NCBI GenBank assembly: GCA_024434165.1
Contig: QMIW01000038.1
Location: forward strand, 1 to 37,552
Direction: 5' to 3'
DNA length: 37,552 nucleotides
Origin: Chloroflexota bacterium
GTDB lineage: Bacteria > Chloroflexota > Anaerolineae > Anaerolineales > Villigracilaceae
This document shows positions 1 to 37,552 of the stretch, in pieces. The stretch's first letter is position 1. Each line of letters opens with the position of its first letter. Made by a program: the position numbers and the translations under genes. The notes beneath the pieces are model-generated. The model searched no databases, was not told where the DNA came from, and saw only the letters and a program-made list of their open reading frames with translations.

Positions 1-147
1 AGTAGTCGGTCGAAATAAATTTTACAAAAATACGCTCCCGGCGGCGTCCCCGCCGCCGAGGACGGCGGCATGAGCAGGAATTTGTTTTCTAAAAACTTAC
101 GACCGACCACTTAGTAGAGATAAACAGGTTTTAGATCTCCCAATTTA
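1..147. repeat. Gene-free window edge with nested inverted repeats
   Basis: No gene is supported here. Positions 5-12 and 100-107 form an 8-bp inverted repeat (GTCGGTCG/CGACCGAC). Between them, 40-46 and 51-57 form a perfect 7-bp GC hairpin with a TCCC loop. A related hairpin with the same loop but swapped stem bases lies at 37382-37399. The layout resembles a small non-coding mobile or REP-type element cut near its left end by the window. A very short minus-strand frame at 148-246 (GTG start, 32 codons, hydrophobic) follows lysA but has no ribosome binding site. Confidence 0.4.
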
Positions 148-297
148 TTACGCCATTACAGGATTCCTTCTCATCATCCAATACGTCATCGCCGCGGCAA
201 AGACGATGGGCACCGCGTCTGCGATGCCAAAGATCAAGTCAGGCACGATGCGCGCCCATTCGATGCAATTTGCCGCTTATCCAATTTATCTTGGATA

Positions 298-1707
298 TCA
301 AATTCCCTCGTCGCGCCGCAGCAAATCCTCCGTCGTCTCGCGGCGCTGAATCAGACGCGCGCTTCCCTCCTCCAGCCACACTACTGCTGGTTTTCGCGCG
401 CCGTTGTAATTGGACGACATGCTCAAGTGATACGCCCCGCTCATGGGGATGGCGATCAAATCCCCTTCTTTGATTTTCGGCATGGGCAGGTCTTCGATGA
501 GGACATCGCCCGACTCGCAATACGGTCCCGCGATGGAGACGACCTCGCTTCGCTCTTCGTGGACGCCTGTTACCGGCAAACAGGAGTATTTCGCCCCGTA
601 CAGCGCATAGCGTGGATTATCTGCCATGCCGCCGTCTATCAACACCCAGGTCTTGCCGCCGCGTCTTTTGACCGCGCCCACGCGATAGACCGCCACTCCC
701 GCCCGCGCCACGAGACTGCGCCCCGGCTCCAAATGCAGGTGGGGGAGTGTCAGCCCGCGTGATTTGCATCCTTCAACCACTGCCTCGGCAATTCCCCGCA
801 CGTAACTTTCAATGGAAGGATGGGGCAACTCGTCTTCGTGATATGCCGCACCCCAGCCTCCGCCCGGGCAGAAATGCCATTCGTTTTTGAAACCGATTTC
901 CTTTGCAAGGTCGAGCGCCAACTCGATTGCGGGAATGAGCGGCTCCGGGTCACGGAAGTTCGAGCCTTGATGGAAGTGAATCCCATTCATAGGCAAACCG
1001 TGTTCTTTGCAAAACGCCGCCGCTTCGAGAATCTCTTCGCGCGTCATGCCGAACTTGCTGTCGTGTTGTCCTGTCTGCGTGTGGGCGTGATGCGTGGACA
1101 CGGCAACGCCGGGCAGGAGGCGGAGCCAGAGGGAAGGCAATTGGTAATTGGTAATTAGTAATTGGGGGTTGGAGATTGGAGACTGGGGAATTGGAGAATT
1201 GTCTGAACGAAGGGTCTCCATGCTGGCAGAGAGATTCTCACCGCGCTGCGGCGCACGTATCGCTTCGCTTAGAATGACATGCAAGCGACGGAGTTCGCCG
1301 AGGTTGTCTACGACGATGACCCCCGCGTGTTGGATTGCGGCTTTCAGGTCGTCATCCGATTTATTCACTCCATGAACGAGGATTTTTTCCCGTGAGACGC
1401 CGCCAGCAACGGCAATGGCGATCTCGCCTTCGCCGGTGCAATCCACTGTCAGGCGATGGAGTTGAGTCCACTGTGCGAGGGCAAGGCAAAGGAATGCCTT
1501 CCCGGCATAGGTCACAGAACCAGCCCCGGGGTAGAAAGAAGCGAGCGCAGATTTATATCCGGCAGCGGCGGAATCCAAAGTCGCGCGGTCGTACACGTAC
1601 AGCGGAGTCTGGTATCGGTCTGCCAGCGCGGGGAGGTTGTATCCTGCGATGTTGAGTTGGTCGTTTTCGATTTTGGCGGTGATGGGAAAGAGGTCGAGGC
1701 GGCGCAT
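298..1707 (-). CDS. lysA: Diaminopimelate decarboxylase (LysA)
   Basis: This PLP enzyme converts meso-diaminopimelate to L-lysine, the last step of lysine synthesis, in the cytosol. The PLP lysine lies in YAGKAF near residue 70. Other visible family motifs are EPGRS, the active-site Cys in CESGD, and the GAYHLSMSSNYN stretch near the C-terminus. The protein has 469 residues against roughly 400-430 in the family. The excess is an approximately 43-residue insert at about residues 145-188, just before LWLRLLPGVAVSTHHAH, encoded by a palindrome plus a heptamer array (1139-1280). The insert keeps the frame. The ATG lies 3 nt after the stop of the diguanylate cyclase gene and has no Shine-Dalgarno, so translation is probably coupled. 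The identification is secure; the effect of the insert on activity is unknown. Confidence 0.95.
   Translation of the reverse strand: MRRLDLFPITAKIENDQLNIAGYNLPALADRYQTPLYVYDRATLDSAAAGYKSALASFYPGAGSVTYAGKAFLCLALAQWTQLHRLTVDCTGEGEIAIAVAGGVSREKILVHGVNKSDDDLKAAIQHAGVIVVDNLGELRRLHVILSEAIRAPQRGENLSASMETLRSDNSPIPQSPISNPQLLITNYQLPSLWLRLLPGVAVSTHHAHTQTGQHDSKFGMTREEILEAAAFCKEHGLPMNGIHFHQGSNFRDPEPLIPAIELALDLAKEIGFKNEWHFCPGGGWGAAYHEDELPHPSIESYVRGIAEAVVEGCKSRGLTLPHLHLEPGRSLVARAGVAVYRVGAVKRRGGKTWVLIDGGMADNPRYALYGAKYSCLPVTGVHEERSEVVSIAGPYCESGDVLIEDLPMPKIKEGDLIAIPMSGAYHLSMSSNYNGARKPAVVWLEEGSARLIQRRETTEDLLRRDEGI
1139..1280. repeat. Composite repeat inside lysA: heptamer array plus palindrome
   Basis: On the plus strand, 1141-1197 reads as near-perfect 7-bp units (TTGGTAA twice, TTAGTAA, TTGGGGG, TTGGAGA twice, CTGGGGA, and a degenerate unit). 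After a linker, 1231-1280 has the GAGATTCT...AGAATGAC ends of a palindromic repeat. Both are read in frame by lysA on the minus strand as low-complexity peptide rich in Pro, Ser and Asn. The heptamer part resembles short tandemly repeated repetitive (STRR) sequences known from cyanobacteria. Confidence 0.8.
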
Positions 1708-1710
1708 GTG

Positions 1711-4245
1711 TTAATTCATATCTCTGGCAAGCTGAATGCGGTTTTTCCCCAATTGTTTTGCGCGCAGGGCGGCATTATCTGCCGCGATCAATAACTCTGC
1801 CTGGGTCTGGGCATCCTGTGGGAAGGCGGCGACGCCCATGCTGAGGGTGTACCCCGGAACGCCCGACCCTTCCAGCACGATTTCGGAAGCGCCGGCTTGC
1901 GCTGCCTGAAGCAGGCGCTTTGCGAACATCAGCGCGTCGTTGACTGTGGCGTTCGAGAGGATGATCGCAAACTCGTCGCCGCCATAGCGCGCAGCGAGGT
2001 CGTACTTGCGCAGGCAATTCTTTATGATGTCGCCCATGGCTTTGAGACGCATATCCCCGGCGGGATGCCCAAACCTGTCGTTGTATTCCTTGAAGGAATC
2101 AATGTCGAAAATGACCAGCGAAACGCTGGATCCCATCCGCTGGGCGCGTTCGATTTCCATGCTAAGCGCCTGTTCAAAGACATGGCGATTGGAAAGCCCC
2201 GTGACGGCGTCGGTGGTCGCCAGTTTTTTGATCTGCGCGTGGAGGCGCGCATTATCCACCGCCACGGCAATGGGACCGGCGATTGCGGTCAGCAGGTCAA
2301 CGTCCATCCTGGTCAGCTTTCGAATGTTGTTCGCCTCGACGTTGAGGATTCCCAGCACCGTGTCTTCCTTGAGAAGGGGCACGCAGATTTCGCTGATGAT
2401 ATCGTAATCGGCTTTCAGGAATACATCCTCCCCGGCGGTATCTTCGATGAACTGGGCGGTTTTGGTGCGGATGGCGCGTCCGCTCACACCCTGGCTGATG
2501 TGGATTCTGTCAATCTTCAGTTCCGCGGGGTAGCCCACCTCCGAGGTGAGGATTAGATAGTCGTCCTCCAGCAAATAGATGCTGACATGAGTGTAACCGA
2601 ACGCCTCCCTCAATCCGTGCACCACTTTCTCGGCGATGATTTCCGTATCGAGGGAACTGGATATGGTTTTCGAGATGTTTTGCAGGGTGGCGAGAATGCG
2701 GAGATTTTCCTGTGTTTCGGTGTGGAGGGCGGCTCTCTGCAGGGAGGCGGATACCTGGCTGGCGAGCGTTTCGAGCGTTTTGATGTCCACCTGATCGAAC
2801 GCGTTGGGTTCGAGGCTTTCCACGTACAACACGCCGTAGAGTTTTTCCTGGTTGAAGATCGGCGTGCAAATGGCAGACCCCGAATTCTTTTGCGTGGAAA
2901 AGTAATACGGGTCGGTTGATACGTTTCCCGACACGTAGGTCGTTTGGGCGGCGGCGGTGTAACCGATGATGCCCTCGCCTATCCTTTGCCTGAAACCGGG
3001 CTTGTAGCCGTAATCCTGTGTCCCGCTGATCGCCGCGACTTCGAGCATGCCCTCATCCTTCAAAACGGAGATCGCGGCGATTGCGTATCCAAACTGGTGG
3101 ACGATGGCGTCAATGGCGCGTTGAAGGATTTCCTCCTCGTCGAAACTATCCGCGATGTTGCGCCCGATCTCCTCCAGCAGCGCCAGTTGCTGGGAGCGGC
3201 GTCTTTCCGCTTTGAGCAGGCTTTGCTCGCTGGTCACATCATGCAGGACGATCACCCTGCCCAGCAGTTCCCGGTTGTTCTTGGAAAGCGGGATGACGCG
3301 GGCTTCATACCAACAGGTTCGACCTTCCCGCTTGTATCCGATTTTCATGCTGGTCTCCGGGTCGTCCCACACCCCCTTTAGCAGGCTCGCCTGCTGAAAC
3401 AACCTGAAGATGGAGATGCCTTCGGGAACGCTTTGAAGCGTGAGAAGTTCCCTGGCGGCAAGATTCATATCCGTGACCTCGTTCCGGTCGTTTACGATGA
3501 TCATGACATCCCGAAACTGGTCCACAACGATTCGCGCCGCCAGAGGCAGGAGACTTTTCATCCCAAAACGATAAAAACCGAAGGAGAGCAACGGCGCGGA
3601 AAGCGCGAAGGAGAAGGGCGTAGGGTCAATTGCCGGGCTTGAATTCGAGAGCAGGAAAAGCAGATTGACAACCGTCGTGATCGAGGCGCCGATCAGCATG
3701 ATGCCGCTCTTGATGCGGAGCGCCTTTTGACTGCGGAAAAATTCAATCAAATAAATAAGAACCCCCGCCCCGATCATGATATAGGCAAGGACGGTATGAC
3801 CCCAGAACGCCGTTCCGCCCTCAAGGACGAGCGGGCTGGTCAACCCGGCAGGCATGGACATGGACGTCCAGACCAGGCGGTGCTGTTCGTTCGTGATTCC
3901 CAGCAAAAAAACAATGAACCCTGGAATGCTCAGCAGGTAAATCCTGTTGTGTTCCTTCCACCATTTGCTGATGCCGGTGTATTGCAGGGCGAGCCCCAGC
4001 CACAGGGGCGGGGAGAGGGTCATACCGAGGTAGAGCGCCTGCCTCGCCGCAATCTTCCCGGAAAGGTCGGGATGCAGGATTTCAACCATGTAAAACCCCG
4101 ACCAGACCGTCATGGAAAGCATCAAAAAGCCGAGACAGCGCGCTCCGGGTTCCTGCCAGTTATTGAACGCCCGCAGGGAAACCCGTGCGGTGAATATCAC
4201 CAGGACCCCCAGGCAGATCAGGTAAATCGGCAGGCTGATTTCCAT
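1711..4245 (-). CDS. Membrane diguanylate cyclase, 7TM-PAS-GAF-GAF-GGDEF
   Basis: This predicted sensor makes cyclic di-GMP from two GTP. It has an N-terminal block of about seven membrane helices (roughly residues 1-220, of the histidine-kinase 7TM type), a PAS domain (about 245-350), two GAF domains (about 380-510 and 535-670) and a C-terminal GGDEF domain. The active-site motif GGDEF is intact near residue 760. An RKYD inhibitory-site (RxxD) motif lies exactly five residues before it, so product inhibition is expected. No EAL or HD-GYP domain is present. I chose the ATG at 4245; a TTG at 4260 would add five residues, and neither has a clear Shine-Dalgarno. The gene sits 3 nt upstream of lysA and downstream of the FtsB-like gene. 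The signals sensed are unknown. Confidence 0.9.
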   Translation of the reverse strand: MEISLPIYLICLGVLVIFTARVSLRAFNNWQEPGARCLGFLMLSMTVWSGFYMVEILHPDLSGKIAARQALYLGMTLSPPLWLGLALQYTGISKWWKEHNRIYLLSIPGFIVFLLGITNEQHRLVWTSMSMPAGLTSPLVLEGGTAFWGHTVLAYIMIGAGVLIYLIEFFRSQKALRIKSGIMLIGASITTVVNLLFLLSNSSPAIDPTPFSFALSAPLLSFGFYRFGMKSLLPLAARIVVDQFRDVMIIVNDRNEVTDMNLAARELLTLQSVPEGISIFRLFQQASLLKGVWDDPETSMKIGYKREGRTCWYEARVIPLSKNNRELLGRVIVLHDVTSEQSLLKAERRRSQQLALLEEIGRNIADSFDEEEILQRAIDAIVHQFGYAIAAISVLKDEGMLEVAAISGTQDYGYKPGFRQRIGEGIIGYTAAAQTTYVSGNVSTDPYYFSTQKNSGSAICTPIFNQEKLYGVLYVESLEPNAFDQVDIKTLETLASQVSASLQRAALHTETQENLRILATLQNISKTISSSLDTEIIAEKVVHGLREAFGYTHVSIYLLEDDYLILTSEVGYPAELKIDRIHISQGVSGRAIRTKTAQFIEDTAGEDVFLKADYDIISEICVPLLKEDTVLGILNVEANNIRKLTRMDVDLLTAIAGPIAVAVDNARLHAQIKKLATTDAVTGLSNRHVFEQALSMEIERAQRMGSSVSLVIFDIDSFKEYNDRFGHPAGDMRLKAMGDIIKNCLRKYDLAARYGGDEFAIILSNATVNDALMFAKRLLQAAQAGASEIVLEGSGVPGYTLSMGVAAFPQDAQTQAELLIAADNAALRAKQLGKNRIQLARDMN

Positions 4246-4264
4246 TGGAAGAGGCACCAAAAAA

Positions 4265-4326
4265 TGCGCAGCGTCCCGAAGATTGAGCCAGGGTTGTACC
4301 GCTCAGCCTTCGGGACGCCCTGCGCA
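4265..4326. repeat. Long imperfect hairpin, CGTCCCGAAG family
   Basis: GCGTCCCGAAG (4271-4281) pairs with CTTCGGGACGC (4308-4318). Flanking TGCGCA arms extend the stem past a 2-nt bulge, and TGAGC/GCTCA pairs inside. It separates the FtsB-like gene from the diguanylate cyclase gene. The same core stem occurs at 22082-22129, so it is a dispersed REP-like repeat rather than a simple terminator; there is no T-tract. Confidence 0.65.
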
Positions 4327-4333
4327 GGGTGAG

Positions 4334-4711
4334 TCAATCATTGAAGAACAACGTCCACCAAATTTCCCAGTTTTCCATCGGCGTTGGAGTGGGGATGGGC
4401 GTACTGACTATTGCCGGCTCGCTGCCCGGCACACCCACCGGGATGACCGGCTGGTCCCCTTCCTTCATATAATGTCCTTCCGTGCGCGCCCACTCTTCGA
4501 CCGCTTCTGTGGATGCGGCGTACGCCACCTGGGTCTGCAGGGAGACCTGGGTCTGCATGGCTTGTGTTGCCAGTGCGCGCACCTCATCGCGCTGTTCGTT
4601 CAAGCGGTTGAGTTCCTCCAGGCGCGAATTGAATTCGATGACGAAAAGGATGAGAATGAAAACTCCGGCAAAGGCCGCCACACGCCTGATATTGATGGGG
4701 AACTTGAACAT
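4334..4711 (-). CDS. FtsB/DivIC-like septum formation initiator protein
   Basis: This small bitopic membrane protein probably belongs to the FtsB/DivIC divisome family, which links cell division proteins on the outer face of the membrane. It has one transmembrane helix (about residues 10-28), then a coiled coil rich in Leu, Glu and Arg (about 29-70). The next segment, VEEWARTEGHYMKEGD, matches the pattern after the coiled coil in this family. The tail is Pro/Thr-rich. At 125 residues the length is usual. No Shine-Dalgarno is seen before the ATG. It is the first gene of a minus-strand group with the diguanylate cyclase and lysA, and is divergent from rplI. Confidence 0.75.
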   Translation of the reverse strand: MFKFPINIRRVAAFAGVFILILFVIEFNSRLEELNRLNEQRDEVRALATQAMQTQVSLQTQVAYAASTEAVEEWARTEGHYMKEGDQPVIPVGVPGSEPAIVSTPIPTPTPMENWEIWWTLFFND

Positions 4712-4755
4712 GCCATTATCTTAATCGCATTTTTCTGCATTGGCAAACCCTTTTG

Positions 4756-4764
4756 TGGTAAAAT
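4756..4764 (+). promoter_or_regulatory. Extended -10 promoter candidate for rplI
   Basis: TGG followed by TAAAAT forms an extended -10 element (TGnTANAAT) about 100 nt before the rplI ATG. TTGGCA at 4740-4745 is only 13 nt upstream, too close for a standard -35, so recognition would depend on the extended -10. Confidence 0.45.
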
Positions 4765-4834
4765 CCCGCCTCGCGGGATAAATCCTGCAAAATAGGGTTC
4801 ATCCTGCGAAGCAGGGCGTAGTACCCTTCGCCCT
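4763..4834 (+). promoter_or_regulatory. Structured leader of rplI
   Basis: The leader holds a perfect 7-bp hairpin with a 3-nt loop (4763-4769/4773-4779). It also holds CCTGC-GAA-GCAGG (4803-4815), and AGGGCG (4813-4818) can pair with CGCCCT (4829-4834). The last two share bases, so they cannot form together. This could be an attenuator or L9-responsive leader, or simply repeat-derived sequence. Confidence 0.35.
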
Positions 4835-4866
4835 GAAATCCAAATGCCAGAAAGGGCTTGAACGAA

Positions 4867-5427
4867 ATGAAAGTATTGCTTATCAAGGACGTTTACAAAC
4901 TCGGACGCGCCGGAGACATCAAGAAAGTAGCCGACGGCTACGGGCGCAACTTCCTCATCCCGCAGGGGCTGGCGGTGCTTGCCACCGAGGGCGCCATGAA
5001 GCAGGTGCAAAAGATCAAGGCGCAGGCGGAGATTCGCCGCGCCACCTTGAACGAGGAACTCAAGGGCGTAGCCGAACTCATCAAGGAAGTCACGCTCGTC
5101 TTCGCCGCGAAGGCTGGCGAGACCGGCAAACTCTACGGTTCCATCACCACGCAGGATATTGCCGCTGCGCTCACCGAAAAGATCCGCTACGAAATCAAGC
5201 GCCAGCAGGTGGATACCCAGCCCATCCGTACGCTCGGTGAATTCACCGCCCACGTGCGCCTGACGATGGACCTCGTCCCTGAATTCAAGATCATCGTCCA
5301 CCGCGAAGGCGAAAGCCCTGAAAGCGTCACGGGGCAAGCCGAACCCGAAAAAGCGGAGAGACCCAGGAAGGGTTCCGAAGCGAAAGCGGAAGAACCCGCC
5401 GCAGAAACCCCCGCAGAAGCAGCCTGA
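4867..5427 (+). CDS. rplI: Ribosomal protein L9
   Basis: L9 is a large-subunit protein that binds 23S rRNA near the base of the L1 stalk. The N-terminal domain begins MKVLLIKDVYKLGRAGD and contains the conserved YGRNFLIPQGLA stretch at about residues 25-36. A long connecting helix and the C-terminal domain follow (to about residue 150). The last ~35 residues are an acidic Ala/Glu/Pro extension absent from typical ~150-residue L9. I chose the ATG at 4867 because the AAAGGG site upstream is correctly spaced for it and not for the in-frame TTG at 4858. The gene stands apart from rpsF, rpsR and ssb, its usual partners. Confidence 0.96.
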   Translation: MKVLLIKDVYKLGRAGDIKKVADGYGRNFLIPQGLAVLATEGAMKQVQKIKAQAEIRRATLNEELKGVAELIKEVTLVFAAKAGETGKLYGSITTQDIAAALTEKIRYEIKRQQVDTQPIRTLGEFTAHVRLTMDLVPEFKIIVHREGESPESVTGQAEPEKAERPRKGSEAKAEEPAAETPAEAA

Positions 5428-5439
5428 TCACGAACAGCA

Positions 5440-5464
5440 CATCACCGGCGTCAAGTCGGTGATG
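5440..5464 (+). terminator. Hairpin after rplI
   Basis: CATCACCG (5440-5447) pairs perfectly with CGGTGATG (5457-5464), followed by TTTGT. The T-tract is short, so termination is probably partial. Confidence 0.45.
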
Positions 5465-5478
5465 TTTGTAATACGCAG

Positions 5479-5484
5479 TAAAAT
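5479..5484 (+). promoter_or_regulatory. -10 element for a leaderless RodZ-like mRNA
   Basis: TAAAAT ends 6 nt before the ATG at 5491. There is no Shine-Dalgarno in the upstream 30 nt, so the transcript would start at or next to the start codon. Confidence 0.45.
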
Positions 5485-5490
5485 ACATCC

Positions 5491-7278
5491 ATGCACGAAA
5501 CCATCGGTCAACGCCTCAAACGCGAGCGCGAATCGCGTTACATTACGCTGGAAAAGGCGTCGGCAGACACCCGCATCCGCATCGTCTTCCTCCAGGCATT
5601 GGAGGCGGACGATTACTCAGCGATGCCGTCTGCCGCGCAGGGGCGCGGTTTTTTACGCAACTATGCGGAATATCTCGACCTTGATATTGACGAGTTGATC
5701 GCCGAGATCCAGCGCAGCGCGCCGCCCGCCGAAGTCAGCGGACCACTGCCGCAAGTCAACCTCGCCGAGACAGAAATCCCGCCGCTGACCGATGGGCAGG
5801 ATGAAAAAAGCGCCTCTTTCTGGACCCGGCTGCTGTCCCGCCGGCGGAAAGTTGAATCCACGCCTGAGCCGATACGGCCAACGGATAGGGAAGCGGATAA
5901 GCGAATAGTGTCAACGGATGGAGAAGCGGATAAGCGGATAGTGTCAGCGGATGGGGAAGCGGATAAACGGATAGTGTCAGCGGATGGGGAGGAATTGGAT
6001 ACTGTAATCCCTGAACCGTCGAAGGCTCGCAAGGGGAGAAAGAAAAAGGTTGTTGAATCGGCAACCGTTCCACCGGTTGCCGCCGAACCTGTTCAGCACG
6101 CCGAAGAGACGGAGATAAAGCCCACAGCGGAGAGTCCGCTTGAAGGGGGGGAGCAGGTCGAGGTCCGGGGTGAGGCGCGGCAGGGTTTGGGGAGCAGACT
6201 CAAATCGCTTTTTAGAGTCAAAGCCGCCGGGCAGGATTCGCAAGCGGCTGGCGTCGTCGAGCCGCAAGTTGAAGTTGAAGAGAAACCGGAAGAACCAGTC
6301 AGGCAGCTCCTGCCTGCGGATGTAATCTTTGCCGGGATCGGGGCGCAGCTGCGCGAACGGCGCGAGTTGATCAGCCTGACGATTGAGGAAGTGGAACGGC
6401 ACACGCACTTGCGCGCGGCGTTCGTGAAGGCGCTGGAGGAGGGCGCGTTCGATAAACTGCCTTCGCCCGTGCAGACGCGCGGGATGCTGGCGAACTATGC
6501 GGGCTTCCTCGACCTCGATGTGGATGCGATTTTATTGCGCTTTGCCGATGCCTTGCAGGCGCGCCGCCGTGAGAAGTATGCCGAGACGCCGCGCGAGAAA
6601 ATCCAGACGCAGGTCAAACCGTCCATGCCGCTTCTGCGGACGTTCATTGCCGGGGACCTGATCTTCGGCATGATGATGGTTGTGATTTTGGTCACGCTTG
6701 CCATTTGGGGGGTGGGGCGCGTGGTCAGTTTACAGGAGGAGCAAGCCCAGCCCACGGCTCCTTCGATTGTGGATGTGCTGGGCGATGAACCGCTGCCTAC
6801 CGCCTCCGCCGAAGCGACTCTTGCGGCGGACGACCCGGCGGCGACTCAGATTGTGGGGGGCGCAGTTTTGGCTGTGACGGAGGAAGGCACGCCGGAAGCC
6901 GCCGCAAACGTGACGGTAAGCCTTTTTGCGCTGGAGCGTGTGTTCGTGCGGGTTTCAGTGGACGGCGAGATCGTCTTCGAGGGGCGCATGGCTCCGCGCG
7001 AGACCCAGGTGTTCAACGCGGAGAGTCAAGTGGTAATTCTGACCGGCGACGGTTCTGCCTTGCGAGTCACGTATAATGGGCGCGACCTGGGGCTGATGGG
7101 CGGCGCGGGTGAAGTGGTCAACAGCGTGTACACGGTTGCGGGCGTGGTCACGCCCACCGCAACCATCCCGCCGACGCCGACGAATACCCCGCTGGTCACG
7201 CCGACTTTTACGTCCACACCCACGCCCACTTCCACGCCGACGCTCACACCCACTGCGACAGTCACGCCGACGCCATAG
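5491..7278 (+). CDS. RodZ-like membrane protein with two N-terminal HTH domains
   Basis: RodZ links the MreB cytoskeleton to the envelope through an N-terminal HTH, one membrane helix and a periplasmic domain. This 595-residue protein has a first RodZ-type HTH (about residues 1-70) and, after a long charged linker, a second one (about 280-350, GAQLRERRELISLTIEEVE). A transmembrane helix follows (about 385-410), then a DUF4115/RodZ C-terminal-like beta domain (about 470-545). The protein ends in a Thr/Pro-rich tail of about 45 residues. The linker contains three tandem 11-residue repeats encoded at 5880-5978. E. coli RodZ has one HTH and about 340 residues, so the duplicated HTH is notable. 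The neighbour is rimO; no mreB lies in the window. The family call is good; a role in cell shape is inferred. Confidence 0.85.
   Translation: MHETIGQRLKRERESRYITLEKASADTRIRIVFLQALEADDYSAMPSAAQGRGFLRNYAEYLDLDIDELIAEIQRSAPPAEVSGPLPQVNLAETEIPPLTDGQDEKSASFWTRLLSRRRKVESTPEPIRPTDREADKRIVSTDGEADKRIVSADGEADKRIVSADGEELDTVIPEPSKARKGRKKKVVESATVPPVAAEPVQHAEETEIKPTAESPLEGGEQVEVRGEARQGLGSRLKSLFRVKAAGQDSQAAGVVEPQVEVEEKPEEPVRQLLPADVIFAGIGAQLRERRELISLTIEEVERHTHLRAAFVKALEEGAFDKLPSPVQTRGMLANYAGFLDLDVDAILLRFADALQARRREKYAETPREKIQTQVKPSMPLLRTFIAGDLIFGMMMVVILVTLAIWGVGRVVSLQEEQAQPTAPSIVDVLGDEPLPTASAEATLAADDPAATQIVGGAVLAVTEEGTPEAAANVTVSLFALERVFVRVSVDGEIVFEGRMAPRETQVFNAESQVVILTGDGSALRVTYNGRDLGLMGGAGEVVNSVYTVAGVVTPTATIPPTPTNTPLVTPTFTSTPTPTSTPTLTPTATVTPTP
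5880..5990 (+). repeat. Tandem 33-bp repeat inside the RodZ-like gene
   Basis: Three 33-bp units (5880-5912, 5913-5945, 5946-5978) plus a partial fourth differ by a few bases each. They encode the 11-residue unit [T/A]D[R/G]EADKRIVS. The length of 33 keeps the frame, so copy number can vary without truncating the protein. Confidence 0.85.
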
Positions 7279-7502
7279 TTCACCTTGCGCGGCAGGGAGA
7301 ACGCGAAGAAAAACCCTATGTAAATGTTCGTGCTTTTTGCGGTCTTCGCGGTGAGCCTTTTTGGTTTCGGCTCGTCCAAATTAGGAACTGATGTTACGCC
7401 GTTTATTCGTACGCAGCAACTTGCCCCCGCAGGGGATTCGTGTTGTCCGGCAAAGGCGAGATGAATCTCGCGGTACTGTATAAGATGAGTTAGGAACATA
7501 CT
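7279..7502. repeat. Gene-free gap with degenerate palindromic repeat
   Basis: CGCGAAG near 7303 and CTTCGCG near 7344 form an inverted repeat between stretches reading AAAAACCC and CTTTTTGG. AACTGATGTTACGC near 7385 nearly matches the reverse complement of 22485-22501, so parts of the same repeat family occur in both gaps. No gene is supported. The rimO Shine-Dalgarno (TAGGAAC) is at the right end. Confidence 0.5.
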
Positions 7503-8855
7503 GTGTCTAAAAACACCTTTCACCTGGTTTCCCTGGGCTGTGCCAAGAATACCGTTGACTCGGATTCGATGGCGCAGCTGCTTTTGCGCGACGGTTATCG
7601 TGCGGTCGAGGACCCTGCGAAAGCCTCCGTCCTGATCGTGAACACGTGCGGATTCATCGGTCCTGCAAAGGAGGAGTCCTACCGTGTGCTGGGGGAGCTT
7701 GCCGAAGCGAAGAAAAAGCATCAGGTTTTGATCGCGGCGGGATGCCTCACCCAGCGCTATGGCGTGGAGGTGGCGCAGAAGGTCCCCGGTATTGACGGCA
7801 TCCTCGGCACGCGCCGCTGGATGGATATTGTGCAGGTCGTGAACGAACTGCGGGCGAACAAACATCCCCAGCCCGTCTATCACCTGCCCGAAGCGCCCAC
7901 CGTCGGCGCGGATGAAAACGGCGCGCTGCGCGTCAGCGTGGCGGGGGCGAGCGCCTATCTCAAGATTGCGGATGGCTGCCGCCGTCCATGCGCGTTTTGC
8001 GCCATTCCGCTCATCAAAGGCACGGCGGTCTCGCGCCCGGTGGAGGCGATCCTGCATGAAGCGCAGGAACTGCGCGATGCCGGGGTGCGCGAGCTGATTC
8101 TCATCGCGCAGGATTCCACGGATTACGGTCACGATCTTGGGATGAAGGATGGCTTGGCGGTTCTGCTCGAACAGTTGACCGACTCTGTGCCGGATATGGA
8201 TTGGATTCGCATCATGTACGCCTACCCGGGTTACGTCACAGACCGATTGATCGAAGTGATGGCGACCCGCAAGCAGATTTTGCCGTACCTGGATATTCCG
8301 CTCCAGCATGCCCACCCGAAAACCCTGTACCGTATGAGGCGTCCCTCCAACATGGAGTGGGTGCACAAGACGCTCGGCAAAATGCGCGGCGCGATGAAGG
8401 ATTTGGCGATCCGCACGACGTTCATCGTCGGCTATCCCGGCGAGACGGAGGAGGAGTTTCAGGCGTTGTATGATTTTGTGAAGGAAATTCGCTTCGACCG
8501 TGTGGGAGCCTTTCAGTTTTCCTTCGAGCCGGGGACGACATCCGCGCCTCTTGGAGACCCGATTCCGGCGGAGGTCAAGCAGGAACGTTATGAGCGGCTG
8601 ATGGAACTTCAGCAGGGAATCTCTCTGCAGGTGAATCAGTCCTATGTCGGTAAAACGCTGGATGTGCTGATCGAGGGCTACGACAACGGCATATCCATCG
8701 GCAGGTCGTACCGCGATGCGCCCGAAATTGACGGTATGGTGCTGGTGGAAGGGAAGGCGGAGGCGGGCGAGATCGTCCCCGTGAAAATCACCGGTGCGCT
8801 GGCGTATGACCTGACGGGTGTGCCGGTGCAACAACCCGGTTTGATACGGATATAA
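7503..8855 (+). CDS. rimO: Ribosomal protein S12 methylthiotransferase (RimO)
   Basis: RimO is a radical-SAM enzyme that adds a methylthio group to an aspartate of ribosomal protein S12, using two 4Fe-4S clusters. The N-terminal domain has the three cluster cysteines in SLGCAKN (about residue 12), NTCGF (about 50) and AAGCLTQR (about 84). The radical-SAM motif CRRPCAFC (C-x3-C-x2-C) is at about residues 159-166. A C-terminal TRAM domain completes the usual ~440-450 residues. The DSD after the first motif and the PLDIPLQHA stretch fit RimO better than MiaB. The start is GTG, preceded by TAGGAAC at good spacing. Confidence 0.94.
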   Translation: MSKNTFHLVSLGCAKNTVDSDSMAQLLLRDGYRAVEDPAKASVLIVNTCGFIGPAKEESYRVLGELAEAKKKHQVLIAAGCLTQRYGVEVAQKVPGIDGILGTRRWMDIVQVVNELRANKHPQPVYHLPEAPTVGADENGALRVSVAGASAYLKIADGCRRPCAFCAIPLIKGTAVSRPVEAILHEAQELRDAGVRELILIAQDSTDYGHDLGMKDGLAVLLEQLTDSVPDMDWIRIMYAYPGYVTDRLIEVMATRKQILPYLDIPLQHAHPKTLYRMRRPSNMEWVHKTLGKMRGAMKDLAIRTTFIVGYPGETEEEFQALYDFVKEIRFDRVGAFQFSFEPGTTSAPLGDPIPAEVKQERYERLMELQQGISLQVNQSYVGKTLDVLIEGYDNGISIGRSYRDAPEIDGMVLVEGKAEAGEIVPVKITGALAYDLTGVPVQQPGLIRI

Positions 8856-8856
8856 A

Positions 8857-8889
8857 AAACTGCGGAAGTCCCAGGGGCTTCCGCAGTTT
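8857..8889. terminator. Strong bidirectional terminator
   Basis: AAACTGCGGAAG (8857-8868) and CTTCCGCAGTTT (8878-8889) form a perfect 12-bp stem around a 9-nt loop with its own CCC/GGG pairing. On the minus strand the stem runs into T6, a classic terminator for the murJ-to-CopD group. On the plus strand it lies directly after the rimO stop, followed by a weaker T-rich stretch. Confidence 0.9.
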
Positions 8890-8977
8890 GATTTGGGTTT
8901 CACTTTTGGGCGGCGCTTTGATCAGGGCAAAACGCTTGACCGGTTTCGACAGGTCCGCTGCTGCCAGGGAGGGCGAT

Positions 8978-9484
8978 TTACGATACCCTTGCCAGGGCTG
9001 TCGCGCCGAGGATGAGGGCGGAGAGGAGCAGGTTCACCCGCAGGATGAGCAATTCCTTCTTTTGCAATCGGGCGAGTTCCTCTTCAGCCGCCTTTTCCCT
9101 TTTCAGCAGGATGCGCTGAATGGCGGGAAGCACTTCCCAGGTTTGAATTGCGCTGACGACGACCATCAAGACCGCCAGTCCGTGCTTGATGAGAATGGCG
9201 AGCGACCACTGTGTGCTGACGGAGAGAAAGCCGTCGTAATGCGGGCTGGTGCTCAACTGGAACAGACCGGTCACGAGCAGTAAGCCCATGCAGAACCATG
9301 CCAGCGGTTCGAGCCGCTTTTGCAGGGCGGAGATAAAACTCAATTGGTCCGCTAGATTTAAAGTCCGGCGGGAGGCGGGGAGGACGAGGAAGTTAATCGC
9401 CGCGAGACTTCCAATCCATGTGACGGTGGCAAGCATGTGCAACCAAAAGATGACCGCCAGGACCGGTGTGGATGGTGCGCTCAT
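8978..9484 (-). CDS. CopD-like integral membrane protein
   Basis: This 168-residue protein has about four membrane helices. The first includes FWLHMLATVTWIGSLAAINF, which carries the His and WIG pattern of CopD-type copper-resistance and related DUF2269 membrane proteins. A charged helix with many Glu and Lys lies before the last membrane segment. Its ATG is 6 nt after the stop of the TPR gene with no Shine-Dalgarno, so it is probably co-translated. A copper or heme role is not shown by the sequence. A related protein is encoded at 33012-33536. Confidence 0.7.
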   Translation of the reverse strand: MSAPSTPVLAVIFWLHMLATVTWIGSLAAINFLVLPASRRTLNLADQLSFISALQKRLEPLAWFCMGLLLVTGLFQLSTSPHYDGFLSVSTQWSLAILIKHGLAVLMVVVSAIQTWEVLPAIQRILLKREKAAEEELARLQKKELLILRVNLLLSALILGATALARVS

Positions 9485-9490
9485 GTCGTG

Positions 9491-10597
9491 TTACGGGGTT
9501 GACGTTTCGGTGGGAGGGTCTGTAGGGGCAGGTTCCGTTGTGGGAACATCGGTGGGGGGCTCGGTGGCTGCCGGTTCGGTCGTGGCGGGAATGACTTCCT
9601 CTGCGGTCGGCGGGTAGCACTGCGCCAGCGCCTGCGCCGAGTTGGAGGCGGCAGTGGCGTCCAATTGACCCATGGAAGCCGCTTTTTGATAGACATCGTA
9701 CGCGCCGCAATACTCCTGCTTGGTGTAGAGTTCGTTGGCGAAATTCACGAGCGCGATGAAGTAACGCTGACCGGCGGTCATTGTGCCGTCGTAGAGCGAG
9801 GGCCAGCCCGCGGCGACCTGCGAGAAGTAATTGACCGCCTGCTCCCAATCGAGTTCCCAGAAACTGGCTCCGGTGATGTAGGCGCGCGCGCCTTCGCGCA
9901 ATCCGTTGGCGGTGTTGTCGAGCGGACCGAAACGTTCGGCGAGCGTCAGGTAATAGATGCCGCCTTCGAGGTTGCCCTGCTTTGTGATGAGGTCATACCC
10001 CTGGTTGCGGAGGGCGAAGTAATACATCCCATCCACCTGTGCGGTTTTGAAGTTGCGGTCGAGTTTGCGGATGGTGTCCAGCGCGGTCAGCGCGCCCAGC
10101 CAATCCTGCGCGCGGATGAGTTCCTGCGCGCGCGCAAAGGCGCTTTCCGCGCCGCTGAAATCGGGCGTCGCCGTGAGGGTGGGTGCCGGTGTGGCGGTGG
10201 GAATGGAACTCAATACCAGCACCTCGGTCAGTTTTTCCTGCGCGCCGGGGAAGTTGGGATCCTTGGAGATGATGTATTCGAGACGCTGGCGCGCGTTCTC
10301 GTAGCGGGCAAACTGGATGTCCACGAGCGCGAAGGAGAACTGCTCGGAGAGCTGCTGGACGAGGATGGATTCCTCCGCCGCTTTGCGGGCGCCAATGCCC
10401 GAGGAGTAGCCGCCGAATGCGCCCAGGGCAATCAGCAGGAGGAAGCCAAGCGCCCCAAGCAGGTTGGATTTCCACCGGGACGGCTTTTTGACGTTGATCG
10501 GTTGGGTATCATCCTCTTTGACCGGAGGAGCGGCAGGCTGGGCGCTCTCTCCGTTCGCAGGATGATGCGGTTGTGTGTTTTCAATTTCTTCAGACAT
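9491..10597 (-). CDS. Membrane-anchored TPR-like protein
   Basis: I do not recognise a named family. The 368-residue protein has a Pro/Gln-rich cytosolic N-terminus, one transmembrane helix (about residues 44-67) and an outer domain of helical TPR-like repeats (about 75-325) that includes a short Thr/Pro/Ala linker near 130-145. The tail is a Thr/Pro/Glu low-complexity stretch. Such proteins often act as scaffolds at the cell surface. It lies between murJ and the CopD-like gene, which suggests an envelope role, but this is inference. The ATG is preceded by a consensus TATAAT 7 nt upstream and no Shine-Dalgarno. Confidence 0.7.
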   Translation of the reverse strand: MSEEIENTQPHHPANGESAQPAAPPVKEDDTQPINVKKPSRWKSNLLGALGFLLLIALGAFGGYSSGIGARKAAEESILVQQLSEQFSFALVDIQFARYENARQRLEYIISKDPNFPGAQEKLTEVLVLSSIPTATPAPTLTATPDFSGAESAFARAQELIRAQDWLGALTALDTIRKLDRNFKTAQVDGMYYFALRNQGYDLITKQGNLEGGIYYLTLAERFGPLDNTANGLREGARAYITGASFWELDWEQAVNYFSQVAAGWPSLYDGTMTAGQRYFIALVNFANELYTKQEYCGAYDVYQKAASMGQLDATAASNSAQALAQCYPPTAEEVIPATTEPAATEPPTDVPTTEPAPTDPPTETSTP

Positions 10598-10604
10598 GAC
10601 GACG

Positions 10605-10610
10605 ATTATA
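10605..10610 (-). promoter_or_regulatory. Consensus -10 (TATAAT) for the TPR gene
   Basis: On the minus strand TGTATAAT ends 7 nt before the ATG at 10597. The spacing predicts transcription starting at the start codon, so this gene can be expressed apart from murJ. Confidence 0.55.
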
Positions 10611-10650
10611 CATTCCTTTTGAAGGGTCCTGTTTTTTTCTTATCGGGCGT

Positions 10651-12156
10651 TTATAACTTCAACAACAATTTCGCTTCCGACCAGACGATGCCAAGCGCAA
10701 TCAACCCGCCGGCGATCATGCCGATGAGGGCGGTGACGATGGCGCCGCCGGGCAAGTATAACGCAGTCAGATAGGTCACAATGCCGCCGAGAATCGCCGC
10801 CAGCAGACCTTTGAAGACGGAGCTGCCTGTTTTGAGCGGTTCATGCGTGCGTTTGGAGAGCCAGCCGAGCAGGATGACCGCTTCGATGAGCAGGGCGATC
10901 TCCGCAAAGGCGATGACCGGCGCGCCGATTTTCGAAAAGAGCGCAACGCCCGTGACGCCGATTGCCAGAAAAATCGCCAGGCGGATGAACACGGCGTACA
11001 ACGGGAACATCGGCTCCTTGCGGGCGTAAAAGGCGCGCACCGCAATTTCATGGATGGTGTAGCCGGTCAGCGTGGCGAGATAGGCGCGGGTGGTCCAGGT
11101 GATGAGTTGGGAGGTGGCTTCATCAAAGCCGAACACGCCGCGCACGAGCGGATGAATCCCCGCCGCCATCACCGCTGCCACCGGCAGCGTGAGCGAGATC
11201 AAAACCCGCAGGGCGCGTTCGATTGTGGCGCGGAATCCAGCCCAATCGTGGCGCGAAGCGAGTTCCGAAAGGGCGGGCAGCATGGCGGTGGCAATCGCCG
11301 TCCCCAGAATCGTCTCCGGGACTTGCATGATCATCCAGCCATACGTGAGCGAAGTCACCGCGCCCACCTGGTCCAGCCGCGAGGCGAGGTTGTCGCGCGC
11401 AAGGAAGATGACCTGAATGCCTGCCATGGTGAACAAACGCGGCGCCATCAGTTTCAGCGCTTCGATCAAGCCCGTGTGACGCAAATCCACTTTGGGCGTC
11501 CAACGGAAACCGTACATCACCAAGCCCGGAACTTGAATCAACAGGTGCAGCGCCGCGCCGAGAATCACGCCATAGACCAAGCCGTAAATCCCAAAACGCG
11601 GCACAAGGAAGATCGCGCCGAAGATCTGCCCCAGGTTGTACATGCTGGGCGCGATGGCTGGCAAAACGAAATGCTGGTTGGCTTGCAGCGATGCCATCAC
11701 CAAGCCGCTGATGGAAAAGATGACCGTGCCGATGAGGTTGAGCCGCATCAATTCCGCCAGCAATCTGCGCTGTTCCTCGCCGAAGCCGGGCGCGATGCCG
11801 AGATTGGCATCCACGATTTGCTGGGCGAAGATGGCAATGATGATCGCAAATCCGCCTGTCACCAAAAAGCCGACGTTTGCCACGCGCGAAAACAAATCCC
11901 AGGCAGCGGCGCGGTCTTTGGTGGTGAGATATTCCGTCAGCAGCGGAATGAACGCCATTGCCAGCGCGCCGCCGGAGATCAGCGCAAATAACAGATCGGG
12001 CAGGTTGTTCGCAGCGTTGAACGTATCCAGCAGATGCACTTCGTCCGAATACTGGCGCGAGATGATTCCCGCGCGCACGAAGGCGAGGACTTTATCAATG
12101 AGGAAGAAGAATGCGACGATGAGCGAGTTGCGGGTGAGGCGGGAGAGTTTGTTCAT
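10651..12156 (-). CDS. murJ: Lipid II flippase MurJ (MviN family)
   Basis: MurJ moves the peptidoglycan precursor lipid II across the membrane. The 501-residue length and about 14 hydrophobic segments fit. Family motifs include the N-terminal ARAGIISRQYSDEV region and DTFNAANNLPDLLFALISGGAL, matching the first two helices of MviN proteins, and the WTTRAYLATLTGY stretch. No Shine-Dalgarno precedes the ATG. The 27 nt between the zinc-ribbon gene and murJ are largely heptamer repeat. Confidence 0.93.
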   Translation of the reverse strand: MNKLSRLTRNSLIVAFFFLIDKVLAFVRAGIISRQYSDEVHLLDTFNAANNLPDLLFALISGGALAMAFIPLLTEYLTTKDRAAAWDLFSRVANVGFLVTGGFAIIIAIFAQQIVDANLGIAPGFGEEQRRLLAELMRLNLIGTVIFSISGLVMASLQANQHFVLPAIAPSMYNLGQIFGAIFLVPRFGIYGLVYGVILGAALHLLIQVPGLVMYGFRWTPKVDLRHTGLIEALKLMAPRLFTMAGIQVIFLARDNLASRLDQVGAVTSLTYGWMIMQVPETILGTAIATAMLPALSELASRHDWAGFRATIERALRVLISLTLPVAAVMAAGIHPLVRGVFGFDEATSQLITWTTRAYLATLTGYTIHEIAVRAFYARKEPMFPLYAVFIRLAIFLAIGVTGVALFSKIGAPVIAFAEIALLIEAVILLGWLSKRTHEPLKTGSSVFKGLLAAILGGIVTYLTALYLPGGAIVTALIGMIAGGLIALGIVWSEAKLLLKL

Positions 12157-12164
12157 CGGTTTTT

Positions 12165-12199
12165 AGTGATCAGTAATCAGTGATCAGTTGTCAGTGGGC
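12165..12199. repeat. Heptamer array across the zinc-ribbon stop codon
   Basis: On the plus strand five 7-bp units run in a row: AGTGATC, AGTAATC, AGTGATC, AGTTGTC, AGTGGGC. The array supplies the stop codon (12184-12186) and last residues of the zinc-ribbon gene and fills most of the gap to murJ. It is the same 7-bp architecture as in lysA and folC with a different unit. Confidence 0.75.
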
Positions 12200-12378
12200 G
12201 GCGGTGCGATTTCGACGCCGGGGAGTTTATCGGCGAGCAGGTGGATTTTGTGAATCAGAATCGGGAAACACTGCGCGCAAATGTGCTTTGCTTCGCCTTT
12301 GAAGGTCAGGTTCAACAGCGGGACCTGCTCGTCGGTGCGGCTGCAGTTCAGGCAGGTTTTTTCAGTTTGTGAATTCAT
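12184..12378 (-). CDS. Small zinc-ribbon protein
   Basis: This 64-residue protein carries two CxxC pairs, CLNC near residues 9-12 and CAQC near 34-37, likely binding one zinc ion. The C-terminal half has a helix (LIHKIHLLADKLPG). I recognise no named family. The ATG at 12378 is preceded by GGAG at good spacing. It follows the SDR gene by 23 nt and precedes murJ by 27 nt. The last residues (TDN) and the stop come from the heptamer array. Confidence 0.7.
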   Translation of the reverse strand: MNSQTEKTCLNCSRTDEQVPLLNLTFKGEAKHICAQCFPILIHKIHLLADKLPGVEIAPPPTDN

Positions 12379-12401
12379 GTTTCTCCGTCTCAAATCGTCA
12401 A

Positions 12402-13193
12402 TTAGAAGGTGCTTTTGATCATCCCGCCGTCCACGCTGAGCATGACGCCGGTGATGTAGGATGCGGCAGGGCTGACGAGAAACACCACAGCGTTGGCGAA
12501 CTCTTCGGGCTTTGCCAGCCTCCCAAAGGGACTCTCCGCCGCCTGCCGCTTCGCCTCTTCCTCGACCGTGGAGTTGTTCGCTTTTGCCCGGACCTCGAAC
12601 AACTCTGTGACCCGTTCCGTCTCCGTCCAGCCTGGGATGATCGAGTTGACGCGGATGCCTTCCTTCCCCAAATCCAGCGCCAGCGATTTGGTCAAGCCGA
12701 TGGTCGCCAGCCGCACGCTGTTCGAGATGACCAGGTTTGGAATCGGCTGTTTCACCGAGAGCGACGTGATGGTAAGGATGCTCGCCGCCTCCGACTTCCG
12801 CAAATACGGGAGCGCCGATTGTATCAGACGGACGTGAGCCATCAGGCACAAGTCAATTCCCACTTGCCAGTCGGCTTCGCTGAGCGAATCAATGCCACCG
12901 GGCTTGGGTCCGCGGGTGTTGGTAATGAGTATATCCAACCCGCCAAAAGCCTCTGCGGTTTGCCGGATCAATTTTCCAGATACGTCCGGCTGGGTTACAT
13001 CACCCGCCAAGCCGATTACTTGTGTACCTGTCTCCCTGTTTATCTTTTCCGCCACCCGTTTTATCTTTTCCTCCTCCCTGCCGTTGATGGCGACCCTGCA
13101 TCCCTCCTTTGCCAGCAGGTGTGCGGCGGCGCAGCCCAATCCCTGCGAGGACCCGGCGACGAAGGCGCGTTTGTCTTTGAGGTGTAAGTCCAT
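12402..13193 (-). CDS. SDR-family protein lacking the usual catalytic Tyr and Lys
   Basis: This Rossmann-fold protein of 263 residues resembles 3-oxoacyl-ACP reductases. The dinucleotide loop is GSSQGLG, and where NNAG is usual it has NTRG. The catalytic Ser lies in TSLSVKQ, but the expected YxxxK reads SNSVR, so the Tyr and Lys are replaced. The C-terminal ASYITGVMLSVDGG motif is typical. It matches a known BKR-like SDR subgroup with an imperfect tetrad, so the change is a family trait rather than damage. I chose the ATG at 13193 because AAGGAG lies at good spacing. It is the first gene of the murJ group. Confidence 0.85.
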   Translation of the reverse strand: MDLHLKDKRAFVAGSSQGLGCAAAHLLAKEGCRVAINGREEEKIKRVAEKINRETGTQVIGLAGDVTQPDVSGKLIRQTAEAFGGLDILITNTRGPKPGGIDSLSEADWQVGIDLCLMAHVRLIQSALPYLRKSEAASILTITSLSVKQPIPNLVISNSVRLATIGLTKSLALDLGKEGIRVNSIIPGWTETERVTELFEVRAKANNSTVEEEAKRQAAESPFGRLAKPEEFANAVVFLVSPAASYITGVMLSVDGGMIKSTF

Positions 13194-13212
13194 GATGTTC
13201 TCCTTGATATTC

Positions 13213-13298
13213 ATGTCATTGCGAGACGGCGTTTTTCTGTCGAAGCAATCTCCACCCTGATGGGGAGACTGCTTCGCAACGAACGCTCGCAGCGACAT
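13213..13298. repeat. Palindromic repeat, ATGTCATTGCGAG family
   Basis: The ends ATGTCATTGCGAG and CTCGCAGCGACAT match as inverted repeats at 11 of 13 positions. Inside, CGAAGCAATCTCC and GGAGACTGCTTCG pair at 12 of 13. The element fills the gap between DUF503 and the SDR gene, and its right end overlaps the first base of the DUF503 stop codon. A partial relative lies at 16826-16883. Confidence 0.8.
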
Positions 13299-13579
13299 TA
13301 GATAAGTTCGATCTTCGCATCCCAGACATCCCCATCGGTCCAGTTCGCCGTCACCCATTTTGCCACATTTCCCAGCGCGGATTGCAAAAAGGCATGGTCG
13401 TTTCCCACCATTGCACAGACGATGACGGCTTCGTCCCATTGATCGTGCAGGTCCATTTCAGCAACGGAGACATTGAATTCCCGATGCAGCCGGGAGATGA
13501 GCGGCTTGATCCGCCCGCGTTTGTCTTTGAGCGAGGCGCAGCCGGGAATGTGGAGGTGGATGGTGAGTGTGGCGAGCAA
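13298..13579 (-). CDS. DUF503 family protein
   Basis: This 93-residue protein belongs to DUF503, a small conserved family of unknown function. Visible family features are the LTIHLHIPGCASLKDKRGRIKPL start, RLHREFNVSVAEMDLHDQW, and alternating strands that fit a ferredoxin-like fold. The apparent start is TTG, only 2 nt after the HepT stop with no Shine-Dalgarno, so it is probably translated by coupling. In many bacteria DUF503 sits near rbfA and infB; here it follows a toxin-antitoxin pair. Confidence 0.85.
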   Translation of the reverse strand: MLATLTIHLHIPGCASLKDKRGRIKPLISRLHREFNVSVAEMDLHDQWDEAVIVCAMVGNDHAFLQSALGNVAKWVTANWTDGDVWDAKIELI

Positions 13580-13581
13580 GT

Positions 13582-13938
13582 TTATTCAGTTGGCGGGGGA
13601 GGGGGGAGGATGGCTTCCAGGTCAGGAATCAAGGCAGGCGTATGGACAGTGGCGATCAACCACATGCGTTCCTGTTTGACGTCGTCATATTCATGAGCAA
13701 GGACATTGCGTTGGGCAATCATCCCACTCCAGGGGATTTCAGGATGCGCATTTTTCAATTCATCAGAAATGCGGCGGGAGGCTTCGCCCATGATTTCAAC
13801 ACAGCGTTCGATTGCCAATTGTAGTTTTCTATCCTGCAGGAATTCTTCAAACCGAACCCCCTTCATAAATTCCTGAATGTGCTGGGCGGAATCCAAAATA
13901 TCCCAAACATATGCAGCATCGCGTTCATCAGGTTGCAT
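13582..13938 (-). CDS. hepT: HepT-like HEPN RNase toxin (DUF86)
   Basis: HepT is the toxin of the HepT-MntA module, a HEPN-fold RNase. The active motif RNVLAHEY is an intact R-x4-H-x-Y at about residues 77-84; in this family MntA attaches AMP to that Tyr to silence the toxin. The 118-residue length and helical make-up fit. A run of Pro ends the protein. The gene overlaps mntA by 11 nt. Both catalytic motifs are intact, so the module is probably functional. Confidence 0.88.
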   Translation of the reverse strand: MQPDERDAAYVWDILDSAQHIQEFMKGVRFEEFLQDRKLQLAIERCVEIMGEASRRISDELKNAHPEIPWSGMIAQRNVLAHEYDDVKQERMWLIATVHTPALIPDLEAILPPPPPTE

Positions 13939-14323
13939 GGACTATCTCCCGTCCGCTGAGGATGGAGTGGCGACGGTATGGGTTACGAAGCGCTTCCTTT
14001 TCGACCAGGTCAACCTTGCGCTGGAACATGGCTTCGAGTTCTTCCTGCATTTTTATGAGATCCAAAAGACTCCAGCCTGAATTCGGCTGAAAACTGACCA
14101 GCACATCTACATCGCTGTCAGGGCGGAAATCCTCACGAATGACGGAACCGAAGAACGAAAATTCGGAAATTTTCCAGCGTTTGCAGAACGCGGCGATTTT
14201 TTTCGCGTCAAACGAGATTCGTTTTTTGAAGAGCGCAGGTTTCACGCTTCCGTGCTTCGCCACAGCATATCCGGTGGATGCTTCTTTTAATTTTCGAGGC
14301 TTGGAAGGAGATGTCTGTTTCAT
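13928..14323 (-). CDS. mntA: MntA-like nucleotidyltransferase antitoxin
   Basis: MntA is a minimal nucleotidyltransferase that neutralises HepT by adding AMP to its motif Tyr. The signature GS-x10-DxD is intact (FGSVIREDFRPDSDVDV, about residues 58-74). The N-terminus carries about 30 extra basic residues compared with minimal MNT proteins. The order antitoxin then toxin with a short overlap is standard. Hexamers TAAAAT and AATAAT lie 9 and 6 nt before the ATG and no Shine-Dalgarno is present, so the mRNA is probably leaderless. Confidence 0.88.
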   Translation of the reverse strand: MKQTSPSKPRKLKEASTGYAVAKHGSVKPALFKKRISFDAKKIAAFCKRWKISEFSFFGSVIREDFRPDSDVDVLVSFQPNSGWSLLDLIKMQEELEAMFQRKVDLVEKEALRNPYRRHSILSGREIVHAT

Positions 14324-14329
14324 TGTGTT

Positions 14330-14338
14330 ATTATTTTA
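14330..14338 (-). promoter_or_regulatory. -10 candidates for leaderless mntA
   Basis: On the minus strand TAAAATAAT holds two overlapping -10-like hexamers, ending 9 and 6 nt before the ATG at 14323. Confidence 0.4.
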
Positions 14339-14410
14339 CATCAAAGCAACTCAACCATCACAAGATAAATATCGAACCAGTGTTTCGCCGGCACAACAAC
14401 CCACATTCAA

Positions 14411-14435
14411 GGAGAACGTCTATCTCCGTTTTTTT
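14411..14435 (+). terminator. Orphan plus-strand terminator-like hairpin
   Basis: GGAGA (14411-14415) pairs with TCTCC (14423-14427), followed by G and seven T. No plus-strand gene lies upstream of it, so it might end an antisense or small RNA. The stem is only 5 bp. Confidence 0.35.
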
Positions 14436-14451
14436 CGGACTTGCTCGCCCC

Positions 14452-14562
14452 TCATAGACGAATCAAATGCTCCAAAATACCAACATGCGGAAAAGACAGA
14501 ACGAAAAGAGGCAAAAGAAGTACTCCCGCAACAATACCCGCCACGCGCCAGTTTAGGCTCAT
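14452..14562 (-). CDS. 36-residue hydrophobic mini-protein
   Basis: ATG to TGA encodes 36 residues: a short MSLNWR start, one strongly hydrophobic helix (VAGIVAGVLLLPLFVLSF), then HVGILEHLIRL. This is the profile of a single-pass membrane peptide. AATAAT lies 6 nt before the ATG and there is no convincing Shine-Dalgarno. A perfect 6-bp inverted repeat (14596-14601/14608-14613) lies further upstream and could be an operator. It precedes mntA by 128 nt on the same strand. No homologue is recognised; coding is inferred from hydrophobicity and promoter position. Confidence 0.4.
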   Translation of the reverse strand: MSLNWRVAGIVAGVLLLPLFVLSFPHVGILEHLIRL

Positions 14563-14568
14563 GGTTCC

Positions 14569-14574
14569 ATTATT
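14569..14574 (-). promoter_or_regulatory. -10 candidate for the mini-gene
   Basis: AATAAT on the minus strand ends 6 nt before the ATG at 14562. The perfect AACTGA/TCAGTT palindrome at 14596-14613 overlaps the region where a -35 would lie. Confidence 0.35.
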
Positions 14575-14631
14575 CACGATTTACTTCGAGTATGCAACTG
14601 ATACAAATCAGTTACAGATGGGGGATTAATG

Positions 14632-15369
14632 CTAGTTATTTGTTGAAACATTTGCTCCAGGTATTATCTCATTGTAATCAACTGGATAAATGTCATCATT
14701 TTCAAATGTTTTCATTGCCTTCCTAAATTTCTCATCTTTAACAAGCTGATCAATTAAGGGCCAATCCTCTGGTTTTAAGCTACCTAAAGTAAGCTGTACA
14801 ACGATTCTCCTTGGACCTTCTGGATCGTCTATTACTTTGGAAAAATTCTTATCCAATGGAAGATTTGAAGGGTGATACCCCGCGACAAACCACGGGAAGA
14901 AGCCGTTTGACCCGTCGGCATTTTTGATTTTCAAGATAAGCACATATTTTCCGTCTACCTGTACCGAGGCGACGGGGACACAGTTGACGACTCCACCTTC
15001 GTTACACACAAGAATAATTTGTTCCGGGTTATTCAGTGTTTCTGCTTGATACTGCACGTCCACAGGCGTCACGCCGTCGGCGAATGTCGGTTCCGTTGCG
15101 GCAAGGTGGGGGATGATTGCATCAAAAATTTCCTGAACGCTTTTGATCTTCGTAAACTCCGCAAGTGTCGGTGCGATGCCGTGAACAAACTCAGGCGGCG
15201 CCTTCGTTGCGGTCGGCTCGGGGGTGGAAGATGGCGTGGGAGGAGGAGTGGGAGTCATGACAAATGATGTCATCGCAGCCTCGGCGCTTGGAGAAGCAGT
15301 TATTGGGGTCACGCCACACCCGTAGATAAACAGGATGCTCCCAGCCAAAATGGGAAGAATTTTTCTCAT
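14632..15369 (-). CDS. Predicted lipoprotein of unknown function
   Basis: This protein of 245 residues begins with a lipoprotein signal peptide, and the lipobox is IYGC near residue 18. A Thr/Pro/Ser-rich linker (about residues 35-60) leads to a globular domain with no family I recognise. I chose the ATG at 15369 because GGAGG lies just upstream at good spacing, inside a longer frame that opens at a TTG. Much of the gene is AT-richer than its neighbours. It is divergent from folC. Confidence 0.75.
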   Translation of the reverse strand: MRKILPILAGSILFIYGCGVTPITASPSAEAAMTSFVMTPTPPPTPSSTPEPTATKAPPEFVHGIAPTLAEFTKIKSVQEIFDAIIPHLAATEPTFADGVTPVDVQYQAETLNNPEQIILVCNEGGVVNCVPVASVQVDGKYVLILKIKNADGSNGFFPWFVAGYHPSNLPLDKNFSKVIDDPEGPRRIVVQLTLGSLKPEDWPLIDQLVKDEKFRKAMKTFENDDIYPVDYNEIIPGANVSTNN

Positions 15370-15413
15370 GGCAACCTCCGTCAAATACTATTTCCCAATT
15401 CTCAAATCCGCCT

Positions 15414-15419
15414 TACAAT
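15414..15419 (+). promoter_or_regulatory. -10 element for leaderless folC
   Basis: TACAAT ends 7 nt before the folC ATG at 15427. No Shine-Dalgarno is present in the gap to the divergent lipoprotein gene. Confidence 0.45.
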
Positions 15420-15426
15420 CCTTATC

Positions 15427-16785
15427 ATGGACATCGAAACCCGATACAACCAAGCCCTGGACTATCTGTACTCTTTCGTGGATTACAGCCTGAAACATTC
15501 CTCGGAACTGGCGAAGGCAGACTTCAACCTCGACCGCATGTTCGCGCTGATGGAGTCGCTGGGGAATCCACAGGCGAAATATCCCATCATCCACGTGGCG
15601 GGGACGAAGGGGAAAGGTTCGGTCTCAGCGATGTGCGCGGCGGGACTAAAGGCGGCGGGATACAAAGTTGGGCTTTATACCTCGCCGCACCTGCTGGATT
15701 ACACCGAGCGGATTCAGGTCAACGGCGAGCCGATTTCGCACGAGCAGTTGGTGGATTTGGTGGAGGAAATCAAGCCGCACGTGGCGAAGATCGAAAAACT
15801 GACCACGTTCGAGATCACCACCGCGCTGGCGTTCATGGCGTTTGCAAAATTCGGCGTAAATGCGGCGGTTTTTGAAGTGGGCTTGGGCGGCAGGCTGGAT
15901 GCGACCAACGTGGTCATGCCGAAGGTTTCGGTCATCACATCGCTTTCCTACGACCACATGGCGGTGCTGGGAAACACGCTCGCGCTCATTGCAGGGGAGA
16001 AGGCGGGCATCATCAAGGAAGGCGTGCCGGTGGTTTCCTCTCCGCAAATGGAGGAAGCGCTCGAAGTTCTCCTGCGCGCAGCCAAATCAAAGAATTGTGA
16101 GTTTACGCTGGTTGGAAGAGATGTGAAATTCAATTTGATCGAAACATCTTTGAGTGGGCAGAAATTGACAATAGACGGTGGACGACAGACGATGGATGAT
16201 GGGCGGTACATGGTCCATGGTCAATCGTCCATCGTCGAATTATTCATCCCTTTGCTTGGAAAACATCAGGTCGAAAACGCCGCCACCGCCTACGCAGCAT
16301 TGAAGGTCAGCGGAATTCCCATCACGGACGAGCAGATTCAAAATGGATTTTCTCAGGTACAATGGCGCGCCCGCTTCGAGATTGCCCGCCTCGACCCGCC
16401 TGTGATATTTGATTCTGCCCATAATCAGGATTCGTTCGCCAAGCTGCGCGACACGCTGGAGACGTATTTCCCCGGCAAGCCCGTCTATCTCATCTTCGGC
16501 GCGTCGGAGGACAAGAACATCCCCGGCATGTTCGCAGAGATGAAACCGAAGATCAAGAAACTCATCATCACACGCGCCGACCATCCGCGCGCTTTGAGCG
16601 TGGAGCATATTCAGGGTCTCGCCGGGCAGGCTGGGCTGGAGTCGGAGGCGGCGGTTCCCGTCAGCGAGGCGCTGCGGCGCGCGTTGGAATTGTCCGCGAA
16701 AGATGGTAGCATTGTATTATCCGCCGGTTCGATGTTCGTGACGGCGGAAGTCATGAGAGAGTTTGAGTCATTGCGGGGAGGGTGA
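15427..16785 (+). CDS. folC: Dihydrofolate/folylpolyglutamate synthase (FolC)
   Basis: FolC joins glutamate to dihydropteroate and extends folate polyglutamate chains using ATP. The P-loop VAGTKGKGS is at about residues 57-65, followed by YTSPHLLDYTERIQVNG, FEVGLGGRLDATN and SYDHMAVLGNTL, all typical of the Mur-ligase-like family. The C-terminal domain contains FDSAHNQDS. An in-frame 21-residue insert at about residues 250-270, encoded by nine 7-bp units, sits between two central-domain strands just before ELFIPLLGKHQVENA. At 452 residues it is slightly long for the family. Confidence 0.93.
   Translation: MDIETRYNQALDYLYSFVDYSLKHSSELAKADFNLDRMFALMESLGNPQAKYPIIHVAGTKGKGSVSAMCAAGLKAAGYKVGLYTSPHLLDYTERIQVNGEPISHEQLVDLVEEIKPHVAKIEKLTTFEITTALAFMAFAKFGVNAAVFEVGLGGRLDATNVVMPKVSVITSLSYDHMAVLGNTLALIAGEKAGIIKEGVPVVSSPQMEEALEVLLRAAKSKNCEFTLVGRDVKFNLIETSLSGQKLTIDGGRQTMDDGRYMVHGQSSIVELFIPLLGKHQVENAATAYAALKVSGIPITDEQIQNGFSQVQWRARFEIARLDPPVIFDSAHNQDSFAKLRDTLETYFPGKPVYLIFGASEDKNIPGMFAEMKPKIKKLIITRADHPRALSVEHIQGLAGQAGLESEAAVPVSEALRRALELSAKDGSIVLSAGSMFVTAEVMREFESLRGG
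16175..16237 (+). repeat. Heptamer array in frame inside folC
   Basis: Nine consecutive 7-bp units (63 bp, 21 codons) include ACGGTGG, ACGATGG, ATGATGG, ATGGTCC, ATCGTCC and ATCGTCG. The two ends form an inverted repeat, 16188-16200 against 16224-16236, at 12 of 13 positions. The array is translated as a Gly/Asp/Met-rich stretch. Confidence 0.75.
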
Positions 16786-16825
16786 TCTTCCCGACGACCC
16801 TTGCACCGCCCGCAAGGGCAGGTGA

Positions 16826-16883
16826 GCAATCTCATGATTTGTATGCGAGATTGCTTCGCCGAAGAGCGCGGCTCGCAATGACA
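16826..16883. repeat. Partial GCAATCTC / CTCGCAATGACA palindromic repeat
   Basis: GCAATCTC (16826-16833) and GAGATTGC (16847-16854) pair perfectly. CTCGCAATGACA (16872-16883) matches the outer end of the element at 13213-13298. It lies in the folC-lon gap, ending 11 nt before the lon ATG. Confidence 0.65.
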
Positions 16884-16894
16884 GAGGATTTTAA

Positions 16895-19363
16895 ATGAGT
16901 CAACCAAACTGGACCGAAGAAGATAATTTCGACCTGACGCTTTCCCAGCGCACGGAGGAACTGTACCGTATCCCGAACATGGAGCCGAAAGCCGACGGCT
17001 TGATCGAGGCGGTGGTGCTGCCGCTGCGCGATATGGTGATTTTCCCGCGCATGGTTTCGCCGATCTTTATCGGGCGCGAGGCGTCGCTGTTGGCGTTGGA
17101 GGAGGCGCAGGTCAAGGAACAGACGGTCATCGGGCTGACCCAGCGCGACCCGGATGTGGACGACCCCGGCGTGGAGGATTTCCTGCCCATCGGCGTGGAG
17201 ATGGCGGTGGGGCGCCTGTTGACCATGCCCGACGGTTCACGCTCGGCGCTGGTACAGGGACGCCGCCGCGTGGAGATCGTGGAGTTCACCCGCCTCAAGC
17301 CGTACATCAAAGCGCGCGCGCGCATCGTCCATGAACCGACGACGGCAGACCGCCAGACACAGGCGTTGATGCGCTCGGTGTTGAATCTGTTCGAGCGCTG
17401 CATCCAGCTGGACCGCTCGATTCCCGAAGAGTCGCACGTCTTCGCATTGAACATCTCCGAACCCGGCTGGCTGGCGGATATGGTCGCCACGTCGCTGGCG
17501 TTGACCTATGAAGCCAAACTGCGCCTGCTGCTGCTGCTCGACCCGAAGGCGCGCCTGAGCCAGTTGAACAACCTGCTGGCGCAGGAAGTGGACGTGCTCG
17601 AACTGGAGGACGAAATCCACGCGCGCGTGCAGAACGAGGTGGATAAAAGCCAGCGCGAGTTTTACCTGCGCGAGCAGATGAAGCAGATTCAAAACGAACT
17701 GGGCGAAGGCGATATCTTCACCCGCGATGCGCTGGATTTGAAAAAGAAGGTCGAAGCCGCGGCGCTGCCCGAAGAGGCAAAGAGGGTGGCATTGAAGGAG
17801 GTGGAGCGTCTCAACCAGATGCCCCCGATGGCGCCTGAGGTGGGTATCATCCGCACGTACATTGACTGGATTCTGGAACTGCCCTGGAACAACCCCACGC
17901 CGGATAATCTCGACGTCCGGCACGCGGCGAAAATTCTGGAGCGCGATCACTTCGGTTTGAAAAAAGCCAAGGAGCGCATCCTCGAATACATTGCGGTGCG
18001 CTCGCTCAAACCCAAAAAGGAACGCCAGCCGATCCTGTGTTTCGTCGGTCCGCCCGGCGTGGGCAAGACCTCGCTCGGGCGTTCGATTGCCGATGCGCTT
18101 GGACGCAAGTTCGTGCGCGTCTCGCTGGGCGGCGTGCGGGATGAAGCGGAAATTCGCGGACACCGCCGCACCTACATCGGCGCGCTGCCCGGGCGCATCA
18201 TCCAGACGATGAAGCGGGCAGGCACGTCCAATCCGCTTTTCATGCTGGATGAGATTGACAAACTGTATTCCGACTTCCGCGGCGACCCGGCTTCAGCGAT
18301 GCTGGAAGTGCTCGACCCGGAACAAAACCATTCCTTCAGCGACCATTACCTCGAACTGCCGTTCGATCTCTCGAAGGTCATGTTCGTGACGACGGCGAAC
18401 TCGCTGGGAACCATCCCGCCGCCGCTGCTCGACCGCATGGAAGTCATCGAGTTTCCCGGCTACATCGAAGAGGAAAAGATCGAGATCGCCAACCGCTACC
18501 TCATTCCGCGCCAGATCGAAGAGAACGGCATCGAAGAACTCGGTCTGACGCTCGAACCCGCCGCGCTCCAGCGTATCATCCGCGAATACACCTACGAAGC
18601 GGGGGTTCGCAGCCTCGAACGCGAAATTGGGCGCGTGTGCCGCAAAGTGGCGCGCCTCAAAGCGGAAGGGAAGAAGTACCCCACTTCCATTTCACCCGAC
18701 ATGATCGAGAAATTGCTCGGTCCGCAGCAGGTCTTCCCGCCCGAAGCGGAGCGGCAGGATGAAGTGGGCGTTGCCACCAGCCTGGCATGGACGGAAACCG
18801 GCGGCGAGATCATGCCGGTGGAGGTCGCCATCATCGAAGGCAAGGGCGGTTTGCAGATGACCGGTCAAATGGGCGAGGTGATGCAGGAATCTGCGCAGGC
18901 GGCGATGACCTACATCAAGTCCCGCGCCGCGGCGCTGAAAATCGAAATGGACGTCTTCGAGCGTTTCGACATCCACATCCACATGCCGGAAGGCGGCATC
19001 CCGAAGGATGGACCGTCGGCGGGCATCACGATGGCGACGGCGATCATCTCCGCGCTCACGGGTCGTCCCGCCTTCAAACACGTCGGCATGACGGGAGAGA
19101 TCACCCTGCGCGGGCGAGTCCTGCCCATTGGCGGGGTGCGTGAAAAGGTGCTTGCCGCGCATCGCGCCGGACTGAAAACGGTCATCCTGCCGGAGAAGAA
19201 TCTCAAGGATTTGGTGGACCTGCCCCGCACGGCAAAATCCGAACTCAAGATCGTCCCGGTCAAACACATGGACGAAGTGCTGGATATTGCGCTTGGAAAA
19301 CAGCCCATCATCGAGCCGCCAAGACCGAAGAAGCAGCCGAAGGACGATGGTCAGGAAGAGTGA
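16895..19363 (+). CDS. lon: ATP-dependent Lon protease (LonA)
   Basis: Lon degrades misfolded and regulatory proteins in the cytosol. Domains in order are an N-terminal substrate-binding domain (about residues 38-230), a coiled region, the AAA+ module with Walker A GPPGVGKT near residue 385 and sensor motifs, and the C-terminal Ser-Lys protease domain. The catalytic Ser is in KDGPSAGIT (about 708) and the Lys in [12 protein letters not shown] (about 751); this 43-residue spacing equals that of E. coli Lon. The 822-residue length is normal. GAGG lies at good spacing before the ATG. Confidence 0.97.
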
Positions 19364-19392
19364 GAAGGTATAATTGTGCTGTCGAGGTCCGC

Positions 19393-19602
19393 ATGGAACG
19401 AATTACCATTCAAGTAAGCAATAGACGCAAGGCGCGATTGTTGAGGGATTTTCTAAAATCCCTTGATTACGTTGAGAACGTTTCTCTTTCCGGTTTCCTC
19501 TAAGGGAAAAAAAGCCGATTTTTTTGCAATGGCGGGGATTTGGGCGAATCGGGATATATCGTTGAAAAAATCCGGCAAACTGCCTGGCCCGGATGGGTAT
19601 GA
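19393..19602 (+). pseudogene. VapB-like antitoxin, frameshifted
   Basis: From the ATG (preceded by GAGG) the frame reads MERITIQVSNRRKARLLRDF and stops at 19501 after 36 codons. The +1 frame then continues KADFFAMAGIWANRDISLKK, and near 19566-19570 (a run of six A) the original frame resumes to end at 19602. The joined protein would have about 69 residues, like short VapB-type antitoxins. It would share an ATGA overlap with vapC. Two compensating indels with a stop between them break the gene, unless they are assembly errors. Confidence 0.6.
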
Positions 19603-19971
19603 TCCTTTGCGACACGAATGTAATGATTGAATTTTATAAAGGAAACGCCGATGTCAAGGAAACCTTCGGGGAAATTGGCGTTCCGAATTTGGCGATCAGC
19701 GTGATTACGGCAGGCGAACTGCTTTATGGCGCCCACGATAAGCGCGAATTGCGGAAACTGAAAGAACACATCTCTCTTATACAACACTTGCCTGTTGATA
19801 ATGAGATTTCGGAATTGTATTTGGATTTGGCTGAAAAATACACCCCCGAGTCATCGTCTCACAGTGCCAGATGCTTTGATCGCCGCAACCGCTATTCGGT
19901 TTGATATCCCGCTATACACGTTGAATATCAAGGATTTTCGTTACACTTCTGGTTTGGCGATTTTTTTCTAA
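19599..19971 (+). pseudogene. VapC-like PIN-domain toxin, frameshifted
   Basis: VapC toxins are PIN-domain RNases. The start (ILCDTNVMIEF) has the first catalytic Asp, and AGELLYG carries the conserved Glu. After a run of five C near 19846 the open frame shifts and ends at 19904. Removing one C gives the normal family ending VPDALIAATAIRFDIPLYTLNIKDF, with the third acidic residue, and a stop at 19971. As it stands the third active-site Asp is lost, so the toxin should be inactive. Confidence 0.75.
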
Positions 19972-19994
19972 AAGAGAAAGGCACAAGTTCCCGA

Positions 19995-20031
19995 ACGCAA
20001 GACGCCATCCGCGTTTTGCGTTTTTCGTTTT
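19995..20031 (+). terminator. Rho-independent terminator after vapC
   Basis: ACGCAAGACG (19995-20004) pairs with CGTTTTGCGT (20012-20021) through 10 bp including one G-U, with a 7-nt loop, then TTTTCGTTTT. Confidence 0.75.
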
Positions 20032-20036
20032 ACAAT
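20031..20036 (+). promoter_or_regulatory. -10 element for a leaderless SDR gene
   Basis: TACAAT ends 8 nt before the ATG at 20045 and directly follows the terminator T-tract. There is no Shine-Dalgarno. Confidence 0.45.
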
Positions 20037-20044
20037 TGCCTGCG

Positions 20045-20866
20045 ATGAACCTCTTTCCCGTCCCTCTCGAAAACAAAGTCGTTCTCATCACCGGCGCCTC
20101 CTCCGGTTTCGGTGAGGATGCCGCCTGGCTGTTCGCGGAAGAAGGCTGCAAGGTCGTCCTGGCTGCCCGCCGTATAGACCGCCTGCGCCGTCTTGCCTCC
20201 AAGATTCAGGATGCCGGAGGCGAAGCCATCGCCGTGCCGGTGGATATCGTCAATCCCGACGATGTGGATAACATGGTCAAATCCGCCATTGACCTGTACG
20301 ACCGCATTGACATCCTCTTCAACAATGCGGGCATCGGGCGCGTGGGCTGGTTCGAGGAACATTCCGTCGAGCGCGATATTGACCTCCTGATTCGCGTCAA
20401 CCTGATCGGCATGATGCAGGTCACACGCATGGTCCTCCCGCACATGATCGCCCGCCGCGAAGGACACATCATCAACATGATTTCTGTTGCAGGCTTGATC
20501 TCCCCGCCGCTTATCTCCAGTTATTCCGCCAGCAAATTCGGCGCGCGCGCCTTCACCGATTCGCTCCGCCGCGAAGTCGCTCCCTTCGGCATCAAGGTCA
20601 GCGGCATTTACCCCGGTCCTGCCTCCACCGAGTTTGGAAGCCACATCGGAAGAAACGCTGCCTATCAATCCATCCGCAACGCGCTCAATATCCGCATGTC
20701 ATCCGATTACGTTGCCCGCCGCATATTGGACGTTGCCCGCCGCCCGCGCCGCAGCCTGGTCATTCCCTGGTGGTTTCGCATCGTCACCACCTTCGACATG
20801 CTCTTTCCCGTCGTTGTGGATTGGATATTATTTCTCTTCTCGAAGATCAAACATAAAACGGATTAG
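20045..20866 (+). CDS. Short-chain dehydrogenase/reductase with membrane-seeking tail
   Basis: This classical SDR oxidoreductase has all key motifs: TGASSGFG nucleotide-binding loop (about residues 16-23), NNAG (about 95), catalytic Ser in ISVAGLIS and YSASK (Tyr and Lys). The substrate is unknown. The C-terminal 30 residues are hydrophobic and aromatic (PWWFRIVTTFDMLFPVVVDWILFLF), suggesting membrane association and perhaps a lipid-like substrate. I chose the ATG at 20045 over an upstream TTG because of the -10 element 8 nt before it. The peptidase gene follows 81 nt later. Confidence 0.88.
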   Translation: MNLFPVPLENKVVLITGASSGFGEDAAWLFAEEGCKVVLAARRIDRLRRLASKIQDAGGEAIAVPVDIVNPDDVDNMVKSAIDLYDRIDILFNNAGIGRVGWFEEHSVERDIDLLIRVNLIGMMQVTRMVLPHMIARREGHIINMISVAGLISPPLISSYSASKFGARAFTDSLRREVAPFGIKVSGIYPGPASTEFGSHIGRNAAYQSIRNALNIRMSSDYVARRILDVARRPRRSLVIPWWFRIVTTFDMLFPVVVDWILFLFSKIKHKTD

Positions 20867-20947
20867 AAAACATGAGGTCAGCCGGCTGGCTGGCGTATTA
20901 CGGAAGCAAATGCCCCGACTCAAAACAGGACAAAACAGGAGACCATT

Positions 20948-22057
20948 GTGATCAAAACCCGCCTCGAAAAACTCACCGCCTCACTGCGGACCTCAGGACT
21001 GGATGCTGTTATTCTGAATCCGGGTCCTACCCTGAAGTATCTCAGCGGGCTGAACTTCCATTTGATGGAACGTCCAGTCGTGCTGTTCATTGCGCCGGGG
21101 AAAGACCCCGTGCTGGTGCTGCCGGAACTCGAACTCCCCAAAGTGGACCTGTTCCCATACAAGGTGCAGGCGTTCGCGTATGGCGAGAATCCCTCCGGGT
21201 GGGATGACGCTTTCAGAAAAGCCGCGCAGGCTCTCGGTCTGGATGGGAAGCGCATCGGCGTCGAGCCGCGTCAGCTGCGGTTGATGGAATTCCGTCACGT
21301 CAAGGCGGGCGCGCCCGAAGCGGACTATCCCGATGCGTCTGATGTGCTTGCTGAATTGCGTTTGCGAAAAGATAAAGCCGAAGTGGATGCCATGCGTCGA
21401 GCCGTGAAGATTGCCCAGGATGCGCTCGAAGAGACCATTCCACAGATCAAGATCGGCATGACCGAAAAAGAAGCCGCAGCCGAGTTGGTGATGCAGTTGC
21501 TGCGGCATGGCTCTGATTCCGAATTTCCTTTTACGCCCATCGTCTCCGCCGGACCGAACGCTGCCAACCCGCACGCCTCGCCGACGGAGAGAAAGATTCA
21601 AGCAGGCGACCTGCTCGTGGTGGATTGGGGCGCGGCGCACGAAGGCTACATCTCCGACCTGACACGCACCTTCGCAGTGGGCGAGGTGGATGAGGAATAT
21701 AAGAAGATTCACAAAATCGTCCAGGAGGCGAACGCCGCCGGGCGCGCCGCCGCCAAACCGGGCGTCCCATGTGCGAACGTGGATAAAGCCGCGCGCGAGG
21801 TCATCGAAAAATCGGGCTATGGAAAATACTTTACGCACCGCACCGGTCACGGCATCGGCATGGAGGGACACGAAGCGCCCTATATGCGCGGCGATAACAT
21901 GCAGCCGCTCGAACCCGGCATGACATTTACCGTCGAGCCGGGCATTTACCTTCCCGGACGCAACGGCGTGAGGATCGAAGATAACCTGGTGATCACGGAA
22001 GCCGGCGCGGAAAGTCTCTCCGACATGCCGCGGGAGATTCGGGTGGTGGGCGGGTAA
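20948..22057 (+). CDS. M24-family Xaa-Pro aminopeptidase/dipeptidase
   Basis: This cytosolic metallopeptidase removes residues next to proline. It has an N-terminal creatinase-like domain (about residues 1-130) and a C-terminal pita-bread domain. The five metal ligands are visible: Asp in VVDWGA, Asp in SDLTRTF, His in RTGHGIG, Glu in VEPGIY and Glu in RIEDN. The 369-residue length is normal. The start is GTG with AGGAG at ideal spacing. Sequence alone does not separate PepP from PepQ activity. Confidence 0.92.
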   Translation: MIKTRLEKLTASLRTSGLDAVILNPGPTLKYLSGLNFHLMERPVVLFIAPGKDPVLVLPELELPKVDLFPYKVQAFAYGENPSGWDDAFRKAAQALGLDGKRIGVEPRQLRLMEFRHVKAGAPEADYPDASDVLAELRLRKDKAEVDAMRRAVKIAQDALEETIPQIKIGMTEKEAAAELVMQLLRHGSDSEFPFTPIVSAGPNAANPHASPTERKIQAGDLLVVDWGAAHEGYISDLTRTFAVGEVDEEYKKIHKIVQEANAAGRAAAKPGVPCANVDKAAREVIEKSGYGKYFTHRTGHGIGMEGHEAPYMRGDNMQPLEPGMTFTVEPGIYLPGRNGVRIEDNLVITEAGAESLSDMPREIRVVGG

Positions 22058-22081
22058 CCCGTGAATATTATCTGAAACGAT

Positions 22082-22129
22082 CGTCCCGAAGGCGTTTTGA
22101 ACGAAGGACGAATATCAACCTTCGGGACG
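22082..22129. repeat. Hairpin, CGTCCCGAAG family
   Basis: CGTCCCGAAGG (22082-22092) and CCTTCGGGACG (22119-22129) are a perfect 11-bp inverted repeat with a 26-nt loop, just after the peptidase stop. It shares its core stem with 4265-4326. Confidence 0.7.
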
Positions 22130-22326
22130 GCTCGAACGACGAACAACTCTGGCAGAGACCCGCGTTAAAAATGTGGAGCATCGGCGGGATTCTCCTCAAA
22201 CTCCAGCGAGTGCCCTGCGTCCAAAAGACCGGGTGATCGCGGGTTTTCGGACGCGTAATTGCTTGACACATTATTTCCCTTGGAAGATTCAAAAGAAGCA
22301 TGGATTACTTGCTGATGTTGCGCGGC

Positions 22327-22491
22327 AGGGGCGACCCTTTCTTACAGATGGGCTGCCTGTTTTGCCCAAACGGGTCGCCCCTATGGTGAGTTACTTACTC
22401 ACCTACGCAGTAAACCGCCAAGACGCCATGTCGCCAAGTTTTTTTACGCCTTTTACTCTTCTCTTGGCGGTAAAAAAGGGTTTAACTGCGT
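22327..22491. repeat. Three consecutive palindromic units in a gene-free block
   Basis: Unit 1: AGGGGCGACCC (22327-22337) with GGGTCGCCCCT (22372-22382), perfect 11 bp. Unit 2: GGTGAGT/ACTCACC (22385-22391/22397-22403). Unit 3: outer ACGCAGT/ACTGCGT (22405-22411/22485-22491) with inner ACCGCCAAGA/TCTTGGCGGT (22414-22423/22462-22471), perfect 10 bp. No protein-coding gene is supported between 22058 and 22668. Confidence 0.75.
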
Positions 22492-22510
22492 AACGTCAGT
22501 TACTTACTTT

Positions 22511-22665
22511 AACCCGAGTTGCCACCTTCCAATAGATTTTCTAGGTTCCCCGCCCAAAGCCCTCACCCTGCCCTCTCCCATCGGGAGAGGGGGAAGTCAT
22601 CCCAGAAAATATAACCTTGTTTGGGGTGAGGGAAGCCTCTTGAAACCAAGGCAGCAACTTGGGTT
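22511..22665. mobile_element. MITE-like non-coding element, complete copy
   Basis: This 155-bp element has 18-bp terminal inverted repeats (22511-22528 and 22648-22665, 15 of 18 matching). Inside are a perfect hairpin CCCTCTCCC-ATC-GGGAGAGGG (22571-22591) and an outer CCTCACCC/GGGTGAGG pair. It encodes nothing. Positions 22525-22607 are identical over 83 bp to 37469-37551. The right end lies 3 bp from the stop of the ABC permease gene. Confidence 0.75.
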
Positions 22666-22668
22666 ACT

Positions 22669-24222
22669 TTAAGCGTTCCCGCCCCTCAATTGCCAGTGAC
22701 GGACAAAGGCGGCGAGAGCAAGCAGGGCAAAGGCAGACAGGGTGTAGAACTGCCAGGGGCTTTCGAGTGTGACGCCGACAAAATCAAGCGGAGGCACGGC
22801 ATTGAGGATGAGATACATCCACGTGACGTAGATGACTTCAAAAGGCTTGCGGCTGGAGGTCAGCACGCCGAGGGCGAGCGCGAGGGAAGGGATGAAGATC
22901 GCACCGCTCGTCCATGCGAAGAGGCGGAGGGTTTCACCATTGAGGATGTAGCGCAGGAACGCACCCGATCCCATCAGCGCGGTGACAGTGAAGGCGGCAA
23001 GCCACGCAGCGGGCAATTGGTTGAGCGTGGGTCGCGGCGCGGAGAAGACAATCTCGCCTGTGTTGTGCAAGGCTTCGCGGCTGCCCAACGCGCTCAGCAG
23101 CAGAATCATCCACAGCCAGGCGGCGGCGAGCAGGAAGGCGGTCGTCTCTTGCGGCACGGCGACTTGGGCAATGACCAGCCCAAGCGATGTCAGATACCAC
23201 CACCAGCGGCGCCCTTTGAGGAGCATTTTCAATTCGGCGAGATAGAGTGTGCCAAAACGGAATCTCCGTTCGGCGGGGAGCGGGGTCAGGTGAATGTTGG
23301 GGAGTGGGGAAGGCTCGGAAGCAGAATCCCGCGCGGGGTCGGAGGTGAGGCGTTTCTTCCCGCGTAAAACTTTCGCTGTGTTGAATCGGTCAAAGAACAG
23401 GGCGGCAAGCACGGCGAGTCCAATCCCGATCAGAACGAAGGCGAAGCGCGGCAGGAGGATGTCGGCAGTCCACGCGAAGCCGTTGTACAGGAAGTATTTG
23501 ACTTCGGTGGCAGCGGTCACGATTTGAAACGCAAAGCCGCTTTCACTTTCTGGATAGGTCAGTTTTGCAGCCTGGCTGATGTGATCGCCGATGAGTCGGA
23601 AGCCCGTCGGGTCGAGCATGGGCTGGTAGGGTTCGGCTTCGAAGCCAGGGATGAGCCCCATGAAGAACAGGAAAAAATAAACGACGTTGCCAAAGCCGCC
23701 GCGCAGCCAGCCGATGGTTTCAAAGAGAACGGCAAGCGCGGCAATGACCGCCATGCACGGCAGGGCAAGGAAAAGGAGCGGCGCGGTCAATGCCCAAAGG
23801 TCGAGCAGGGCGCTGCCGAAGAACAGGTTCATGGCAATGCCCGCGAACATGAGGATGAGAACCATCACGCTGAGAACGGCGAAGTTGCTCAGCCATTTGC
23901 CGAGCGCGTACAGCGGGCGCGAGAGCGGCGTGGTGGCAATGATCTGCCCGACGCCCGTTTCGTAATCGCGGGCGACCGAACCTTTGACAAGATAGAAACC
24001 GAACCAGCCGAGAAACATCGTGACGGTGACGGTCATCAACGCGCCGACCCAGGGCGAGTTGACTTCGCCGACATAATTGGGCGGCACGCTCATCGCCAGA
24101 GCGCCCGTTGCGGAAAGGTAGCCCAGCCAGACCACCAATCCCAGCATGATCAGAAAACTATAACGACGCGTGCGCTCGAAGAAGTCGGCGCGCGCCATGT
24201 GGAAGAGCGTTCGCAGGGTCAT
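22669..24222 (-). CDS. ABC exporter permease (ABC-2-like, double unit)
   Basis: This 517-residue membrane protein is the partner of the ATP-binding protein encoded just upstream. It has about twelve membrane helices in two halves, residues 1-310 and about 345-517. Each half starts with an amphipathic charged segment (MTLRTLFHMARADFFERTRR and FRFGTLYLAELKMLLKGRR) as in ABC-2 permeases, so it may be a fusion of two permease units. The start is the ATG at 24222, which overlaps the ATPase stop as ATGA. The substrate is not predictable. Confidence 0.85.
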   Translation of the reverse strand: MTLRTLFHMARADFFERTRRYSFLIMLGLVVWLGYLSATGALAMSVPPNYVGEVNSPWVGALMTVTVTMFLGWFGFYLVKGSVARDYETGVGQIIATTPLSRPLYALGKWLSNFAVLSVMVLILMFAGIAMNLFFGSALLDLWALTAPLLFLALPCMAVIAALAVLFETIGWLRGGFGNVVYFFLFFMGLIPGFEAEPYQPMLDPTGFRLIGDHISQAAKLTYPESESGFAFQIVTAATEVKYFLYNGFAWTADILLPRFAFVLIGIGLAVLAALFFDRFNTAKVLRGKKRLTSDPARDSASEPSPLPNIHLTPLPAERRFRFGTLYLAELKMLLKGRRWWWYLTSLGLVIAQVAVPQETTAFLLAAAWLWMILLLSALGSREALHNTGEIVFSAPRPTLNQLPAAWLAAFTVTALMGSGAFLRYILNGETLRLFAWTSGAIFIPSLALALGVLTSSRKPFEVIYVTWMYLILNAVPPLDFVGVTLESPWQFYTLSAFALLALAAFVRHWQLRGGNA

Positions 24223-25100
24223 GACGCCGCTCCGTTTTGTTGTGAAACGAGATGGAGATACACGTCTTCGAGACTCGGCGCGGCGGGCTGCGCGTCGGAC
24301 GCGGGAGCCGCTTCGCTCACCGCCCGAACCTGAATCCCATCCTGACGGCGGACGACTCCGCTGACGATGTGTTTCTGCTTGAGGGCGGGCAGGGCTTCGG
24401 ATGGAACCACCCACTGCCAGACCTTCCCTTCCAGAGTCTGCAATAATTTTTCGGGCGCGGCGTGTTGGAGTTTGCGTCCCTTGTTGATGATGACGATCTC
24501 AGTGGCGGTCGCCTCCACATCCGAGACGATATGCGTGGAGAGGAAGATGATGCGCTCGCCCGAAAGGTCGGAGAGCAGGTTGCGGAAGCGCACGCGCTCT
24601 TCGGGGTCGAGTCCCACCGTCGGCTCGTCCACGATGAGCAGTTGCGGATCGTTGAGCAAAGCCTGCGCGATGCCGACGCGCTGTTTCATCCCGCCCGAAT
24701 ATCCGCCCAGCGGTCGCTTCGCGGCATGGACGAGGTTGACCAGCACGAGCAATTCTTCGATGCGGCAGCGGGCGGATTTGCCGTCCAAGCCCTTGATGGC
24801 GGCAATATATTCGAGAAATTCCAGCGCGCTCAAATTGGGATAGACGCCGAAATCCTGCGGCAGGTAGCCGAGCGTGGAACGCAGCGCGTCGGGCGCTTTG
24901 ACCACGTCCGCGCCGTTCCATTGGATCGTCCCTGCACTGGGCTGGGTGATGGTGGCAAGCATGCGCATGAGCGTGGACTTGCCCGCGCCGTTCGGTCCCA
25001 GCAAGCCGATGACACCAGGCTTCACTTCGAGGTCGAAATCGCGCAGACCCCAGAAGTCGCGGCGGTATTGTTTGGAGAGAGATTGGATGGTGAGGTGCAT
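24219..25100 (-). CDS. ABC transporter ATP-binding protein
   Basis: This protein powers the adjacent permease. It has Walker A GPNGAGKST (about residues 34-42), a Q-loop in GYLPQDFG, signature YSGGMKQR, Walker B LLIVDEP and the switch His in STHIVSD. The C-terminal ~80 residues form the accessory region typical of ABC-2 exporter ATPases. AAGGAA lies at good spacing before the ATG. Confidence 0.95.
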   Translation of the reverse strand: MHLTIQSLSKQYRRDFWGLRDFDLEVKPGVIGLLGPNGAGKSTLMRMLATITQPSAGTIQWNGADVVKAPDALRSTLGYLPQDFGVYPNLSALEFLEYIAAIKGLDGKSARCRIEELLVLVNLVHAAKRPLGGYSGGMKQRVGIAQALLNDPQLLIVDEPTVGLDPEERVRFRNLLSDLSGERIIFLSTHIVSDVEATATEIVIINKGRKLQHAAPEKLLQTLEGKVWQWVVPSEALPALKQKHIVSGVVRRQDGIQVRAVSEAAPASDAQPAAPSLEDVYLHLVSQQNGAAS

Positions 25101-25139
25101 GAGGGTTCCTTTAATGAAATTCGAGTGAACGTAGATCAG

Positions 25140-25406
25140 TCATTTTTTCTCAAGTGATTCAGATGGATTGTCGTGTCCGACGATGGAGATCAACACAATG
25201 CCATGCCCGTGCAGACGGCGGATCAAACCAACCAAGCCAGCCTGATCCATGACAACATTGGAGAGCATGGTCACCTGATTGTCGTCAGGCAGGGTTTCAA
25301 CGCGAACCTTCGCCTCGCCAAACCAGCCCAACAATGAATCATCCAATTGACCGTGGACTTTGATCTCGTATCTGTTTTGCGAATTCAAACTGATGGATTG
25401 CGGCAT
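25140..25406 (-). CDS. Small conserved protein, unnamed family
   Basis: This 88-residue protein has a beta-rich start (YEIKVHGQLDDSLLGWF) and an alpha/beta end (DQAGLVGLIRRLHGHGIVLISI). The pattern matches small proteins common in Chloroflexi and Actinobacteria that I know only as uncharacterised. AAGGAA at good spacing favours the ATG at 25406 over an in-frame GTG at 25424. It precedes the ABC ATPase gene by 39 nt and is probably in its operon. The function is unknown; a regulatory or accessory role is a guess. Confidence 0.7.
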   Translation of the reverse strand: MPQSISLNSQNRYEIKVHGQLDDSLLGWFGEAKVRVETLPDDNQVTMLSNVVMDQAGLVGLIRRLHGHGIVLISIVGHDNPSESLEKK

Positions 25407-25420
25407 GTTCGTTCCTTGTG

Positions 25421-25539
25421 TCACGCCAAACCGAGGACGAGACCCAAAATCAGGAACAGGAAGTAAACGCTCTGCCCTGAATGGAGTCCGTAGATAACGC
25501 CTGTACGTTATTCGTTGAGGTTATTTCCTGGATTGACAT
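25421..25539 (-). pseudogene. Split small membrane-peptide gene
   Basis: An ATG frame (MSIQEITSTNNVQ...) stops at 25450. An overlapping shifted frame encodes GVIYGLHSGQSVYFLFLILG and ends at 25421. Joined, they give about 39 residues: a polar start plus one membrane helix. The total of 119 nt is one short of a multiple of three, as expected after a single-base deletion. It precedes the 88-residue gene. It could also be two chance frames. Confidence 0.35.
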
Positions 25540-25594
25540 GATTTCTCTTTATCTTTTCAGATCGTTGGTTTTTTCGCATTCTATGACCGAGTAT

Positions 25595-25624
25595 TAAAAA
25601 AAGAACCACATGAATATGTGGTTC
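25595..25624 (-). terminator. Terminator of the LuxR-family gene
   Basis: GAACCACAT (25603-25611) and ATGTGGTTC (25616-25624) form a perfect 9-bp stem with a 4-nt loop. On the minus strand it runs into T7, 35 nt after the stop codon. Confidence 0.9.
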
Positions 25625-25659
25625 GGGCGGAAAAGATTGTGTGGTTCTTTCGGGGCAGC

Positions 25660-28398
25660 CTAGATCAGGTTCAACTCCCTTGCCTTCTCGATTGCCAGCG
25701 TCCGCTTGTTGACCGCGAGTTTGCGATAGATACTCTTGACGTGGAATTGCACAGTATTAAGGCTGAGGAAAAGTTTCTGCCCGATGTCTTTATAGGCTTC
25801 CCCCGCCGCCAACAGCCTCAATACATCGAGTTCCCGGTCGCTCAGGATCGTCTCATTCGCCGCTTCGGGTTGACTTTTGGCGAAGTCTACCGGCATCGCG
25901 TCCAGCAGGCGTTTGACGTAGGCAGAAAGGTCGTTGCCTTTCGAATGTTGAAGGGTAGATTCAAGCAGGGGGCGCAGGAGATCGCCCTCGTCCAGAAAGA
26001 GGCGGAAATATCCGCGCGGGGATGAGGCTGCCAATGCGGATTCGATCATGCGGCGCGCCTCCTCCGCTTTTCCCTCCACGTGATACATCAACGCCCTGGC
26101 AAGCCAAATCTCGATCAGCCAACCGGTGAGGCTATGCGCCTCGGCAAACTTTTCCTGACGGGCAAGGTACTTGTGAACCTCCGGGAGTGGATACGCCTTG
26201 GGGTCTCGCATCGCAAGCCGGGTCAGGATATGAGCCGCGTTCAAATACGTCCTGAAATGGATTTCGCTCACAGGGTCGGCGCCGGTTATATCGGGCAGGG
26301 CGTCGAACCGGATTCCCGATTGCATCAACCAGAGACGCGCCTCTTCAAGCCCAACCTTGGCTGCATCCCGATCACGCGCCGAGAAATGATGACGCAAAGC
26401 CTGCGCAAAGAGGATGGCTTCGGGACGGGTCTCCGCAAGGGACTTTAGGCTTTCCGTCATTCCTATCAAGTCGCCCTGAATGGAATGCAATCGCGCCAGG
26501 GCGGAATAGCCTTTGACATGAGTCCGAAACTCCCCGGTCCAGCGTATGAGGCTCAGCCCCTGCGTCAATTCATATTCCGCCTCCGCAAGGCGGTTTTCCT
26601 CCAAAAGGACGCCGCCTTTCAGGATGTGGAGCGCGCCGATGGGCGGAAATCTTTGCCCTGCCAGCAATTGGTTGAACCGGGCGATATTTGTTTCGCACAA
26701 CTGCATGGCATCTTTCAACTGCCCTTTTGCCAGGGCGATCAGAATCAAGTTGATCGGTCCATAAACGGCGGCATAGAAATTGCCGCCAGCTGTCCCATCC
26801 TCCAAAGTTTGTTTGAAAGCCATTTCCGCCGCCGGGAGATCGGCGAGCGCCGTATACCCGTTGCCGATGACCATGGCATTGACGCTGCGAATGGCTTTTT
26901 CATCCTGCGGCAGGAATCGCTGCGCCTTCTGGGCGGTTTCGATCAGTCTCTCCGGTTTTGCGCCCGTCAAACCCGGCAATCCCATGATGAACGCCTGAAT
27001 GCTCGCGATGTGCCCGGCGACGAGGTTCCGCAATGCCTCATCCGCATTTACGCGGCTCAGGGCGTCGTCAGCGGCTTGCAACGTCTGTTCCACATCTTCC
27101 GTGTATAGTGCAACGCGCTGCATAAGGACCAGCGACCATACCTTGCAGATATACAACATGGGCGAGGCTTGCGTGAGCGGTTCCGTCAACCTGTCGAACC
27201 ATCCCTTGACCGCCGAGATTTCGCCCTGGTAAATCATCGGCAAGGCATGTCTCTCGATCAATTCAGCCGCTTTATCGCCGCCCGACATTTGAAACGCATG
27301 CTCGACCGCCTTCTGAATGTAACCATTGTTCTCGTACCAGTCCGCGGCGCGCGCGTGCAATTGGTCCACCCGCCCCGCTTCGATTTGAAGGAGCTGGTTT
27401 TTCAGCAGTTCGCCAAACAGGGCATGATAGCGGTACCAGGTTCGCTCTTCATCGAGGGACACCAGAAAGAGGTTGTTGTTTTCCAGGTGTTGAAGATATT
27501 TTCTGCTGTCCCGCTGACCGGTCACCGCTTCGCACAGAGGGGCGGACAATTGGTCCAGGATGGACGTCCGGCACAGAAACTCCCGAATCTCCTCCGGCTG
27601 GCTGCCAAGGACTTCTTCGATCAGGTAATCCAAAACGTGACGATGCGTGCCGCCAAATGCCTCCACAAATTTCGATGTGTCCCTGCTCTCCTTTAATGAC
27701 AGAGCCGCCAGTTGAAGACCTGCCGCCCAGCCTTCCGTCCTGTTTTTGAGAATCTCCGTTTCCTTTTGCGAAAGGTTGACCCCCATCACCTCCGAGAAAA
27801 ACTCCCCAGCTTCCTCAAGCGAGAAACTCAGGTCCGCCGCGCGAATCTCCGTGAGTTGATTCCTGACCCGCAGGCGCGTCAGCGGCAGGTTGGGGTCCTC
27901 GCGGGTGGCAATGACGACGTGCAGGTTTGCAATGGCTTGATTCAGCAGAAACTCAACAGCCTGGTCTATGTTCTCGTTTTCGATCAGGTGATATTCCTCC
28001 AACACCAGGACGATGGGTTGATCCAGGCTGCACAGGTCGTTGGTCAGCAGCCCAAGGATGTGTTGAATATTCATCTCCCGGGCATTTTCAACCGCCTCCA
28101 ACGCCGCCTGACCGAGATGTTCCACAGCCTGTCCCAGGGCGGTCAGGACGTAGGTGAAAAATTGTTTGAGGTCGTTATCGGATTTTTCCAGCGTGACCCA
28201 AGCGACAGGATACCCTGCCTCCTCCACCCACATGCGGATGGTGGTCGTTTTGCCGTAGCCTGCGGGCGCAGAAACCAGCGCAAGCAGATGCCCATCCCGC
28301 AATCCCCCGTTCAATTGCCCAAGGACTTTTTGCCTGGAAACCAGATGTTGCCGTAATATCGGCGGGCTGATTTTGGTCGCAATGAGAGGAATTGCCAT
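25660..28398 (-). CDS. MalT-like LuxR-family ATP-dependent regulator
   Basis: This 912-residue STAND-type transcription factor resembles MalT and other large LuxR (LAL) regulators. An N-terminal NTPase has Walker A APAGYGKTT (about residues 43-51) and a Walker B-like IVLVLEEYH where LDDYH is usual. A long helical repeat region (about 350-830) would bind a ligand. The C-terminal LuxR HTH (about 845-910, LSDRELDVLRLLAAG ... NTVQFHVKSIYRKL) binds DNA. A consensus TATAAT lies 8 nt before the ATG and there is no Shine-Dalgarno. It sits between the ABC exporter genes and the GNAT/CPBP cluster; targets are unknown. Confidence 0.92.
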   Translation of the reverse strand: MAIPLIATKISPPILRQHLVSRQKVLGQLNGGLRDGHLLALVSAPAGYGKTTTIRMWVEEAGYPVAWVTLEKSDNDLKQFFTYVLTALGQAVEHLGQAALEAVENAREMNIQHILGLLTNDLCSLDQPIVLVLEEYHLIENENIDQAVEFLLNQAIANLHVVIATREDPNLPLTRLRVRNQLTEIRAADLSFSLEEAGEFFSEVMGVNLSQKETEILKNRTEGWAAGLQLAALSLKESRDTSKFVEAFGGTHRHVLDYLIEEVLGSQPEEIREFLCRTSILDQLSAPLCEAVTGQRDSRKYLQHLENNNLFLVSLDEERTWYRYHALFGELLKNQLLQIEAGRVDQLHARAADWYENNGYIQKAVEHAFQMSGGDKAAELIERHALPMIYQGEISAVKGWFDRLTEPLTQASPMLYICKVWSLVLMQRVALYTEDVEQTLQAADDALSRVNADEALRNLVAGHIASIQAFIMGLPGLTGAKPERLIETAQKAQRFLPQDEKAIRSVNAMVIGNGYTALADLPAAEMAFKQTLEDGTAGGNFYAAVYGPINLILIALAKGQLKDAMQLCETNIARFNQLLAGQRFPPIGALHILKGGVLLEENRLAEAEYELTQGLSLIRWTGEFRTHVKGYSALARLHSIQGDLIGMTESLKSLAETRPEAILFAQALRHHFSARDRDAAKVGLEEARLWLMQSGIRFDALPDITGADPVSEIHFRTYLNAAHILTRLAMRDPKAYPLPEVHKYLARQEKFAEAHSLTGWLIEIWLARALMYHVEGKAEEARRMIESALAASSPRGYFRLFLDEGDLLRPLLESTLQHSKGNDLSAYVKRLLDAMPVDFAKSQPEAANETILSDRELDVLRLLAAGEAYKDIGQKLFLSLNTVQFHVKSIYRKLAVNKRTLAIEKARELNLI

Positions 28399-28406
28399 AG
28401 AATGAT

Positions 28407-28412
28407 ATTATA
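28407..28412 (-). promoter_or_regulatory. Consensus -10 (TATAAT) for the LuxR-family gene
   Basis: TGTATAAT on the minus strand ends 8 nt before the ATG at 28398. The same TGTATAAT octamer lies before the TPR gene at 10605-10612. Confidence 0.55.
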
Positions 28413-28463
28413 CAGCCTTGAATAAGATTACCACTGTCGCAGATTCAATCGCCATAACTCTCA

Positions 28464-29393
28464 TCACGTCGTATCCAGCCACGAGATTAAAAACCGATCG
28501 GTGCCGATGCCGAAGAGACGGCGCGCGTCTTCGGCGGTCACTTCGGGGACGAGCGGCTTGACCATGAATGCGTCCCAGTTCGGATGCGCCACCTGCCAGC
28601 CCGCGCGCTGGAAATTGGCAATATCCGACGGGCGGCTCATGGTGACCTGCACGTAGGAAGTTTTGATTTTTGACACCACCGCCGCAATCGCTTCGTTCGC
28701 GTCTATGCCGCTTCTCAATGCCTGGATATTGATTCGCAATATCGAACCATCTTTTCCAGAAAAGACATATCCCACAGGCTCTCGGTTTTCCCACACGACC
28801 CAAATATCATCAAGGCGTACTTTGTCGCGCAGGCGGGCAAAGGGAGTGTACCTCCACGCAAAGCCAAGATACTCACGCGCAATATCCTGAAATAAGTGTT
28901 CGACGAAATCGAATCCATCCGGGGACTGAGCGCGCAGACGAGTGGGCTGATGCGCCATCTCCCAGGATGTCAGCGCGGTCGCCCAGATGTTCATATCCAC
29001 GTATCCGTGTTTTTGATAGAGCCGATACGCCACACCCGAGCGACTCGTCCCCAGCGTGGAGAAACGCAGCCCCGCGTCGCGCATTCGGGTGTGAGCCTCT
29101 TCCAGTAAAGCAGAAGCAACTCCACGTCCCGCGTGATGCGGATGCGTGGAGACCGCCCAGACTCCGCCTACGTCCTCGCGTCCCTCCGTTGAAATCATCG
29201 GCAAGCGAAAGACTCCCACTTGTCCCAACACCATGTCGTCTTCGACCGCATTGACCGTAAAACATGGAAACGGACGCGGGTCGGTGCGGCGGATGTGCGC
29301 GGCATGTTCGGGCGTGAGCGGGAAACCCAACGCCAGCATGGTGAGGTGCAAAACCTGTTGGGGATCAACGTCGTTGTATTCAAGGATTTTCAT
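28464..29393 (-). CDS. GNAT-family N-acetyltransferase
   Basis: This 309-residue cytosolic protein probably transfers an acetyl group from acetyl-CoA. The acetyl-CoA loop is HAGRGVASALLEEA (about residues 87-100), with YRLYQKHGYVDM following, as in GNAT enzymes. The second half (about 160-309) looks like a degenerate second GNAT fold, so it may be a tandem GNAT. The substrate is unknown. It follows the NTF2-like gene by 33 nt; no strong Shine-Dalgarno is seen. Confidence 0.82.
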   Translation of the reverse strand: MKILEYNDVDPQQVLHLTMLALGFPLTPEHAAHIRRTDPRPFPCFTVNAVEDDMVLGQVGVFRLPMISTEGREDVGGVWAVSTHPHHAGRGVASALLEEAHTRMRDAGLRFSTLGTSRSGVAYRLYQKHGYVDMNIWATALTSWEMAHQPTRLRAQSPDGFDFVEHLFQDIAREYLGFAWRYTPFARLRDKVRLDDIWVVWENREPVGYVFSGKDGSILRINIQALRSGIDANEAIAAVVSKIKTSYVQVTMSRPSDIANFQRAGWQVAHPNWDAFMVKPLVPEVTAEDARRLFGIGTDRFLISWLDTT

Positions 29394-29426
29394 TTTGATT
29401 CTCAGGCGGATGCTGGAGAATGTCCG

Positions 29427-29807
29427 CTACGCTTCGCGTATGTGCCACCACTCGCGGAAGGTCTGGCACAGTCCTTCTTCGTTGAACTCGACCACGAACA
29501 GGCAATCCAGCGCGAGGCGCTTGCCCGATTCGATGACGGTGAATTGCGATTGCCAACGCGCGACGCCGAGATGATCTTTCACCGAAAGAATCTCGAAGGT
29601 TGACTTTTTGTCTTTCAATGTTTGCGCGCCTTTGTTCCAGTATTCGTAGATGACTTCGCGTCCAACCATTGGTTCGGCGAAAGGCGTCTCGTAATACGCG
29701 GCATTCTCCGCGAATAAATTCGCCGACGAGCGCGGGTCGTTCTCCGCGCTGGCTCTGCCGTAGGTTTCCACCCATTGTTGGAAGTGTTCGTGCGTCAATT
29801 TGCTCAT
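29427..29807 (-). CDS. NTF2/SnoaL-like protein
   Basis: This 126-residue protein has the cone-shaped NTF2-like pattern: an N-terminal helix (THEHFQQWVETYGRASAENDP), the LFAENAAYYETPF segment and four strands ending FNEEGLCQTFREWWHIRE. The fold is used for enzymes and ligand-binding proteins, so activity cannot be named. The ATG at 29807 overlaps the preceding CPBP stop as ATGA, and GAGGAAA is well spaced. Confidence 0.82.
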   Translation of the reverse strand: MSKLTHEHFQQWVETYGRASAENDPRSSANLFAENAAYYETPFAEPMVGREVIYEYWNKGAQTLKDKKSTFEILSVKDHLGVARWQSQFTVIESGKRLALDCLFVVEFNEEGLCQTFREWWHIREA

Positions 29808-30568
29808 AGATTTCCTCGCGCGTAACCCAATTTGAAATTCGATTGCCATGCAATGATCAGCGCGGCGAGACAGGCAAAGGAGACGAAGAGGATGTAGTAG
29901 GTTGTCCGTTCACTGCCCGTGAAAGCCTGTAGCATCATGCTTCCCGTCAACAGGTTGGAGGCATAATGCGCGACCATGATGACGGGGACGCTCCCGTTCG
30001 TTTTGTTGTACAGCCACGAGAAGATGACGCGCGCCGCGGGGACGAAGATGAATATGTCGTACCAGGTCAACGTTCCATAGAGGTAGAGAGGCAGGTGCCA
30101 TGCACCCCACAACAGACCAAGGAGCAGGGACGCGGTCAGGTCGGGGTATTTGAGATGGGCGAATCGTTCGCGCATTCTTGGAAAGGCATAACCCGTCCAG
30201 CCAGGTTCCTCCCAAATTCCGCCCATCAACAAGAGGATGATCATTGTCGCCGCAGAGGGGAATGGAAACGGGCTTATCACCCTTGCACCCAGCGCCAAGT
30301 TGATTGCGAACGCGGCGAGCAAATACGCGGCGATGATGGCGGGACCAACCAGATACCACCAGCCCGCGCGGAAGTTTGTACACCGCTGCCAGTACTCGCG
30401 CAAACCCTGTTTGCCTGCCATAAACGCGATGACGATGATTGCGGCGAACATGGGACCGTGCGGGATGATGCTCCCAGCCGCGAAGGGCGCTGACCACCAA
30501 CTTAAAAGATACGCCAACAGGAAGAAGATCGGCAGTTCGTATTTTTGGAAGAAGGTTTGGGTTCGCAT
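29804..30568 (-). CDS. CPBP intramembrane protease, variant motif
   Basis: This CAAX-protease/bacteriocin-processing (CPBP, Abi) membrane protein has 254 residues and about eight helices. Motif 1 reads EEPGWTG, keeping both Glu but with Thr where the usual EExxxR has Arg. The His of motif 2 is in WGAWHLPLY and that of motif 3 in VAHYASN. Known members cleave membrane peptides or serve in immunity to bacteriocins; most are uncharacterised. CAGGTG lies before the chosen ATG. It starts 4 nt after the next CPBP gene. Confidence 0.88.
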   Translation of the reverse strand: MRTQTFFQKYELPIFFLLAYLLSWWSAPFAAGSIIPHGPMFAAIIVIAFMAGKQGLREYWQRCTNFRAGWWYLVGPAIIAAYLLAAFAINLALGARVISPFPFPSAATMIILLLMGGIWEEPGWTGYAFPRMRERFAHLKYPDLTASLLLGLLWGAWHLPLYLYGTLTWYDIFIFVPAARVIFSWLYNKTNGSVPVIMVAHYASNLLTGSMMLQAFTGSERTTYYILFVSFACLAALIIAWQSNFKLGYARGNL

Positions 30569-30572
30569 GAGA

Positions 30573-31406
30573 TTACACCTGTATTTGTTTCTCTTCCGTC
30601 CGCGAGAGACGCTCCGCGCCTGCCGCAAGAGTCACAATGACAGCCGCAATGATGTACAACACAATATCCATGTTCTGTGCGATCCCGCCAGGTTTCGCAA
30701 ATGAAACAGGCAGAAACATCCCTGAGGTGTTTTGTGTCGCGTGGAAGAGCATGACCAGCAGGAGACTGCCGCGCGTGTTGTTGTACAGCCAGGTGTACAA
30801 GACCGCCAAAGCAACGTGCGCAACCACAAACCATGCAAAAGAGCGTTCATTCCCCAAGCCTGTCCCCAGGAATTTGGGAAGATGCCAGACGCCCCAAATC
30901 ACGCCGACGATCAGGCTGGAGGTCAACGCGTTGTACTTTGCTTGCAATCTCGGCAACACGTAACCGCGCCAGCCCATCTCTTCGCCGTTCGTTAGGATTT
31001 CAAATAGAATCCATGGGACGATCAATACAAGTAAGGGCGCGTCGAGTGGGACAACGTCGCGAATCATCGGGTGGCTGTAATCCGCAGGGACGCGAGTCAG
31101 CCACGAAGTCAGGAGAATGGAAGCGAATTGCAGGGCGGGTGAAAGCAGAACGGCGGCGAGCCACCACTTCCAACCGACGCGCCAAAGGAAGAAGCGCTTG
31201 AACAACTTCACCATTTCCTCCTTGCCGAGGGTTAGCCACGTCATCAAGAGCGAAACGAAGATAAATCCCCATCCGAGAGTGATGGCGACGACAAACGGAA
31301 CCTTGAACGGCAGGACGCCCGAGTTGGAGAGGTCAATCGTCCAGGTGTAGAGAAACATCAGGACGAGACCCATAATCAACGAGTGACGTTTGAGGAAAGT
31401 TCGCAT
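30573..31406 (-). CDS. CPBP intramembrane protease
   Basis: This is the second of three CPBP proteins, about 277 residues with roughly eight membrane helices. The canonical motif EEMGWRGY (EExxxR) is intact, with WGVWHLPKF and MLFHATQN carrying the two conserved His. I chose the ATG at 31406 because GGAAAG lies 6 nt upstream; the ATG at 31412 directly abuts that site and is less likely. It is tightly spaced with its neighbours on both sides, so it is part of one operon. Confidence 0.9.
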   Translation of the reverse strand: MRTFLKRHSLIMGLVLMFLYTWTIDLSNSGVLPFKVPFVVAITLGWGFIFVSLLMTWLTLGKEEMVKLFKRFFLWRVGWKWWLAAVLLSPALQFASILLTSWLTRVPADYSHPMIRDVVPLDAPLLVLIVPWILFEILTNGEEMGWRGYVLPRLQAKYNALTSSLIVGVIWGVWHLPKFLGTGLGNERSFAWFVVAHVALAVLYTWLYNNTRGSLLLVMLFHATQNTSGMFLPVSFAKPGGIAQNMDIVLYIIAAVIVTLAAGAERLSRTEEKQIQV

Positions 31407-31420
31407 TTTCATCTTTCCGC

Positions 31421-31963
31421 TTATGAGAGAATGCCAAACGCGGAAAGCGCGCCCAACAGCGACAACAGAACGATGAGCGCGGTCACAACTCCCAACGACC
31501 AGTTGAGCCAGCGCTTTTCAGGATGATTGACCCAGTAATGAGACAGAAAGGCGAGCAGACCCGACTGGATGAAGATTTCGGGAAAGTTGAGAACGTGGAA
31601 CCAGGCGGGCAGGACGGTGTAGATCATTCCTTCGATGGAACTGGGCGCGGCGCCAAAGGGCGAGAGAATGCCGATGACCACCAGCGCCAGCCATAACGTC
31701 AGCCAGCCGCGCCTGTGCGGAAAGACGCTCCCGCGTAGGGCGTAGAAAACAATTCCGAACAGGAGCCCGCGCAGGATTTGGAAGAACGGTCCCGCCATCA
31801 CCAACGGATGGTCGGTCTGACGCAAATAATTCGAGACCGCGGGGTCGGCATATTTTGCGGAGTAGTCCAGAAGAACGAACGACAATACGCCGACAATGAA
31901 ATACGTGACCGTGTGAACAGCGGCAGTTTTTAGCGTGATGGATGTGAAAGAGGGTTGTTTCAT
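31421..31963 (-). CDS. Integral membrane protein of unknown family
   Basis: The 180-residue protein has four to five membrane helices (about residues 15-35, 55-80, 85-105, 120-140 and 155-178). I recognise no family. It contains a conserved-looking GMIYTVLPAWFHVLNFPEIFIQ segment with His and Glu. AAGGAG lies at good spacing. Its position between CPBP genes suggests a partner or substrate role, which is inference. Confidence 0.7.
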   Translation of the reverse strand: MKQPSFTSITLKTAAVHTVTYFIVGVLSFVLLDYSAKYADPAVSNYLRQTDHPLVMAGPFFQILRGLLFGIVFYALRGSVFPHRRGWLTLWLALVVIGILSPFGAAPSSIEGMIYTVLPAWFHVLNFPEIFIQSGLLAFLSHYWVNHPEKRWLNWSLGVVTALIVLLSLLGALSAFGILS

Positions 31964-31982
31964 CGTTTCTCCTTTTGGCTGT

Positions 31983-32008
31983 GAGGGATGCGCTCACACG
32001 CATCCCTC
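31983..32008. other. Perfect intercistronic hairpin
   Basis: GAGGGATGCG (31983-31992) and CGCATCCCTC (31999-32008) form a 10-bp perfect stem with a 6-nt loop, about 20 nt upstream of the membrane-protein start. There is no T-tract. It could be an RNA processing site or an attenuator between operon genes. Confidence 0.5.
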
Positions 32009-32082
32009 AAATTGAATCTGGACGCTGCAAATACCTTGCCATTCCATCACAATGACGAATTACCGAATCCACTCCACAACCA

Positions 32083-32928
32083 TCAACGGCGCGACCAGGA
32101 GGGAGACGAAAAATGTTTACGACGCGCAGCAATCCACAACATCGCCGCGCTGGCGAGCGTTGCCGCGATCAGGGCGGGCAAACCAGCATCTGCTCCAAAT
32201 GCTCCGCCTGTCCAAAGCGCAGGACCGTGGATGGCTGCCGTCAACGCTTTGTAGGTCGCATTCCCAGAGACGGAAAAGCCGAAGATCGGACCTTGCAGGA
32301 AATTCCACATCCAGTGGAGCCCCACCGCTACCCAGACATTGCGCGTCATCAGGTAAGCCGCGCCGAGACTCAGCCCACCGCCGATTGCCACAGCCAGCGC
32401 CGTCCACAATGTGGCGTTTGCATTACCGAGGTGCGTTATCCCGAAAAACGCGCTGGTGATGAGTAGAGCCAGCCATGAGCCGAACATGTTGTCCAATTGC
32501 CAGAAGAGGACGCCGCGAAAGAGCAATTCTTCAAAGAGCGCCACCAGGAAAAACGCTGTCAAAGTGCGTCCGATGGCGAGCGCGTCAACGTCCACATCCA
32601 GGATTTGATACCAACCCATCAGCATCATCACACCGACGATCATCCCAGTCATGAAGATGCCGATCAACGCGCCCTGCAAGATCAGTGGCGCCGCCCCGCG
32701 CAAAGAAATGCCAATTTCTTCCAATGTTTTGCGCTGGAACGTCCGCCCGAGCAGGAGGATGGCGCCGGCGGCAAGCAACACGCCGATCGTGCGGCTTAGA
32801 ATCAGCGAGGGACGCGGTTCCATCGAATAATCCATAATCGCCATGATTGCCACCATCGCAAAGGACAGAATGAAGGCTAACCCCAGTTGACTGGCTGGAA
32901 GTCGTAATATATGTTTCATATTGTTCAT
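32083..32928 (-). CDS. CPBP intramembrane protease
   Basis: The third CPBP protein has 281 residues. Motif EELLFRG (EExxxR) is intact, with FFGITHLGN and VGLHWMWN carrying the conserved His residues. Its Gly/Ala-rich helices differ from the other two, so it belongs to a different CPBP subgroup rather than being a recent duplicate. The ATG at 32928 is preceded by AAGAGA. Confidence 0.9.
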   Translation of the reverse strand: MNNMKHILRLPASQLGLAFILSFAMVAIMAIMDYSMEPRPSLILSRTIGVLLAAGAILLLGRTFQRKTLEEIGISLRGAAPLILQGALIGIFMTGMIVGVMMLMGWYQILDVDVDALAIGRTLTAFFLVALFEELLFRGVLFWQLDNMFGSWLALLITSAFFGITHLGNANATLWTALAVAIGGGLSLGAAYLMTRNVWVAVGLHWMWNFLQGPIFGFSVSGNATYKALTAAIHGPALWTGGAFGADAGLPALIAATLASAAMLWIAARRKHFSSPSWSRR

Positions 32929-33011
32929 GATTTTCTCTTTTCCAATAAAAGTATTTTGGTGACAGACATGCAGGCGATTCCACGCCAAATTCGTGCAAAT
33001 ATCAGGCAGGC

Positions 33012-33536
33012 TTACAGGTAACGCGCCACTGCCATCGCAACCATCGCAACGACCAGCAGGACGAGGTCAAATTGATAGGCTTTCATCAAAAAGGATTGCA
33101 GGCGGTTCATTTCGCTGACCTGTTCAGGCTTCGGAGGTCCGCCAGCTCCCGCCATCGCCGCGCCCAGTGCGCCGATCTTCTCCTGCGTTTTGCCGAAAAC
33201 CGTTGAACCGATCACGTACGATGCAAGCGCCGCCAGCGCCCCGACCGTGAACGCCGCGCCCGCGCCCGTCGTCCAGATGAAACTGATTCCGCCTGAGAAG
33301 AAGCGGGCATACAACAGCGCGCCTGAAAGCACAGTGACCGTCGTCACGAGTCCCATCATCTTTCCAAAGCGCGGACCGAAATTCTGCATGAATTTTTGTC
33401 CCGCCGATTCCGAAGACCTCACGGCAGGGATCAGCACGAGCAGATACAGGATCGCGCTCCCCACCCACAACACGCCGCCCGCAATGTGGGCAATCCGCAA
33501 CACGAGAATTACATACAGGTTGAGTAAGATATTCAT
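33012..33536 (-). CDS. DUF2269/CopD-like membrane protein
   Basis: This 174-residue protein has four membrane helices. The first includes RIAHIAGGVLWVGSAI, the His/WVG pattern of DUF2269 and CopD-like proteins. A Gly/Ala-rich loop lies before the last helix. It is the first gene of the minus-strand CPBP group, with an excellent AAGGAG site, and is divergent from the large regulator. It is related in pattern to the protein at 8978-9484. Confidence 0.75.
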   Translation of the reverse strand: MNILLNLYVILVLRIAHIAGGVLWVGSAILYLLVLIPAVRSSESAGQKFMQNFGPRFGKMMGLVTTVTVLSGALLYARFFSGGISFIWTTGAGAAFTVGALAALASYVIGSTVFGKTQEKIGALGAAMAGAGGPPKPEQVSEMNRLQSFLMKAYQFDLVLLVVAMVAMAVARYL

Positions 33537-33692
33537 GGTTCAACTCCTTTGATTTGGTTGCTGCCATTAAACAACGATGCCCGCGCTCTGAGGGGCGACT
33601 CACTCACCCAGAGACTCACCCAAACTGTGCTACAATTTTTTGTGCGGCAATATGAAAATCGCCCCCTTGCGAAATGAACTTCACGTTACAAA
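33537..33692. promoter_or_regulatory. Divergent control region with direct repeats
   Basis: The gap separates the CPBP group and the XRE-type regulator. GACTCA occurs twice (near 33598 and 33613), each followed by an ACCCA, giving a direct repeat that could be an operator. TACAAT at 33631-33636 is a -10 candidate for the regulator; no clear -35 matches it. Confidence 0.35.
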
Positions 33693-36269
33693 ATGAGACG
33701 CATGAAAACAGAGTCGCCCGTTTCGTTCGGAGAATGGATCAAAGAACGCCGCAAGGCGCTTGATTTGACTCAGGATGAACTGGCGCAGCGCGCGGGTTGT
33801 TCCATCTTTGCCCTGCGCAAAATTGAATCGGGGGAACGCCGACCCTCCAAACAACTCGCGGGGTTGCTTGCCGACGCGCTCCAAATTTCAAACGATGACA
33901 AGCCGACCTTCATCCGCGTCGCGCGCGGGGATTTGACGATGGAACGTTTGCGTGCCCCCAAGCCTGACTCACAGCCCGCCTCTCCCTCCCCTCAGCCTGC
34001 CTCTCACCATCTGCCTTTACCTGCCACCCCGCTTCTGGGGCGCGACCCCGAACTCGCGGCAATGGACAGGATCTTCAACGAACCGCAATGCCGCCTTTTG
34101 ACCCTGACGGGCATAGGCGGCATCGGCAAGACGCGGCTGGCGATCGAATTCGCTTTGCAGCAGCGCGACAGGTTTCCCGACGGAGTCCACTTTGTCCCGT
34201 TGGCTTCGGTTAATTCCGCAGAATCAATCGTCCCTGCGATTGCCGAAGCGCTGGAATTTTCCTTTTCGGGTCCCGCCGAGTTGAAGGAGCAGTTGATCAA
34301 GCACTTGTCTTCTACGATGAAGCAGTCCGCGCTCCTCGTGCTGGATAACCTCGAACATCTCATCGGGCAATCTGCAGAGGCGGTGGAGTTGGTGTCCGAA
34401 TTTCTTGAACGGATTCCTCACCTGAAAATTTTGGCGACCTCGCGCGAACGGATGAACCTGCGCGGCGAGTGGATGTACGAGTTGCATGGTCTCCCCGTGC
34501 CGCCCGTTGAATTTGCCGACAAACTGGACGAGTACAGCGCGGCGGCATTGTTCATGCAGAGGGCGCAGCACATCAAGCCCGATTTTGAAGTCGGCGAATC
34601 GGAACGGTTTGAACTGATTCGGATTTGCCGCCTCGTGGAAGGGGTTCCGCTGGCAATCGAACTTGCCGCGGCATGGGCGGGAATGCTCACCTGCGGCGAG
34701 ATTGCGCGCGAAATCGAAGCCAACGTGGATTTTCTCGCGGCATCCATGCGCGACATGCCCGAACGGCACCGTTCCCTGCGCGCCTCCTTCGACCATTCGT
34801 GGAAATTGTTATCCAACCCAGAGCGCGATGTCTTGAGCCGTCTCTCCGTTTTTCACGGCGGATTCGACCGTCTCGCCGCGGAAAAGGTCGCAGGCGCGAC
34901 ACTGCCTCTTCTGGCGTCACTGGCATCCAAGTCATTGGTGAGGCGTACGGAGGACGGGCGCTACGACCTGCACGAGGTGATTCGTCAATACGCATTGTCG
35001 CGTTTGGAGGAGGAACCAGGGAAATATCTCGAAACCCGCGACGCGCACGGTTCGTACTATCTTAATTTCGCGGCGGAGCGTGAAACGGCATTGAAGAGCG
35101 CGCGCCAGCGTCATGCCGTCCAGGAGATGCTCGGCGAGATGGACAACCTCCGCGCGGCGTGGTCGTGGATGCTTCAGCGGGAAACATTCGATGAAGGATG
35201 CAAAGCCATCCGCAGCCTGGGATGGTTCTTCGAGGTGAGTGGATTGATCCACGAAGGCATTGACCATTTCGAGCCGCTCGTCCGAACGCTCAAAGCCAAA
35301 CCCGCCGCCCCCGCCTTCCAGCGCGTACTTGGTGAAGCCTGCACTCAACAAGGCATCCTCTGTTTTCGCAAGGGACTTTACGAACGCGCAATATCCTTGA
35401 TGGAAGAGAGCGTTCTTCTGCTCCGCCCGCTTAACGATACGGGCTTATTGGTTGATTCGCTGGTATATCTGGGTATTATCATGCACCTCAACGGCGAAAT
35501 AGAGCGCTCGCAGGCTCTCTTGGAGGAAGGCTTGTCGTATGCCCGCGAGCCAAAGTATGAATGGTTTGCCGCCTATGCCATCTATAACCTCGGCTATATC
35601 GCCAGCCTGAGTGGACAATACGCGCAGGGGCGGGAACAAATGATGGAAGGTTTGCGCATCTGGCGCAGGCTCGGCGACCCGCACTCCATCGCGCTCGGTT
35701 TGAATTACCTCATCCCCACGCTGGTCACACTCGGCTGTTTTGATGAAGCCCGCACATATTTGCAGGAAAGTCTCGAATTGTGCCAGGCGTCGAACAATCG
35801 CTGGGGAATGGGCACAGCATACCGTCACCTCGGTTTGGTGGCGAAGGCGCAGGGCAACCTCGACGAAGCCCAATCCTGCCTCCACAAGAGCCTGGAAACC
35901 TTTGGCGACTACATCATAGGCTGGGACATTTCCCAAACCCTCATCTTCCTCGGCGAGACGATCGCTCTCACAGGCGACCTTCCCAAAGCCAGGGAACTCC
36001 TCCTGACCGCCCTGCGCCTCGCGCGCGACATCCACTCCGCCCCGCTGATGCTTGAAGCCGTGATCGGACTCGCCTCCCTGGATATGCGCCTCGACCCCGA
36101 ACGTGCGGCTGGGTGGCTGACCCTGGCGGCGAATCATCCCGCTGCGAACTGGAAAATGAAACATCACGCCGCGCGCCTGCTGGACCAACTGGCAGCAAGC
36201 GATCCGCAACACGCTGGGGAATCCGCATGGACTCTGGAGCGGATTCTCGAAGAAGCCATCCATTCATAG
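33693..36269 (+). CDS. XRE-HTH, NB-ARC/STAND ATPase, TPR regulator
   Basis: This 858-residue STAND protein starts with an XRE-type HTH (about residues 10-70, LTQDELAQRAGCSIFALRKIESGERRPS). A nucleotide-binding domain follows, with Walker A GIGGIGKTR near residue 140 and Walker B LLVLDNLE near 215. A winged-helix region (about 400-450) and TPR repeats (about 500-850) complete it. STAND proteins hold an off state with ADP and switch on when a ligand binds the repeats. It is divergent from the CPBP group, which is its most obvious target. Either the ATG at 33693 or the one at 33702 may be used. Confidence 0.88.
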   Translation: MRRMKTESPVSFGEWIKERRKALDLTQDELAQRAGCSIFALRKIESGERRPSKQLAGLLADALQISNDDKPTFIRVARGDLTMERLRAPKPDSQPASPSPQPASHHLPLPATPLLGRDPELAAMDRIFNEPQCRLLTLTGIGGIGKTRLAIEFALQQRDRFPDGVHFVPLASVNSAESIVPAIAEALEFSFSGPAELKEQLIKHLSSTMKQSALLVLDNLEHLIGQSAEAVELVSEFLERIPHLKILATSRERMNLRGEWMYELHGLPVPPVEFADKLDEYSAAALFMQRAQHIKPDFEVGESERFELIRICRLVEGVPLAIELAAAWAGMLTCGEIAREIEANVDFLAASMRDMPERHRSLRASFDHSWKLLSNPERDVLSRLSVFHGGFDRLAAEKVAGATLPLLASLASKSLVRRTEDGRYDLHEVIRQYALSRLEEEPGKYLETRDAHGSYYLNFAAERETALKSARQRHAVQEMLGEMDNLRAAWSWMLQRETFDEGCKAIRSLGWFFEVSGLIHEGIDHFEPLVRTLKAKPAAPAFQRVLGEACTQQGILCFRKGLYERAISLMEESVLLLRPLNDTGLLVDSLVYLGIIMHLNGEIERSQALLEEGLSYAREPKYEWFAAYAIYNLGYIASLSGQYAQGREQMMEGLRIWRRLGDPHSIALGLNYLIPTLVTLGCFDEARTYLQESLELCQASNNRWGMGTAYRHLGLVAKAQGNLDEAQSCLHKSLETFGDYIIGWDISQTLIFLGETIALTGDLPKARELLLTALRLARDIHSAPLMLEAVIGLASLDMRLDPERAAGWLTLAANHPAANWKMKHHAARLLDQLAASDPQHAGESAWTLERILEEAIHS

Positions 36270-36392
36270 TCGGGACTGGGGAGACATGGCTTGGATAAAC
36301 TTCCCGTTCCGCCACAGATTCTTTCCCTGAAAACCCATTGGGCTCTTTGGGATTGGCGGGGTAAAACCCTTTTTGGACACGGAAAAAACCAG

Positions 36393-36413
36393 GGGCAATT
36401 TAGCAAATTGCCC
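36393..36413. terminator. Perfect 9-bp hairpin after the regulator gene
   Basis: GGGCAATTT and AAATTGCCC form a perfect stem with a 3-nt loop. TATATCTT follows on the plus strand, and on the minus strand a T6 lies a few bases beyond the stem. The region 36270-36392 holds no recognisable gene. Confidence 0.5.
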
Positions 36414-36478
36414 TATATCTTCATGTTGATTGGGGACTGGTCCGAGTTAGGGTCTGACTTTTAAAACACTCTCTCAGG

Positions 36479-36484
36479 TAAAAT
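36479..36484 (+). promoter_or_regulatory. Promoter candidate for the HAD gene
   Basis: TAAAAT is a -10 candidate about 80 nt before the HAD ATG. CTGACT at 36454-36459 is a weak -35 at 19-nt spacing. A start near 36491 would place the 33-nt hairpin in the leader. Confidence 0.35.
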
Positions 36485-36506
36485 AGGCGCTTACAACACC
36501 GGCAAG

Positions 36507-36539
36507 AGATGACAGTCATTTATGAAATGGCTGTCATCT
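36507..36539. other. 33-nt near-perfect palindrome in the HAD leader
   Basis: A 15-bp stem (36507-36521/36525-36539, one G-U) with an ATG loop lies 25 nt before the HAD start. The Shine-Dalgarno AGGAA lies after it and is free. Only a weak TATTTAT follows, so a role as terminator is doubtful; mRNA stability or a dyad operator is possible. Confidence 0.65.
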
Positions 36540-36564
36540 TATTTATGAACGGACAGGAATTCGT

Positions 36565-37332
36565 ATGAAGCGATTGAATCATTTCAAGGCAAAAGCGATT
36601 ATCTTCGACGCCATGTGGGGCGGATGGACGCTCATCCTCGCCCAGCGCCTGACCGCGCTCAGCGGCATCGAGATGCGCCCGGCGCTCTGTGAAGCCATGG
36701 GATACGACCTGGAAAAACGCAAAGTGCTGTCGAATGGAAAACTCGCCGCCACACCCATGTTCAAGTTATACGACCTGACCGTGGAGGTCATGACCTCCAA
36801 AGGCTTGGCAAGGGCAGCCGCGGAAAAACTGGTCGAAGAGGCATGGGTCATTCCCGAACCTGTGGAACTTGCCAAACCGTTCACCGACCTGCGTCAATTG
36901 TTCGGCAAACTTCATAAGGAAGGCATACAAATCGCCATCGCCACCGCCGATGACCGCGCCCCCACCCAGGCGCTGATCGAAGCCTTCGATCTTGAAGAAT
37001 TTATTTTCTCCATGGCCTGTGCAGACGACGGCATTCCATCCAAGCCGGCGCCGGATATGGTGCTAACGTTATGCCGGCGCATGAACATTGATCCAGCCAA
37101 AGTCATGGTTGTGGGAGATACCGCCTCCGACCTGAAAATGGCGCGCGCCGCAGGGGCAGGGCTGGCAGTTGGCGTGCTTTCCGGAGTGTCGAACGCGGGA
37201 GAGTTGGCGCAATATGCAGACGTGTTGATCGAATCGGTGGAGGAATTATTATTCTATTCACCGCATCACGCATCGGTCAGCGCCGAAGCAGGGAACCTGC
37301 TTTCCGGGCTTAATCCAGAAATTGCGGCATAA
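36565..37332 (+). CDS. HAD-family protein with deleted catalytic motif I
   Basis: HAD phosphatases use a DxDx[T/V] motif, whose first Asp is phosphorylated and second acts as acid-base. Here motif I reads IIFDAMWGGWT: only one Asp remains and the usual DGT is missing. Motif II (IATADDR), the motif III Lys (SKPAPDM) and motif IV (VVGDTASDLKMA) are intact in this 255-residue protein. Relatives I recall read FDKDGTLIDFHAMWGGW, so about nine codons appear lost in frame. AGGAA is well spaced before the ATG. It is probably inactive as a phosphatase but may still bind ligand. Confidence 0.85.
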   Translation: MKRLNHFKAKAIIFDAMWGGWTLILAQRLTALSGIEMRPALCEAMGYDLEKRKVLSNGKLAATPMFKLYDLTVEVMTSKGLARAAAEKLVEEAWVIPEPVELAKPFTDLRQLFGKLHKEGIQIAIATADDRAPTQALIEAFDLEEFIFSMACADDGIPSKPAPDMVLTLCRRMNIDPAKVMVVGDTASDLKMARAAGAGLAVGVLSGVSNAGELAQYADVLIESVEELLFYSPHHASVSAEAGNLLSGLNPEIAA

Positions 37333-37381
37333 ACAACAATTCACGAGTGTAGCGCAAAACTGTCAGTGATCTCGGCTCAAA

Positions 37382-37399
37382 GCCGCCGTCCCCGGCGGC
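37382..37399. repeat. GC hairpin with TCCC loop
   Basis: GCCGCCG and CGGCGGC form a perfect 7-bp stem with a TCCC loop; GCGCAA and TTGCGC flank it as an outer pair. The hairpin at 40-57 has the same loop with a stem of opposite polarity. Confidence 0.55.
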
Positions 37400-37454
37400 G
37401 TGTTGCGCGGAAAAAAACTGCGCCGGAGAAAGTTCCATTATGCCCAGAATGGGT

Positions 37455-37552
37455 AACTCAAGTTGCCGCCTTCCAATAGATTTTCTAGGTTCCCCGCCCA
37501 AAGCCCTCACCCTGCCCTCTCCCATCGGGAGAGGGGGAAGTCATCCCAGAAG
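37455..37552. mobile_element. MITE-like element, second copy cut by the window end
   Basis: The left inverted-repeat end (37455-37472) and 37469-37551 match the element at 22511-22665, with 83 bp identical. Its right end lies beyond the window. It sits about 120 bp after the HAD gene. Confidence 0.75.

Follow-up and report, generated by a model that had tools for sequence, protein, structure and literature searches.

Unrelated dispersed DNA repeats occupy the same loops of core enzymes in related Chloroflexota bacteria

Loops of conserved enzymes carry unrelated repeat DNA at the same place in close relatives of one Chloroflexota family. We analysed a stretch of 37,552 nucleotides from a Chloroflexota bacterium (contig QMIW01000038.1 of assembly GCA_024434165.1, hereafter the window), its own genome and the genomes of relatives. 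Arrays of 7-bp units (heptamers), an 8-bp repeat and a hairpin-type repeat that we call PalA are dispersed and specific in these genomes and are read in open frames, and some PalA copies are identical although the genes that flank them are saturated with changes. In our judgement it is probable that such repeats insert genome-wide, that selection removes most of them, and that the in-frame survivors in tolerant loops are later trimmed and overwritten. The balance is even for a more far-reaching proposal, in which core-enzyme loops are landing sites where unrelated repeat families swap in frame within the divergence of species, while heptamer arrays move by copy-and-paste, often as inverted (hairpin) pairs, and rewrite loops proteome-wide.

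The lysA gene of the window holds two such repeats side by side (Table 1). A profile search of the window ORF gave 348.6 bits against TIGR01048 (cut-off 297.9); with frame and score both intact, a lysA pseudogene is ruled out, and the preliminary description was right that the repeats are read in frame. The loop measures 53 residues in the window LysA versus a median of 16 (48 nt) in 80 LysAs. TRF resolved its period-7 array into two overlapping stretches, one of AATTGGT (3.9 copies, 1139–1165, 90% matches) and one of ATTGGAG (5.1 copies, 1161–1197, 70% matches). The array had been described as eight near-identical units, but the units drift, from ATTGGTA to ATTGGAG and ACTGGGG. The neighbouring palindrome is a degenerate PalA copy: its local alignment with the lysA insert of L068, a related locus, scored 44.5, which 0 of 1,000 shuffles reached (maximum 29.5), and 21 of the 22 bases of the head are identical between the two. 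Self-complementarity, which had also been attributed to it, was not recovered. DNA folding of window positions 1201–1285 was no better than that of shuffles (z +0.60, compared with −3.56, −3.57 and −1.60 for the PalA copies of L079, L075 and L106), ruling out a hairpin in this copy, and the sole pairing partner of GAGATTCT lies about 190 bp away.

Table 1. Repeat-bearing genes, loops and repeat elements in the window.
Feature	Position	Strand	Remarks
lysA, diaminopimelate decarboxylase, 469 aa	298..1707	minus	frame open across insert
Hypervariable LysA loop codons, residues 140–192	1132..1290	minus	between predicted helix 136–151 and strand 192–197
Drifting heptamer array	1139..1200	minus	coding-strand units AATTACC / AATCTCC / AATTCCC; peptide approximately SPIPQSPISNPQLLITNYQLP
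Degenerate PalA hairpin-repeat copy	1201..1281	minus	peptide HVILSEAIRA...; 5' part of loop on coding strand
PalA conserved head	1260–1281		plus-strand letters TCGCTTCGCTTAGAATGACATG
Heptamer array AGTGATC	12165..12197	unassigned	outside called ORFs, period 7
folC, folylpolyglutamate / dihydrofolate synthase ORF	15268..16782	plus	stop to stop
FolC hypervariable loop, residues 298–328	16162..16248	plus	heptamer array 16205–16238, inverted partner within 120 bp

In the rest of the own genome, the palindrome part of the window has no close copy (next best E 0.028), which rules out a close genomic donor there. The genome contains six PalA-pattern matches at two or fewer mismatches, probably with the window copy among them. 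The exact inner sequence is not common to other loci either; among 308 loci, only copies of this place were found. In the predicted structure of the window LysA (38 sequences, mean pLDDT 79.9), insert residues 156–186 lie below 50, flanked by a helix and a strand that are both predicted well (block means over residues 151–190 of 53, 39, 38 and 54), and four other short segments are likewise below 50. Helix-to-strand loops of this barrel fold face away from the active site.

Matches to LysA, some of them weak, were obtained in 87 of 120 sampled genomes of the same family, and among the matches listed many break at query residues ~142 and 189. We retrieved 80 named LysA loci with titles such as Chloroflexi/Chloroflexota bacterium, Anaerolineae, Anaerolineales, Anaerolineaceae, Villigracilaceae, Anaerolinea, Brevefilum and Herpetosiphon; the counts below refer to 80 of 110 ORFs, duplicates and the fragmentary rows L129, L133, L135 and L137 being left out. 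Between conserved residues 139 and 194 these 80 LysAs show 18 different lengths, from 13 to 65 residues including one flanking residue, and the standard deviation of length is 8.6 at this loop versus 1.8 at the next most variable site. As had been anticipated, the insert residues of the window are not conserved in the LysAs compared; a conserved LysA domain insertion, being absent from them, is ruled out.

Under the final class rules, 45 of the 80 loops contain a recognised repeat and 35 none; these rules are strict, and L071 was scored as none although its loop DNA has AATTTACCAATTACCAAT. The 45 comprise 25 loops with period 7, nine with PalA, five with the 8-bp repeat CAGGTANA, three with PalC, two with PalB and one, that of the window, with both period 7 and PalA. 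PalB and PalC are putative repeats, so classed because of their hairpins and because both recur in LysA and AroA loops. Period 7 (at least 11 of 14 matches) was present in 26 of the 80 loops versus 0.05% of segments of equal length from other parts of these genes; codon periodicity does not account for it, seven not being divisible by three. Periods 4–6 and 9–12 gave no comparable excess in LysA, and period 8 was the only other clear one (5 of 80 LysA, 4 of 30 FolC and 0 of 30 loops at each AroA site). Palindrome-like sequence is also seen at other places in LysA, near residue 60 (L083, L090) and near residue 385 (L064, L083).

The preliminary description had regarded palindrome and heptamers as a composite insert in lysA. 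Repeats of both kinds, palindrome-type and heptamer, are indeed read in frame together in lysA of this Chloroflexota genome, but they do not form a unit of their own: both occur separately in LysA loops of other species, which rules out a single PalA-heptamer element, and they do so beside at least three more kinds of repeat. Loops in AroA and FolC behave alike. The process is genome- and family-wide and not a peculiarity of a lysA composite.

Similar repeats are common in the window's own genome, as had been predicted for a genuine insertion process. At two or fewer mismatches, AATTACCAATTACCAA has 87 matches in 4.4 Mb, overlapping ones within one array being counted apart, versus 3 for the reversed pattern. 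BLAST of the window insert against the same genome returned at least 28 matches, itself included (40 of 83 candidates scored). The heptamers of this genome have the 7-bp period, tandem arrangement and dispersal by which STRRs are recognised, and we presume that they resemble those of cyanobacteria.

Among 24 genomes of the family, 23 contain the PalA pattern (4–63 matches per genome, controls 0), 20 contain AATTACC (controls 0–1 per genome) and 22 contain CAGGTANA (up to 459 matches, controls 0–5). By eye, PalA begins with (T)GTCATTCT.... Outside the family, AATTACC is rare and was detected in 8 of 188 other Chloroflexota genomes with 1–4 matches each; of the 13 family genomes in the same draw, nine had at least four matches and four had none. 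In the set of 24 genomes, the LysA loops of the four that lack AATTACC have at least 6 mismatches in 14 to an AATTACC array, and the four perfect AATTACC loops belong to genomes with 12–275 matches. The association of loop type with genome copy number is weak (Spearman −0.43, p 0.037, uncorrected for kinship). At a stricter threshold, 100 kb from each of four relatives yielded one period-7 array in two of them and none in the other two.

Arrays are unevenly placed. In a 433-kb sample of the own genome, composed of the window (three arrays, two in ORFs) and chosen stretches, 10 of the 19 arrays fall within ORFs (8 of 16 without the window), which make up 90% of the sequence if taken as longest open frames and not as called genes, at least one of them (L221) unchecked; this is a roughly 8-fold depletion per base, as expected if most insertions are harmful. 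A direct partner within 120 bp accompanies 9 of 80 distinct arrays of the own genome versus 3.8% in the control. For inverted partners within the same distance the figure is 24 of 80, versus 5.1% when flanks were exchanged between arrays, so that a sizeable fraction of the arrays could form fold-back structures.

These data bear on the best surviving alternative, in which polymerase slippage makes the 7-bp arrays locally in each loop, independently of the hairpin inserts. Both an excess of heptameric repeats among bacteria and the idea of slippage are found in print (PMC4692102), units drift within arrays, and the many array families differ in their units and have the period alone in common. 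But the same units are located at many unlinked places per genome and in both orientations, near inverted copies clearly exceed the expectation given above, and PalA, PalB and PalC at the same loop are left unexplained. We therefore hold expansion in place to be unlikely and infer copying as the source of the arrays, which identical dispersed units and inverted pairs favour over growth in place.

Further repeats were noted in the window. Around a GC-rich stretch near the contig start (1–113), an inverted pair AGTAGTCGGTCG ... CGACCGACCACT was seen by eye, possibly another small hairpin element. At 5879–5990, a 33-bp tandem repeat is present in 3.4 copies (92% matches) with GGATAAGC/GGATAGTG, and an 8-bp period at 5920–5940 overlaps it. 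A short tandem unit, GCCCTCACCCT, occurs at both 22559–22579 and 37503–37523; CCCTCTCCC/GGGAGAGGG sequences in AroA loops of relatives may be compared with it.

Is the variety of LysA loops inherited? On a tree of the 80 LysAs, computed by a quick method with the loop left out, loop type requires 31 changes. PalA requires eight, at least six of them forced by starred branches; shuffling gave a mean of 9.6 changes and 27 of 500 shuffles were as low, so that PalA is scattered almost at random on the tree. Outside the loop, L079 (PalA) is 0.908 identical to L120 (PalB) and 0.906 to L089 (8-bp array), L064 (PalA) is 0.904 identical to L067 (heptamers), and pairs with unrelated loop repeats (PalA, PalB, 8-bp, heptamer) range from 0.87 to 0.91.

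Two PalA pairs have identical stretches. The heads of L068 and L079 are identical at 25 of 25 positions, although synonymous third positions of this gene pair are only 0.50 identical; the tails of L062 and L075 agree at 21 of 21, versus 0.42 at synonymous third positions. Such identity against saturated synonymous sites points to recent insertion or conversion and is not easily explained by inheritance. Most other PalA pairs are far less alike, so that the PalA copies are not all recent. As judged from these alignments, the identical pairs speak for insertion more than once, or for conversion by copies elsewhere in the genome, and against inheritance.

Several PalA inserts in distant species have common left and right junctions and a common frame (HV[IT]L...QSDI), which is what a single insertion in the ancestor of the family, passed on by descent without recurrence and diverging since, would leave behind; an old single PalA insertion kept fresh by gene conversion would fit the shared junctions too. 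The two perfectly matching pairs in otherwise saturated genes conflict with descent from one insertion without recurrence, as does the mixture of five kinds of repeat across the LysA tree, and we consider such descent improbable. Target preference, structural constraint or gene conversion could each account for the common junctions and frame.

More doubtful still is convergence at the protein level, with loops selected as Pro/Asn/Gln-rich linkers and the DNA repeats as a by-product. LysA heptamer loops do yield similar peptides at the same place, for example ITNYQLP and IPNSQ. But other peptides at this very site are chemically unrelated (HVILSEAKN, GKQVDRYTGKQV, VVTTSVV), and the identity reaches synonymous positions while copies of the patterns lie elsewhere in the genomes.

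We extended the comparison to AroA (EPSP synthase) and FolC, for which matches were found in 47 of 61 and 39 of 41 genomes, respectively, and the best 30 loci of each (the own gene and 29 relatives) were used. AroA of the own genome carries repeat inserts at residues ~160–190 and 265–295. Among the 30 AroAs, these two sites alone (SD 5.5 and 6.4) combine a length SD above 1 with three or more different lengths; several kinds of heptamers, other palindromes or short loops fill them. Period 7 was present in 12 and 15 of the 30 sequences at the two loops versus 4.6% and 2.9% of same-length segments, control rates that are inflated because each includes the other loop. A solved AroA homologue has gaps at two of the three AroA repeat sites (~160–190, 265–295); the third array, near residue 350, aligns to it almost gap-free and is therefore not an added segment. 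In the 30 FolCs, the length SD of the loop is 9.0 versus 1.1 at the next site, and 13 of 30 loops have period 7 versus 1.1% of same-length segments.

Arrays are found in other known genes as well. A Pfam match was obtained for 24 of the 29 array-bearing ORFs of the own genome that were scanned (25 of 30 by reference, L012 and L025 being overlapping pieces of one glycyl-tRNA synthetase ORF); the scan covered 30 of 36 references, with LysA identified separately and L026:1950–2888, L028, two in L165 and L027 outside the set. Glycyl-tRNA synthetase, RecJ, MoeA, a histone-deacetylase-like protein, a polyketide synthase, an ABC transporter pair, a photolyase and an Mfd-like helicase are among the array-bearing ORFs. 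In the RlmN-like, MazG and Mfd-like ORFs the arrays stand ahead of the first listed domain and thus outside Pfam domains.

Two of these ORFs carry several arrays each. One on contig C123 of the own genome (L002, 1–3054, minus strand) encodes two ABC-transporter units and bears four heptamer arrays. Two adjoin each other between the units, by an LSLSK-type palindrome peptide; a third lies within the first ATPase domain and the fourth ahead of it. The other, on contig C165 (L012/L025), joins glycyl-tRNA synthetase alpha and beta in one ORF; the joint is coded by inverted heptamer arrays and the beta part has further arrays. The repeats may have helped to fuse the alpha and beta genes.

That assembly or binning errors, or ORFs running through intergenic repeats, created these patterns is scarcely conceivable: drafts and MAGs are numerous among the genomes, but 45 of 80 LysAs have a repeat in this one loop, those of the single-contig genomes G063, G008 and G058 included, one stop (G044) occurs among the LysA matches listed, and Pfam and PDB homology resumes on both sides of the inserts.

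Recurrent insertion followed by selection would work as follows. Several families of 7-bp arrays, one 8-bp family and hairpin elements of REP/MITE type would be copied to new sites of the genome, possibly by Y1 transposases, whose domains (PF01797) occur in 24 of 24 genomes, or by hairpin-driven copying. Selection would purge most insertions in genes. Survivors would have no in-frame stop, change the length by a multiple of three and lie in a loop clear of the folded core, as in the LysA loop before strand LWLRLLPG, two AroA loops and one FolC loop. There the insert would be translated and retained in the protein, its residues probably neutral. The resident insert would then drift, shrink by deletion and be overwritten by the next repeat, while the surrounding enzyme would stay conserved.

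Parts of this picture have precedents. CGTC REPs and the Rickettsia elements RPE-4 and RPE-6 are short hairpin repeats that lie within ORFs for known proteins, with lengths of 20–30 aa given for dimers or grouped repeats and 43–82 aa for clusters; the CGTC REPs apparently lack a dedicated transposase, and in many of the repeats the CGTC motif reads TGTC (PMC3733652). PalA is likewise a short repeat in ORFs of known proteins. The described families bear a CGTC or GTAG tag and a stem of 8–9 bp, to which the start of PalA, read by eye, may correspond in its tag. In the account given there, CGTC repeats are reported from five phyla, with Chloroflexi not among them, and GTAG repeats are given for Chloroflexi (PMC3733652). 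Unlike in the systems described in that source, one loop appears here to be overwritten by several unrelated families in related species, and heptamers are involved (PMC3733652). Heptamer repeats are 68% intergenic in Nostoc, and 11% and 7% are intragenic in two xanthomonads (PMC4692102). Like these and the cyanobacterial STRR, the arrays reported here are dispersed, partly intragenic and arranged in inversion; whereas the Nostoc and Xanthomonas heptamers are G-rich and form G-quadruplexes, many families are present here (AATTACC, TCGACCT, CCATCGT, ACTGATC and others), and in-frame reading in loops of conserved enzymes with turnover between species sets them apart from those heptamers as described (PMC4692102). 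The enterobacterial RU-1/2/3 are MITE-like, have open frames, lie inside genes and were proposed as a source of new peptides (PMC2759123). Repeats with open frames inside genes are seen here too, but RU units measure 103–168 bp and are outlined there as single cases per gene, with no mention of a recurrent loop (PMC2759123). Small variable segments that keep the frame are common inside genes within bacterial species (PMC2884548); they are alike in retaining the frame, but that account, in its main lines, does not link them to dispersed families replacing one another.

Intragenic REPs and heptamers were thus already known, and what appears to be new is that repeats of several families overwrite one another in the same loops time and again. 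A search of literature other than subscription journals and preprints found neither such overwriting of one loop in relatives nor translated heptamer arrays in Chloroflexota.

For the family, the LysA loop amounts to an experiment that nature has run in replicate on the conversion of repeat DNA into protein: dozens of species have this one loop filled differently, within an enzyme that is otherwise conserved. Differently filled orthologous sites reveal the boundaries, orientation and relative age of inserts and thereby give a handle on the origin of dispersed heptamers. For annotation, the finding accounts for unstable loop lengths and for odd peptides such as VILSEAKN, ITNYQLP and LSLSK in these genomes.
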